This document shows, piece after piece, positions 1-36,623 of a DNA stretch of 36,623 nt (positions are counted from its first letter, which is position 1; the number at the start of each line of letters is the position of its first letter). The notes below the pieces were generated by a model. The model worked only from the letters and a program-made list of their open reading frames with translations, was not told the origin of the DNA and did not search any database. The position numbers were made by a program, and so were the translations under genes. The stretch lies in NCBI GenBank assembly GCA_021409285.1, contig JAGFND010000010.1, positions 1 to 36,623 of the forward strand, written 5' to 3'. This stretch comes from Candidatus Methanoperedens sp. (GTDB taxonomy: Archaea > Halobacteriota > Methanosarcinia > Methanosarcinales > Methanoperedenaceae).

Positions 1-362
1 TGATATCCTATAGGAGCCAGGCAGGCATTGCCTCTTAAATATCTGAATGCCTTTTCAATATGATCTTTCTGGAAATATGTCCTGATCAGTTCTTTTCCTG
101 GCATTTTTATATCGGTGGAAAAGAATAAAGATCTTCCATCATGTTTTCTGGCCTGCTCTTTCCTGATTTTTCAGACCCGTTCTCCAATTTTTGTCAGGGA
201 TTTTCGACCCAATAACTGATTTATTGAAAGGATCAATATTGCCATTGATGTATCTTTATCATCTCTACCGATAATTACTAATGCTAATGTCCACCGACTT
301 CTTGGGGTAAATCCATAGAACGAATATTGAACAATAGACCATATTCCGCAATTGGTTGACAT
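1..362 (-). pseudogene. Degenerate DDE transposase, C-terminal part (IS4/IS1634-like)
   Basis: Read leftwards from 170 in one frame, the minus strand gives a typical end of a DDE transposase: a KIRKEQARKHDGR stretch, then FSTDIKM, then YFQKDHIEKAFRYLRG and an L-x-P-I-x-Y segment. This matches the arrangement around the catalytic Glu of IS4/IS1634-type enzymes, where the Glu lies in an IEKAFR-like helix. The same frame holds a TGA at 171-173, and the preceding 63 codons (from 362) continue without recognisable catalytic Asp residues. The gene is therefore interrupted, and it is also cut by the window edge. The product is probably inactive. I am confident of the family in 1-170 and unsure whether 174-362 belongs to the same gene. 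No inverted terminal repeat could be paired because the other end is outside the window. Confidence 0.6.
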
Positions 363-585
363 GGTATCTTGAAGATTATTCTGTAAGATCTCTCGTTTTT
401 ACCCCAACGGGTATCTGGACACTAACGTTAAGTCTTTTATATTTTATAATATCTGACAATTTAGAGGTATTTTTATTAAGCAAATTGAAACTATCCTCCC
501 AAAATCGGATAGCAGAGGTGAAAAACATGTGGGCAGATTGATTGGTGGTTTTTGAAACCCTGATTTCCAGGTCTATCTTATATTT

Positions 586-747
586 CTATAATTTTATATA
601 ATGTGAGCACGTTTCAGAACATCCACACAGAGACATTCTTTTTCCCCCACAATTGGGAATATTCAAAAATCTTCTTTCCCCTTCTCCAATTCCAGTAATA
701 TCCGTTTCCAAATATCTAAAATCGCTGCAATCTTCTTTCAAAATCAT
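586..747 (-). CDS. Small Cys-rich protein, 53 residues, unknown function
   Basis: Translation from the ATG at 745-747 gives 53 residues ending in TAG at 586-588. A GAGGT ribosome binding site sits six bases upstream of the ATG, a strong reason to believe the start. The N-terminal half is acidic and contains one Cys (residue 7). The C-terminal half carries a cluster: C33, then C41-G-C43, then C47 followed by SH, in a context of basic residues. Four or five Cys plus a nearby His suggest a zinc ribbon or knuckle, or a metal site, but I recognise no family. It stands alone between a dead transposase and the MscS gene. Its short length and isolation limit confidence; the Shine-Dalgarno spacing and the Cys spacing are what make it credible. 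Confidence 0.55.
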   Translation of the reverse strand: MILKEDCSDFRYLETDITGIGEGERRFLNIPNCGGKRMSLCGCSETCSHYIKL

Positions 748-822
748 TTTTTTACCTCTTATGATGTAATCGTTTCGTAAATGGTTATAGTTATCTTAAG
801 AAAGAATAATTTAACAGAACCG

Positions 823-867
823 CTGGCTGGGCGTCCTCGGTGCAGACGGCCGGGGTACTGTAGCCAG
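823..867. other. GC-rich two-stem hairpin, possible structured RNA
   Basis: In a very AT-rich gap, CTGGCT (823-828) pairs with AGCCAG (862-867). CCTCGG (835-840) pairs with CCGGGG (850-855, one G-T wobble). The two stems are separated by a symmetric six-base internal loop and capped by a nine-base loop. The sequence cannot be read as protein with any conviction. It may be a small RNA, a mobile-element remnant or chance; no known RNA family is recognised. Confidence 0.3.
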
Positions 868-965
868 GCTTATGAAACATAAATCACCATGGGATTCTCG
901 AAACATCCCTTATAAAATCACACTGAAATTATTATGAAATTCATATGAAGGGTACGGAATATAGG

Positions 966-1865
966 TTATATAAGTTTCACGACATTTGAACAATTCAACT
1001 TACCCGGTATTAATTCGATTTCTTCTTTTTTGAATTTCTCCAATAATTTCTCTAAAAATTCAGAGATTATTTCATCCTTTTTATCTATTTCTCTTATCCA
1101 GATTCTTATGCTGAGCGTTGTTTTGGAATCCGATATATCAGAAATCAGGACTCTCGGCTCGAACATATTCATATCCAATTTATCTTTAAATAATATTCTA
1201 ATGTTAGATAATTTAAATAATTTTGAGATAATATTTTTTTCTACTCTGGATACATTAGGAAGTATTTTTGCGTGTCCATGTGCAGTTTCTTTAATGATAT
1301 TTTTGACTTTTTCTAAATTGCAGGTATAAGGTATTGTTAATGGCACTGGAATTTCCACAAAACCTGATCTTGTGTAGTTTATGATAATAGTAGATATCAA
1401 GAGAGAGTTTGGCACATAAAACAATTTACCATCTTTATTTCTTAAAACCGTACGTGTTAGCTTAATATCCTTAATATTGCTTATACCTGTATCACCAATT
1501 TCAACCCAGTCATCAATCTGGACAGGCCTCACTACTGAAATCAATAATCCGGCCATGGAATTTTGGATTATTTGCTGCGATCCGAAAGCGAGTGCAATAC
1601 TAAAAATACCCAGTGAAGCAATTAATGCATTCAAATCTAAATTAAGTTTATAACGCACGCCGTAATAGAATCCAAGTGTATACAATGTATATTCTATAAC
1701 TCTGGCTATTAATTTTGAATCACGCAATGAAAGTTTATCGTCAAATAACCTCCTCAATAAGGCATATGATATACTACTTGCAACCACGGTGAGAAGGACA
1801 ATAAATATAAATATCAAAAAATTCTCTATCGTTACATTGCTTATTAAAATCATATCGCCTACCAT
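966..1865 (-). CDS. MscS-family small-conductance mechanosensitive channel
   Basis: The 299-residue protein is a gated membrane channel that would release solutes under hypo-osmotic stress. An N-terminal membrane helix (about residues 14-32) and a second (about 56-72) precede the pore helix around residues 78-110, with the Gly/Ala-rich ALAFGSQQIIQNSMAGLLI pattern typical of MscS TM3. A beta domain with the VGD-like turn (QIDDWVEIGDTGISNIKDI) and the NKDGKLFYVPNSLLIS segment follows, then a charged alpha/beta C-terminal domain. Its length fits the minimal MscS class. The start is ambiguous: Met1 and Met5 are both possible, and GGTAGG lies just before Met5. A TATA-like ATATATAAAAG lies about 50 bases upstream. 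The family is secure; the physiological role is inferred. Confidence 0.88.
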   Translation of the reverse strand: MVGDMILISNVTIENFLIFIFIVLLTVVASSISYALLRRLFDDKLSLRDSKLIARVIEYTLYTLGFYYGVRYKLNLDLNALIASLGIFSIALAFGSQQIIQNSMAGLLISVVRPVQIDDWVEIGDTGISNIKDIKLTRTVLRNKDGKLFYVPNSLLISTIIINYTRSGFVEIPVPLTIPYTCNLEKVKNIIKETAHGHAKILPNVSRVEKNIISKLFKLSNIRILFKDKLDMNMFEPRVLISDISDSKTTLSIRIWIREIDKKDEIISEFLEKLLEKFKKEEIELIPGKLNCSNVVKLI

Positions 1866-1910
1866 CCATTCAGAATCTATTTTATGTCCTTAAAAATGCT
1901 TCTAATATCA

Positions 1911-1926
1911 ACTTTTATATATGTGC
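1911..1926 (-). promoter_or_regulatory. TATA-box promoter of the MscS gene
   Basis: On the minus strand the sequence CATATATAAAAGT lies 48-60 bases upstream of the MscS start codon. This is a good archaeal TATA box and would start transcription near 1890. The GC-rich element described next begins directly upstream of it. Confidence 0.45.
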
Positions 1927-2056
1927 CAGGACGTTGCGCGCCCCCCTGAGCACGCCGCCACAGGTGCGGGACAAGTTGCATCCGCCTGCGGGATGAGGGC
2001 GTCAGTGCCGGCGGGCCGGGCGGCAGTTCCCTGCCCCGCCCCGTGCAAGGAAAATC
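1923..2056. repeat. GC-rich element, copy 1
   Basis: This stretch is far richer in G and C than its surroundings and contains no convincing gene; open frames across it are low-complexity Pro/Arg-rich shadows. Its core GTGCGGGACAAGTTGCATCC (about 1964-1983), followed by a short hairpin, resembles GTGCGGACAAGCTCGCATCC at about 2655-2674 on the other side of the lipoprotein gene. I read both as copies of one non-coding repeated element of unknown origin. Confidence 0.4.
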
Positions 2057-2124
2057 AACCACAGAGTCCACAGAGATCACTGAGCGTTGACGCTTTTCTC
2101 TTGTACTCTGCACTCTCTGTGGTT
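2057..2124. repeat. Imperfect inverted repeat (AACCACAGAG ... CTCTGTGGTT)
   Basis: The left arm AACCACAGAGTCCACAGAG (2057-2075) and right arm CTCTGCACTCTCTGTGGTT (2106-2124) are imperfect reverse complements around a loop of about 30 bases. Palindromes of this 'accacagag' kind occur scattered between genes in many prokaryotic genomes. Here it lies just downstream of the lipoprotein stop on the minus strand and may act as a transcript-end hairpin or be a miniature mobile element. Confidence 0.5.
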
Positions 2125-2163
2125 TCTAAACCAAAAAATTATAAATTATATGATGGGACTTTT

Positions 2164-2490
2164 TTAAGCGGTTAAAGTTGGAGTTATTGTTGGTGTTGCT
2201 TTAAGGAGTGCGTTAGTTTCATTACGTGTTGCATTAAGTGTTGAGTTAATTAATGCGTTAGTTTCATTATGTGTTGCATTAAGTGTTGAGTTAATTAATG
2301 CGTTAGTTTCATTATGTGTTGCATTAAGTACTGAGTTAATTAATGCGTTAGTTTCGTTACGTGTCGCATTAAGTGTTGCATTAAGTGTTGGGTTAAGTGT
2401 TGGAGTTTTTAAACAGCCTGATAACGCCACTGCTGTTAATATTACCATTATTCCCAATGCGATAATTTTTCTCAATTTCACTGCCTTCAA
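2164..2490 (-). CDS. Repetitive sequon-rich lipoprotein
   Basis: The N-terminus is a signal peptide (K-L-R-K then a hydrophobic stretch) ending in a lipobox-like L-S-G-C near residue 26, so the mature protein would be lipid-anchored at the cell surface. The remaining roughly 80 residues are almost entirely a 15-residue repeat of the form NALINSTLNATHNET, encoded by an exact 45-base tandem repeat. I count eleven N-x-S/T glycosylation sequons, nearly all in the repeat, giving a potentially very heavily glycosylated stalk. The longest frame starts with TTG at 2488-2490; a downstream TTG eight bases after GAAGG (coding for L-R-K-I) is an equally good start. No catalytic domain is present. The function is unknown; a surface stalk or glycan-bearing spacer is inference. 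Confidence 0.6.
   Translation of the reverse strand: MKAVKLRKIIALGIMVILTAVALSGCLKTPTLNPTLNATLNATRNETNALINSVLNATHNETNALINSTLNATHNETNALINSTLNATRNETNALLKATPTITPTLTA
2210..2389 (-). repeat. Four 45-bp tandem repeat units inside the lipoprotein gene
   Basis: The marker GCGTTAGTTTC recurs at 2210, 2255, 2300 and 2345, an exact 45-base period. Units differ by only a few bases. Because 45 is a multiple of three, copy-number changes would keep the reading frame. Confidence 0.85.
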
Positions 2491-2950
2491 TCATATCTGT
2501 TTCTATTAGCTGATATATTTTCTTATTTTCACAGGTGTCATTATCGGAGGTTATCTGGTCAATATTCAAAGCGACTCTTTAAGTCTTAGTTTATCCCAAC
2601 GCTGAAACGAGTCTATTTCGGCATTGTTATGCTCCACTCTAATCACGTCGCCCAGGGGTGCGGACAAGCTCGCATCCGGCAAAGCCGGACACCGTCACTA
2701 AAATGGGAGGTTGGATGGTCTTGCGAACTGCGCAACTCCGCTTTAACCCGGCGACCCACCTTTAACTTCGAGACATCATATTATGCACGAGACATTTCAC
2801 GCTTTTTAGTCAAGATACGCCAAAATAGATTCGTCTGCTGTGAACCCAGGCCAAAAAGCTACTACAACATGGTAGGCTACCACCGCAGTAAAACTTGTAA
2901 AATACGGTCTCGATTGCCATTTGACCAAAATTATTGTTAATTGAGTTACG
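2491..2950. other. 460-base gene-poor gap with GC-rich element, copy 2
   Basis: No credible gene is seen. At about 2651-2700 lies a second copy of the GC-rich element, with the perfect hairpin TCCGGC-AAA-GCCGGA. The region to about 2765 remains GC-rich, and the rest is ordinary AT-rich intergenic DNA. The one open frame on the plus strand has no recognisable composition or ribosome binding site. Confidence 0.5.
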
Positions 2951-4903
2951 TTAAACGTACTTGACTGTTAGATATGCTATATAACCTGTTTCACGTGCAT
3001 TATACTCCACAATCTTTCCGCTGGATGCGAATGCTACTATCCCATTGTTCGCTATTGAATGGTTTATCCAGCCCTGCACTACGCTTTCGAATCCGACATC
3101 GGTATGCCAGCAATCGTTCGAACATGCTGGATATACCATCTTGGTGAAATTGTTGCCTTTTGTTACCACTGTGCTGCCGGTTAGTGTTTTCTCTGCCCAT
3201 GCACTCGTTACCGGATACACGTCCAATGCCCCTATGCCCTCTGAATATGATATTGATATTGTCATATTAGCACTAAGTACCGTGGCATTTTGCGGAATCA
3301 CCGTGGGGTCAAATTTCATATAAATCTTCTTACCCGATACTCCATACAGATAACTTGCAGTTCCATAATTCCTTGTTAATGCACTTGTTGATGTGTATGT
3401 ATCTTCTTTCACGTTTATCGTTACTGTTTTCGGGGTTCCTGCCGGGGTTGGTGTGGGAGGCGTAGAAACTGGAATAGATGTGTTAAGCTGCGCTGGTGTT
3501 TGGTTCATTGTCGTTCCATTGAATGCATATACCTGCGCAAAATAATTTGTTCCAGCTACGGCTGACGTCAGGTTATATGACGTTGCTGCTGTGCCGCTCA
3601 TAATGGTTGCTCCATTTACAAGCAAATTGAAAGTGTCTGTCTTATTTCCGTTGATCCCTGCCGCCCAGTTGAATCGTATCCAGTTGGAACCTGTCACATT
3701 TGATATTGATGGGATCGGAGGTACGAATGTTAACGACGCAGGTGCTGGGGAGTCTATTCTCGTGCTCAAAGTCAGTGGAGCCTGGTTAATTGTTATGCCG
3801 TTCGTTGAATTGACAGCAAATACTTTAACCGTATATATTCCCGGGCTTTTCCCTGTTGCATTATAGAATCCAACCAATGTGCCGTTGGACCAAACTCCAT
3901 TCACGCTGGTATTGAAGTAATTTGTTCTGTTGCCTGAACCTGCACTCCATGACAGATTCTTACTGCCTGCTGCTGTAGTATTTACTGGTGTTGGCGGCAT
4001 GTATGTAGTCGTGGGGGGTAACGGTGCTGATGATGTTCCGAAGTAATTTGACATTGTCACGACCTCTAACTGCCCGGCATCCTGCTTGCTCTTTAAGAAA
4101 TCGCTTATTGCTTTGAAGTCTGAGGTTTTATATTCTTCCGGCGCATTTGCGCCTGCAATGCAGCATACGTCTTCAATAATATGGAATGATATGATTAATA
4201 ATCCGTTCGCTGCTATTGTATTATTAATTTCTGTTTTTACGTATGATGGCGGAGTTGCCGGGTCTCCATACCCCGGTACGCCAGCCGCCAGGAGTGTTCC
4301 CATCGTAAAGACGGTCGGATCAGTAAGCTTGTATTTCGGATAGTTACTAGCTGTCCCCTCGACTGTACGTGCGGCAAAGTATCCATTAGTTTTTACAGCT
4401 GAGATAACGTTCGTGTTATATGCCCCATATGGATACGCCAGAAACCTGGCTCCTCGTGGAAAGCCGGATGTTATAAGCCAGTTCTGGCTTGTAGTGAGTT
4501 CCGTGTTCATGGCACTCATGCTTAATGTTGTAAGGTCTGGATGGGTTACGGTGTGACTGGATAAATCCCAGCCTGCCGAATACAGAGTTTTCAGTTGAGC
4601 CAGAGTCATGTATTCCATCCCTTCCGCCCCCGTCGCCCCCTTTACTTCGCCCGTGATAATAAATGCTGTTCCTGGCTGATTGTTTGCCTGCATTATCGGG
4701 AGGGCCTTGTAATATACCGACGTCCACCCGTCGTCGAATGCCAATATTACTTTTGGTTTATCTGCCGCCAATGCTGGTGATGTTGATATTACCAGAACTG
4801 CTAAAAATAATATAACTAATATATTCTCTGGACGATTGCGGTTAGTCGATGCAATAGATTTCATTTTTTGCATTCTTATGTGCTCAATTTCAAGATTTTT
4901 CAT
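2951..4903 (-). CDS. Secreted polysaccharide deacetylase with Fn3-like and DNRLRE (CBM96-like) domains
   Basis: The 650-residue protein starts with a signal sequence (hydrophobic about residues 28-46, ending A-L-A). The catalytic domain is of the NodB/CE4 type: FDDG at 56-59, SSHTVTH with metal-binding His 117 and 121, and RFLAYPYG near 153-160. Such enzymes remove N- or O-acetyl groups from surface polysaccharides. Two Asn-rich Fn3-like modules of about 90 residues follow, then a Pro/Thr linker. The last 165 residues (from about TVTINVKEDTY) form a beta-sandwich of the DNRLRE/CBM96 type, related to repeats in Methanosarcina disaggregatase, a likely glycan-binding module. GTGAG lies five bases before the ATG. 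The likely role is remodelling of extracellular matrix; the substrate is unknown. Monocistronic, with no close neighbour on its strand. Confidence 0.85.
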   Translation of the reverse strand: MKNLEIEHIRMQKMKSIASTNRNRPENILVILFLAVLVISTSPALAADKPKVILAFDDGWTSVYYKALPIMQANNQPGTAFIITGEVKGATGAEGMEYMTLAQLKTLYSAGWDLSSHTVTHPDLTTLSMSAMNTELTTSQNWLITSGFPRGARFLAYPYGAYNTNVISAVKTNGYFAARTVEGTASNYPKYKLTDPTVFTMGTLLAAGVPGYGDPATPPSYVKTEINNTIAANGLLIISFHIIEDVCCIAGANAPEEYKTSDFKAISDFLKSKQDAGQLEVVTMSNYFGTSSAPLPPTTTYMPPTPVNTTAAGSKNLSWSAGSGNRTNYFNTSVNGVWSNGTLVGFYNATGKSPGIYTVKVFAVNSTNGITINQAPLTLSTRIDSPAPASLTFVPPIPSISNVTGSNWIRFNWAAGINGNKTDTFNLLVNGATIMSGTAATSYNLTSAVAGTNYFAQVYAFNGTTMNQTPAQLNTSIPVSTPPTPTPAGTPKTVTINVKEDTYTSTSALTRNYGTASYLYGVSGKKIYMKFDPTVIPQNATVLSANMTISISYSEGIGALDVYPVTSAWAEKTLTGSTVVTKGNNFTKMVYPACSNDCWHTDVGFESVVQGWINHSIANNGIVAFASSGKIVEYNARETGYIAYLTVKYV

Positions 4904-5218
4904 GTTTACTCACTTAAACTATTTTGCGGCGGATGGCTAGAAGAGCCTCAGCATTAATCCAATATAAAAATGTATTAAAATACTATATAGATGCCTTAAG
5001 ATATTCATGCTCAGTATAACTGTTATTATTATAATTATATGGATTTCAGGTTAAACAAATCTTTTTATAACCATAAGTAGATATTAGAAGTTGTGCTTTA
5101 AACACTTTCGAAGCAAAAAAAATGAAAGGATTTGGATAGGACAATGGAAAAAATCAAGAGCAAAAAGTTAGCCCTTGATTCTTTTCTTTTTCTTATAGGC
5201 TGCAATACATCTGTCTTT
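4904..5218. other. 315-base intergenic region
   Basis: No gene is seen. The right end holds the terminator hairpin of the HD-domain gene. The left end should contain the promoter of the deacetylase gene; AT-rich stretches around 4960-5000 are compatible, but no single TATA box stands out. Confidence 0.4.
5146..5180 (-). terminator. Hairpin terminator after the HD-domain gene
   Basis: On the minus strand AATCAAGGGC and GCTCTTGATT form a stem with one mismatch (5152-5161 with 5171-5180) around a nine-base loop, followed by a run of T. It lies about 40 bases past the stop codon of the HD-domain gene. Confidence 0.6.
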
Positions 5219-7051
5219 TTACTTCAAATGTATCATTCTGGAACCCGCTGGTCCAAGATCTGTCCTGTATCTTTTTTCGGCTATGCTTACCATGTCCCTT
5301 GGTATCGAATGTTTGTTCATCGTCAGATATCCTTCGATAATTTTCAATTCGTTCTGGTATGCCGGAGCTATCAATTCAGCATACTGGAGTCCATCGAAGG
5401 TCATCACATACTCATATCTCTGCTTCCACCTCCTGTTCTTTTCAAAATACCGCAGGTCTTCATCTATCATCCCCATTGCGACAAGAAGCTGGATATCCTC
5501 GAAAAGCCTGTCGCTGTAAGGGAAGCCATATCTGATATGGAACCTGTAATCAAACAGGTTGCGCAATTTCTCAAACTTCTCAAGCTCTATAACCTGCTTA
5601 TAAATCCTGGCGATATTTCGCAGTCTTGGCATTGTGATCTTTCCATCTGCCTGGCTGCTGAACATCCGGTGCAGACTGTAGAATAGCAGAAGAAGCCCTT
5701 CAATAGGCAGGTAGGTCTCATTCCTGATAAAACGTAAAAGTGAAGGAGATAGTTTTTCTATACCTGTAAGAAAATCAGCCGATGCCTGGGAAATAGCGGA
5801 ATCGTCCCCCGACCGGGAAAAAACGCAAAGGGATATCTGGCGGGAAATAGCTCTGACAAGGCCATTTGCCAGAGCGGATTCATCATACAAGAATCCTGTT
5901 TCATCTCCGATCCTGACCCTTGTACTTTTCGGGATGCCACTTGCCACATCAAGATCGATAAGCACAGAAGCTCCATACTTTCGTGCAAAACCTTTTGCAA
6001 GTTCATCTTCGAACATTTTCTTGGCGACGCCATTCCTGGCGATAGTCGATAGAGCCATTCGCGTAACAGGATTGAGGTTCTTATAAGTAAAACGGGCAAC
6101 TGCACTGCAAATATTTGCATTCCGTATATTATTCATCAGTTTTTTTGAGGACTGATCTCCGTAAGAATCTATGAAATTCAGAAGATCGCTGTCAGTATAG
6201 GAAATAAAAAATTCTAATACGGCTGCTCTTACATCTTTTCCTGATCTTTCATAATTCGACAGCGAATTGCGAAGAGCATGCAGGAGCATTATCCTTGCGC
6301 CCTGTGTTTTTGGATTGTGGATGATCGCCGAATAATGGTGCGCTCTTGCGATCAGCATGGATTCTGCCGCAGTTAGCGACATGTCCTCATCATAGCTGCG
6401 ATCCCCTGAAAGTACTATCCGGCCATTAACCAGGCAAAGACTCTGAACGATCTGGTCCATATCCACAAGCCCCAGGGAAACCCCTGTATGATAAGAATCC
6501 CTGAGAAGAAAATCGATCCTGTCAGCGTCCAGGTCATCTGAGATTATCTGGGCCAGATATGGCTTTGTAAGCCCATCAACGTCTCCGGTCGCTATTTTTG
6601 CGATCTCTTCAAAAAAGTCCTGTTTTTCCCCGATCAGCTCTGTTATTGTCCCGTTCTCATAGAACGATTTTGAGATAATATGCTTTGTGAACATTTCATG
6701 GCGAAGGAATCGTCTGCCATTAATGATCGGCTGATATTGGGGGATTTGTTTAATGACACTTTCCACTACATGCGAGAAAGCGCAGTGGCCAACATCATGC
6801 AGTAGAGCGGCCAGTCTCACTTTTTCGATATCTTCTTCACCGAGTTCAAGAGCTGATGCTATTCTATTTGCAATAAAGAGCGTCCCCACGCTGTGCTCAA
6901 AACGCGTATGGTTAGCACCGGGGAATGCAAGGTCAGCAAGACCCAGCTGCTGAACTCTTCGCAAGCGCGCCATTTCAGGGGTGTTGATAATAGATTGCTC
7001 AAGCTCGCTTATTTCAATATGACCGTAGATCGGGTCTATGATCGAGGGCAT
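5219..7051 (-). CDS. HD-superfamily phosphohydrolase (dNTPase/SAMHD1-like)
   Basis: The 610-residue protein belongs to the HD hydrolases related to dGTP triphosphohydrolases (COG1078-like). The N-terminus has the family signature D-P-I-Y-G-H, then RRVQQLGLADLAFPGANHTRFEHS with a metal-binding His, LLHDVGHCAFSH with the HD pair near 85-86, and DDLDADRIDFLLRD near 172-185 with the final Asp ligand. All four HD-domain metal ligands therefore appear present, so catalysis is plausible; substrate (dNTP or another nucleotide) cannot be read. It is longer than the usual 400-500 residues, with an extended C-terminal helical region of unknown role. The start ATG has no clear ribosome binding site, but homologous sequence begins immediately. 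It lies 67 bases downstream of the RNase P RNA gene on the same strand. Confidence 0.85.
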   Translation of the reverse strand: MPSIIDPIYGHIEISELEQSIINTPEMARLRRVQQLGLADLAFPGANHTRFEHSVGTLFIANRIASALELGEEDIEKVRLAALLHDVGHCAFSHVVESVIKQIPQYQPIINGRRFLRHEMFTKHIISKSFYENGTITELIGEKQDFFEEIAKIATGDVDGLTKPYLAQIISDDLDADRIDFLLRDSYHTGVSLGLVDMDQIVQSLCLVNGRIVLSGDRSYDEDMSLTAAESMLIARAHHYSAIIHNPKTQGARIMLLHALRNSLSNYERSGKDVRAAVLEFFISYTDSDLLNFIDSYGDQSSKKLMNNIRNANICSAVARFTYKNLNPVTRMALSTIARNGVAKKMFEDELAKGFARKYGASVLIDLDVASGIPKSTRVRIGDETGFLYDESALANGLVRAISRQISLCVFSRSGDDSAISQASADFLTGIEKLSPSLLRFIRNETYLPIEGLLLLFYSLHRMFSSQADGKITMPRLRNIARIYKQVIELEKFEKLRNLFDYRFHIRYGFPYSDRLFEDIQLLVAMGMIDEDLRYFEKNRRWKQRYEYVMTFDGLQYAELIAPAYQNELKIIEGYLTMNKHSIPRDMVSIAEKRYRTDLGPAGSRMIHLK

Positions 7052-7103
7052 TTAATATTAGATATTCATGCTGGTATAGTATATTTTATTCGCTTTCTCT
7101 TCA

Positions 7104-7115
7104 AATAATATAAAT
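7104..7115 (-). promoter_or_regulatory. TATA-like box upstream of the HD-domain gene
   Basis: The minus strand reads AATTTATATTATTTG between the RNase P RNA end and the HD gene. A start about 25 bases on would give a leader of roughly 35-40 bases. It could alternatively be unused, with the gene read through from the RNase P promoter. Confidence 0.35.
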
Positions 7116-7118
7116 TTG

Positions 7119-7440
7119 AGTGAGGAGAGTAAGCCCCTTTATGTTTAGCACGAGGAGTAAAACCCCTGTTGCGCATATGCGGCATTCAGCTTTGCGCCGG
7201 ACTCGGACAGGTCTGGACTGCCCATTATGTCCTATTTCGGCTTGCACCCGCGGGGATTCGCCGTTCCATCCGCAAACGCATGACCTCATCCTTTCGGAAT
7301 CATCGCATTTCTGCGCTGCAGTATCGTTTCTGTTCCAGAGCCAGGATTCTCACCCTACGCACTTGCGTGCATCCGCGGTCCAGATGGTGAGGGGACTTTC
7401 CTCAGCATTGCTGCCGGCAGCCGCCCTTCCTCTCTCGTCA
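7119..7440 (-). ncRNA. rnpB: RNase P RNA (archaeal type A)
   Basis: Read on the minus strand, the RNA begins GACGAGAGAGGAAGGGCGGC and soon contains the universally conserved GAGGAAAGTCCCC (P4 5' strand, about 7390-7402). The matching P4 3' strand AAAGGGGCTTAC lies near the end (about 7130-7141). Between them are other hallmarks: ACAGAAACGATAC, GGCGAATCCCCGCGGGTGCAAGCCGAAATAGG in pieces, and a GC-paired arm TCCGGCGCAAAGCTGAATGCCG. The ends CTCTCCTCAC and GAGAGAGG pair as P1 with small irregularities. The molecule is the ribozyme that trims the 5' leader of tRNA precursors. Its length of about 320 bases suits archaeal type A. The exact ends are estimated to within a few bases. Protein frames drawn across it are shadows. 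Confidence 0.93.
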
Positions 7441-7460
7441 TAGCTAATTGCTGTTTTGTC

Positions 7461-7468
7461 CTTTAAAG
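7461..7468 (-). promoter_or_regulatory. TATA box of the RNase P RNA gene
   Basis: CTTTAAAG centred about 25 bases upstream of the inferred RNA 5' end fits the archaeal TATA-to-start distance. It is palindromic, so it may not define direction by itself; a separate CAATATAAAAGG at about 7483-7494 would serve the divergent plus-strand gene. Confidence 0.45.
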
Positions 7469-7527
7469 TTACCGATAGATTCAATATAAAAGGAGCGTTT
7501 AAGGGAATTAATAAGAAAGGTGCAATT

Positions 7528-7710
7528 ATGAAAAGAGATCTAATGGATATCCTGTGCTGCCCCATGTGTAAAGGCGACCTCGTGCTTGAAATTACACAAG
7601 AGAATGAAAAAGAGATCGTTAAGGGAACGCTTTATTGTGGAAAATGTAAGGAATATTATCCTATAGATGACGGCATCCCGAATATGCTGCCTCCGGAATT
7701 GAGAGAATAA
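7528..7710 (+). CDS. Trm112-like zinc-binding protein
   Basis: The 60-residue protein has the Trm112 family layout: M-K-R-D-L-M-D-I-L-C-C-P-M-C at the start, YCGKC near residues 36-40, then YYPIDDGIPNMLP at the end. Cys 11, 14, 37 and 40 would bind one zinc. Trm112 proteins are activating partners of several methyltransferases acting on tRNA, rRNA and release factor. A longer in-frame extension to 7456 exists, but the ATG at 7528 is preceded by AAAGGTG at a proper distance and begins exactly where the family begins. It converges with ppsA, whose end is 13 bases away. Confidence 0.85.
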   Translation: MKRDLMDILCCPMCKGDLVLEITQENEKEIVKGTLYCGKCKEYYPIDDGIPNMLPPELRE

Positions 7711-7723
7711 TTTTTTCATATCG

Positions 7724-10003
7724 TTATCCTTTCCTCTCCCTTGCCCCCTTCAGCAGCAACTGCAACTCCGTCCTTGCGACCATATCTCTTACATTCTCAA
7801 CCGCATCGATATTCGCTGAAATGCTCGTAATACCAAGTTCTACAAGCCTTTTTGCAACCTTCGGATTGCTTCCGGCCTGACCACAGATGCTTGTCTTCAC
7901 GCCAGCCTTATTGCATTCGATGATCACATGCTCGATCAGCTTCATGATAGCTGGATGCAGCTCATTATAAAGATGCGCCACATGCTGGTTATTCCTGTCA
8001 ACCGCGAGCGTATATTGAGTGAGGTCATTGGTGCCGAAGCTCACGAAATCAAGCCCTTCAGCGATGAACTGGTCAATTATAAGTGCTGCTGCTGGAATCT
8101 CTACCATTATCCCTACTTCGATCTTATCAATATCGAGGCCATTTGAGCGCATGAATTCTTTTGCTCTCTTCAATTCGGATGGATGCTGGACAAGAGGTAT
8201 CATGATACCCATATTATTGTAGCCACGCTTGATTATTTCCTTAAATGCTCTTACCTCCAGTGCAAAATGTTCTGTATCCAGAAGGTCGCGCCTGATGCCC
8301 CGGAATCCCAGCATTGGATTCGGTTCTATCGGCTCGCCCTCCCCGCCTTCCATCGCCCTGAATTCATCCGTGGGAGCATCAAGCGTTCTCACCCAAACGG
8401 ATTTTGGATAGAAAGCATCAACTACGACCTGAATGCGCGAGACAAGTTCATTGACATATTCATCAGCTTTTCCCTCTTTGATGTACTGCTTGGGATGCTT
8501 TGGAAGACCCAGTATCATGTGTTCAATACGAAGAAGCCCGACACCGTCGGCCTGCGTTTCCACAGCGCGCGCCGTAGCTTCAGGAATCGAGACATTTACC
8601 TTTACTTCAGTCGCAGTGACAGGTTTTGCTTTTGACAGAGACATCGATTTCTCCGGAGTCGTGGCTTTTGCGCCCTCAACTTCTTTCTTACCTTCAAAAA
8701 CAAGCCCTTTTTCTCCATCTACGGTTATTTTCATACCATCAGTCAATATCGATGTGGCTTTCCGGGTCCCGACAACAGCAGGACATCCAAGCTCTCTTGA
8801 CACGATAGCGGCGTGACATGTCATCCCCCCTTCATCTGTAACGATGGCCCCTGCACGCTTCATGGCTGGTACCATATCCGGTGTCGTCATGACCGCAACA
8901 AGAATATCACCGTCTTTGACCTTTCCAAGTTCTGATCCATCCGCCACAAGCTTTGCTTCGCCATAGGCGATACCGGGAGAAGCTCCAAGTCCGTCAAGGA
9001 TCGAGGATGTCCCGATCTTTTCCTTTGTCTCTGTTTTCTTCTTGATCGTGGTTATCGGTCTTGACTGCAGCATAAAGAATTCTTTGTTCTTGATAGCCCA
9101 CTCTACATCCTGGGGGATGCCGTAGAGTTCTTCCACAAGATCCCCGAATTCCACAAGCTTCAGTATCTCATCATCATCAAGCACTTTCGCATTTTTCTTA
9201 CCATCCGGCACCGGCAGCTCAACTGTTTTACCAGTCTCAGGGTCTTTAATATGCATGATATTTTTTATTGCGATCTTTCTATCTGTGATCTTTTTATTTC
9301 TTTTATCAACGACATAATAGTCGGGTGAAACAGAACCTGAGACCACACTCTCGCCGAGTCCCCATGCGCCTTCGATAATTGTAAATGGCTCACCTGTTGA
9401 AGGATGGGATGAGAACATCACACCAGCTTTCTCAGCGTCTACCATCAGTTGTACGACCGCACACAGGTTCACTTTTTGATGATCAAAACCCTGCTTCACC
9501 CGATAATAAATTGCACGTGCGCCATAAAGGGAAGCCCAGCATTTTTTTACCGCCTCAATAATATTAGTCTCCCCTTTAATATTCAGAAAAGTGTCCTGCT
9601 GACCTGCAAAACTGGCATCCGGAAGATCTTCTGCTGTTGCACTTGAACGTACAGCCACAAAAACTTCACTTCCTTCTCGTTTGCAAAGTTCTCTATATTT
9701 TGACCGTATGCTTTTTTCAATATCTGCCGGGATTTTCGCATCCATAATTATTTTCTTTGCTTCTTTCTCTGCTTCCCTTAAGATATCGGCATTATCAACA
9801 TCCACTTCGAGCGATTTGAAAAGTCTCTCACCGACATCGTTCTCATCAATGAACCTTCGAAAAGCCTGCGCCGTCACGGCAAATCCACGGGGAACCGGGA
9901 GTTCTGCATGTATCATCTCACCAAGACTTGCACCTTTTCCGCCAACTATCGCTATATCTTCTTTTCCGACTTCTTCAAGCCATACAACCGTATCATTTGC
10001 CAT
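7724..10003 (-). CDS. ppsA: Phosphoenolpyruvate synthase
   Basis: The enzyme converts pyruvate, ATP and water to phosphoenolpyruvate, AMP and phosphate, the entry of C3 units into gluconeogenesis. All three domains are present over 759 residues: an N-terminal ATP/pyruvate-binding domain (GGKGASLGEM near 22, RSSATAEDLPDASFAGQQDT near 120), the swivelling phosphohistidine domain with GGMTCHAAIVSRELG (His about 397), and a C-terminal PEP-binding barrel with FGTNDLTQ and SICGQ, whose Cys is catalytic. The length matches the family. It starts 18 bases downstream of the XRE regulator and is probably cotranscribed with it. No sign of damage. Confidence 0.95.
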   Translation of the reverse strand: MANDTVVWLEEVGKEDIAIVGGKGASLGEMIHAELPVPRGFAVTAQAFRRFIDENDVGERLFKSLEVDVDNADILREAEKEAKKIIMDAKIPADIEKSIRSKYRELCKREGSEVFVAVRSSATAEDLPDASFAGQQDTFLNIKGETNIIEAVKKCWASLYGARAIYYRVKQGFDHQKVNLCAVVQLMVDAEKAGVMFSSHPSTGEPFTIIEGAWGLGESVVSGSVSPDYYVVDKRNKKITDRKIAIKNIMHIKDPETGKTVELPVPDGKKNAKVLDDDEILKLVEFGDLVEELYGIPQDVEWAIKNKEFFMLQSRPITTIKKKTETKEKIGTSSILDGLGASPGIAYGEAKLVADGSELGKVKDGDILVAVMTTPDMVPAMKRAGAIVTDEGGMTCHAAIVSRELGCPAVVGTRKATSILTDGMKITVDGEKGLVFEGKKEVEGAKATTPEKSMSLSKAKPVTATEVKVNVSIPEATARAVETQADGVGLLRIEHMILGLPKHPKQYIKEGKADEYVNELVSRIQVVVDAFYPKSVWVRTLDAPTDEFRAMEGGEGEPIEPNPMLGFRGIRRDLLDTEHFALEVRAFKEIIKRGYNNMGIMIPLVQHPSELKRAKEFMRSNGLDIDKIEVGIMVEIPAAALIIDQFIAEGLDFVSFGTNDLTQYTLAVDRNNQHVAHLYNELHPAIMKLIEHVIIECNKAGVKTSICGQAGSNPKVAKRLVELGITSISANIDAVENVRDMVARTELQLLLKGARERKG

Positions 10004-10021
10004 TTAATCACTTTTCCTTTA

Positions 10022-10453
10022 TTATTTTTTTTTTAACGATTTTTGAATCTTGCTAAGTTTTTTATCATAACTTTCAATTGCGATCTTCAAAATGAAGGGC
10101 ATCTTTTCGCGGGAGATAGTGGAATCCCTGGCTATATTTTCAATTAAACGAACATCTATCTCCTTATGCTGCGCTCTCTCAACCCGGATTGCCTCTATCA
10201 AACCCATGGCCTTAACAAATTTCCTTACAAAAACAAAAGTAGGAGTTACACCTCCATTCTCGATACGTGAAATTGATTCACGGCGCAAGTCCATCAATTC
10301 CCCCAGTTCTTCCTGTGATATGCCATATCTCATTCGATAATCAGATATCAGTTCCCCCGGCTGTGGATCAAGGACTATCTCGGAAGCAGCCTCCTTTTCA
10401 AAAGAGATCAACCAATCGGGTGTGTGTAACAGATGCTTTGATATGGTTTTCAA
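10022..10453 (-). CDS. XRE-family HTH transcriptional regulator
   Basis: The 143-residue protein has a helix-turn-helix of the Cro/C1 type at about residues 33-85 (LISDYRMRYGISQEELGELMDLRRESISRIENGGVTPT), followed by a helical C-terminal region rich in charged residues that may dimerise. It is the first gene of a two-gene unit with ppsA, 18 bases apart, so control of ppsA and of itself is a reasonable inference. The start is TTG (10451-10453), supported by GGAG six bases upstream and by the lack of an earlier ATG in frame. No ligand-binding domain is visible. Confidence 0.8.
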   Translation of the reverse strand: MKTISKHLLHTPDWLISFEKEAASEIVLDPQPGELISDYRMRYGISQEELGELMDLRRESISRIENGGVTPTFVFVRKFVKAMGLIEAIRVERAQHKEIDVRLIENIARDSTISREKMPFILKIAIESYDKKLSKIQKSLKKK

Positions 10454-10572
10454 GCTATACTCCGGGTAAATGCTACATTTTGAGTCACATTTATTTACAT
10501 ACGTTATAAAGCTGGATGATTATATATTTTTCTACTGAGGTTCAAAAAATAACATGATTTATCATGTCACAT

Positions 10573-11598
10573 CTAATGTTTTATTCTTACTTCATCGATA
10601 AGAAGTGGCGGGTAAAAAACACCGTTTTCCGTTATAATGGCAGTAACATTTTCCATAGGAGTCGCATCAAACGCCGGGTTATACACATCCACATTAAGTG
10701 GAGCTACCTGATAACTTCCGAAGAACTTCAATTCATCCGACTTGCGAAGCTCTATCTCGATCTCATCTTCCATGTGCTCAAAATCGAACGTGGATACAGG
10801 TGCAGCGACATAGAACGGCACTTCATGTTCTTTTGCAATGACAGAATGCGAATATGTGCCGATCTTATTGAAAACGGCGTCCTGTGTTATCCTGTCCGCC
10901 CCTACGATGACTTTATTCACCATACCTTTTCGCATCACATGTCCGGACATGCTGTCTGTGATCAGCGTAACAGGGATCTTGTCTTCCATCAGTTCCCACG
11001 TTGTAATGCGGCTTCCCTGATTGAGCGGGCGCGTCTCGCATGAGAGAACCTTTATGTCCTTACCCTGCTCCCGTGCCGAGCGGATAACACCAAGCGCCGT
11101 ACCCCAATCCACACAAGCAAGCCTTCCAGCGTTGCAGTGCGTCATGACAGTATCACCGTCTTCAAGGAGCGCTGCACCGTGTTCACCAAGCTGTTTGTTC
11201 TTTTCAACATCTTCATCAGCTATCGTTTTTGCTTCATCAAGCGCAAACATGCGCACTTCTTTCGTATTCCGTGCATCTTCGACAGCTTTGATCGTGCGCG
11301 CAACACCCCATGAAAGATTGATCGCAGTTGGGCGCGTACCGATGATAGTCTGTCCAGCAGTTAAGATATCGGCCATCAATCCATCAAGTGAAGATGCGCC
11401 GCTTTTATGGGCTGCAAGCGCGACTCCGAAACTGCCAGCGGCGCCAAGCGCAGGAGCACCCCTCACGCGCAGGGTTCTTATGGCTTCACACAATGATTCT
11501 ATTGTGACACATTCGATGATCCTGTATTCGCGCGGAAGAAGTGTCTGGTCGATCATGATAATGTTGTTTTTCGTTGGCTCCCAGTCTATAGTTCTCAT
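10573..11598 (-). CDS. mtnA: S-methyl-5-thioribose-1-phosphate isomerase (aIF2B-like family)
   Basis: The 341-residue protein carries the MtnA signatures: RVRGAPALGAAGSFG near 45, GTRPTAINLSWG near 87, VMTHCNAGRLACVDWGTA with catalytic Cys about 155, and VIVGADRITQDAVFNKIGT with catalytic Asp about 235. The enzyme isomerises methylthioribose-1-phosphate to methylthioribulose-1-phosphate in methionine salvage. Archaeal relatives may act on ribose-1,5-bisphosphate or 5-deoxyribose-1-phosphate, but the Cys/Asp pair and overall length favour MtnA. It stands alone, downstream of a broken gene on the same strand, and looks intact. Confidence 0.9.
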   Translation of the reverse strand: MRTIDWEPTKNNIIMIDQTLLPREYRIIECVTIESLCEAIRTLRVRGAPALGAAGSFGVALAAHKSGASSLDGLMADILTAGQTIIGTRPTAINLSWGVARTIKAVEDARNTKEVRMFALDEAKTIADEDVEKNKQLGEHGAALLEDGDTVMTHCNAGRLACVDWGTALGVIRSAREQGKDIKVLSCETRPLNQGSRITTWELMEDKIPVTLITDSMSGHVMRKGMVNKVIVGADRITQDAVFNKIGTYSHSVIAKEHEVPFYVAAPVSTFDFEHMEDEIEIELRKSDELKFFGSYQVAPLNVDVYNPAFDATPMENVTAIITENGVFYPPLLIDEVRIKH

Positions 11599-11671
11599 TG
11601 ATATCAGGGTTTATAATGGGTATCGAATATTTAAAAACTGCCTCGGGTTCGGATGAAATGTAATTTATGTC

Positions 11672-12338
11672 TCAGATAGTCTTACTAATTATTTTATATA
11701 GTGCCGATCTTCTCAATTCAATGCTGTGATTCGGGCACATCTCATGACAGCAATAACACCTGATGCATTTATCATAATCTAATTCAGGTTTCACATACTC
11801 ACAAATGTCAAGCAGCATTTTTGAGAATCGATCAATTGTCTGCAATTTGAAATGATATCCGGCTTTTTCAAATCCTGGTACTATTCCAAATAAATTCTTG
11901 ACAGCACCTGTAATGCCGGTGAAACTGTGCGTTTTACCTTTTGCCAGGGAAATAAGAACATCAGCATCTAGTGCCGGTTTGATCGCATTGAACTTTTTGA
12001 TGATGTGGCCTTCCCGGCATGACACGGTAACGATACTCGTATCATAGTTCAGTTCAGCCCCGGCATCGTCTGCTGCTTTGATGAGACCGCATTTATCATA
12101 CACCTTCCTGAGTGCATTTTCTTTATATTTTTGCAAGAGCATAAACAACCTCTGGATGGGTCGTAACTGCATCTTCAGGTTTAGCCGCACGCAGGAGGTT
12201 AACCTTCAAAAATACACGTGTATCTTTCCTGATAATTGCATCTAACCCGCCCAGATTCTCTAAACTTTTTTCTACGGCCTGAAGAACATTTTTTCGTTCG
12301 TAATTCGTGCATCGAGTTAAAGAAACAATATCCTGCAT
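11672..12338 (-). pseudogene. DUF362 iron-sulfur protein, broken by deletions and a frameshift
   Basis: The N-terminal piece (12338 to about 12123) starts MQDIVSLTRC and ends VVYALAKI at a stop. A second frame picks up immediately (KENALRKVYDKCGLIKAADDAGAELNYD) and runs through KTHSFTGITGAVKNLFG and GYHFKLQTIDRFSKMLLDICEYVKPEL to a ferredoxin motif CIRCYCCHEMCP. Compared with intact DUF362 proteins, the segment with the GDSP loop is missing at the frame change, and roughly 100-150 residues are missing between CEYVKPEL and the ferredoxin motif. Two lesions make a nonfunctional gene likely. I judge the family from memory of its conserved blocks. A single base change could be an assembly error, but the large internal deletion could not. 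Confidence 0.75.
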
Positions 12339-12400
12339 AGTTCACGGTATATGATCACACAGAAGAAAATACCTTTTCTATAAGACGTGTTTTTCATGAA

Positions 12401-12426
12401 ATAGTTATTTATATTATGATAACTAT
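12401..12426 (+). promoter_or_regulatory. Promoter with palindromic operator of the cytochrome island
   Basis: ATAGTTAT (12401-12408) and ATAACTAT (12419-12426) are perfect inverted repeats flanking TTATATTATG, a TATA-like core. A regulator bound here would cover the TATA box. Transcription would start near 12440 and leave a leader of about 70 bases before the first cytochrome, which has GGAG nine bases before its ATG. Confidence 0.4.
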
Positions 12427-12508
12427 GATGATGTATGAAATGATATTGGTTTGAATTTGAAATTATTTTAATAAAAAATGAGGGTACAGGAAAAAGGAGC
12501 CTGAGAAT

Positions 12509-15388
12509 ATGAGAAAAGGAATTATATTAGGTATAGGAATTTTAATATCGCTGCTGGCGCTGGCAGGAACAGGAAGTGCAAAATGGGAGTATAATGCGAG
12601 TTGCGGCATTTGTCATACGGGTTTCCCGACACCATTAAAATCCACAGGTATTTTATTTAATGACACGCACAAATTTGATGGTATTTCAAAACCAGACTTT
12701 GGTACAAGCTGCAGCAATTGCCATATAGATCCTCATAATCAAACAGCTCCCCCAAATTTTGGCATGACTCGGCAGGGTCAGAATTATAGCATTATTCATA
12801 ATGGAATCAATACTTCTGGTTATGCCAGAACAGGTGTGAATTGTACCTACTGTCATGTCAACCCTAATGGCGGCGACTTTTCTTTGCGCAGCACAGGTAC
12901 AACCATGGAACGGATCCATAAATTCGATGGTGTCTCAATACCGAATAATGCCACAGGTTGTACAGTATGCCATACTGACGTAATGGAATTTCTTCCACTA
13001 ATATCAAATGGGTCGACCTACAATAGCACTCACAGGTACAATAGTAGTGTTCTGGCTTCTGAATTGCTCTTTTCTCCTGGATGCAGTAATTGCCATGTAA
13101 ATGCCATTATGGGAAATTTCACTCTGCTTTCAGGTACTCCATCATACCTGACATCTTTTGTTTGTAAAGACTGCCACAGGGCAAAATACGATAACTGGAC
13201 AAATACGATGCACCGCGTTGTACTCACCGTGAATACATCAGCTGCAGCTATGAATCTTACCCTGCCTAATAGATTGAACTGGTCAAGGAACGTATCGTAT
13301 GTTGTTATAGGTAAAACAAATTTCCAATATATGAATGAATCAGGTTATTACAACAGGACATATTACGTTGTAAATGGTACCAATGTTTCTAATAGTGGTC
13401 TATATACAAGCGGAGCCCGCCACACTACAGGCTATAATGCAACGCGCGGGAACCAGAGCAATATGCCAGGCATTGTGGGATCATGGAATGAATCTGGAGT
13501 CGGCTGTGAGAGGTGCCATCAACCGGCAGGCAACGGGCATCAGGTAGTTGTGAATTATTCGGGATTGCTATGTGAGCAATGCCATGAAACCGGCTGGGAA
13601 TCAAGTGGGCATTCCACCGTATCCTCAAGGCATGCGACAGACAGTTGCTCGCTATGCCATGGGTCAACAAGCAATTATACTAATGTGAGTGCGGACTCTT
13701 CAGGAGTTTCATGCGCTGTGTGCCACAATCCTCACAATACGACAGATGACCAGTATGGACAGCTTTTCGCGCCAGGTGGTTTCAATGCAACAGTAATGGC
13801 TAGTGTGAAAGATGAGAAATTGAGCTTTTTCAATTCCACGGCAAGCAAAGCAGCCAGTACAGACATCTATGATTCACTTATCCAGACGTTGTTATTCCCT
13901 GGCCTTGATTTCACAAGAAAGTACGAAACCTACGGTTCAGCAGCAATAAATGTAACCGGCCGTCCGGCATCTGAAGTACTTTGCTCAATGTGTCATTACA
14001 AACATGGTTTGGGGCCCCGCTACACAGCAAACGTCAGCTTTACACATGGCAGGAACTCAACCTCAAATCAATCTAAGTGGGCTACCTGTACGGACTGCCA
14101 TTTTGCAGGAGCAGGCGGCATGAAGAACCATTCTCTCGATATAGAGAGTGCTACGAGCTACCCAACCAGTACATGCTCGCGCGGCACAGAATGCCATGTG
14201 ACGAGTGAACAGAACCAGAGCTTAAGCAATGATTCATTAGTTCCGGTGATAAGAGAATGGGAAGAAAGCTTACACAATGACAAAGTAAATGGGCAATTTT
14301 ACAACAACAGCACCAATTATCAAAACAGCTCTTGCAGCAAATGCCATTCTCCATTCAACTGGAATCCTGCTAACCAAAGCGATGTGGTAGCAGCTGCTGA
14401 TTTTAAAGGCATCACATGCGCGGTTTGTCATAATCTCCACGATATGGGTGACTGGATCACAAATAATGGCAAGGCTTATGCATGGTTCAATCGGGACGCA
14501 TTTGTGAGTGGTACAACTTACATCCGCAATTACTCGGTCATGGCAAACACAACAGAGCTATGCGGCAACTGCCATTCGAACATCAGAATAGGTAGAGAAG
14601 GGCCTGGGTGGGCAAGTTCTACTTCTACAACCCCTATTTCTCCACATGGCTTTCCCGCAAAGGATGTGTTTGTTGGTTCGTGGAAGCAGTCAAGCCTGCT
14701 GAACTTTGAGTGTATTGATTGTCATATGTATATCAATAAGACCAGTGGCACAGGAGGAATATTGAACGATTCCGGGAAGATAACAGGACATAGTTTCGCA
14801 ATGAATGAAACAGGTCTTCAGAACACCACAAAATGCTCAGGCTGCCACGACGGGACAAACTTTGGCACAATTGCAGGCGTGATTGAAGAGATAAAGGCGG
14901 ATACCCATACGAAATGGAATTCAACAAACACAACGGTTCTAAATGCTTTGGACTATATTAAACGCTACACGGGTGAAAAGAACCTGAGCCGCGATCAGAT
15001 CGCCCAGGCATACTGGAAGCTCAAGATGGTGTCATCAGATGGAAGCTGGGGTGTGCATGACCCGGTAGGGACGAAAAAACTACTCGAAGAGGCCTCAACA
15101 CTGGCGATCGCTGCCAATGCTTCTCTTGGCAGAGGAAATACCACTGAGCAATTATATACAGGGTGGAACGTTAAGTCACTCAATGAAACACCTTCAGTGA
15201 CAGCACCGGTATCGGTAATGTCCTCTGTGATCGGTAACATAAGTGTGGTCTGGGGTTTGAATGCCTCCACACAAACATGGTTACTATATGACCCGGCTGG
15301 ACCAACGGCGTTGAATACACTGACGAGCATGGTTAAGGGTGAAAGCTACGAAATAAAAGCAATAAATAATTGTACGTGGGTGGTATAA
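12509..15388 (+). CDS. Secreted multiheme c-type cytochrome (17 CxxCH + 1 CX5CH)
   Basis: The 959-residue protein starts with a signal peptide (residues 1-24, ending G-S-A) and contains 17 CxxCH heme-binding motifs between residues 32 and 780. It also has an unusual C-S-R-G-T-E-C-H at about 556-563 (five residues between the Cys). His residues for axial ligation are abundant. The last 180 residues have no heme motif. Residues from about 900 (TGWNVKSLNE through WLLYDPAGPTALNTL to KGESYEIKA) resemble a surface domain common in archaeal exported proteins, of the 'W-x-x-Y-D-P' type. More than twenty N-x-S/T sequons suggest glycosylation. No membrane anchor is seen. It heads a plus-strand group with a surface protein and a second cytochrome. 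The inferred role is extracellular electron transfer; the electron partner is unknown. Confidence 0.92.
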   Translation: MRKGIILGIGILISLLALAGTGSAKWEYNASCGICHTGFPTPLKSTGILFNDTHKFDGISKPDFGTSCSNCHIDPHNQTAPPNFGMTRQGQNYSIIHNGINTSGYARTGVNCTYCHVNPNGGDFSLRSTGTTMERIHKFDGVSIPNNATGCTVCHTDVMEFLPLISNGSTYNSTHRYNSSVLASELLFSPGCSNCHVNAIMGNFTLLSGTPSYLTSFVCKDCHRAKYDNWTNTMHRVVLTVNTSAAAMNLTLPNRLNWSRNVSYVVIGKTNFQYMNESGYYNRTYYVVNGTNVSNSGLYTSGARHTTGYNATRGNQSNMPGIVGSWNESGVGCERCHQPAGNGHQVVVNYSGLLCEQCHETGWESSGHSTVSSRHATDSCSLCHGSTSNYTNVSADSSGVSCAVCHNPHNTTDDQYGQLFAPGGFNATVMASVKDEKLSFFNSTASKAASTDIYDSLIQTLLFPGLDFTRKYETYGSAAINVTGRPASEVLCSMCHYKHGLGPRYTANVSFTHGRNSTSNQSKWATCTDCHFAGAGGMKNHSLDIESATSYPTSTCSRGTECHVTSEQNQSLSNDSLVPVIREWEESLHNDKVNGQFYNNSTNYQNSSCSKCHSPFNWNPANQSDVVAAADFKGITCAVCHNLHDMGDWITNNGKAYAWFNRDAFVSGTTYIRNYSVMANTTELCGNCHSNIRIGREGPGWASSTSTTPISPHGFPAKDVFVGSWKQSSLLNFECIDCHMYINKTSGTGGILNDSGKITGHSFAMNETGLQNTTKCSGCHDGTNFGTIAGVIEEIKADTHTKWNSTNTTVLNALDYIKRYTGEKNLSRDQIAQAYWKLKMVSSDGSWGVHDPVGTKKLLEEASTLAIAANASLGRGNTTEQLYTGWNVKSLNETPSVTAPVSVMSSVIGNISVVWGLNASTQTWLLYDPAGPTALNTLTSMVKGESYEIKAINNCTWVV

Positions 15389-15418
15389 TGCATATGCCTA
15401 TCTTTTTGGAGTGATAGA

Positions 15419-16468
15419 ATGAATAAAAACTTCTTATTTATTATTCTATTGATTTTTATTCCATTGGCACAGGCCGAACCGCCTGTAACTTCTTATTGGG
15501 GTTATGTGACATTTGACGGTATCACAAAAGCAAATGCTCTGGTAACCGTCCTTGATTCTTCAGGCAATACAGTCGCCAGTACAACGAGTATCACTGATGC
15601 CACATATCGGGTCATGGTGCCATGGGATGATTTGAATACTCAAACGGATGAGGGGGTTGTGAGCGGTGAAACCATAACATTCATAGTGGATGGAAAAACA
15701 GCAACCTCCAGAACAATAGACCCTAGGGGGTCAAGTATCAGGATCGACCTTTCAGCAAGTTCTTCAACAACATCCTCCTCTTCTGGAGGCGGCGGAGGTA
15801 GCGGTGGAGGAGGGGGCGGCGGAGGCGGTGGCCCTTCTGGTGAGCTCTTCTCAAATATCCTCGTTAAAGAGAAATACGATCAGTTCATTTTCAAGGACAC
15901 AGCTACGTCGTATGCTTTCACAAATAAGAGCAATCCCATTGTATTCGTGAACATAACAGGCAATGTCAATGCTGGCCAAATTAATACTGCGGTCGAAGTA
16001 TTGAAAGACATTTCCAATCTTGCAAAAAGCAAACCACCGGGAATTGTTTATATGAACGTCAACATCTGGGTTGGAACATCGGGTTTTGCAGCACCAAAAA
16101 ATATCAAAGAAGCCATCATCAAATTCAGGGTGGATAACTCATGGATGAGCGACAAAAGTATTTCAGGCAGCGATATAGTGTTGATGAGATGGGATGGAAG
16201 CACGTGGGAACAGCTTGAGACGAAGGAATTGTCAGGAGAAAACATTTACACATACTTTGAAGGAAAGACAAATGCCTTCTCACCATTTGCCATATCCAGT
16301 ATAAGAGTGCCAGAAGTTTTTGCAGTGACCACGGCTTTGCCTGAAGGAAAGACAGCTGAAAAAGAGGGAACACCTGCACCATCAACCACGAAAAAGGCAT
16401 CCGGGTTCGGTCTTATTATTGCCGTTGCAGGATTGACAGCAGTAATTTTAAGAAAGAGAGGCAATTAG
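15419..16468 (+). CDS. PGF-pre-PGF surface protein with Gly-rich linker and PGF-CTERM-like tail
   Basis: The 349-residue protein begins with a signal peptide (1-19, ending A-Q-A). A small beta domain of carboxypeptidase-regulatory or Ig-like type (about 25-112) follows, then a Ser/Thr stretch and an almost pure glycine linker (about 123-138). The middle (about 140-305) matches the PGF-pre-PGF domain found in methanogen surface proteins (VFVNITGNVNAGQI, FRVDNSWM, MRWDGSTWEQL). The end is a Thr/Pro/Glu spacer followed by SGFGLIIAVAGLTAVILRKR, a PGF-CTERM-like signal with the usual Pro replaced by Ser. Such tails are cut by archaeosortase and the protein is lipid-attached. It lies 30 bases after the first cytochrome, so the two are cotranscribed and it may hold or space the cytochrome at the cell surface (inference). 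Confidence 0.85.
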   Translation: MNKNFLFIILLIFIPLAQAEPPVTSYWGYVTFDGITKANALVTVLDSSGNTVASTTSITDATYRVMVPWDDLNTQTDEGVVSGETITFIVDGKTATSRTIDPRGSSIRIDLSASSSTTSSSSGGGGGSGGGGGGGGGGPSGELFSNILVKEKYDQFIFKDTATSYAFTNKSNPIVFVNITGNVNAGQINTAVEVLKDISNLAKSKPPGIVYMNVNIWVGTSGFAAPKNIKEAIIKFRVDNSWMSDKSISGSDIVLMRWDGSTWEQLETKELSGENIYTYFEGKTNAFSPFAISSIRVPEVFAVTTALPEGKTAEKEGTPAPSTTKKASGFGLIIAVAGLTAVILRKRGN

Positions 16469-16490
16469 CTCTCTTTTCCCCCTTTTTTTC
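16453..16490 (+). terminator. Hairpin terminator after the PGF protein
   Basis: AAAGAGAG (16453-16460) and CTCTCTTT (16469-16476) form a perfect eight-base stem with the stop codon in its loop, followed by a pyrimidine tract ending in seven T. This suggests that the downstream cytochrome has its own promoter, possibly the AT-rich ACTTTAATTG near 16502-16511, giving a very short leader. Confidence 0.6.
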
Positions 16491-16536
16491 TTGATAGGCA
16501 TACTTTAATTGAATGGAAATTCATTGAGTATATTAT

Positions 16537-19500
16537 ATGAAAAAAACTCTGTTCATAGCAGCATTACTTACATCAATTGCATTGATGAATGCGGGCAGTG
16601 CTCTTGAATGCATGTATTGCCACCAGTTTGATTGGATAGAATTCCCCCTGATCAACATATCTTTTTTCGGGGTTCATGCGGATGTAAATTCAACCGATGG
16701 AGTGGGAAATCTCACAAGTGCTGATTGCATTGCATGTCATTATACAGCCAATACTCTGGTATTCCATGGTTCTTCTGTATCCACATATACATGTGAAGAT
16801 TGCCATATCCGTGGAGTAGTTCCGTCTGCCCCGAGAATCTATAATCATAATAGGAACGCTAATGTGTCTGTAACGGCTTCTTGCGGTGATTGCCACAACA
16901 AGACCTCAAATCTGTTCAGGTTTAGTGCCAATTCAAGCGCGGCCCACTATGGAAGGAATCCAAGCTCAAGCCTACCTTCGGGTGAGCAGTATTGTGGTTT
17001 TTGCCATGACAATTCATCATCAGTTTACAGTGATGTCATGCAGAACCAGAATAATATTATGATAGGCAAACACACATCCGGTATAATTAATCCTGGCCAT
17101 CCTGCCGGCCATCCAGATTGCACAAGCTGTCACGGGACCGACAGCCTCCACGGCCCAAACCTGACAAAGCCCGTTCTTGATTCGGGATTCTGTAATAATT
17201 GTCATAAGAATGATCCACTGAAAAAGGACATGCATGCGGGAAAATTAGAATGCATCCAGTGTCATACGGATACGGCTAACGATATTCATAATATTAAATA
17301 TTTACTTCAGGACGGAACATATCGCAGCATAAATGCTACCGATTGCTATGATTGTCACGGATATCCATTTTCTTCCTTCAGAGTGCCATTTTCCACCGCT
17401 AACTGCACGACCTGCCACCTGGGGAACGGTGTAATAAAGTTTGCACAAGCCCCACGTTTTCCTTCGCCGATGAAGCACAGCTCAAATCCGGTTTCAGGTG
17501 GACTTTGGAACGGTTCACAACCAGCATATTGGGGCGATCAGGTTAGCGCCTGCAAATATTGTCATGGAGATACCCTTCATAATACAAATGCTCTGGGAAA
17601 TATTTCGAACATCAAATCCGGGAACGCTTTTAACCAGAGCATAACAAATTCAAGTTTCTGGTGTGCTAATTGCCATTACCAGGGTGTTCCATCAGGAAAT
17701 TATTCATATAATGGTACATCATTTAATCCAGTGCCGCCTGAAATAAAGAACAATTCTGGGCTTGTTCCGTTTAAGGCAAGTGATGGGACTTCTTTCTATA
17801 ACCATTCCCTTGGCGGATATTCCGATGCAACGTGCATTCTGTGCCATGGGGCTAATTTCCCGACAACAACTTCTTTTTTTATCCATAACGTCAGCACCGG
17901 CGGAGGTGGGCGGAATTGCATCTCATGTCACGATATTGGAGGAGGGGGTGCACCTTTAGATAGAAGGGTAGATGTTGTTTCGTTCAATAATAGTGTGCAT
18001 TATAGCCTGAATGGCGGCGGTAACGGAGCATGCTGGGCATGTCACGGGGATGGGAATGGAAGCGAGAACGCCCAGCCTGCTGGAGGCCATCCGCGAAATT
18101 ACAGAACCCCAAAAAACTGCAATAACAATGACTGCCATTCGATATCGCAGTCCCGCTTCAAGGAGCCAATGGTGTATTCACATTTCCTGAATGCGAGCAG
18201 GAACAGCAATCCCGGTAATGTTACAGATTTTAATATTACAACATCAGCTGGATGCGAAATATGTCATATTAACAGTATTATAAAAGATGATGACATTCCG
18301 GACGTTGCAAAAGTATCGCATTATGGATCAAAACAAGATCTCCTGGATTCTTTCAATTGCATATATTGCCATCTTGATGAAGATAACAGCGAGAGATGGG
18401 GAAATGCAACTCTGATAAATAAGAACCGGACTGTGCTTACACAACTTGAAAAAATGAAAAATAATTTCATTCTTTTTGAGGGTGATAGCTTCTATCTTGG
18501 TGAAGGATATTTTTTGAAATTAGTCGAGATTTCAAATAATAGGGAGGAAGCTTTTATCCAGATATTTCATGAAGATAATAAAGTGGACGAAACATCGCTT
18601 GGGCCAGGTTCCGAATATATATACGAAAAGGAGATAACTATCGATAATTCAACTTTCAAAACCCCTGCACTCATCCTGAACATAACTTCAATATTCAAAG
18701 GAAATAGGAGCTTTGTTCAATTCGAGGGATCAAGATTAAGAAAGATCCATACAGAAAATGAAAGCAGGAACAGCGCATGTTATGCCTGCCATCTGTATCG
18801 GTATTCAGGCAATAAACAAAGATATCTTGTGATTGACAAGGAATATAAAGAAAATGCCGATAAAGATATATTATATCTTTCCAGGGTTTTTCTGGATTTC
18901 AAGTCAGAAAATAAGAACAAGATATACTTTAATGATGAAGATTATGTATTCAACCAGACAGAAATCGATTTTGGAAAACACATATCTTATTCTTTTCTTC
19001 AAAAAAGCATGAAGGAAAGGGAAACATGGGATATCGCAGACGGTTATTCTTTAAAGATCAATGAGGTAAGCACGGATAGCGAAAAGGTATGGCTGGATCT
19101 GGTAATAAATAATAGCATCGTTGATGACAGGGTGGTCGCTCTTGGCTCAGAATATAATTATACTCCAGGGATCAAATATAATGGATATTCCGAAAGAAAT
19201 GTCACTATATTTTCCGCAACAATTTCTTCGATCTTCCAGGGAAGTCCGAATTTCGTTATACTTAAAGATGTTATGGCAATATCTCCTGATATCTTCAAAA
19301 TCAATGGGAATACTACTATTTTTGGTTATAACAGCAGCTGGTTAAGAACCAATGATACGATAACGGTGGGAAAAATACCCCCGGATTTTCATTCACCCAA
19401 CATGTTCACAGATCAAAGGAAATGGGGAGATTGCGTCATTTGCCATGATTCATCAAACAACATAAGGATCAAAGATGTTGATGCAATTTCATCCAGGCTG

Positions 19501-20208
19501 GGAAAACACCTTCATTTGAATGAAAATGTTTCGAACAGATCTTTTTTATCTGATCCTATAGACAAAGCATGCTGGGCATGCCACACAAATGGGACGGAAC
19601 CGGATATGCATTCCCCGACATATATTATTCCAAGGGATTGTAAATCATGTCATGTATATCAATTAGCTCCTGTTTTTGGCGCGATAAATATCAGTGATGA
19701 GCCACATGCATCTGAAAAAAACTGTGGCTCCTGTCATCTTGTCAAATCTCATGTTTTAATAAGGTATCAGGTATCCCCTGTAATAAATGAGGCGTCAGTA
19801 TCACAGGGAGTTATCAGTAGAAATATAACAGTTGAACTTTCAGCAAAAGCAAGTGCCGGATATGAAATGAAAATACGTGCAGCAGAGTATTTCCTGGATA
19901 ACATAGGCAATCCCGGAACCGGAACGCCTCTTATTCCATTAGATGGGAAATTCGATTCACAAAATGAAGAACTGACCGCAAATATCAATACAACTGATAT
20001 TCCTGTCGGAGAGCATGTAATATTTGTTCATGCAATGGAAAGGAATAATAGATGGGGTGACTTCTATACTCTCTATCTGAATGTTACAATACCAAAAAAA
20101 TCACAATCAATAGGAACAAACATGATATCTACAGGTTTAAGCATTGCGGTATTCTTGATTGTATTGGCTGCGGCATATCTGATGATTACGAGAAGATCCT
20201 GGAAATAA
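16537..20208 (+). CDS. Giant membrane-anchored multiheme cytochrome with S-layer-type domains (22 CxxCH + 1 CX4CH)
   Basis: The 1223-residue protein has a signal peptide (1-23). It carries eighteen heme sites in residues 25-612, of which C-N-N-N-D-C-H at about 528 is the CX4CH variant, and further CxxCH motifs at about 748, 966 and in the 1000-1070 region. Two blocks around 640-735 and 810-925 carry no heme. They share GDSFYLGEGYFLKLVEI / WDIADGYSLKINEVS and a later VxLGSEYxY, the pattern of the Methanosarcina S-layer duplication domain. An Ig-like domain (about 1085-1190, AEYFLDNIGNPGTGTP) precedes one membrane helix (about 1198-1217) and a short basic tail. The order fits a protein anchored in the membrane whose heme wire passes through the S-layer, as described for ANME-2 archaea. 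Function in extracellular electron transfer is inference from family. Confidence 0.93.
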   Translation: MKKTLFIAALLTSIALMNAGSALECMYCHQFDWIEFPLINISFFGVHADVNSTDGVGNLTSADCIACHYTANTLVFHGSSVSTYTCEDCHIRGVVPSAPRIYNHNRNANVSVTASCGDCHNKTSNLFRFSANSSAAHYGRNPSSSLPSGEQYCGFCHDNSSSVYSDVMQNQNNIMIGKHTSGIINPGHPAGHPDCTSCHGTDSLHGPNLTKPVLDSGFCNNCHKNDPLKKDMHAGKLECIQCHTDTANDIHNIKYLLQDGTYRSINATDCYDCHGYPFSSFRVPFSTANCTTCHLGNGVIKFAQAPRFPSPMKHSSNPVSGGLWNGSQPAYWGDQVSACKYCHGDTLHNTNALGNISNIKSGNAFNQSITNSSFWCANCHYQGVPSGNYSYNGTSFNPVPPEIKNNSGLVPFKASDGTSFYNHSLGGYSDATCILCHGANFPTTTSFFIHNVSTGGGGRNCISCHDIGGGGAPLDRRVDVVSFNNSVHYSLNGGGNGACWACHGDGNGSENAQPAGGHPRNYRTPKNCNNNDCHSISQSRFKEPMVYSHFLNASRNSNPGNVTDFNITTSAGCEICHINSIIKDDDIPDVAKVSHYGSKQDLLDSFNCIYCHLDEDNSERWGNATLINKNRTVLTQLEKMKNNFILFEGDSFYLGEGYFLKLVEISNNREEAFIQIFHEDNKVDETSLGPGSEYIYEKEITIDNSTFKTPALILNITSIFKGNRSFVQFEGSRLRKIHTENESRNSACYACHLYRYSGNKQRYLVIDKEYKENADKDILYLSRVFLDFKSENKNKIYFNDEDYVFNQTEIDFGKHISYSFLQKSMKERETWDIADGYSLKINEVSTDSEKVWLDLVINNSIVDDRVVALGSEYNYTPGIKYNGYSERNVTIFSATISSIFQGSPNFVILKDVMAISPDIFKINGNTTIFGYNSSWLRTNDTITVGKIPPDFHSPNMFTDQRKWGDCVICHDSSNNIRIKDVDAISSRLGKHLHLNENVSNRSFLSDPIDKACWACHTNGTEPDMHSPTYIIPRDCKSCHVYQLAPVFGAINISDEPHASEKNCGSCHLVKSHVLIRYQVSPVINEASVSQGVISRNITVELSAKASAGYEMKIRAAEYFLDNIGNPGTGTPLIPLDGKFDSQNEELTANINTTDIPVGEHVIFVHAMERNNRWGDFYTLYLNVTIPKKSQSIGTNMISTGLSIAVFLIVLAAAYLMITRRSWK

Positions 20209-20244
20209 TATGACCGATGCCTGGGTTAAATAAAAAATTAAAAC

Positions 20245-21015
20245 CTAACTATCAATCTCTCTGCATTTCCTTAGCATTTCCTCAAAAGTATATTTTTCTG
20301 GCATTATTTTGACCGTTATCCCGGATTCCGATAAAGTCTCAGCAGTTGGCTTTCCTATCGCTGCAACGGTTTTTTCATTCATGATCCTGATAATTTCATC
20401 TTTTGCATCCATTTCATCGGCAAGTGCAATGAAATTCCTGACCATCATTGTACTTGTGAAGGCAAATATATCGATTTTGCCTGCAAGCGCCTGCTCCATC
20501 AGCTTCTTATGCCTTTCATCCCTGGGGCTGATTATCTGGTAGACCTGGGTTTCATGCACGACTGCTCCTTTCCCGATAAGCCCCCTCACAAGTTCTGGCG
20601 CCCCATGACTGCTGCGTGCTATTTCGATGATAGCCCCTTCAATTCCTGATAGCTTTTCAACAAGCCCTTCCGAACTGTACGATTCAGGAACGATACTCAC
20701 TCTTATTCCATTTCTTATAAGGGCTTTTCTTGTTTTGGGGCCAATAGCAACGACCTGTGTCTTATTGAGCTGTTCGATGAAATCATCGACCATATTCAAT
20801 TTCAAAAGTGTGAATTCAACTCCGTTCGCACTTGTGAAGATCACGTAATCTGCTTCTCCCTCAAGGATCCGGCTGGCAAAAATCTTAAAATCAGGATCAG
20901 TCCTGTCGACCACATCGATCATGGGCGCTGTAATAGTCTTAAAACCCATAGAAACAGCAAGCTTGACTGATTCTGCAAGATACCCAACAGGTCTCATAAT
21001 CGCTATTACTTTCAT
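20245..21015 (-). CDS. hemD: Uroporphyrinogen-III synthase
   Basis: The 256-residue protein fits HemD, which closes and inverts ring D of hydroxymethylbilane to form uroporphyrinogen III. Family features are the two-lobed layout, MRPVGYLAESVKLA at the N-terminus, DYVIFTSANGVEFTLLKL near 76-93, VAIGPKTRKAL, and the C-terminal lobe FAFTSTMMVRNFIALAD and VAAIGKPTAETLSESG. Sequence conservation in this family is low, but the context settles it: it follows cobA by 17 bases and ends the hemL-hemC-cobA-hemD unit. It converges with the big cytochrome, 36 bases away. Confidence 0.9.
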   Translation of the reverse strand: MKVIAIMRPVGYLAESVKLAVSMGFKTITAPMIDVVDRTDPDFKIFASRILEGEADYVIFTSANGVEFTLLKLNMVDDFIEQLNKTQVVAIGPKTRKALIRNGIRVSIVPESYSSEGLVEKLSGIEGAIIEIARSSHGAPELVRGLIGKGAVVHETQVYQIISPRDERHKKLMEQALAGKIDIFAFTSTMMVRNFIALADEMDAKDEIIRIMNEKTVAAIGKPTAETLSESGITVKIMPEKYTFEEMLRKCREIDS

Positions 21016-21032
21016 GATCAGAAATGTGAATT

Positions 21033-21776
21033 CTATATCCGGCCAAGTTCCCGGTGGAGTTTTACAACATCCCCTATGACAGTTATCGCAGGAGCTCCCA
21101 CCTTTCTTTGTTTGCAGAGTCCCACGATATCGGCTAATGTTCCGACAGTGACCCTCTGGTCAGGACGTGTCCCTTTTTCAATGACTGCAACAGGCGTGTC
21201 AATGGATTTACCATTCTTGATAAGTTCTTTCACATTGTGTTCCAGCATGCTCACACCCATAAGAATGACAAGTGTCCCTTCAAACTTAGCAAGAAGTTCC
21301 CAATCAAGACGGGTTTCTTCTTTTGTGGGGTCCTCGTGGCCTGTGATAAAAGTGACCATTGAAGCATAATCACGGTGAGTAACAGGAATTCCTGCATAGG
21401 CCGGTACAGCTATGGCTGATGTAATACCAGGCACTACCTCAATCTTTATCCCTTCTCTTGCAAGCGCCTGCGCTTCCTCGCCTCCGCGTCCGAAAAGATA
21501 CGGGTCGCCGCCTTTTAATCGTACAACGATCTTGCCTTCTCTTGCTCTTTTCACAAGCAATTCATTGATCTGCCATTGTGATAGCCTGTGATCTCCGGCA
21601 TATTTTCCCACATCTATCTTCTCAGCAGAATCCGGAAGCATGCTCAGTATCGCTTCCCCCGGAAGCTGGTCATACAGGATGACATCTGCGCTTTCGATAA
21701 GCCTTTTTGCCTTTATTGTCAATAGTTCAGGGTCGCCAGGACCTGAGCCAACAAGATAAACTTTTCCTTTAGACAT
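21033..21776 (-). CDS. cobA: Uroporphyrinogen-III C-methyltransferase
   Basis: The 247-residue protein is a SUMT, which uses two S-adenosylmethionine to methylate uroporphyrinogen III to precorrin-2, the branch leading to siroheme, cobalamin, F430 and, in this lineage, heme b. Motifs are VYLVGSGPGDPELLTIKA at the start, DVGKYAGDHRLSQ, VVRLKGGDPYLFGRGGEEAQAL and PGITSAIAVPAYAGIPVTHRD. There is no fused CysG-type dehydrogenase/ferrochelatase domain, so that step must be encoded elsewhere. Its start overlaps the end of hemC by eight bases, showing tight translational coupling. Confidence 0.95.
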   Translation of the reverse strand: MSKGKVYLVGSGPGDPELLTIKAKRLIESADVILYDQLPGEAILSMLPDSAEKIDVGKYAGDHRLSQWQINELLVKRAREGKIVVRLKGGDPYLFGRGGEEAQALAREGIKIEVVPGITSAIAVPAYAGIPVTHRDYASMVTFITGHEDPTKEETRLDWELLAKFEGTLVILMGVSMLEHNVKELIKNGKSIDTPVAVIEKGTRPDQRVTVGTLADIVGLCKQRKVGAPAITVIGDVVKLHRELGRI

Positions 21777-22719
21777 GTTTTCCTCTTTTTGCCGCGAACG
21801 TTTTCACTGCTTCGTCAACGAGCGCTCCTCCTCCTATCTGGTATAGGGCGTTCCCAATGCGTTTTGCTTCCTGCACATATTCGGCAGGGTTTATAAATTC
21901 ATCTATTTTTACGCATCGTTTCCCGTCCACCGAAAGAACTTCAGTACGTACATGTATTTTATTTCCTTCTGTTCGTGCAAAAGCGCCAATGGGAACAAGG
22001 CAGCCACCGCCAAGGATTCCGATTATTATTCGTTCAATACGTGTTTCAAGGTGCGTCTTTTCATCATTCAATTCCATGGCTGCGATTTGGGCATCTGTAC
22101 CCTTTTTTGTAACTATGACAACTGTTCCCTGGTTAGCAGACGGGACAAAATCGTCTGGATCGAGGCGTTCTCCTTTCAGATCCCATTTCAACCTCTCAAG
22201 TCCTGCTTCGGCAAGTAAAATACCATCATATTGCCCTTCCTTAAGTTTTCTAAGACGCGTGTCTATATTTCCGCGCAATTCCTTTACAATTAAACCTGAT
22301 CTGAATCTGGATAGCTGGGCACGTCTTCTCAGGCTTGTAGTTCCAATGATCGAACCTTCAGGAAGGTCTTTTAATTTTGTATCGCTGCGCGTAAGCAGGA
22401 AATCATGAGGTGAGTCGCGTTTCAATACCGCTGCTATAACAAGTTCCGGTGGTCGTTCTGTGGGAACGTCTTTCATGCTGTGCACAGCGATATCTATCTC
22501 ACCTGCAAGCATTGAGTCATCGATCTCGCGTACAAAAACCCCGAAACCCTGTACTTCATGCAGCGGCCTGTCGGTGAACGTATCACCTGACGTTTTGATT
22601 ATTTTTATTTCAGTATCTACACCATTTTTTGCGAGGAGATCTTTCACAAAGTTTGCCTGGGCAAGAGCAAGCTTGCTGCCTCTTGTCCCTATGCGCAATG
22701 GTTTTTGGCTATATTTCAT
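21769..22719 (-). CDS. hemC: Hydroxymethylbilane synthase (porphobilinogen deaminase)
   Basis: The 316-residue enzyme polymerises four porphobilinogens into hydroxymethylbilane. Conserved features are [14 protein letters not shown] near 9, HSMKDVPTE with catalytic Asp 84, [27 protein letters not shown], and [13 protein letters not shown] with Cys 240, to which the dipyrromethane cofactor is attached. The length is normal. The start ATG overlaps the hemL stop by four bases (ATGA), so both are one transcription and translation unit. The long run of conserved motifs leaves little doubt. Confidence 0.96.
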
Positions 22720-23981
22720 TTCAGGTTCCTTTGGTAAGTTTCCATGGTTCTTTCTATGTCGTCTTTCGAATGGGCAAGGGACAGGAAGTTTGTCTCAAAC
22801 TGTGACGGAGGCAAAAAGATCCCGTCATTAAGCATTTTTTTGAAAAATGCATTGAATTTATCCGTATCGCATTTTAGAGCTTCCCGATAATTATAGGGCA
22901 TAGACCCGAAGAACACTTTGAACATGCTTCCCACACCGCTAACGCTGCAATCCGATCCAAGATCAGTTATGATATCTGATAGCCCTGCTCTTAACGAATC
23001 ACCCGCGTCATTTACTCTATCATGAACGTTCTCTTTTTTGAGCGTGTTGATCATTGCAAGTCCTGCTGTCATCGAAACCGGACTTCCGTTAAATGTTCCT
23101 GCCTGATAAACAGGTCCAGCCGGTGAAATTTTCTCCATTATTTCGCGCTTTCCCCCTATCACTCCGATCTGAAAACCGCCTCCAAGGATTTTTCCCAGGG
23201 TTGTCATATCGGGCTTTATACCGTAATACTCCTGCGCTCCGCCCATGGCAAGCCGAAAACCCGTAATTACTTCATCGAAGATCAATACAACATCATTTTC
23301 TTTTGTTAATGCACGAACCTCTTTAAGGTATCCGTCTTTTGGCAGGATCGGCCCGATATTCCCAAGCACTGGCTCCATAATTACTGCTGCCACATCATCT
23401 TTATATACTTCAATGGCTTCTGTCATGGCCTCAATATCATTATATGGGATTTGAAGTGTATTTTTCGTAAAATCCTTCGGGACTCCCAAAGAGTCTGGTG
23501 TGCCCAGGGTGGTTGCCCCGGATCCTGCTTTTACAAGCACGGCATCATGAGCACCGTGAAAGCCACCTTCTATCTTAATAAATTTGTTCTTCTGGGTGAA
23601 ACCTCTTGCCGCACGTAATGCTCCCATTGTTGCTTCTGTTCCTGTGGAGACAAATCGAACCATATCGATACCGGCATAAAGTTTGATTATCTCTTTCGCA
23701 AGTGACACTTCAAGTTCGGTGGGCGTGCCGTAGAGCCATCCATCCGCCAATTGTTTGATCACTGCTTCTTTGATGGCAGGATAGTTATGGCCAAGGAGCA
23801 GCGGCCCATAACCCATTACATAATCGATATAATCGTTCCCGTCAATGTCTGTTATCTTTGAACCGTTTGCGCGTTTTGTATAAAAAGGATATGGTTTTAT
23901 GGCGCGGACGGGACTGCTGACACCACCTGGAAGGACTTTTTTGGCGGCTTCAAATAATTTTCTTGAATTCTCTGTCTTCAT
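22716..23981 (-). CDS. hemL: Glutamate-1-semialdehyde 2,1-aminomutase
   Basis: The 421-residue PLP enzyme converts glutamate-1-semialdehyde to 5-aminolevulinate, the first dedicated tetrapyrrole precursor in the C5 pathway. The PLP-binding Lys is in [11 protein letters not shown] (Lys 264). Other family features are GGVSSPVRA near 20, [18 protein letters not shown] near 110-126, EGGFHGAHD and [11 protein letters not shown]. It is the first gene of the hem unit. hemA (glutamyl-tRNA reductase) and hemB (porphobilinogen synthase), needed for the adjacent steps, are not in this window. No strong ribosome binding site precedes the ATG; a TATA box about 30 bases upstream suggests a nearly leaderless transcript. 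Confidence 0.96.
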
Positions 23982-24006
23982 GGATTACTAAAATTAGAGG
24001 ATGAAG

Positions 24007-24016
24007 TAATATAATT
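24007..24016 (-). promoter_or_regulatory. TATA box of the hem operon
   Basis: The minus strand reads AATTATATTA about 30 bases before the hemL ATG, giving a predicted start only a few bases ahead of the coding sequence. Confidence 0.45.
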
Positions 24017-24058
24017 TTTCATTTGATTTTCAAGGATCAATATGTGGGCTCAAAACGA

Positions 24059-24240
24059 ATGAAAACAATAAGAATAATTATATCATTGATATTGATAGCT
24101 GTTATCTACAATATAGCGGTATACGCAGAAGATCCTGCTTTTCATCATCTTCTCTGACGGCAAAAGACGTGAATTGCAGGAAATGTCACACTGAAACTCC
24201 ACATATTATTCAGGGATATCTGCTTCGGAAAAAGAAATGA
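24059..24240 (+). pseudogene. Mini c-type cytochrome remnant (signal peptide + one CxxCH), frameshifted
   Basis: From the ATG at 24059 the frame encodes a signal peptide (M-K-T-I-R then a hydrophobic run ending V-Y-A-E-D) and stops at 24155-24157. The neighbouring frame continues from about 24145 with TAKDVNCRKCHTETPHIIQG and ends at 24240 after R-K-K-K. Joined, this is a 55-60 residue exported protein with a single C-R-K-C-H heme site. It is either a damaged tiny cytochrome or the first segment of a larger multiheme protein lost by deletion. A one-base error in the assembly would restore a small intact monoheme protein, which I cannot exclude. Confidence 0.55.
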
Positions 24241-24267
24241 TATCTTCTTTTTTTATTAGGGTAACCT

Positions 24268-24462
24268 TTATTTATTCAGGCAAAAGGATACAGAATATTC
24301 TATGTCAGGGGCGGTTTTCTTGCAGACATGATTTATGAATCGTTCTGCTTCCTCTTTTGACCTGAATCCTTTGACCATTCCCTGTTCCCATTCTACGATT
24401 ATGTCGTGTATTTCGCTGTCTATTTTCTTATATCTGTTGTTTGGTGCATACATATTTTCCAT
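24268..24462 (-). CDS. Small unknown protein, paralog A
   Basis: The 64-residue soluble protein has a charged N-terminus, then IIVEWEQGMVKGFRSKEEAERFINHVCK, then a hydrophobic end EYSVSFCLNK. No family is recognised. A diverged copy lies 3 kb to the right on the same strand (27388-27624), and the shared core is nearly identical. GGGAGG ends about four bases before the ATG, a strong but close ribosome binding site. The beta-strand/helix pattern suggests a compact alpha-beta fold, but that is a guess. Conservation of the protein core between copies despite silent DNA changes argues that it is a real gene. Confidence 0.65.
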   Translation of the reverse strand: MENMYAPNNRYKKIDSEIHDIIVEWEQGMVKGFRSKEEAERFINHVCKKTAPDIEYSVSFCLNK

Positions 24463-24610
24463 TTCCCTCCCACTATTCGTTGGCCTTTTTTAATTGTAAC
24501 AATTATGTTTACGATTTCAACTAATATTAAGCTTTTGGTATAAAAATAAAGCAATATTGCTCAAATCAAGCAATTTTTCCAAAATTAATAAATACATCAA
24601 TTGGAACGTC

Positions 24611-25330
24611 TTAAATTTTTCCTATAATTTTTAATTTTTCTTCTTCAATCTCATATTCATACCATGATGTGGGTAAAGTGGAGAGCCCGACGATCCTTAA
24701 TAAATTCCTATCGTTTTCAGATTTGACTTCTATTATCCCGTCACACAGTTGTTTTAAGGTCGCAATGGTCTGCAGGTCATGAACGCCGCTGTCTACCACG
24801 TAGATTCCCAATGCTCCCATCACTTTTATGCGACCCGTAAGTATATGTAAAAATCTGAAAACCGTTTGAATGTTTGAATACATCAATATTATCGAAAGAG
24901 AATTGATATGAAGCTGTATATTATTGATATTCTTCCCAAAGAAATCTTCAAAAAACTGGCTAATTTTTACTCCTATACTGGTCAAATCTGCAGGGCTGAT
25001 TACCTTTTTAATATTCCCATTTTCAAACGCCTCATCCTCAAGCGTTTTTGAAACACAATCCACAAGACCTATTCTTGATAATGAGAAAGATTTGTTTCTT
25101 CTGAACCGTTCAACTATATTCATTGCAGGTTCACGAGTGGATACAATAATCGCAGCATTTTCATTTCTTGTTAGACTTGCATGCATCGCATGATTCAATA
25201 TGACCTCTTTTCCGCTCATAGGGTGCCCCATCAATATAATATTGGAACCCTTTTTTATCCCGCCGATCGCATCATCCAGTTCTTTAATTCCAAGTGAATA
25301 TTTCTCCTTTCCGATCAAAATTAATTCCAT
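24611..25330 (-). CDS. RecA/KaiC-superfamily protein with degenerate Walker motifs
   Basis: The 239-residue protein has the fold order of archaeal RecA-like signalling ATPases of the KaiC/RAD55/DUF7504 type: LGIKELDDAIGGIKKGSNIILMG, a P-loop, a stretch around IIVSTREPAMNIVERFRR, LHINSLSIILMYSN, and VMGALGIYVVDSGVHDLQTIATLKQLCDGIIEV. The P-loop reads G-H-P-M-S-G-K-E, with Glu where Ser or Thr should hold magnesium. The Walker B-like segment has H-I-N-S-L-S instead of the usual D-S-L-S. ATP hydrolysis is therefore doubtful; it may bind nucleotide or only partners. It is divergent from the FilR1-like regulator with 265 bases between, which suggests a signalling pair (inference). Confidence 0.75.
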   Translation of the reverse strand: MELILIGKEKYSLGIKELDDAIGGIKKGSNIILMGHPMSGKEVILNHAMHASLTRNENAAIIVSTREPAMNIVERFRRNKSFSLSRIGLVDCVSKTLEDEAFENGNIKKVISPADLTSIGVKISQFFEDFFGKNINNIQLHINSLSIILMYSNIQTVFRFLHILTGRIKVMGALGIYVVDSGVHDLQTIATLKQLCDGIIEVKSENDRNLLRIVGLSTLPTSWYEYEIEEEKLKIIGKI

Positions 25331-25484
25331 TATCCCAGCTCTCTTTCTTATTTTAATTCAATATGATATAAAGTTTCCTGAATACTTCAATATTGCCTAA
25401 GTTGAGCAGTAGTTCAGTACGTTAACTATTAAAACATCAAATGAGAATATGGACAAACATGTACATTACGATGAGAATGATGAA

Positions 25485-25580
25485 TTTGAAATAAGGAAAA
25501 AATAAAGAAAAAAAAAAATAAAAATGGCAAATAAAAAAAGGGAAAAAAGAGGAAATAAATAAAAGAAGGAAAAAAACTGG
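25485..25580 (+). other. A/G-rich tract upstream of the regulator
   Basis: About 95 bases almost free of C and very rich in A lie in the shared intergenic region, ending just before GGGAGAG, the ribosome binding site of the regulator gene. A 12-codon frame within it is probably meaningless. It may be a flexible leader or simply low-complexity DNA. Confidence 0.35.
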
Positions 25581-25595
25581 GAGAGCTGAAATGCA

Positions 25596-26399
25596 GTGAC
25601 TAAAATAGTGAATAGTAGTGATATTATCCGCCTTGCTGTATGCTCAGATCTGCGAAAGGATATCATTTTATGCCTGTTTGAAAGTCAAAAATCGCTTGGC
25701 GATCTGCGTGATAATCTGAAAATAAGCTCTACAACCGCCATACATGCTTTGAAGGAACTTGAAAAGGGCAATCTTACTTTTCAAGAAAAAAATAAAAATT
25801 ATGGCCTGACAAATATTGGCAGGGTCATAGCTATCAAATTACTGGATTTCTGCAATGCAGCGGAAGTCTCAAAAAAATATGAAAGATTCTGGCTTGAGCA
25901 TGATTTAAGTGGAATCCCGCAGGATCAGATGGAGAAAATCGGGTGGTTGAAGAATTCGAATGTAGCTGAAATAAGCTCATTGGATATAGTCAAAACTCAT
26001 TCCTATTATGTCAATTCTGTCAAAAATGCTAAATGGATCAAAGGCGTTTCCCCTATTTTTTCATCGGATTATACGAAGGTATACAAAGAATTAGCCGAGA
26101 AGAACCTTAGCATCCAGCTTATATTATCCGAGGCTGTTCTAAACAAACTGATCGAAGCTATGGGCACCGATAATCTTAAATGTTTTATCGATAACAGCCG
26201 GGTGGAGATATTTGTAACTGGTGAGAATATAAAAGTGGCTTTTACTGTCACTGATGCTTTTCTTTCCCTTGGATTATTTAATAATAATGGGGTATATGAT
26301 ATTACGCATGATTTAACCAGTACTGATTATATGGCCGTTCGCTGGGGTGATGAATTATTTGAATATTATCAGGAAAAATCAAAGAAATATAAAAGTTAG
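25596..26399 (+). CDS. Winged-helix regulator with FilR1-like (DUF1724) domain
   Basis: The 267-residue protein has an N-terminal winged helix (about 8-75: RKDIILCLFESQKSLGDL, ISSTTAIHALKELEKGNL), followed by a C-terminal ligand-sensing domain. The latter has ISSLDIVKTHSYYVNSVKNAKWIKGVSPIF and VAFTVTDAFLSLGLFNNNGVYD, the pattern of methanogen regulators such as FilR1. Such proteins act as transcriptional repressors or activators; the ligand is unknown. The likely start is GTG at 25596. An ATG five bases earlier, better spaced from GGGAG, is followed at once by CAG TGA, so it can only make a two-residue peptide unless a base is missing. The target genes are unknown; adjacent candidates are the RecA-like gene and the UbiA gene. 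Confidence 0.82.
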   Translation: MTKIVNSSDIIRLAVCSDLRKDIILCLFESQKSLGDLRDNLKISSTTAIHALKELEKGNLTFQEKNKNYGLTNIGRVIAIKLLDFCNAAEVSKKYERFWLEHDLSGIPQDQMEKIGWLKNSNVAEISSLDIVKTHSYYVNSVKNAKWIKGVSPIFSSDYTKVYKELAEKNLSIQLILSEAVLNKLIEAMGTDNLKCFIDNSRVEIFVTGENIKVAFTVTDAFLSLGLFNNNGVYDITHDLTSTDYMAVRWGDELFEYYQEKSKKYKS

Positions 26400-26483
26400 A
26401 TAATTTTATATTATAAGTTTATGGTAGTTCATGGTTTGAATTACCTGGTGGATCAAATAATAAGAGACTAAATAGTCAGGGCT

Positions 26484-27380
26484 ATGGAATTTTCTGGAAC
26501 TATGACAAATATAATATTAACAAAATATATGTTAACCTTATATAATTTCATATCATTCATGATATCAACCTCACTCTTTCTTGCTACAGGCGGCTTTTTT
26601 AAAGTTATATTCTCTGGCTTATTATATAATACTTTTGCCTCATATAACGCCATAATAACTTTTCTAATTACCTTTGGCGTATACGGATTAAATAAATTAA
26701 CAGACATAAAAGAAGATGCAATAAATACTCCAGAAAGAGCAAATATTATAGGAAAAATCCAATCAAAATTTAAATTCTTTGTCGCCATCTCTTTCATACT
26801 ATCATTGCTGCTTGGGTTTATAGAGAATATCCTGACGCTACCTGTTCTAATTTTTCCCTTATTTCTGGGCACCTTGTATAGCGTGAAATTATCTAATAAT
26901 CTGCCGAGATTAAAGGATATTACTGGTGTAAAAAATCTGACCATAGCATTATCCTGGGCAGTAGTTACGGCCTTTCTTCCGGTAATTTTCATATCCGAAA
27001 AAAAAATAATATTAATCCTGCTAATTTTTTGGTTTTTTTTTTTGAAAAGTTATATAAATAGTATCCTGTTTGATGTACGTGATATTCAAGGTGATATCAT
27101 AAACAAAGTGAGGACAGTTCCAGTATTTCTGGGTATCACCAGAACAAAAAATCTTCTTCTTGCTTTAAACTCAATCTACATACCATGGCTCATTTTTTCA
27201 TATTCACAGGGCTTTTTCCGCAGATATCTCTTTATTTTCTTTTTTGCCATTGCATATGGTTACTGGTATATACTGTATTTTTGTAAGGAAAGAAAAAAGA
27301 TAGGCAAGTCGCTGGATTTACTGGTAGATGGGGAATTTATTGGCATAGCTATCATGGCGCCGTTCATTTTAATAAAATAA
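26484..27380 (+). CDS. UbiA-family prenyltransferase
   Basis: The 298-residue integral membrane protein has about eight hydrophobic helices and two Asp motifs typical of UbiA enzymes. The first is N-K-L-T-D-I-K-E-D (Asn70, Asp74, Asp78) and the second is D-V-R-D-I-Q-G-D (Asp197, Asp200, Asp204). Both bind the magnesium-diphosphate of a prenyl donor. Possible products are quinones, archaeal lipids, heme O or a modified aromatic; the sequence does not tell. Spacing and lack of the heme O synthase signature make CyoE unlikely. It lies 84 bases downstream of the regulator on the same strand. Met1 or Met7 may be the start; neither has a strong ribosome binding site. Confidence 0.82.
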   Translation: MEFSGTMTNIILTKYMLTLYNFISFMISTSLFLATGGFFKVIFSGLLYNTFASYNAIITFLITFGVYGLNKLTDIKEDAINTPERANIIGKIQSKFKFFVAISFILSLLLGFIENILTLPVLIFPLFLGTLYSVKLSNNLPRLKDITGVKNLTIALSWAVVTAFLPVIFISEKKIILILLIFWFFFLKSYINSILFDVRDIQGDIINKVRTVPVFLGITRTKNLLLALNSIYIPWLIFSYSQGFFRRYLFIFFFAIAYGYWYILYFCKERKKIGKSLDLLVDGEFIGIAIMAPFILIK

Positions 27381-27387
27381 CACATAT

Positions 27388-27624
27388 TTATTTATTCAGA
27401 TAGAAGAAAACCGAATATTCCATACCCGGAGCGGTCTTCTTGCAGACATGATTTATAAATCGTTCAGCTTCTTCTTTTGATCTGAATCCTTTCACTCTTC
27501 CATGTTTCCACTCTACGACTATATCCTTCATTTCGGTAAATTCATTTTTAGATCTTTTATCTGATAAATACATATTTTCCACATCCCTGCTTTGATGTTT
27601 CAGGCATTGTTCGCAATCAATCAC
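27388..27624 (-). CDS. Small unknown protein, paralog B
   Basis: The 78-residue protein shares with paralog A the core DIVVEWKHGRVKGFRSKEEAERFINHVCK and the end EYSV-F--LNK. The longest frame begins at GTG (27622-27624) and adds 14 residues with C-E-Q-C near the N-terminus. By alignment with paralog A, translation could instead begin at the GTG at 27580-27582. The DNA of the two genes is also close, including bases upstream of the alignable start. Copy B carries about 40 extra bases between that point and a shared CACTATTCGTT. It converges with the UbiA gene seven bases away. The function is unknown. Confidence 0.65.
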   Translation of the reverse strand: MIDCEQCLKHQSRDVENMYLSDKRSKNEFTEMKDIVVEWKHGRVKGFRSKEEAERFINHVCKKTAPGMEYSVFFYLNK

Positions 27625-27815
27625 TATTCGTTTTATTCAATGTATGTAAAGATTCTATATATATTTATCGCATCCATGAAATAATAATCATTATAATTAT
27701 GTAATATCGTGTGCTCCTGACTATTTATTTATATATCATCAATTGCACATGAAAAATAGACGAAACCTATAAGCGCAGAATAGCCAATATTCTTTATTTA
27801 AGAAGGAGATTTTTT

Positions 27816-28802
27816 ATGGACCATCAAATTCTATGGCTAAACAGGAAAGAAGTCGAATCGCTACTTGATATGAAAGGTACTTTAAAAGTCGTGGAAGAAG
27901 CATTCAGGCAGCATGGTGAGAAAAAAGTCCAGATGCCTCCCAAGCTTTATCTTTATTTTAAAAAACATAACGGAGATCTGCGGACAATGCCGGCTTTCCT
28001 TGAAGAACAGGATATCACTGGCGTAAAGATCGTGAACGTGCATCCTGACAATCCGAAGATTGGTCTGCCCACAGTAATGGCACTTGTCATCCTGAACTCG
28101 ACCCTGACCGGCGCTCCTGTGACCATAATGGATGGAACGTATCTTACTGATATGAGAACAGGTGCGGCCGGAGGAGTCGCTGTGAAATATCTTGCCCGCA
28201 GGAACTCGAAGACCGTGGGCTTTGTGGGAACAGGAAACCAGGCAAAGTCACAGCTTCTGGCTATAAATGAGGTTTTAGACATAGAAGAAGTAAAAGCCAT
28301 AAGCGCCTCAGAAAAACAGACGCTCACCTTCAGGGATGATATGCAGAATAAGGTAAATTGCGACATAGTTCCGGAGAAAAGTATAAAAGAAGTCTGCGAC
28401 TGCGATATCCTTGTCACAACAACGCCTTCCAGAGAACCGATCATCATGAATGACTGGATAGCAGAGGGCACGCATATCAATGCGATCGGGGCTGATGCCG
28501 CAGGAAAAGAAGAATTGGATCCCCTGATACTCAAGCGCGCCAGGATCATCGTTGATGATATCCCTCAGGCTTCGCATTCAGGTGAGGTCAATGTACCGAT
28601 CTCGAAGAAAGTGATGACAGTAAAAGACATTGCAGGAGAACTGGGTGAGGTAATTATTGGAAAGAAAAAGGGAAGGACAAAGGATTCTGATATTACGGTT
28701 TTCGATTCCACCGGACTGGCGATACAGGATGTTGCGACAGCGGATATGGTTTATAAAAAGGCATTAAAAGCGAATCTGGGGATGAAGTTGCAGCAATTCT
28801 AA
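27816..28802 (+). CDS. Alanine dehydrogenase / ornithine cyclodeaminase-family enzyme
   Basis: The 328-residue protein belongs to the OCD/mu-crystallin family, NAD-dependent enzymes that act on amino acids. MPPKLYLYF near 40 and GVKIVN with Lys71 form the substrate site. VGFVGTGNQAKSQ (about 135-147) is the Rossmann nucleotide loop, and FDSTGLAIQDVATADMVY near the end is a family hallmark. It resembles the archaeal alanine dehydrogenase of Archaeoglobus more than ornithine cyclodeaminases, but Ala, ornithine or another substrate cannot be fixed by eye. GGAG lies eight bases before the ATG. It is a single gene between paralog B and a ferredoxin gene 119 bases downstream. Confidence 0.85.
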   Translation: MDHQILWLNRKEVESLLDMKGTLKVVEEAFRQHGEKKVQMPPKLYLYFKKHNGDLRTMPAFLEEQDITGVKIVNVHPDNPKIGLPTVMALVILNSTLTGAPVTIMDGTYLTDMRTGAAGGVAVKYLARRNSKTVGFVGTGNQAKSQLLAINEVLDIEEVKAISASEKQTLTFRDDMQNKVNCDIVPEKSIKEVCDCDILVTTTPSREPIIMNDWIAEGTHINAIGADAAGKEELDPLILKRARIIVDDIPQASHSGEVNVPISKKVMTVKDIAGELGEVIIGKKKGRTKDSDITVFDSTGLAIQDVATADMVYKKALKANLGMKLQQF

Positions 28803-28921
28803 TCCATGCAAAATTGATGAACTCAGGAACCACTGGATATCCATGACGTTCATAACAGGAATAGTAATACCAAAACCTTTAATTTTGAATAATAACACTA
28901 AGCGAATAGGAGATATAAATA

Positions 28922-29131
28922 ATGGCAGTAAAAAAATATGAAGCCGCTGTAACGATCGAGATCGATGAAGACAAATGCAATGCTGATGGGGAGTGCGTGA
29001 ACGTCTGCCCTACCAATGTGTTTGAAATTGAGGCTGGAAAATCAAAAGCAAAACGAGTGGAAGAATGCATTGAATGCTGTGCATGCGTGGATGCTTGCCC
29101 CACAAAAGCAATCAAGCACAGTTCATGTTAG
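28922..29131 (+). CDS. Ferredoxin with two cluster sites, one probably Asp-ligated
   Basis: The 69-residue protein contains C-N-A-D-G-E-C-V-N-V-C-P and C-I-E-C-C-A-C-V-D-A-C-P. The second is a full ligand set for a [4Fe-4S] cluster. The first has Asp where the second Cys is expected, as in Pyrococcus ferredoxin, so that cluster may be Asp-ligated or convert to [3Fe-4S]. It would shuttle single electrons in the cytoplasm. The start has GGAG eight bases upstream. It converges with the siroheme decarboxylase gene. It may provide electrons for the radical SAM heme synthase next door, an inference from position only. Confidence 0.9.
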   Translation: MAVKKYEAAVTIEIDEDKCNADGECVNVCPTNVFEIEAGKSKAKRVEECIECCACVDACPTKAIKHSSC

Positions 29132-29138
29132 GTTCTGA

Positions 29139-29594
29139 TTATTTGATATTGAACTTAACTCCTATTTTGAACAGCCTTTTTGTGGGCAGGTTCCTTGCCT
29201 CACACCCTGTTTTTTCAATTATATTCTTCAATATCTCCTGCAGCCTGTCCTCATTCTCGGCTGAAAGCGTAAACCAGATATTGTAATTAGCAGGCCTGAG
29301 ATAATTGTGGGACACTTCCTCATATTCATTTATGATAGCTGCAACTTCATCCACTCTTTCAGGCGACACTTTCATTGCGACAAGTGTGCTTACGCCTCCA
29401 GTTTCTCTTGTGTTGATGATGGGACCGATACGCCTTATTGCGCCTTCTTTCTGAAGCTGCTTGATACGTCGTATAACTTCTTCTTCTTTTAACCTGAGGC
29501 TTTTCCCCAGTGTATGAAATGGTCTGTTCACCAGCGGGAAATCAAGCTGAATAGCATTCAAGATCTTCTTATCCAGCTCATCCATTGAGATCAT
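29139..29594 (-). CDS. Siroheme decarboxylase subunit (AhbA/AhbB family)
   Basis: The 151-residue protein is a Lrp/AsnC-like heme-pathway enzyme: [19 protein letters not shown] at the start, [25 protein letters not shown] as helix-turn-helix remnant, [32 protein letters not shown], and [11 protein letters not shown] at the end. AhbA and AhbB form a dimer that removes two acetate carboxyls from siroheme, giving 12,18-didecarboxysiroheme. I cannot decide which subunit this is, and the partner subunit is not in the window. An upstream extension to 29618 is possible, but the ATG at 29592-29594 overlaps the ahbD stop (ATGA), which is the expected coupled start. Confidence 0.85.
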
Positions 29595-30646
29595 GGTCTC
29601 ACAGGCATATACACACAATAAGGCTCTTCATCCAGATAATCACCGGTTCCGGCATAAGCACGTGCACGACAGCCGCCACATACGTTCTTGTACTCGCATT
29701 TTCCGCATTTGCCTTTTAGCAGCCCGAGTTGGCGAAGGTCGCTAAACACTTTTGACTTTTCCCATATCATTTTAAAAGGTTGTTTCCTGATATTCCCTGC
29801 AAGAGCCGGAAGATATCCGCATGGATAGACATCACCTCTGCTGGAGATAAAACAGAATGCAGAACCTCCAAGGCAGCCTTTAGTCATGGCTTCAAGCCCA
29901 TGTGTCTCAGACGTTATTCTTATCCCTTCGGCTTTTGCCCGCTGGCGCATGATCCTGAAATAATGCGGGGCGCATGTTGCTTTCAGCTGGATGTTCTTGT
30001 CTTTGCTTTTATCATAAAACCAGTTAAGGACGCGTTCATATTCTTCGGGTGGTATTTCTTCAGATTCAATTTCCTCTCCTCTTCCTGTCGGGACAAGAAG
30101 GAATATGTGATGAGCAGATGCTTTGAGTTCAATTGCGAGATCATAGATGCGCGGGATATCTGAAAGGTTCCTCTTTGTAATGGTCGTATTTATCTGAAAG
30201 CTTAAACCTTCTTTTTTCAGGATATCGATACCAGAAAGTGCCGCCTCAAATGCTCCTGGTTCGCCCCTGAATGTATCATGCATCTCTTTTGTTGCACCGT
30301 CTATGCTTATGCTGACCCTCTGTATCCCAGCTTCTTTTAATTTTTTGGCTATGGCGGAGGTCAGTAGCGTACCATTCGTTGCAAGCACAACGCGCAGGCC
30401 GTGCCCTGTCGCATAATTCGCGATTTCATAAACATCAGGACGAAGAAGAGGCTCGCCTCCGGTAAGGATCAGGATTGGTCTGTATTCGACCAGTTTATCT
30501 ATAAAATGTTTTGCCTGCTCCGTGGATAATTCATCGGGTGAAGGCTCTTTGATCGCAGATGCCCTGCAGTGGATACATGCGAGATTGCAGGCATTCGTAA
30601 GTTCCCATGCAATGAGTCTTGGAGGTCTTATGGTATTTTCTTTCAA
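29591..30646 (-). CDS. ahbD: Radical SAM heme b synthase
   Basis: The 351-residue protein carries the radical SAM triad C20-x3-C24-x2-C27 in [16 protein letters not shown] and the [10 protein letters not shown] block. It shows family-specific stretches [53 protein letters not shown] and a C-terminal Cys cluster [18 protein letters not shown] for a second iron-sulfur cluster. These fit AhbD, which decarboxylates Fe-coproporphyrin III to heme b in the siroheme route; the related AhbC is less likely. The start is TTG (30644-30646), preceded by GGGCGAT; no other start lies before the first Cys motif. It is coupled to the siroheme decarboxylase subunit by an ATGA overlap. Confidence 0.9.
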
Positions 30647-30713
30647 AATGATCGCCCTTTATCTTTATTTTAAGTTAATAACCTTTATGTAATAGTTGAA
30701 TGAATTAACTGAT
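30647..30713. promoter_or_regulatory. Divergent promoter region between ahbD and the CcmD-like gene
   Basis: This AT-rich region holds TATA-like sequence (CTTAAAATAAAG on the minus strand). It also holds a perfect seven-base inverted repeat AGTTAAT (30673-30679) / ATTAACT (30704-30710) that could be a shared operator. It is short enough for joint control of heme synthesis and cytochrome maturation. Confidence 0.35.
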
Positions 30714-30836
30714 ATGAGTTATTTAGACCAGGCATTTTTGGTAGTGTGGATAGTATTGATTGTATATATACTCAACCTCATCCGCAACCGAATATCTCTT
30801 AAAAGTGAACTTGAATTTCTTCAGAATACAAAATAA
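30714..30836 (+). CDS. ccmD: CcmD-like small membrane protein
   Basis: The 40-residue protein has M-S-Y-L then a single hydrophobic helix (A-F-L-V-V-W-I-V-L-I-V-Y-I-L), then L-I-R-N-R-I-S-L-K-S-E-L-E-F-L-Q. The arrangement, with A-F-x-V-V-W near the start and a basic, Glu-rich amphipathic end (L-x-x-E-L-E-x-L), is that of CcmD family proteins. These help release holo-CcmE from the ABC heme exporter CcmABC in cytochrome c maturation. It is very short and was judged by pattern. It is divergent from ahbD (67 bases) and seven bases upstream of the CoA-binding gene, so probably cotranscribed with it. No other ccm genes are in the window. Confidence 0.65.
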   Translation: MSYLDQAFLVVWIVLIVYILNLIRNRISLKSELEFLQNTK

Positions 30837-30843
30837 TAATCTT

Positions 30844-31236
30844 ATGAGCATTGAGACAATTCTGGATTATAAGACCATTGCGGTTGTTGGTATTTCAAAT
30901 GATCCGGAACGCCCGAGCAATTTTGTTGCAGCTTTTCTCATGTCGCATGGATATGATGTGATCCCGGTAAATCCTAAACTTGGTGAATGGGAAGGAAAAA
31001 AATGTTATCCAGACCTTCTGTCGATCCCGGTAACTGTGGATATCGTGGATATTTTCAGGCGTCCTGAGGCAGTTTTACCGATCGTAGAGGAGGCAATAGC
31101 AATAAAAGCAAAGGTCGTGTGGATGCAGGAAGGCATCATCAATGAAGAAGCTGCGGAAAAAGCACATGCTGCAGGGATTGAAGTTGTCATGGACAGATGC
31201 ATGAAGAAGGAATATATGAGAATAAAGAACTTATGA
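30844..31236 (+). CDS. CoA-binding domain protein (YccU-like)
   Basis: The 130-residue protein is a Rossmann-type CoA-binding domain alone: KTIAVVGISNDPERPSNFVAAFLMSHGYDVIPVNP at the start, VDIVDIFRRPEAVLPIVEEAI in the middle, and VVWMQEGIINEEAAEKAHAAGIEVVMDRCMKKEY at the end. Proteins of this type resemble the CoA-binding part of succinyl-CoA synthetase, but their role is unknown. A longer frame begins at 30760; the ATG at 30844 starts exactly at the domain. It is likely cotranscribed with the CcmD-like gene. Confidence 0.85.
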   Translation: MSIETILDYKTIAVVGISNDPERPSNFVAAFLMSHGYDVIPVNPKLGEWEGKKCYPDLLSIPVTVDIVDIFRRPEAVLPIVEEAIAIKAKVVWMQEGIINEEAAEKAHAAGIEVVMDRCMKKEYMRIKNL

Positions 31237-31292
31237 AAAAGATGATCGAATTACCTCATCAGCACTTGATTTCCTGGAAACCGGATAAAATA

Positions 31293-31300
31293 TTTATATT
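31293..31300 (+). promoter_or_regulatory. TATA box of the LUD gene
   Basis: TTTATATT is centred about 25 bases before the ATG at 31322, so the transcript would be leaderless. Confidence 0.45.
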
Positions 31301-31321
31301 ATACATTCCATCCAATTAATT

Positions 31322-31939
31322 ATGACGAAATATGATATGCTGGCCTCAAAAGAGTCCATAAAGAAAGCGACAGAAGCCCTGAAAGCGCGCAATATCATTG
31401 TGGAACTTGTAGATTCCAGGGCAGATGCACTGAGGAGAATAAATCAACTTATCCCGGCAGGAAAAGAAGTAATGACCGGGGGGTCAACAACACTTGATGA
31501 AATTGGTTTCACCGACTTACTTAAATCCGGGAAGCATCCATGGAAAAACCTGAAAGACAAGATCCTTTCGGAAAAAGACCCCGAAAGGCAAATGGAACTC
31601 CGGAAGAAAAGCATTACATCCGAATACTTCCTTGGAAGTGTTCATGCAGTTGCAGAAACAGGGGAGATCTTGATAGTTAATGCAACGGGAAGCTCGATTC
31701 CGTCCGCCGCTTTCTCCTCGGATAATGTTATATGGATAGTTGGTACACAAAAGATCGTACCTGCCCTGGAAGATGGTTTTAAACGGATTCGTGAGTATTG
31801 TGTACCACTCGAAGATAAGCGAATGAAAAGCGTTGGATATCCGGGTACAACAATCGGGAAATATCTGATTTTTGAAAGAGAGATAAATCCGAACCGAAAG
31901 GTAACTCTTATCTTCGTGAATGAGAAGCTTGGATTTTAA
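31322..31939 (+). CDS. LUD domain protein (LutC/YkgG-like)
   Basis: The 205-residue protein resembles the LUD domain of lactate-utilisation proteins: AGKEVMTGGSTTLDEIGF near 45-62, ITSEYFLGSVHAVAETGEILIVNATGSSIPS near 98-130, and VIWIVGTQKIVPALEDGFKRIREY. The domain is thought to bind a nucleotide-like cofactor. The LutA and LutB partners are not nearby, so lactate oxidation cannot be inferred. It is a single gene, converging with the next by nine bases. The leaderless start is consistent with the TATA position. Confidence 0.82.
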   Translation: MTKYDMLASKESIKKATEALKARNIIVELVDSRADALRRINQLIPAGKEVMTGGSTTLDEIGFTDLLKSGKHPWKNLKDKILSEKDPERQMELRKKSITSEYFLGSVHAVAETGEILIVNATGSSIPSAAFSSDNVIWIVGTQKIVPALEDGFKRIREYCVPLEDKRMKSVGYPGTTIGKYLIFEREINPNRKVTLIFVNEKLGF

Positions 31940-31948
31940 AATCCGGAT

Positions 31949-32332
31949 TCATTTTCTCCTCTCAAACTGAAGCAAATACAGATCAGGCCGTGGCATTTTA
32001 CTCTCGCCTCTGGCGAATTCGGGATAGCAGCGCGGGCACAATGCGCGCCAGTTGAGCGATGCCACGATCGAGCTTCCTGGAACAAGCCGTGCAAAAGTTA
32101 CAGTCGGCTTCACCCCAAGTTTTATCGCCATTTCTTTAACTAATGGCAGAATTTGCGGTTCAAAAACTTCAAGATCATCAACTTCAAGCCCTCTCATATT
32201 TGCTGTAATGCCAGCACATCCGCAGGGCAGGGCGAACACATCCAACTCGATCAAAAGCACCGGTCTGCCGATTAATTTTCTTATATTTTCTTCAAATCCG
32301 GCCCTGTTTATTAAAAGTTCTTCTGTAATCAT
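31949..32332 (-). CDS. Unknown protein with CxC and CxxC motifs, coupled to U32-like gene
   Basis: The 127-residue soluble protein begins MITEELLINRAG and contains F-A-L-P-C-G-C-A-G near 40 and A-L-C-P-R-C-Y-P-E near 100, possibly four metal ligands. I do not recognise the family. Its ATG at 32330-32332 overlaps the stop of the U32-like gene (ATGA), so the two are translated together. A longer frame to 32437 lies wholly inside the upstream gene and is unlikely. The coupling suggests that it works with the U32-like protein, perhaps on an iron-sulfur or tRNA/cofactor modification step, which is inference. Confidence 0.7.
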   Translation of the reverse strand: MITEELLINRAGFEENIRKLIGRPVLLIELDVFALPCGCAGITANMRGLEVDDLEVFEPQILPLVKEMAIKLGVKPTVTFARLVPGSSIVASLNWRALCPRCYPEFARGESKMPRPDLYLLQFERRK

Positions 32333-33369
32333 GTTTTCACCGCATATATTTCCCATGGCGAACACTTCTCCAGTTCTGTTCCGCCATTTGAATAAACCTG
32401 AGCGACTTTCTTTGTAAGTGTCCTGCAATAACCGCATTTGTTACATACTTTTTTGCAATTCTTCCATTGTTTCTCCAGGATACCATCAAGACTTTTATTG
32501 GGAATATTATATAGATCTTTAAGATCCTTTGGGCAGTCAAGCAGGTCCATGAGATTCCCATCATAACTTTCATTATAGTATGCATTTACACAATTCAGGA
32601 TCCAATCTACAAAATGCGTCCTGCCCCCGATTTTATAAACATCAGTGATATCTTTATAAATCTTGATATCCTCAGGTCTTATCCACGGGGATTTTATTAT
32701 CAGTTCGGGATTTTCTATCCTTAATTCAAGGCATTTCAAGTAATAATAATCATCCAGCACATTTGGTCTTGGTTCTGGCCCGAAAGCATGGGAGAAAAAG
32801 TTAAAATGCGCATACCTGAAGGGACATCGGTAAAGGCAGCCTTCATTAACCAGGAGTTTTAATTCGCAATCCACAGAATCCTTGATGGCATGAAGAACAT
32901 CGAAATGCCTGTTCACGTTGGAATCGATAACTATCGAATCCGCACCCAGATCCTCAAAGAATTCAGCTTTCTGAGGTGAGTCCACGAATGCAAGTACCGA
33001 AACTACAACATCCATATCAAAATCCTTTGCTATCATTTCAACAAGATACGGATCAGCCACAACGATCGAATCAATACCGATATCGTTTAACTTTTCGATA
33101 TACCAGTGATTAATCCTGTAACCTTCAGGTGTAAGCTGCCGTCCTCCCATGCAGCTTGAATTCAAGACAAGTTCCATCTTGACGCCGTTCTTATGGGCAT
33201 ATTCAGTCTGCGCAGCAACATCCTCCAGCTGGGGTGATGCAAGGTTGCTCCTGCCCGTTCCGATATAATCAGGGGAACCTGCCATGAAAATGGAATATAT
33301 CTTCTCTTTTTCCGTTAACAGTTCTTTCAGGCTGTCAATATGACCTGGGGAAGGAACAAAAAGCTTCAT
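32329..33369 (-). CDS. Peptidase U32-family-like protein
   Basis: The 346-residue protein resembles the barrel of U32 'peptidases', now known to include tRNA- and quinone-hydroxylating iron-sulfur enzymes (such as RlhA, TrhP, UbiU/UbiV). Supporting features are MKLFVPSPGHIDSLKELL at the start, GVKMELVLNSSCMGG, VVADPYLVEMIAKDF, LGADSIVIDSNVNR, LKLLVNEGCLYRCPFRYAHF near 170-190 and a late Cys-rich stretch CKKVCNKCGYC. The number of Cys makes an iron-sulfur cluster plausible. The substrate cannot be read. It forms an overlapping pair with the Cys-motif protein. It is divergent from the decayed HsdR gene. Confidence 0.8.
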   Translation of the reverse strand: MKLFVPSPGHIDSLKELLTEKEKIYSIFMAGSPDYIGTGRSNLASPQLEDVAAQTEYAHKNGVKMELVLNSSCMGGRQLTPEGYRINHWYIEKLNDIGIDSIVVADPYLVEMIAKDFDMDVVVSVLAFVDSPQKAEFFEDLGADSIVIDSNVNRHFDVLHAIKDSVDCELKLLVNEGCLYRCPFRYAHFNFFSHAFGPEPRPNVLDDYYYLKCLELRIENPELIIKSPWIRPEDIKIYKDITDVYKIGGRTHFVDWILNCVNAYYNESYDGNLMDLLDCPKDLKDLYNIPNKSLDGILEKQWKNCKKVCNKCGYCRTLTKKVAQVYSNGGTELEKCSPWEIYAVKT

Positions 33370-33457
33370 GTTTTTCCCTGTTATTTCATTCCTGATAAAT
33401 GTATTGTATGGTTGAACTTCAAATGTTAAGAGAAAAAAGATTTTCTGGCATTCTTAC

Positions 33458-33467
33458 TTTATATACT
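33458..33467 (+). promoter_or_regulatory. TATA box of the hsdR remnant
   Basis: TTTATATACT is centred about 30 bases before the ATG, predicting a leader of a few bases. The promoter seems to survive although the gene is broken. Confidence 0.45.
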
Positions 33468-33492
33468 ATGACAAAAATTAATAAGTGTATAT

Positions 33493-35594
33493 ATGGATGG
33501 ATCGATAAACCAGTTTCCTGAACAGGCAGCAAGAGATAATATTGATAAACAGCTACATGAGGCAGGATGGGTTGTGCAGGATAAGGATAAAATTAACTGG
33601 AATGAAAGTATTGGAATTGCCATCCGTGGATATCAGACTGATGCTGGTCCTGCCGACTATGTATTATTTATCGAAAAAGAACCTGTTGGATTAATAGAGG
33701 CAAAAAAGGAAGAAGAGGGATTAAAACTCATATCTCATGAACCTCAAGCGGAAAATTACGCAACAAGTAAGTTAAAATTCCTTGATAACGACCAGCTCCC
33801 GTTTATTTATGAAAGTACGGGAACTTTAACCCGATTTACGGATTACAGGGATCCAAAACCGCGTTCAAGACCGGTATTTACTTTTCACAGGCCTGAAACT
33901 TTCAAAGCATGGCTCAAGGAAGGGAAATCATTAAGAGCAAGACTGCTGGATATCCCCGATCTTCCAGAATACAAGTTAAGAGACTGCCAGATAAAAGCAA
34001 TAAACAATCTTGAGAAATCCTTCAAAGAAAACAAGCCAAGAGCTTTGGTTCAGATGGCCACAGGTGCAGGTAAAACCTACACAGCAATCACTTCTGATTA
34101 CCGTTTACTGAAATTTGCCGGAGCAAAACGCATATTATTCCTGGTTGTCACAAAGAACCTCGGAGAGCAGGCAGAACAGGAATTTATGGCATATCAGCCA
34201 TCTGACGATAACCGTAAATTTACTGAATTATATAATGTTCAAAGGTTGCAGTCAAACTATATTTCACCTGACAGCCATGTATGCATTTGTACTATCCAGA
34301 GGCTCTATTCTATTTTAAAAGGTGAAGAACTGGATGAAGAAACCGAGGAGAAGCGGGAGGTTAATTGGGAACCAAAAGAACCAATGCCGGTTGTTTATGA
34401 TGCAAAAATACCGATAGAAATGTTTGATTTTATTGTAATTGATGAATGCCACCGTTCCATTTACAACCTGTGGAAACAGGTACTGGATTATTTTGATGCC
34501 TTTCTTATCGGATTAACAGCAACACCGGATAAAAGAACATTTGGTTTTTTCAATGAAAATGTGGTGAGTGAATATTCCCACGAGGAAGCTGTGGCAGATG
34601 GTGTAAATGTGACATATGACGTTTATATAATTGAAACTGAAATCTCACAACATGGAGCAAAGATAAATGCCAATGAGTATGAAGACCTGTTCATTTCACT
34701 TGCAGGACGCCTTGCCAGACTGGAAAGACAGCTTACTGACCAGGAAAAAGAAAAATTTGAAGAAAAGACAAAAGGAAAGAATTTAAGTGAAACAGCCAAA
34801 GACCTGTTGAATGCTTTTAATCCTGATAAGATCGAAGAAAGAGCGAACATGCTGAAGGAGGAAAATCCTGGGATAACACCAGCTCAGGCTCTTGAAATGG
34901 CAAAGAAAAGCCTGGGCAAAACAGCCAGTTCGATCTTTAACGGAGAACTTAATGAATACATTGAAAATATCCGAAAGGTTCATAAACTGACATTGTAAAT
35001 ATTGACAATGTTACAAAAGCAGAATGGGGAAAAGATGCTGTTGAAAAAGCCACAGAAATCGTAAATGATTTTTCTATGTATATGAAAGAGCATAAGGATG
35101 AGATCGTAGCGCTTAGCATTTTTTATAATCAGCCATATCGGCTAAGAGAGTTGACTTCCAGTATGGTTAAAGATGTTCTTGAAAAATTGAAAATGGATAA
35201 GCCACTGCTTGCGCCACTGTACGTATGGCAGGCTTACGAACAACTTGAAGGGGTGAACGGGAAAAGCCCAAAAGATGAACTGATTGCTCTTGTTTCCCTT
35301 ATCCGCAGGGTAACAGGTATGGATGATAAACTGACAGCCTATGATAAAACAGTTGACAAGAATTTCCAGAAATGGGTGTTTGACAAACAAGCCGGAGCAT
35401 TAAAATTCAATGAAGAGCAGATGAACTGGCTCAGGATGATGAAAGAACATATTGCCACAAGTTTTCATATTGAGGTGGATGATCTGGACTACACGCCGTT
35501 CGATGCACATGGAGGGCGTGGTATGATGTTTCAGCTTTTTGGGAATGGAATGAATAAGGTGATTAATGAAATGAATGAGGCAATGGCAGCATGA
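33493..35594 (+). pseudogene. hsdR: Type I restriction endonuclease R subunit (hsdR), missing helicase lobe 2 and frameshifted
   Basis: The N-terminal nuclease domain (AIRGYQTDAGPADYVLF and IEAKKEEEG, catalytic D/E-x-K near 56-72), the Walker A VQMATGAGKTYTA and DEAD-like IDECHRS with GLTATPDKRT are present. After TEISQHGAKINANEY the sequence jumps to EDLFISLAGRLARLERQL. In intact proteins about 250 residues, the whole second helicase lobe, lie between them. The frame then ends in HKLTL and a TAA at 34996-34998, while the neighbouring frame continues with NIDNVTKAEW to MNEAMAA and a stop at 35592-35594. Adding one G near 34989 would join both. Two lesions mean it cannot translocate DNA. No hsdM or hsdS is present. 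Confidence 0.85.
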
Positions 35595-35887
35595 AAAAGA
35601 AAATTGACCAGATTATCATGAAGCTTCGAGAAAATAGGCATGTTCTTGAAGAAAAATACGGTGTAAAAAACCTTGAAGTCTTTGGATCCTATATTCGCGG
35701 TGAACAGAAAAAAGGTAGTGACTTAGATATCCTTGTGGAATTTTCAAAAACGATTGACTTATTTAAATATATTGAACTTGAAGAGTTCATGAGCAAGAAA
35801 CTTGGTGTTAAAGTTGATCTTGTAATGAAATATACTCTAAAACCAAGGATAAAGGACAGAGTATTGAAAGAGGCAATTCCTGTATGA
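35591..35887 (+). CDS. MntA-type nucleotidyltransferase (antitoxin of HEPN/MNT pair)
   Basis: The 98-residue protein has the minimal nucleotidyltransferase layout: VFGSYIRGEQKKGSDLDILVEF near 30-51 with the G-S and D-x-D residues, then MSKKLGVKVDLVMK with the third acidic residue. MNT enzymes pair with HEPN ribonuclease toxins and inactivate them by adding AMP units. Its start overlaps the hsdR stop (ATGA), and its own stop overlaps an ATG of a tiny frame that looks like the beginning of a HEPN gene. The HEPN toxin itself is absent here. It would be an orphan antitoxin unless its toxin is elsewhere. Confidence 0.85.
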   Translation: MKKKIDQIIMKLRENRHVLEEKYGVKNLEVFGSYIRGEQKKGSDLDILVEFSKTIDLFKYIELEEFMSKKLGVKVDLVMKYTLKPRIKDRVLKEAIPV

Positions 35888-35907
35888 AAAAAGAAAGAGA
35901 TGGCTGA
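35884..35907 (+). pseudogene. Possible hepT toxin remnant (first codons only)
   Basis: The ATG at 35884 overlaps the mntA stop (ATGA) and reads M-K-K-E-R-D-G-stop. Many HEPN toxins begin with such a charged M-K/R-x-R-D-Y/I start in exactly this coupled position. The rest of the gene is gone, and the ICMT-like gene starts inside this frame at 35900. The evidence is short, so this is a suggestion. Confidence 0.35.
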
Positions 35908-36370
35908 AAACAAAAGACAAAAGGCAATATCTATGGCAGATGGACAATCTTATTTCATAATCCTTCTAATCCTGTCCATCTGGTTAAATTTCATATTCCC
36001 TATCCGAGCGATCCTTTATGCTCCATACACGTATTTCGGGATAATAATCATCGGCTTCGGAATAGTCATAGGCCTCTGGAGCCGCTCATTATTTTTAAAG
36101 AGTAAAACGACACTATCGCCTTATGAATCGCCTACGTCTCTCGTGACTTCAGGTCCTTTTCATATAAGCCGAAATCCTATGTATCTTGGAATGGCAGCCA
36201 TACTATTAGGTATCGCTATATTTCTAGGAACACTGGTTACTTTTACATTCCCGGCCCTATTCATAATGATAATTGAAACTTTATTTATTCCAGATGAAGA
36301 ACGGAAGCTAGAAAAAATTTTTGGAGAACAGTACAAGGCGTATAAAAATAAAGTACGACAGTGGATATGA
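35900..36370 (+). CDS. Isoprenylcysteine carboxyl methyltransferase-like membrane enzyme
   Basis: The 156-residue protein has about four membrane helices. Its conserved C-terminal half includes LVTSGPFHISRNPMYLGMAAILLG near 80-105 and IPDEERKLEKIFGEQYKAYKNKVRQWI at the end, the ICMT/phospholipid methyltransferase signature. Such enzymes transfer methyl from S-adenosylmethionine to lipid or prenylated substrates; which one is unknown. Only a weak purine-rich stretch precedes the ATG at 35900. It lies immediately after the broken toxin-antitoxin region. It appears intact. Confidence 0.85.
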   Translation: MAENKRQKAISMADGQSYFIILLILSIWLNFIFPIRAILYAPYTYFGIIIIGFGIVIGLWSRSLFLKSKTTLSPYESPTSLVTSGPFHISRNPMYLGMAAILLGIAIFLGTLVTFTFPALFIMIIETLFIPDEERKLEKIFGEQYKAYKNKVRQWI

Positions 36371-36465
36371 CACTTCAGGGTCGAAGATGATGAAAAATCG
36401 AGAAATGCAGGAAGATGAATTATTTGCGCTTAAATCACCCCAAAGATTGCAAAGTTTGGCAATCC

Positions 36466-36623
36466 CTGCGACCGCATACGAACCGGCGCAGCCATCACAA
36501 CGAGGAACACGGATGACACGGGCGCGCCGAGCAAAGCTCGTAGTCGCCAGCTGGTGAAAATCCAGCATGAGGAAAGGGTAAGCCGCCACCTCAGAACTGA
36601 ACCCCACACCCGGACTGGTAACA
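36466..36623 (+). ncRNA. Structured RNA at right edge, probable 5' part of a group II intron
   Basis: GC content rises sharply about here, and several hairpins appear in close order: CGAGC-AAA-GCTCG (36528-36540) within GGCG/CGCC, GCTGG/CCAGC (36550-36566, loop TGAAAAT) and TGAGG/CCTCA (36568-36593). The phrases GGATGACACGGG, GGTGAAAATCC and the purine-rich loop GGAAAGGGTAAGCC are reminiscent of domain I of bacterial-type group II introns. A CTGCGACC near 36470 could be a one-base variant of the GTGYG intron start. The intron-encoded protein and 3' end would lie outside the window, so the identification is tentative. Frames drawn across it are not genes. Confidence 0.45.

Follow-up and report, generated by a model that had tools for sequence, protein, structure and literature searches.

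A 23-heme S-layer cytochrome of Candidatus Methanoperedens with a probable mosaic origin and two copies of one S-layer subdomain

Introduction

The release of methane is held back to an important extent by archaea that consume it anaerobically, and S-layer cytochromes have been proposed as the route by which electrons leave these cells. Chadwick et al. (2022) described S-layer/cytochrome fusions in ANME, their C-terminal helices and an S-layer conduit model, and stated that in every ANME S-layer cytochrome the linker between the S-layer blocks has just one heme motif (PMC9012536). The same paper classifies the ANME MHC type A proteins, a class that goes back to McGlynn 2015. For Methanoperedens, a 23-heme S-layer cytochrome has been reported that is differentially expressed between growth on an electrode and growth on nitrate (Ouboter et al. 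2024, PMC10874420), and Ca. M. manganicus expresses a 22-heme S-layer protein at a high level while it reduces Mn(IV) (Leu et al. 2020, PMC7082337). Some Methanoperedens genomes are without any S-layer cytochrome (PMC7327174). Low expression of the S-layer cytochrome has been reported under Fe(III) and nitrate conditions.

Here we analyze a window of 36,623 nucleotides from a Candidatus Methanoperedens genome (contig JAGFND010000010.1) that encodes a 23-heme S-layer cytochrome. The analysis confirms a known design with tight conservation and adds two points: the outer heme arm appears to be exchangeable while the S-layer passage stays fixed, and both S-layer blocks are copies of one subdomain. 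The first-pass annotation of this DNA was right in outline and is partly supported, although that outline is already published; the same-subdomain duplication and the mosaic are absent from it and are modestly new.

Results

A conserved surface cytochrome with 23 heme motifs

The open reading frame (ORF) runs uninterrupted from an ATG start to the stop codon at its end and encodes a protein of 1223 amino acids (Table 1). Pfam matches in the protein are PF07752 (two stretches), MtrC/MtrF-like and cytochrome c7. The host genome contains mcrA, and those of its relatives that carry a name are assigned to Methanoperedenaceae or Candidatus Methanoperedens, which identifies the host as Candidatus Methanoperedens (ANME-2d).

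The motif count reproduced the 23 heme motifs of the first-pass annotation, 22 CxxCH plus a CX4CH at residue 528, and these account for all cysteines of the protein. The first motif is at residue 25, directly after the predicted signal peptide. All 23 motifs are kept in 12/12 full-length orthologues, a retention far beyond chance; all but one of the 12 come from the same genus, and the exception belongs to a different genus in the family. Twenty-three non-motif histidines are also invariant in the 12 orthologues, including His 1160 in the Ig-like domain. In the wider set of 30 aligned sequences, the ten motifs between residue 461 and the C-terminus occur in 30/30 and the non-motif histidines 488, 518, 549, 595, 738, 952, 991, 1025, 1057 and 1072 are kept in 29-30/30. 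On the basis of this conservation, these ten residues are candidate distal ligands for the ten hemes of the C-terminal cassette, and the heme between the S-layer blocks is probably bis-His with His738. The CX4CH is very probably a functional site because it is present in all 30 sequences. The 23-heme protein is a well-conserved, real surface protein of a methane-oxidizing archaeon.

Table 1. Features of the S-layer cytochrome gene and its neighbors, in window coordinates
Feature	Residues	Position	Strand	Basis
Multiheme cytochrome with S-layer blocks and membrane anchor, whole gene		16537..20208	+	Translation, motif count, Pfam, orthologues
Signal peptide (predicted)	1-24	16537..16608	+	Sequence; N-termini alike in 11 orthologues
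N-terminal heme arm, 15 CxxCH, lineage I type	25-~505	16609..18051	+	Orthologue alignment, tree
Mosaic breakpoint zone (predicted)	~490-515	18004..18081	+	Sliding identity; same region in L020
CX4CH motif	528-534	18118..18138	+	Kept in 30/30 family members
S-layer block 1, PF07752 positions 109-201	641-731	18457..18729	+	Profile, hhalign, AlphaFold2, Foldseek
Linker between S-layer blocks, His738 and CxxCH 748-752		18748..18792	+	Both invariant, 30/30
S-layer block 2, PF07752 positions 111-216	822-926	19000..19314	+	Profile, hhalign, AlphaFold2
Membrane-side four-heme cluster	CxxCH at 966, 1012, 1035, 1063	19432..19737	+	30/30
Ig-like beta domain	~1082-1184	19780..20088	+	AlphaFold2 pLDDT mostly 78-92; Foldseek
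C-terminal transmembrane helix, basic tail	~1197-1222	20125..20202	+	Full AlphaFold2 model; hydrophobic sequence
959-aa multiheme cytochrome, 17 CxxCH, upstream syntenic partner		12509..15388	+	Motif count, Pfam
PGF-pre-PGF domain protein, weak PGF-CTERM tail, upstream syntenic partner		15419..16468	+	Profile searches, synteny
hemD, uroporphyrinogen-III methyltransferase (SUMT), hemC, hemL; heme/siroheme synthesis, adjacent		20245-23981	-	Profile searches
AhbD (heme b synthase), nearby		29591-30646	-	Profile searches

Two S-layer blocks related to one subdomain

Both blocks match the PF07752 profile, block 1 with E = 1e-8 and block 2 with E = 2e-15, and the two stretches have a total score of 83.9 bits (cut-off 30). 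AlphaFold2 modeling of residues 600-975 gave beta blocks at 644-734 and 822-923 with pLDDT values of about 80-96. The only PDB entries retrieved by Foldseek at E <= 0.001 were 3u2g (E = 3e-8) and 3u2h, which are the DUF1608 S-layer domain of Methanosarcina acetivorans MA0829. The S-layer fold is also backed by a profile match to 3u2g (E = 2e-7). A phmmer search of the PDB with block 1 alone returned no significant match, which made profile comparison necessary. These results bear out the first-pass proposal of a heme wire fused to S-layer domains, both in the assignment of the two blocks to PF07752 and in their beta fold. The same annotation placed an Ig-like domain and a membrane anchor after the blocks, and both were recovered. 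The Ig-like region is a confident beta domain with Foldseek matches that include CARDB, FnIII-like and NPC2 folds, and a Pfam scan of this region returned no family. The anchor is a C-terminal helix in the full-length model.

The relationship between the blocks was analyzed by hhalign. Compared with the S-layer proteins encoded in this genome, both blocks hit one and the same part of the unit (E = 1.5e-14 and 1e-12), and they also align with each other (E = 3e-13). The native S-layer unit of this genome had no internal repeat by sequence in hhalign. Because both blocks match one stretch and each other, the cytochrome carries a duplicated single S-layer subdomain; on these alignments, which alone set the subdomain boundaries, the blocks are copies of one subdomain and not two different halves of one unit. 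The other subdomain of the DUF1608 unit was not detected by a profile search of the cytochrome, so a complete lattice unit was not found. TIGR01567 aligns weakly from residue 767, and a diverged remnant of the rest of the unit may lie around residues 760-815. Each block thus shares the sequence and fold of one subdomain of MA0829 (PF07752/DUF1608), but MA0829 is a lattice protein and not a cytochrome, whereas the cytochrome repeats the one subdomain and the rest is undetected by profile.

Motif positions place heme sites both before and after the S-layer blocks, as had been proposed. The heme motifs that the first-pass annotation saw between the blocks are a single motif, and the arrangement that it considered unusual is published as universal in ANME (PMC9012536). 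The linker CxxCH was universal in our alignment as well (30/30 family members). In two other archaeal families, the linker CxxCH is found in all S-layer modules checked, and where a module is complete, a further motif precedes the first block and another follows the second. The single-linker-heme arrangement is the rule, since it extends to the modules of these two further families.

A mosaic of two S-layer cytochrome lineages

Sequence comparison shows a mosaic ORF, with the first ~500 residues from one S-layer cytochrome lineage and the remainder from another. Identity to the lineage I orthologues is about 52-76% over most of residues 76-525 and mostly 25-55% beyond, whereas for lineage II the values are mostly low ahead of residue 450 and rise to about 45-70% behind it. 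The tree of the N part nests the protein in lineage I (SH-aLRT 96), and the tree of the C part disagrees and nests it in lineage II. The AU test rejected a C part constrained to lineage I (p = 1e-90) and, for the N part, a lineage I without the 23-heme protein and L020 (p = 1e-5); constraining the N arm with the non-lineage-I rows gave only p = 0.026. Only 13/30 rows aligned in the heme 270 region, the same number as the 11 lineage I sequences together with the 23-heme protein and L020. The locus is of the lineage I type: five lineage I genomes share its upstream gene pair. The gene arose when two S-layer cytochrome lineages recombined a short way upstream of the CX4CH.

L020 (G022:C33), a protein of 1535+ amino acids, is a second, independent mosaic with its boundary at the same place. 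Its identity to lineage I is about 70% on the N-terminal side of the boundary, and its identity to lineage II is about 90% on the C-terminal side. The N arms of other lineage II proteins group with a third lineage in the tree, and N-arm exchange therefore seems to be recurrent.

Two S-layer cytochrome genes joined during metagenome assembly would also give a mosaic. The source genome is a metagenome-like draft of 246 contigs and the two lineages share about 60% identity near the boundary, both in favor of such a join, but we regard this origin as very improbable. The reading frame is single and uninterrupted, and the genome search reports no second full S-layer cytochrome as a possible parent. 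No other sequence in the tree exceeds 62% identity to the C-terminal half, which is thus not a copy of a known one, and the independent mosaic L020 shares the boundary position.

Recombination is the preferred origin, and we give about even weight for and against a more general scheme built on it. The scheme combines a fixed membrane-anchored S-layer cassette, which starts near residue 461 and holds ten hemes with ten candidate distal histidines, with N-terminal heme arms that would be exchangeable. Recombination would swap these arms at a preferred boundary a short way upstream of the CX4CH. The S-layer part would consist of one subdomain in two copies that are separated by a heme, and for this reason it would be a purpose-built passage through the S-layer rather than an ordinary lattice subunit.

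Comparison with described S-layer cytochromes

The 23-heme protein is of the published ANME MHC type A kind, as assigned by its features. It shares with type A the S-layer domain, the single linker heme motif and the C-terminal transmembrane helix, its 22 CxxCH and one CX4CH fall within the 20 to 80 heme motifs of that type, it is encoded in an ANME genome (mcrA; Methanoperedenaceae kin), and it is without an N-terminal peptidase M6-like domain (no Pfam peptidase match). It differs from type A in its origin as a recombinant of two lineages and in that both blocks match one subdomain. S-layer blocks, a linker heme and a C-terminal helix are shared with ANME MHC type B as well. Membership in type B was rejected because the peptidase M6-like N-terminal domain and the CcmF neighbor are both absent here; the scanned neighboring genes contain no CcmF or CcmF2.

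By their descriptions, the proteins of PMC10874420 and PMC7082337 share the genus, the heme count and the S-layer fusion with the 23-heme protein. The lineage I orthologues have exactly 22 CxxCH and one CX4CH. The 23-heme protein differs from the two described proteins in that its C-terminal half is lineage II. A much larger S-layer cytochrome, with 113 CxxCH and 7 CX4CH in a 5615-aa frame (L102, G008:C49), matches a protein with 113 hemes that has been described in Ca. M. manganireducens (PMC7082337).

A proposed path for electrons through the S-layer

The 23-heme protein is probably an S-layer conduit cytochrome of ANME-2d, of the type A kind, that carries electrons out through the S-layer. 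After export by means of its signal peptide, the protein would be anchored in the cell membrane through the C-terminal helix. The helix would fix the orientation, and therefore four hemes would lie on the membrane side, one between the blocks and eighteen beyond. The order from the membrane outwards would be the Ig-like spacer, the four-heme cluster under the S-layer and the two beta blocks with the linker heme. The 18-heme arm would be outermost, with the hemes at 499-608 beside the S-layer module and the others further out. Methane oxidation would feed electrons into the membrane-side hemes, from where they would pass through the plane of the S-layer via the linker heme and exit along the N-terminal arm to an external acceptor.

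The full-length AlphaFold2 model (A1, 1199 aa) was built without hemes and its heme regions have a mean pLDDT of 48, which makes them unreliable. We can therefore only infer heme binding, heme spacing and electron flow, and the same strength applies to heme attachment, orientation and position in the S-layer. Electron conduction through the S-layer is plausible and is the best explanation that we infer. A continuous heme wire and its spacing are unproven on such a model, and the one linker heme, between beta blocks of roughly 100 residues, may be too distant from its neighbors for fast tunnelling. Insertion into the S-layer lattice is not assured because the protein carries two copies of one subdomain and not a complete lattice unit. 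The Methanoperedens genomes without an S-layer cytochrome and the low expression under Fe(III) and nitrate also count against the conduit.

A repeated subdomain that falls short of a full lattice unit would also suit beta blocks that are only adhesive or scaffold modules, with the heme arm held outside and fed by other cytochromes and not by its own linker. The 17-heme cytochrome encoded two genes upstream and a related paralogue that is split into two secreted polypeptides within block 2, in two archaeal families, are consistent with this arrangement. We nevertheless consider it unlikely, since the invariance of the linker CxxCH and His738 (30/30) is hard to explain if the linker heme carries no current. 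The linker CxxCH also occurs in the S-layer modules checked from two further families, and hemes are found on both sides of the S-layer module. Conduction through the S-layer is the reading that we prefer, and residues about 461-1080 are a concrete construct for structural work.

Split paralogues

In at least six Methanoperedens genomes (L167 3094-7974, L168 4124-9049, L169, L170, L171 and L172), the coding sequence of a paralogous S-layer cytochrome is divided between two abutting genes. The first gene encodes 12 or 18 hemes and ends with a TGA at the equivalent of residue ~902, inside block 2. The second resumes at ~889-906 and encodes 16 hemes, its own signal-peptide-like N-terminus and a C-terminal helix. 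A similar split occurs in another archaeal family (L174-L176). One continuous chain across the S-layer is therefore not obligatory in this superfamily.

Neighboring genes

The 17-heme cytochrome and PGF-pre-PGF pair is conserved beside the lineage I orthologues in L082, L083, L085, L089 and L090, and the PGF-pre-PGF protein may be a partner of the S-layer cytochrome. Lineage I loci repeatedly combine a large cytochrome, a PGF-pre-PGF protein and the S-layer cytochrome as a trio (here with the upstream genes at 12509-16468). The same trio is found at lineage II loci (L091 3661-8905; L092 3874-9124) with a much less similar cytochrome of 28-29 hemes. Genes for heme and siroheme synthesis lie downstream on the opposite strand (Table 1), in keeping with the conduit reading. 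Further along the forward strand, pieces of a type I restriction enzyme R-subunit occupy two frames (33493-34998 and 35076-35594) in what looks like a split gene, followed by an MntA-like antitoxin (region 33493-35887).
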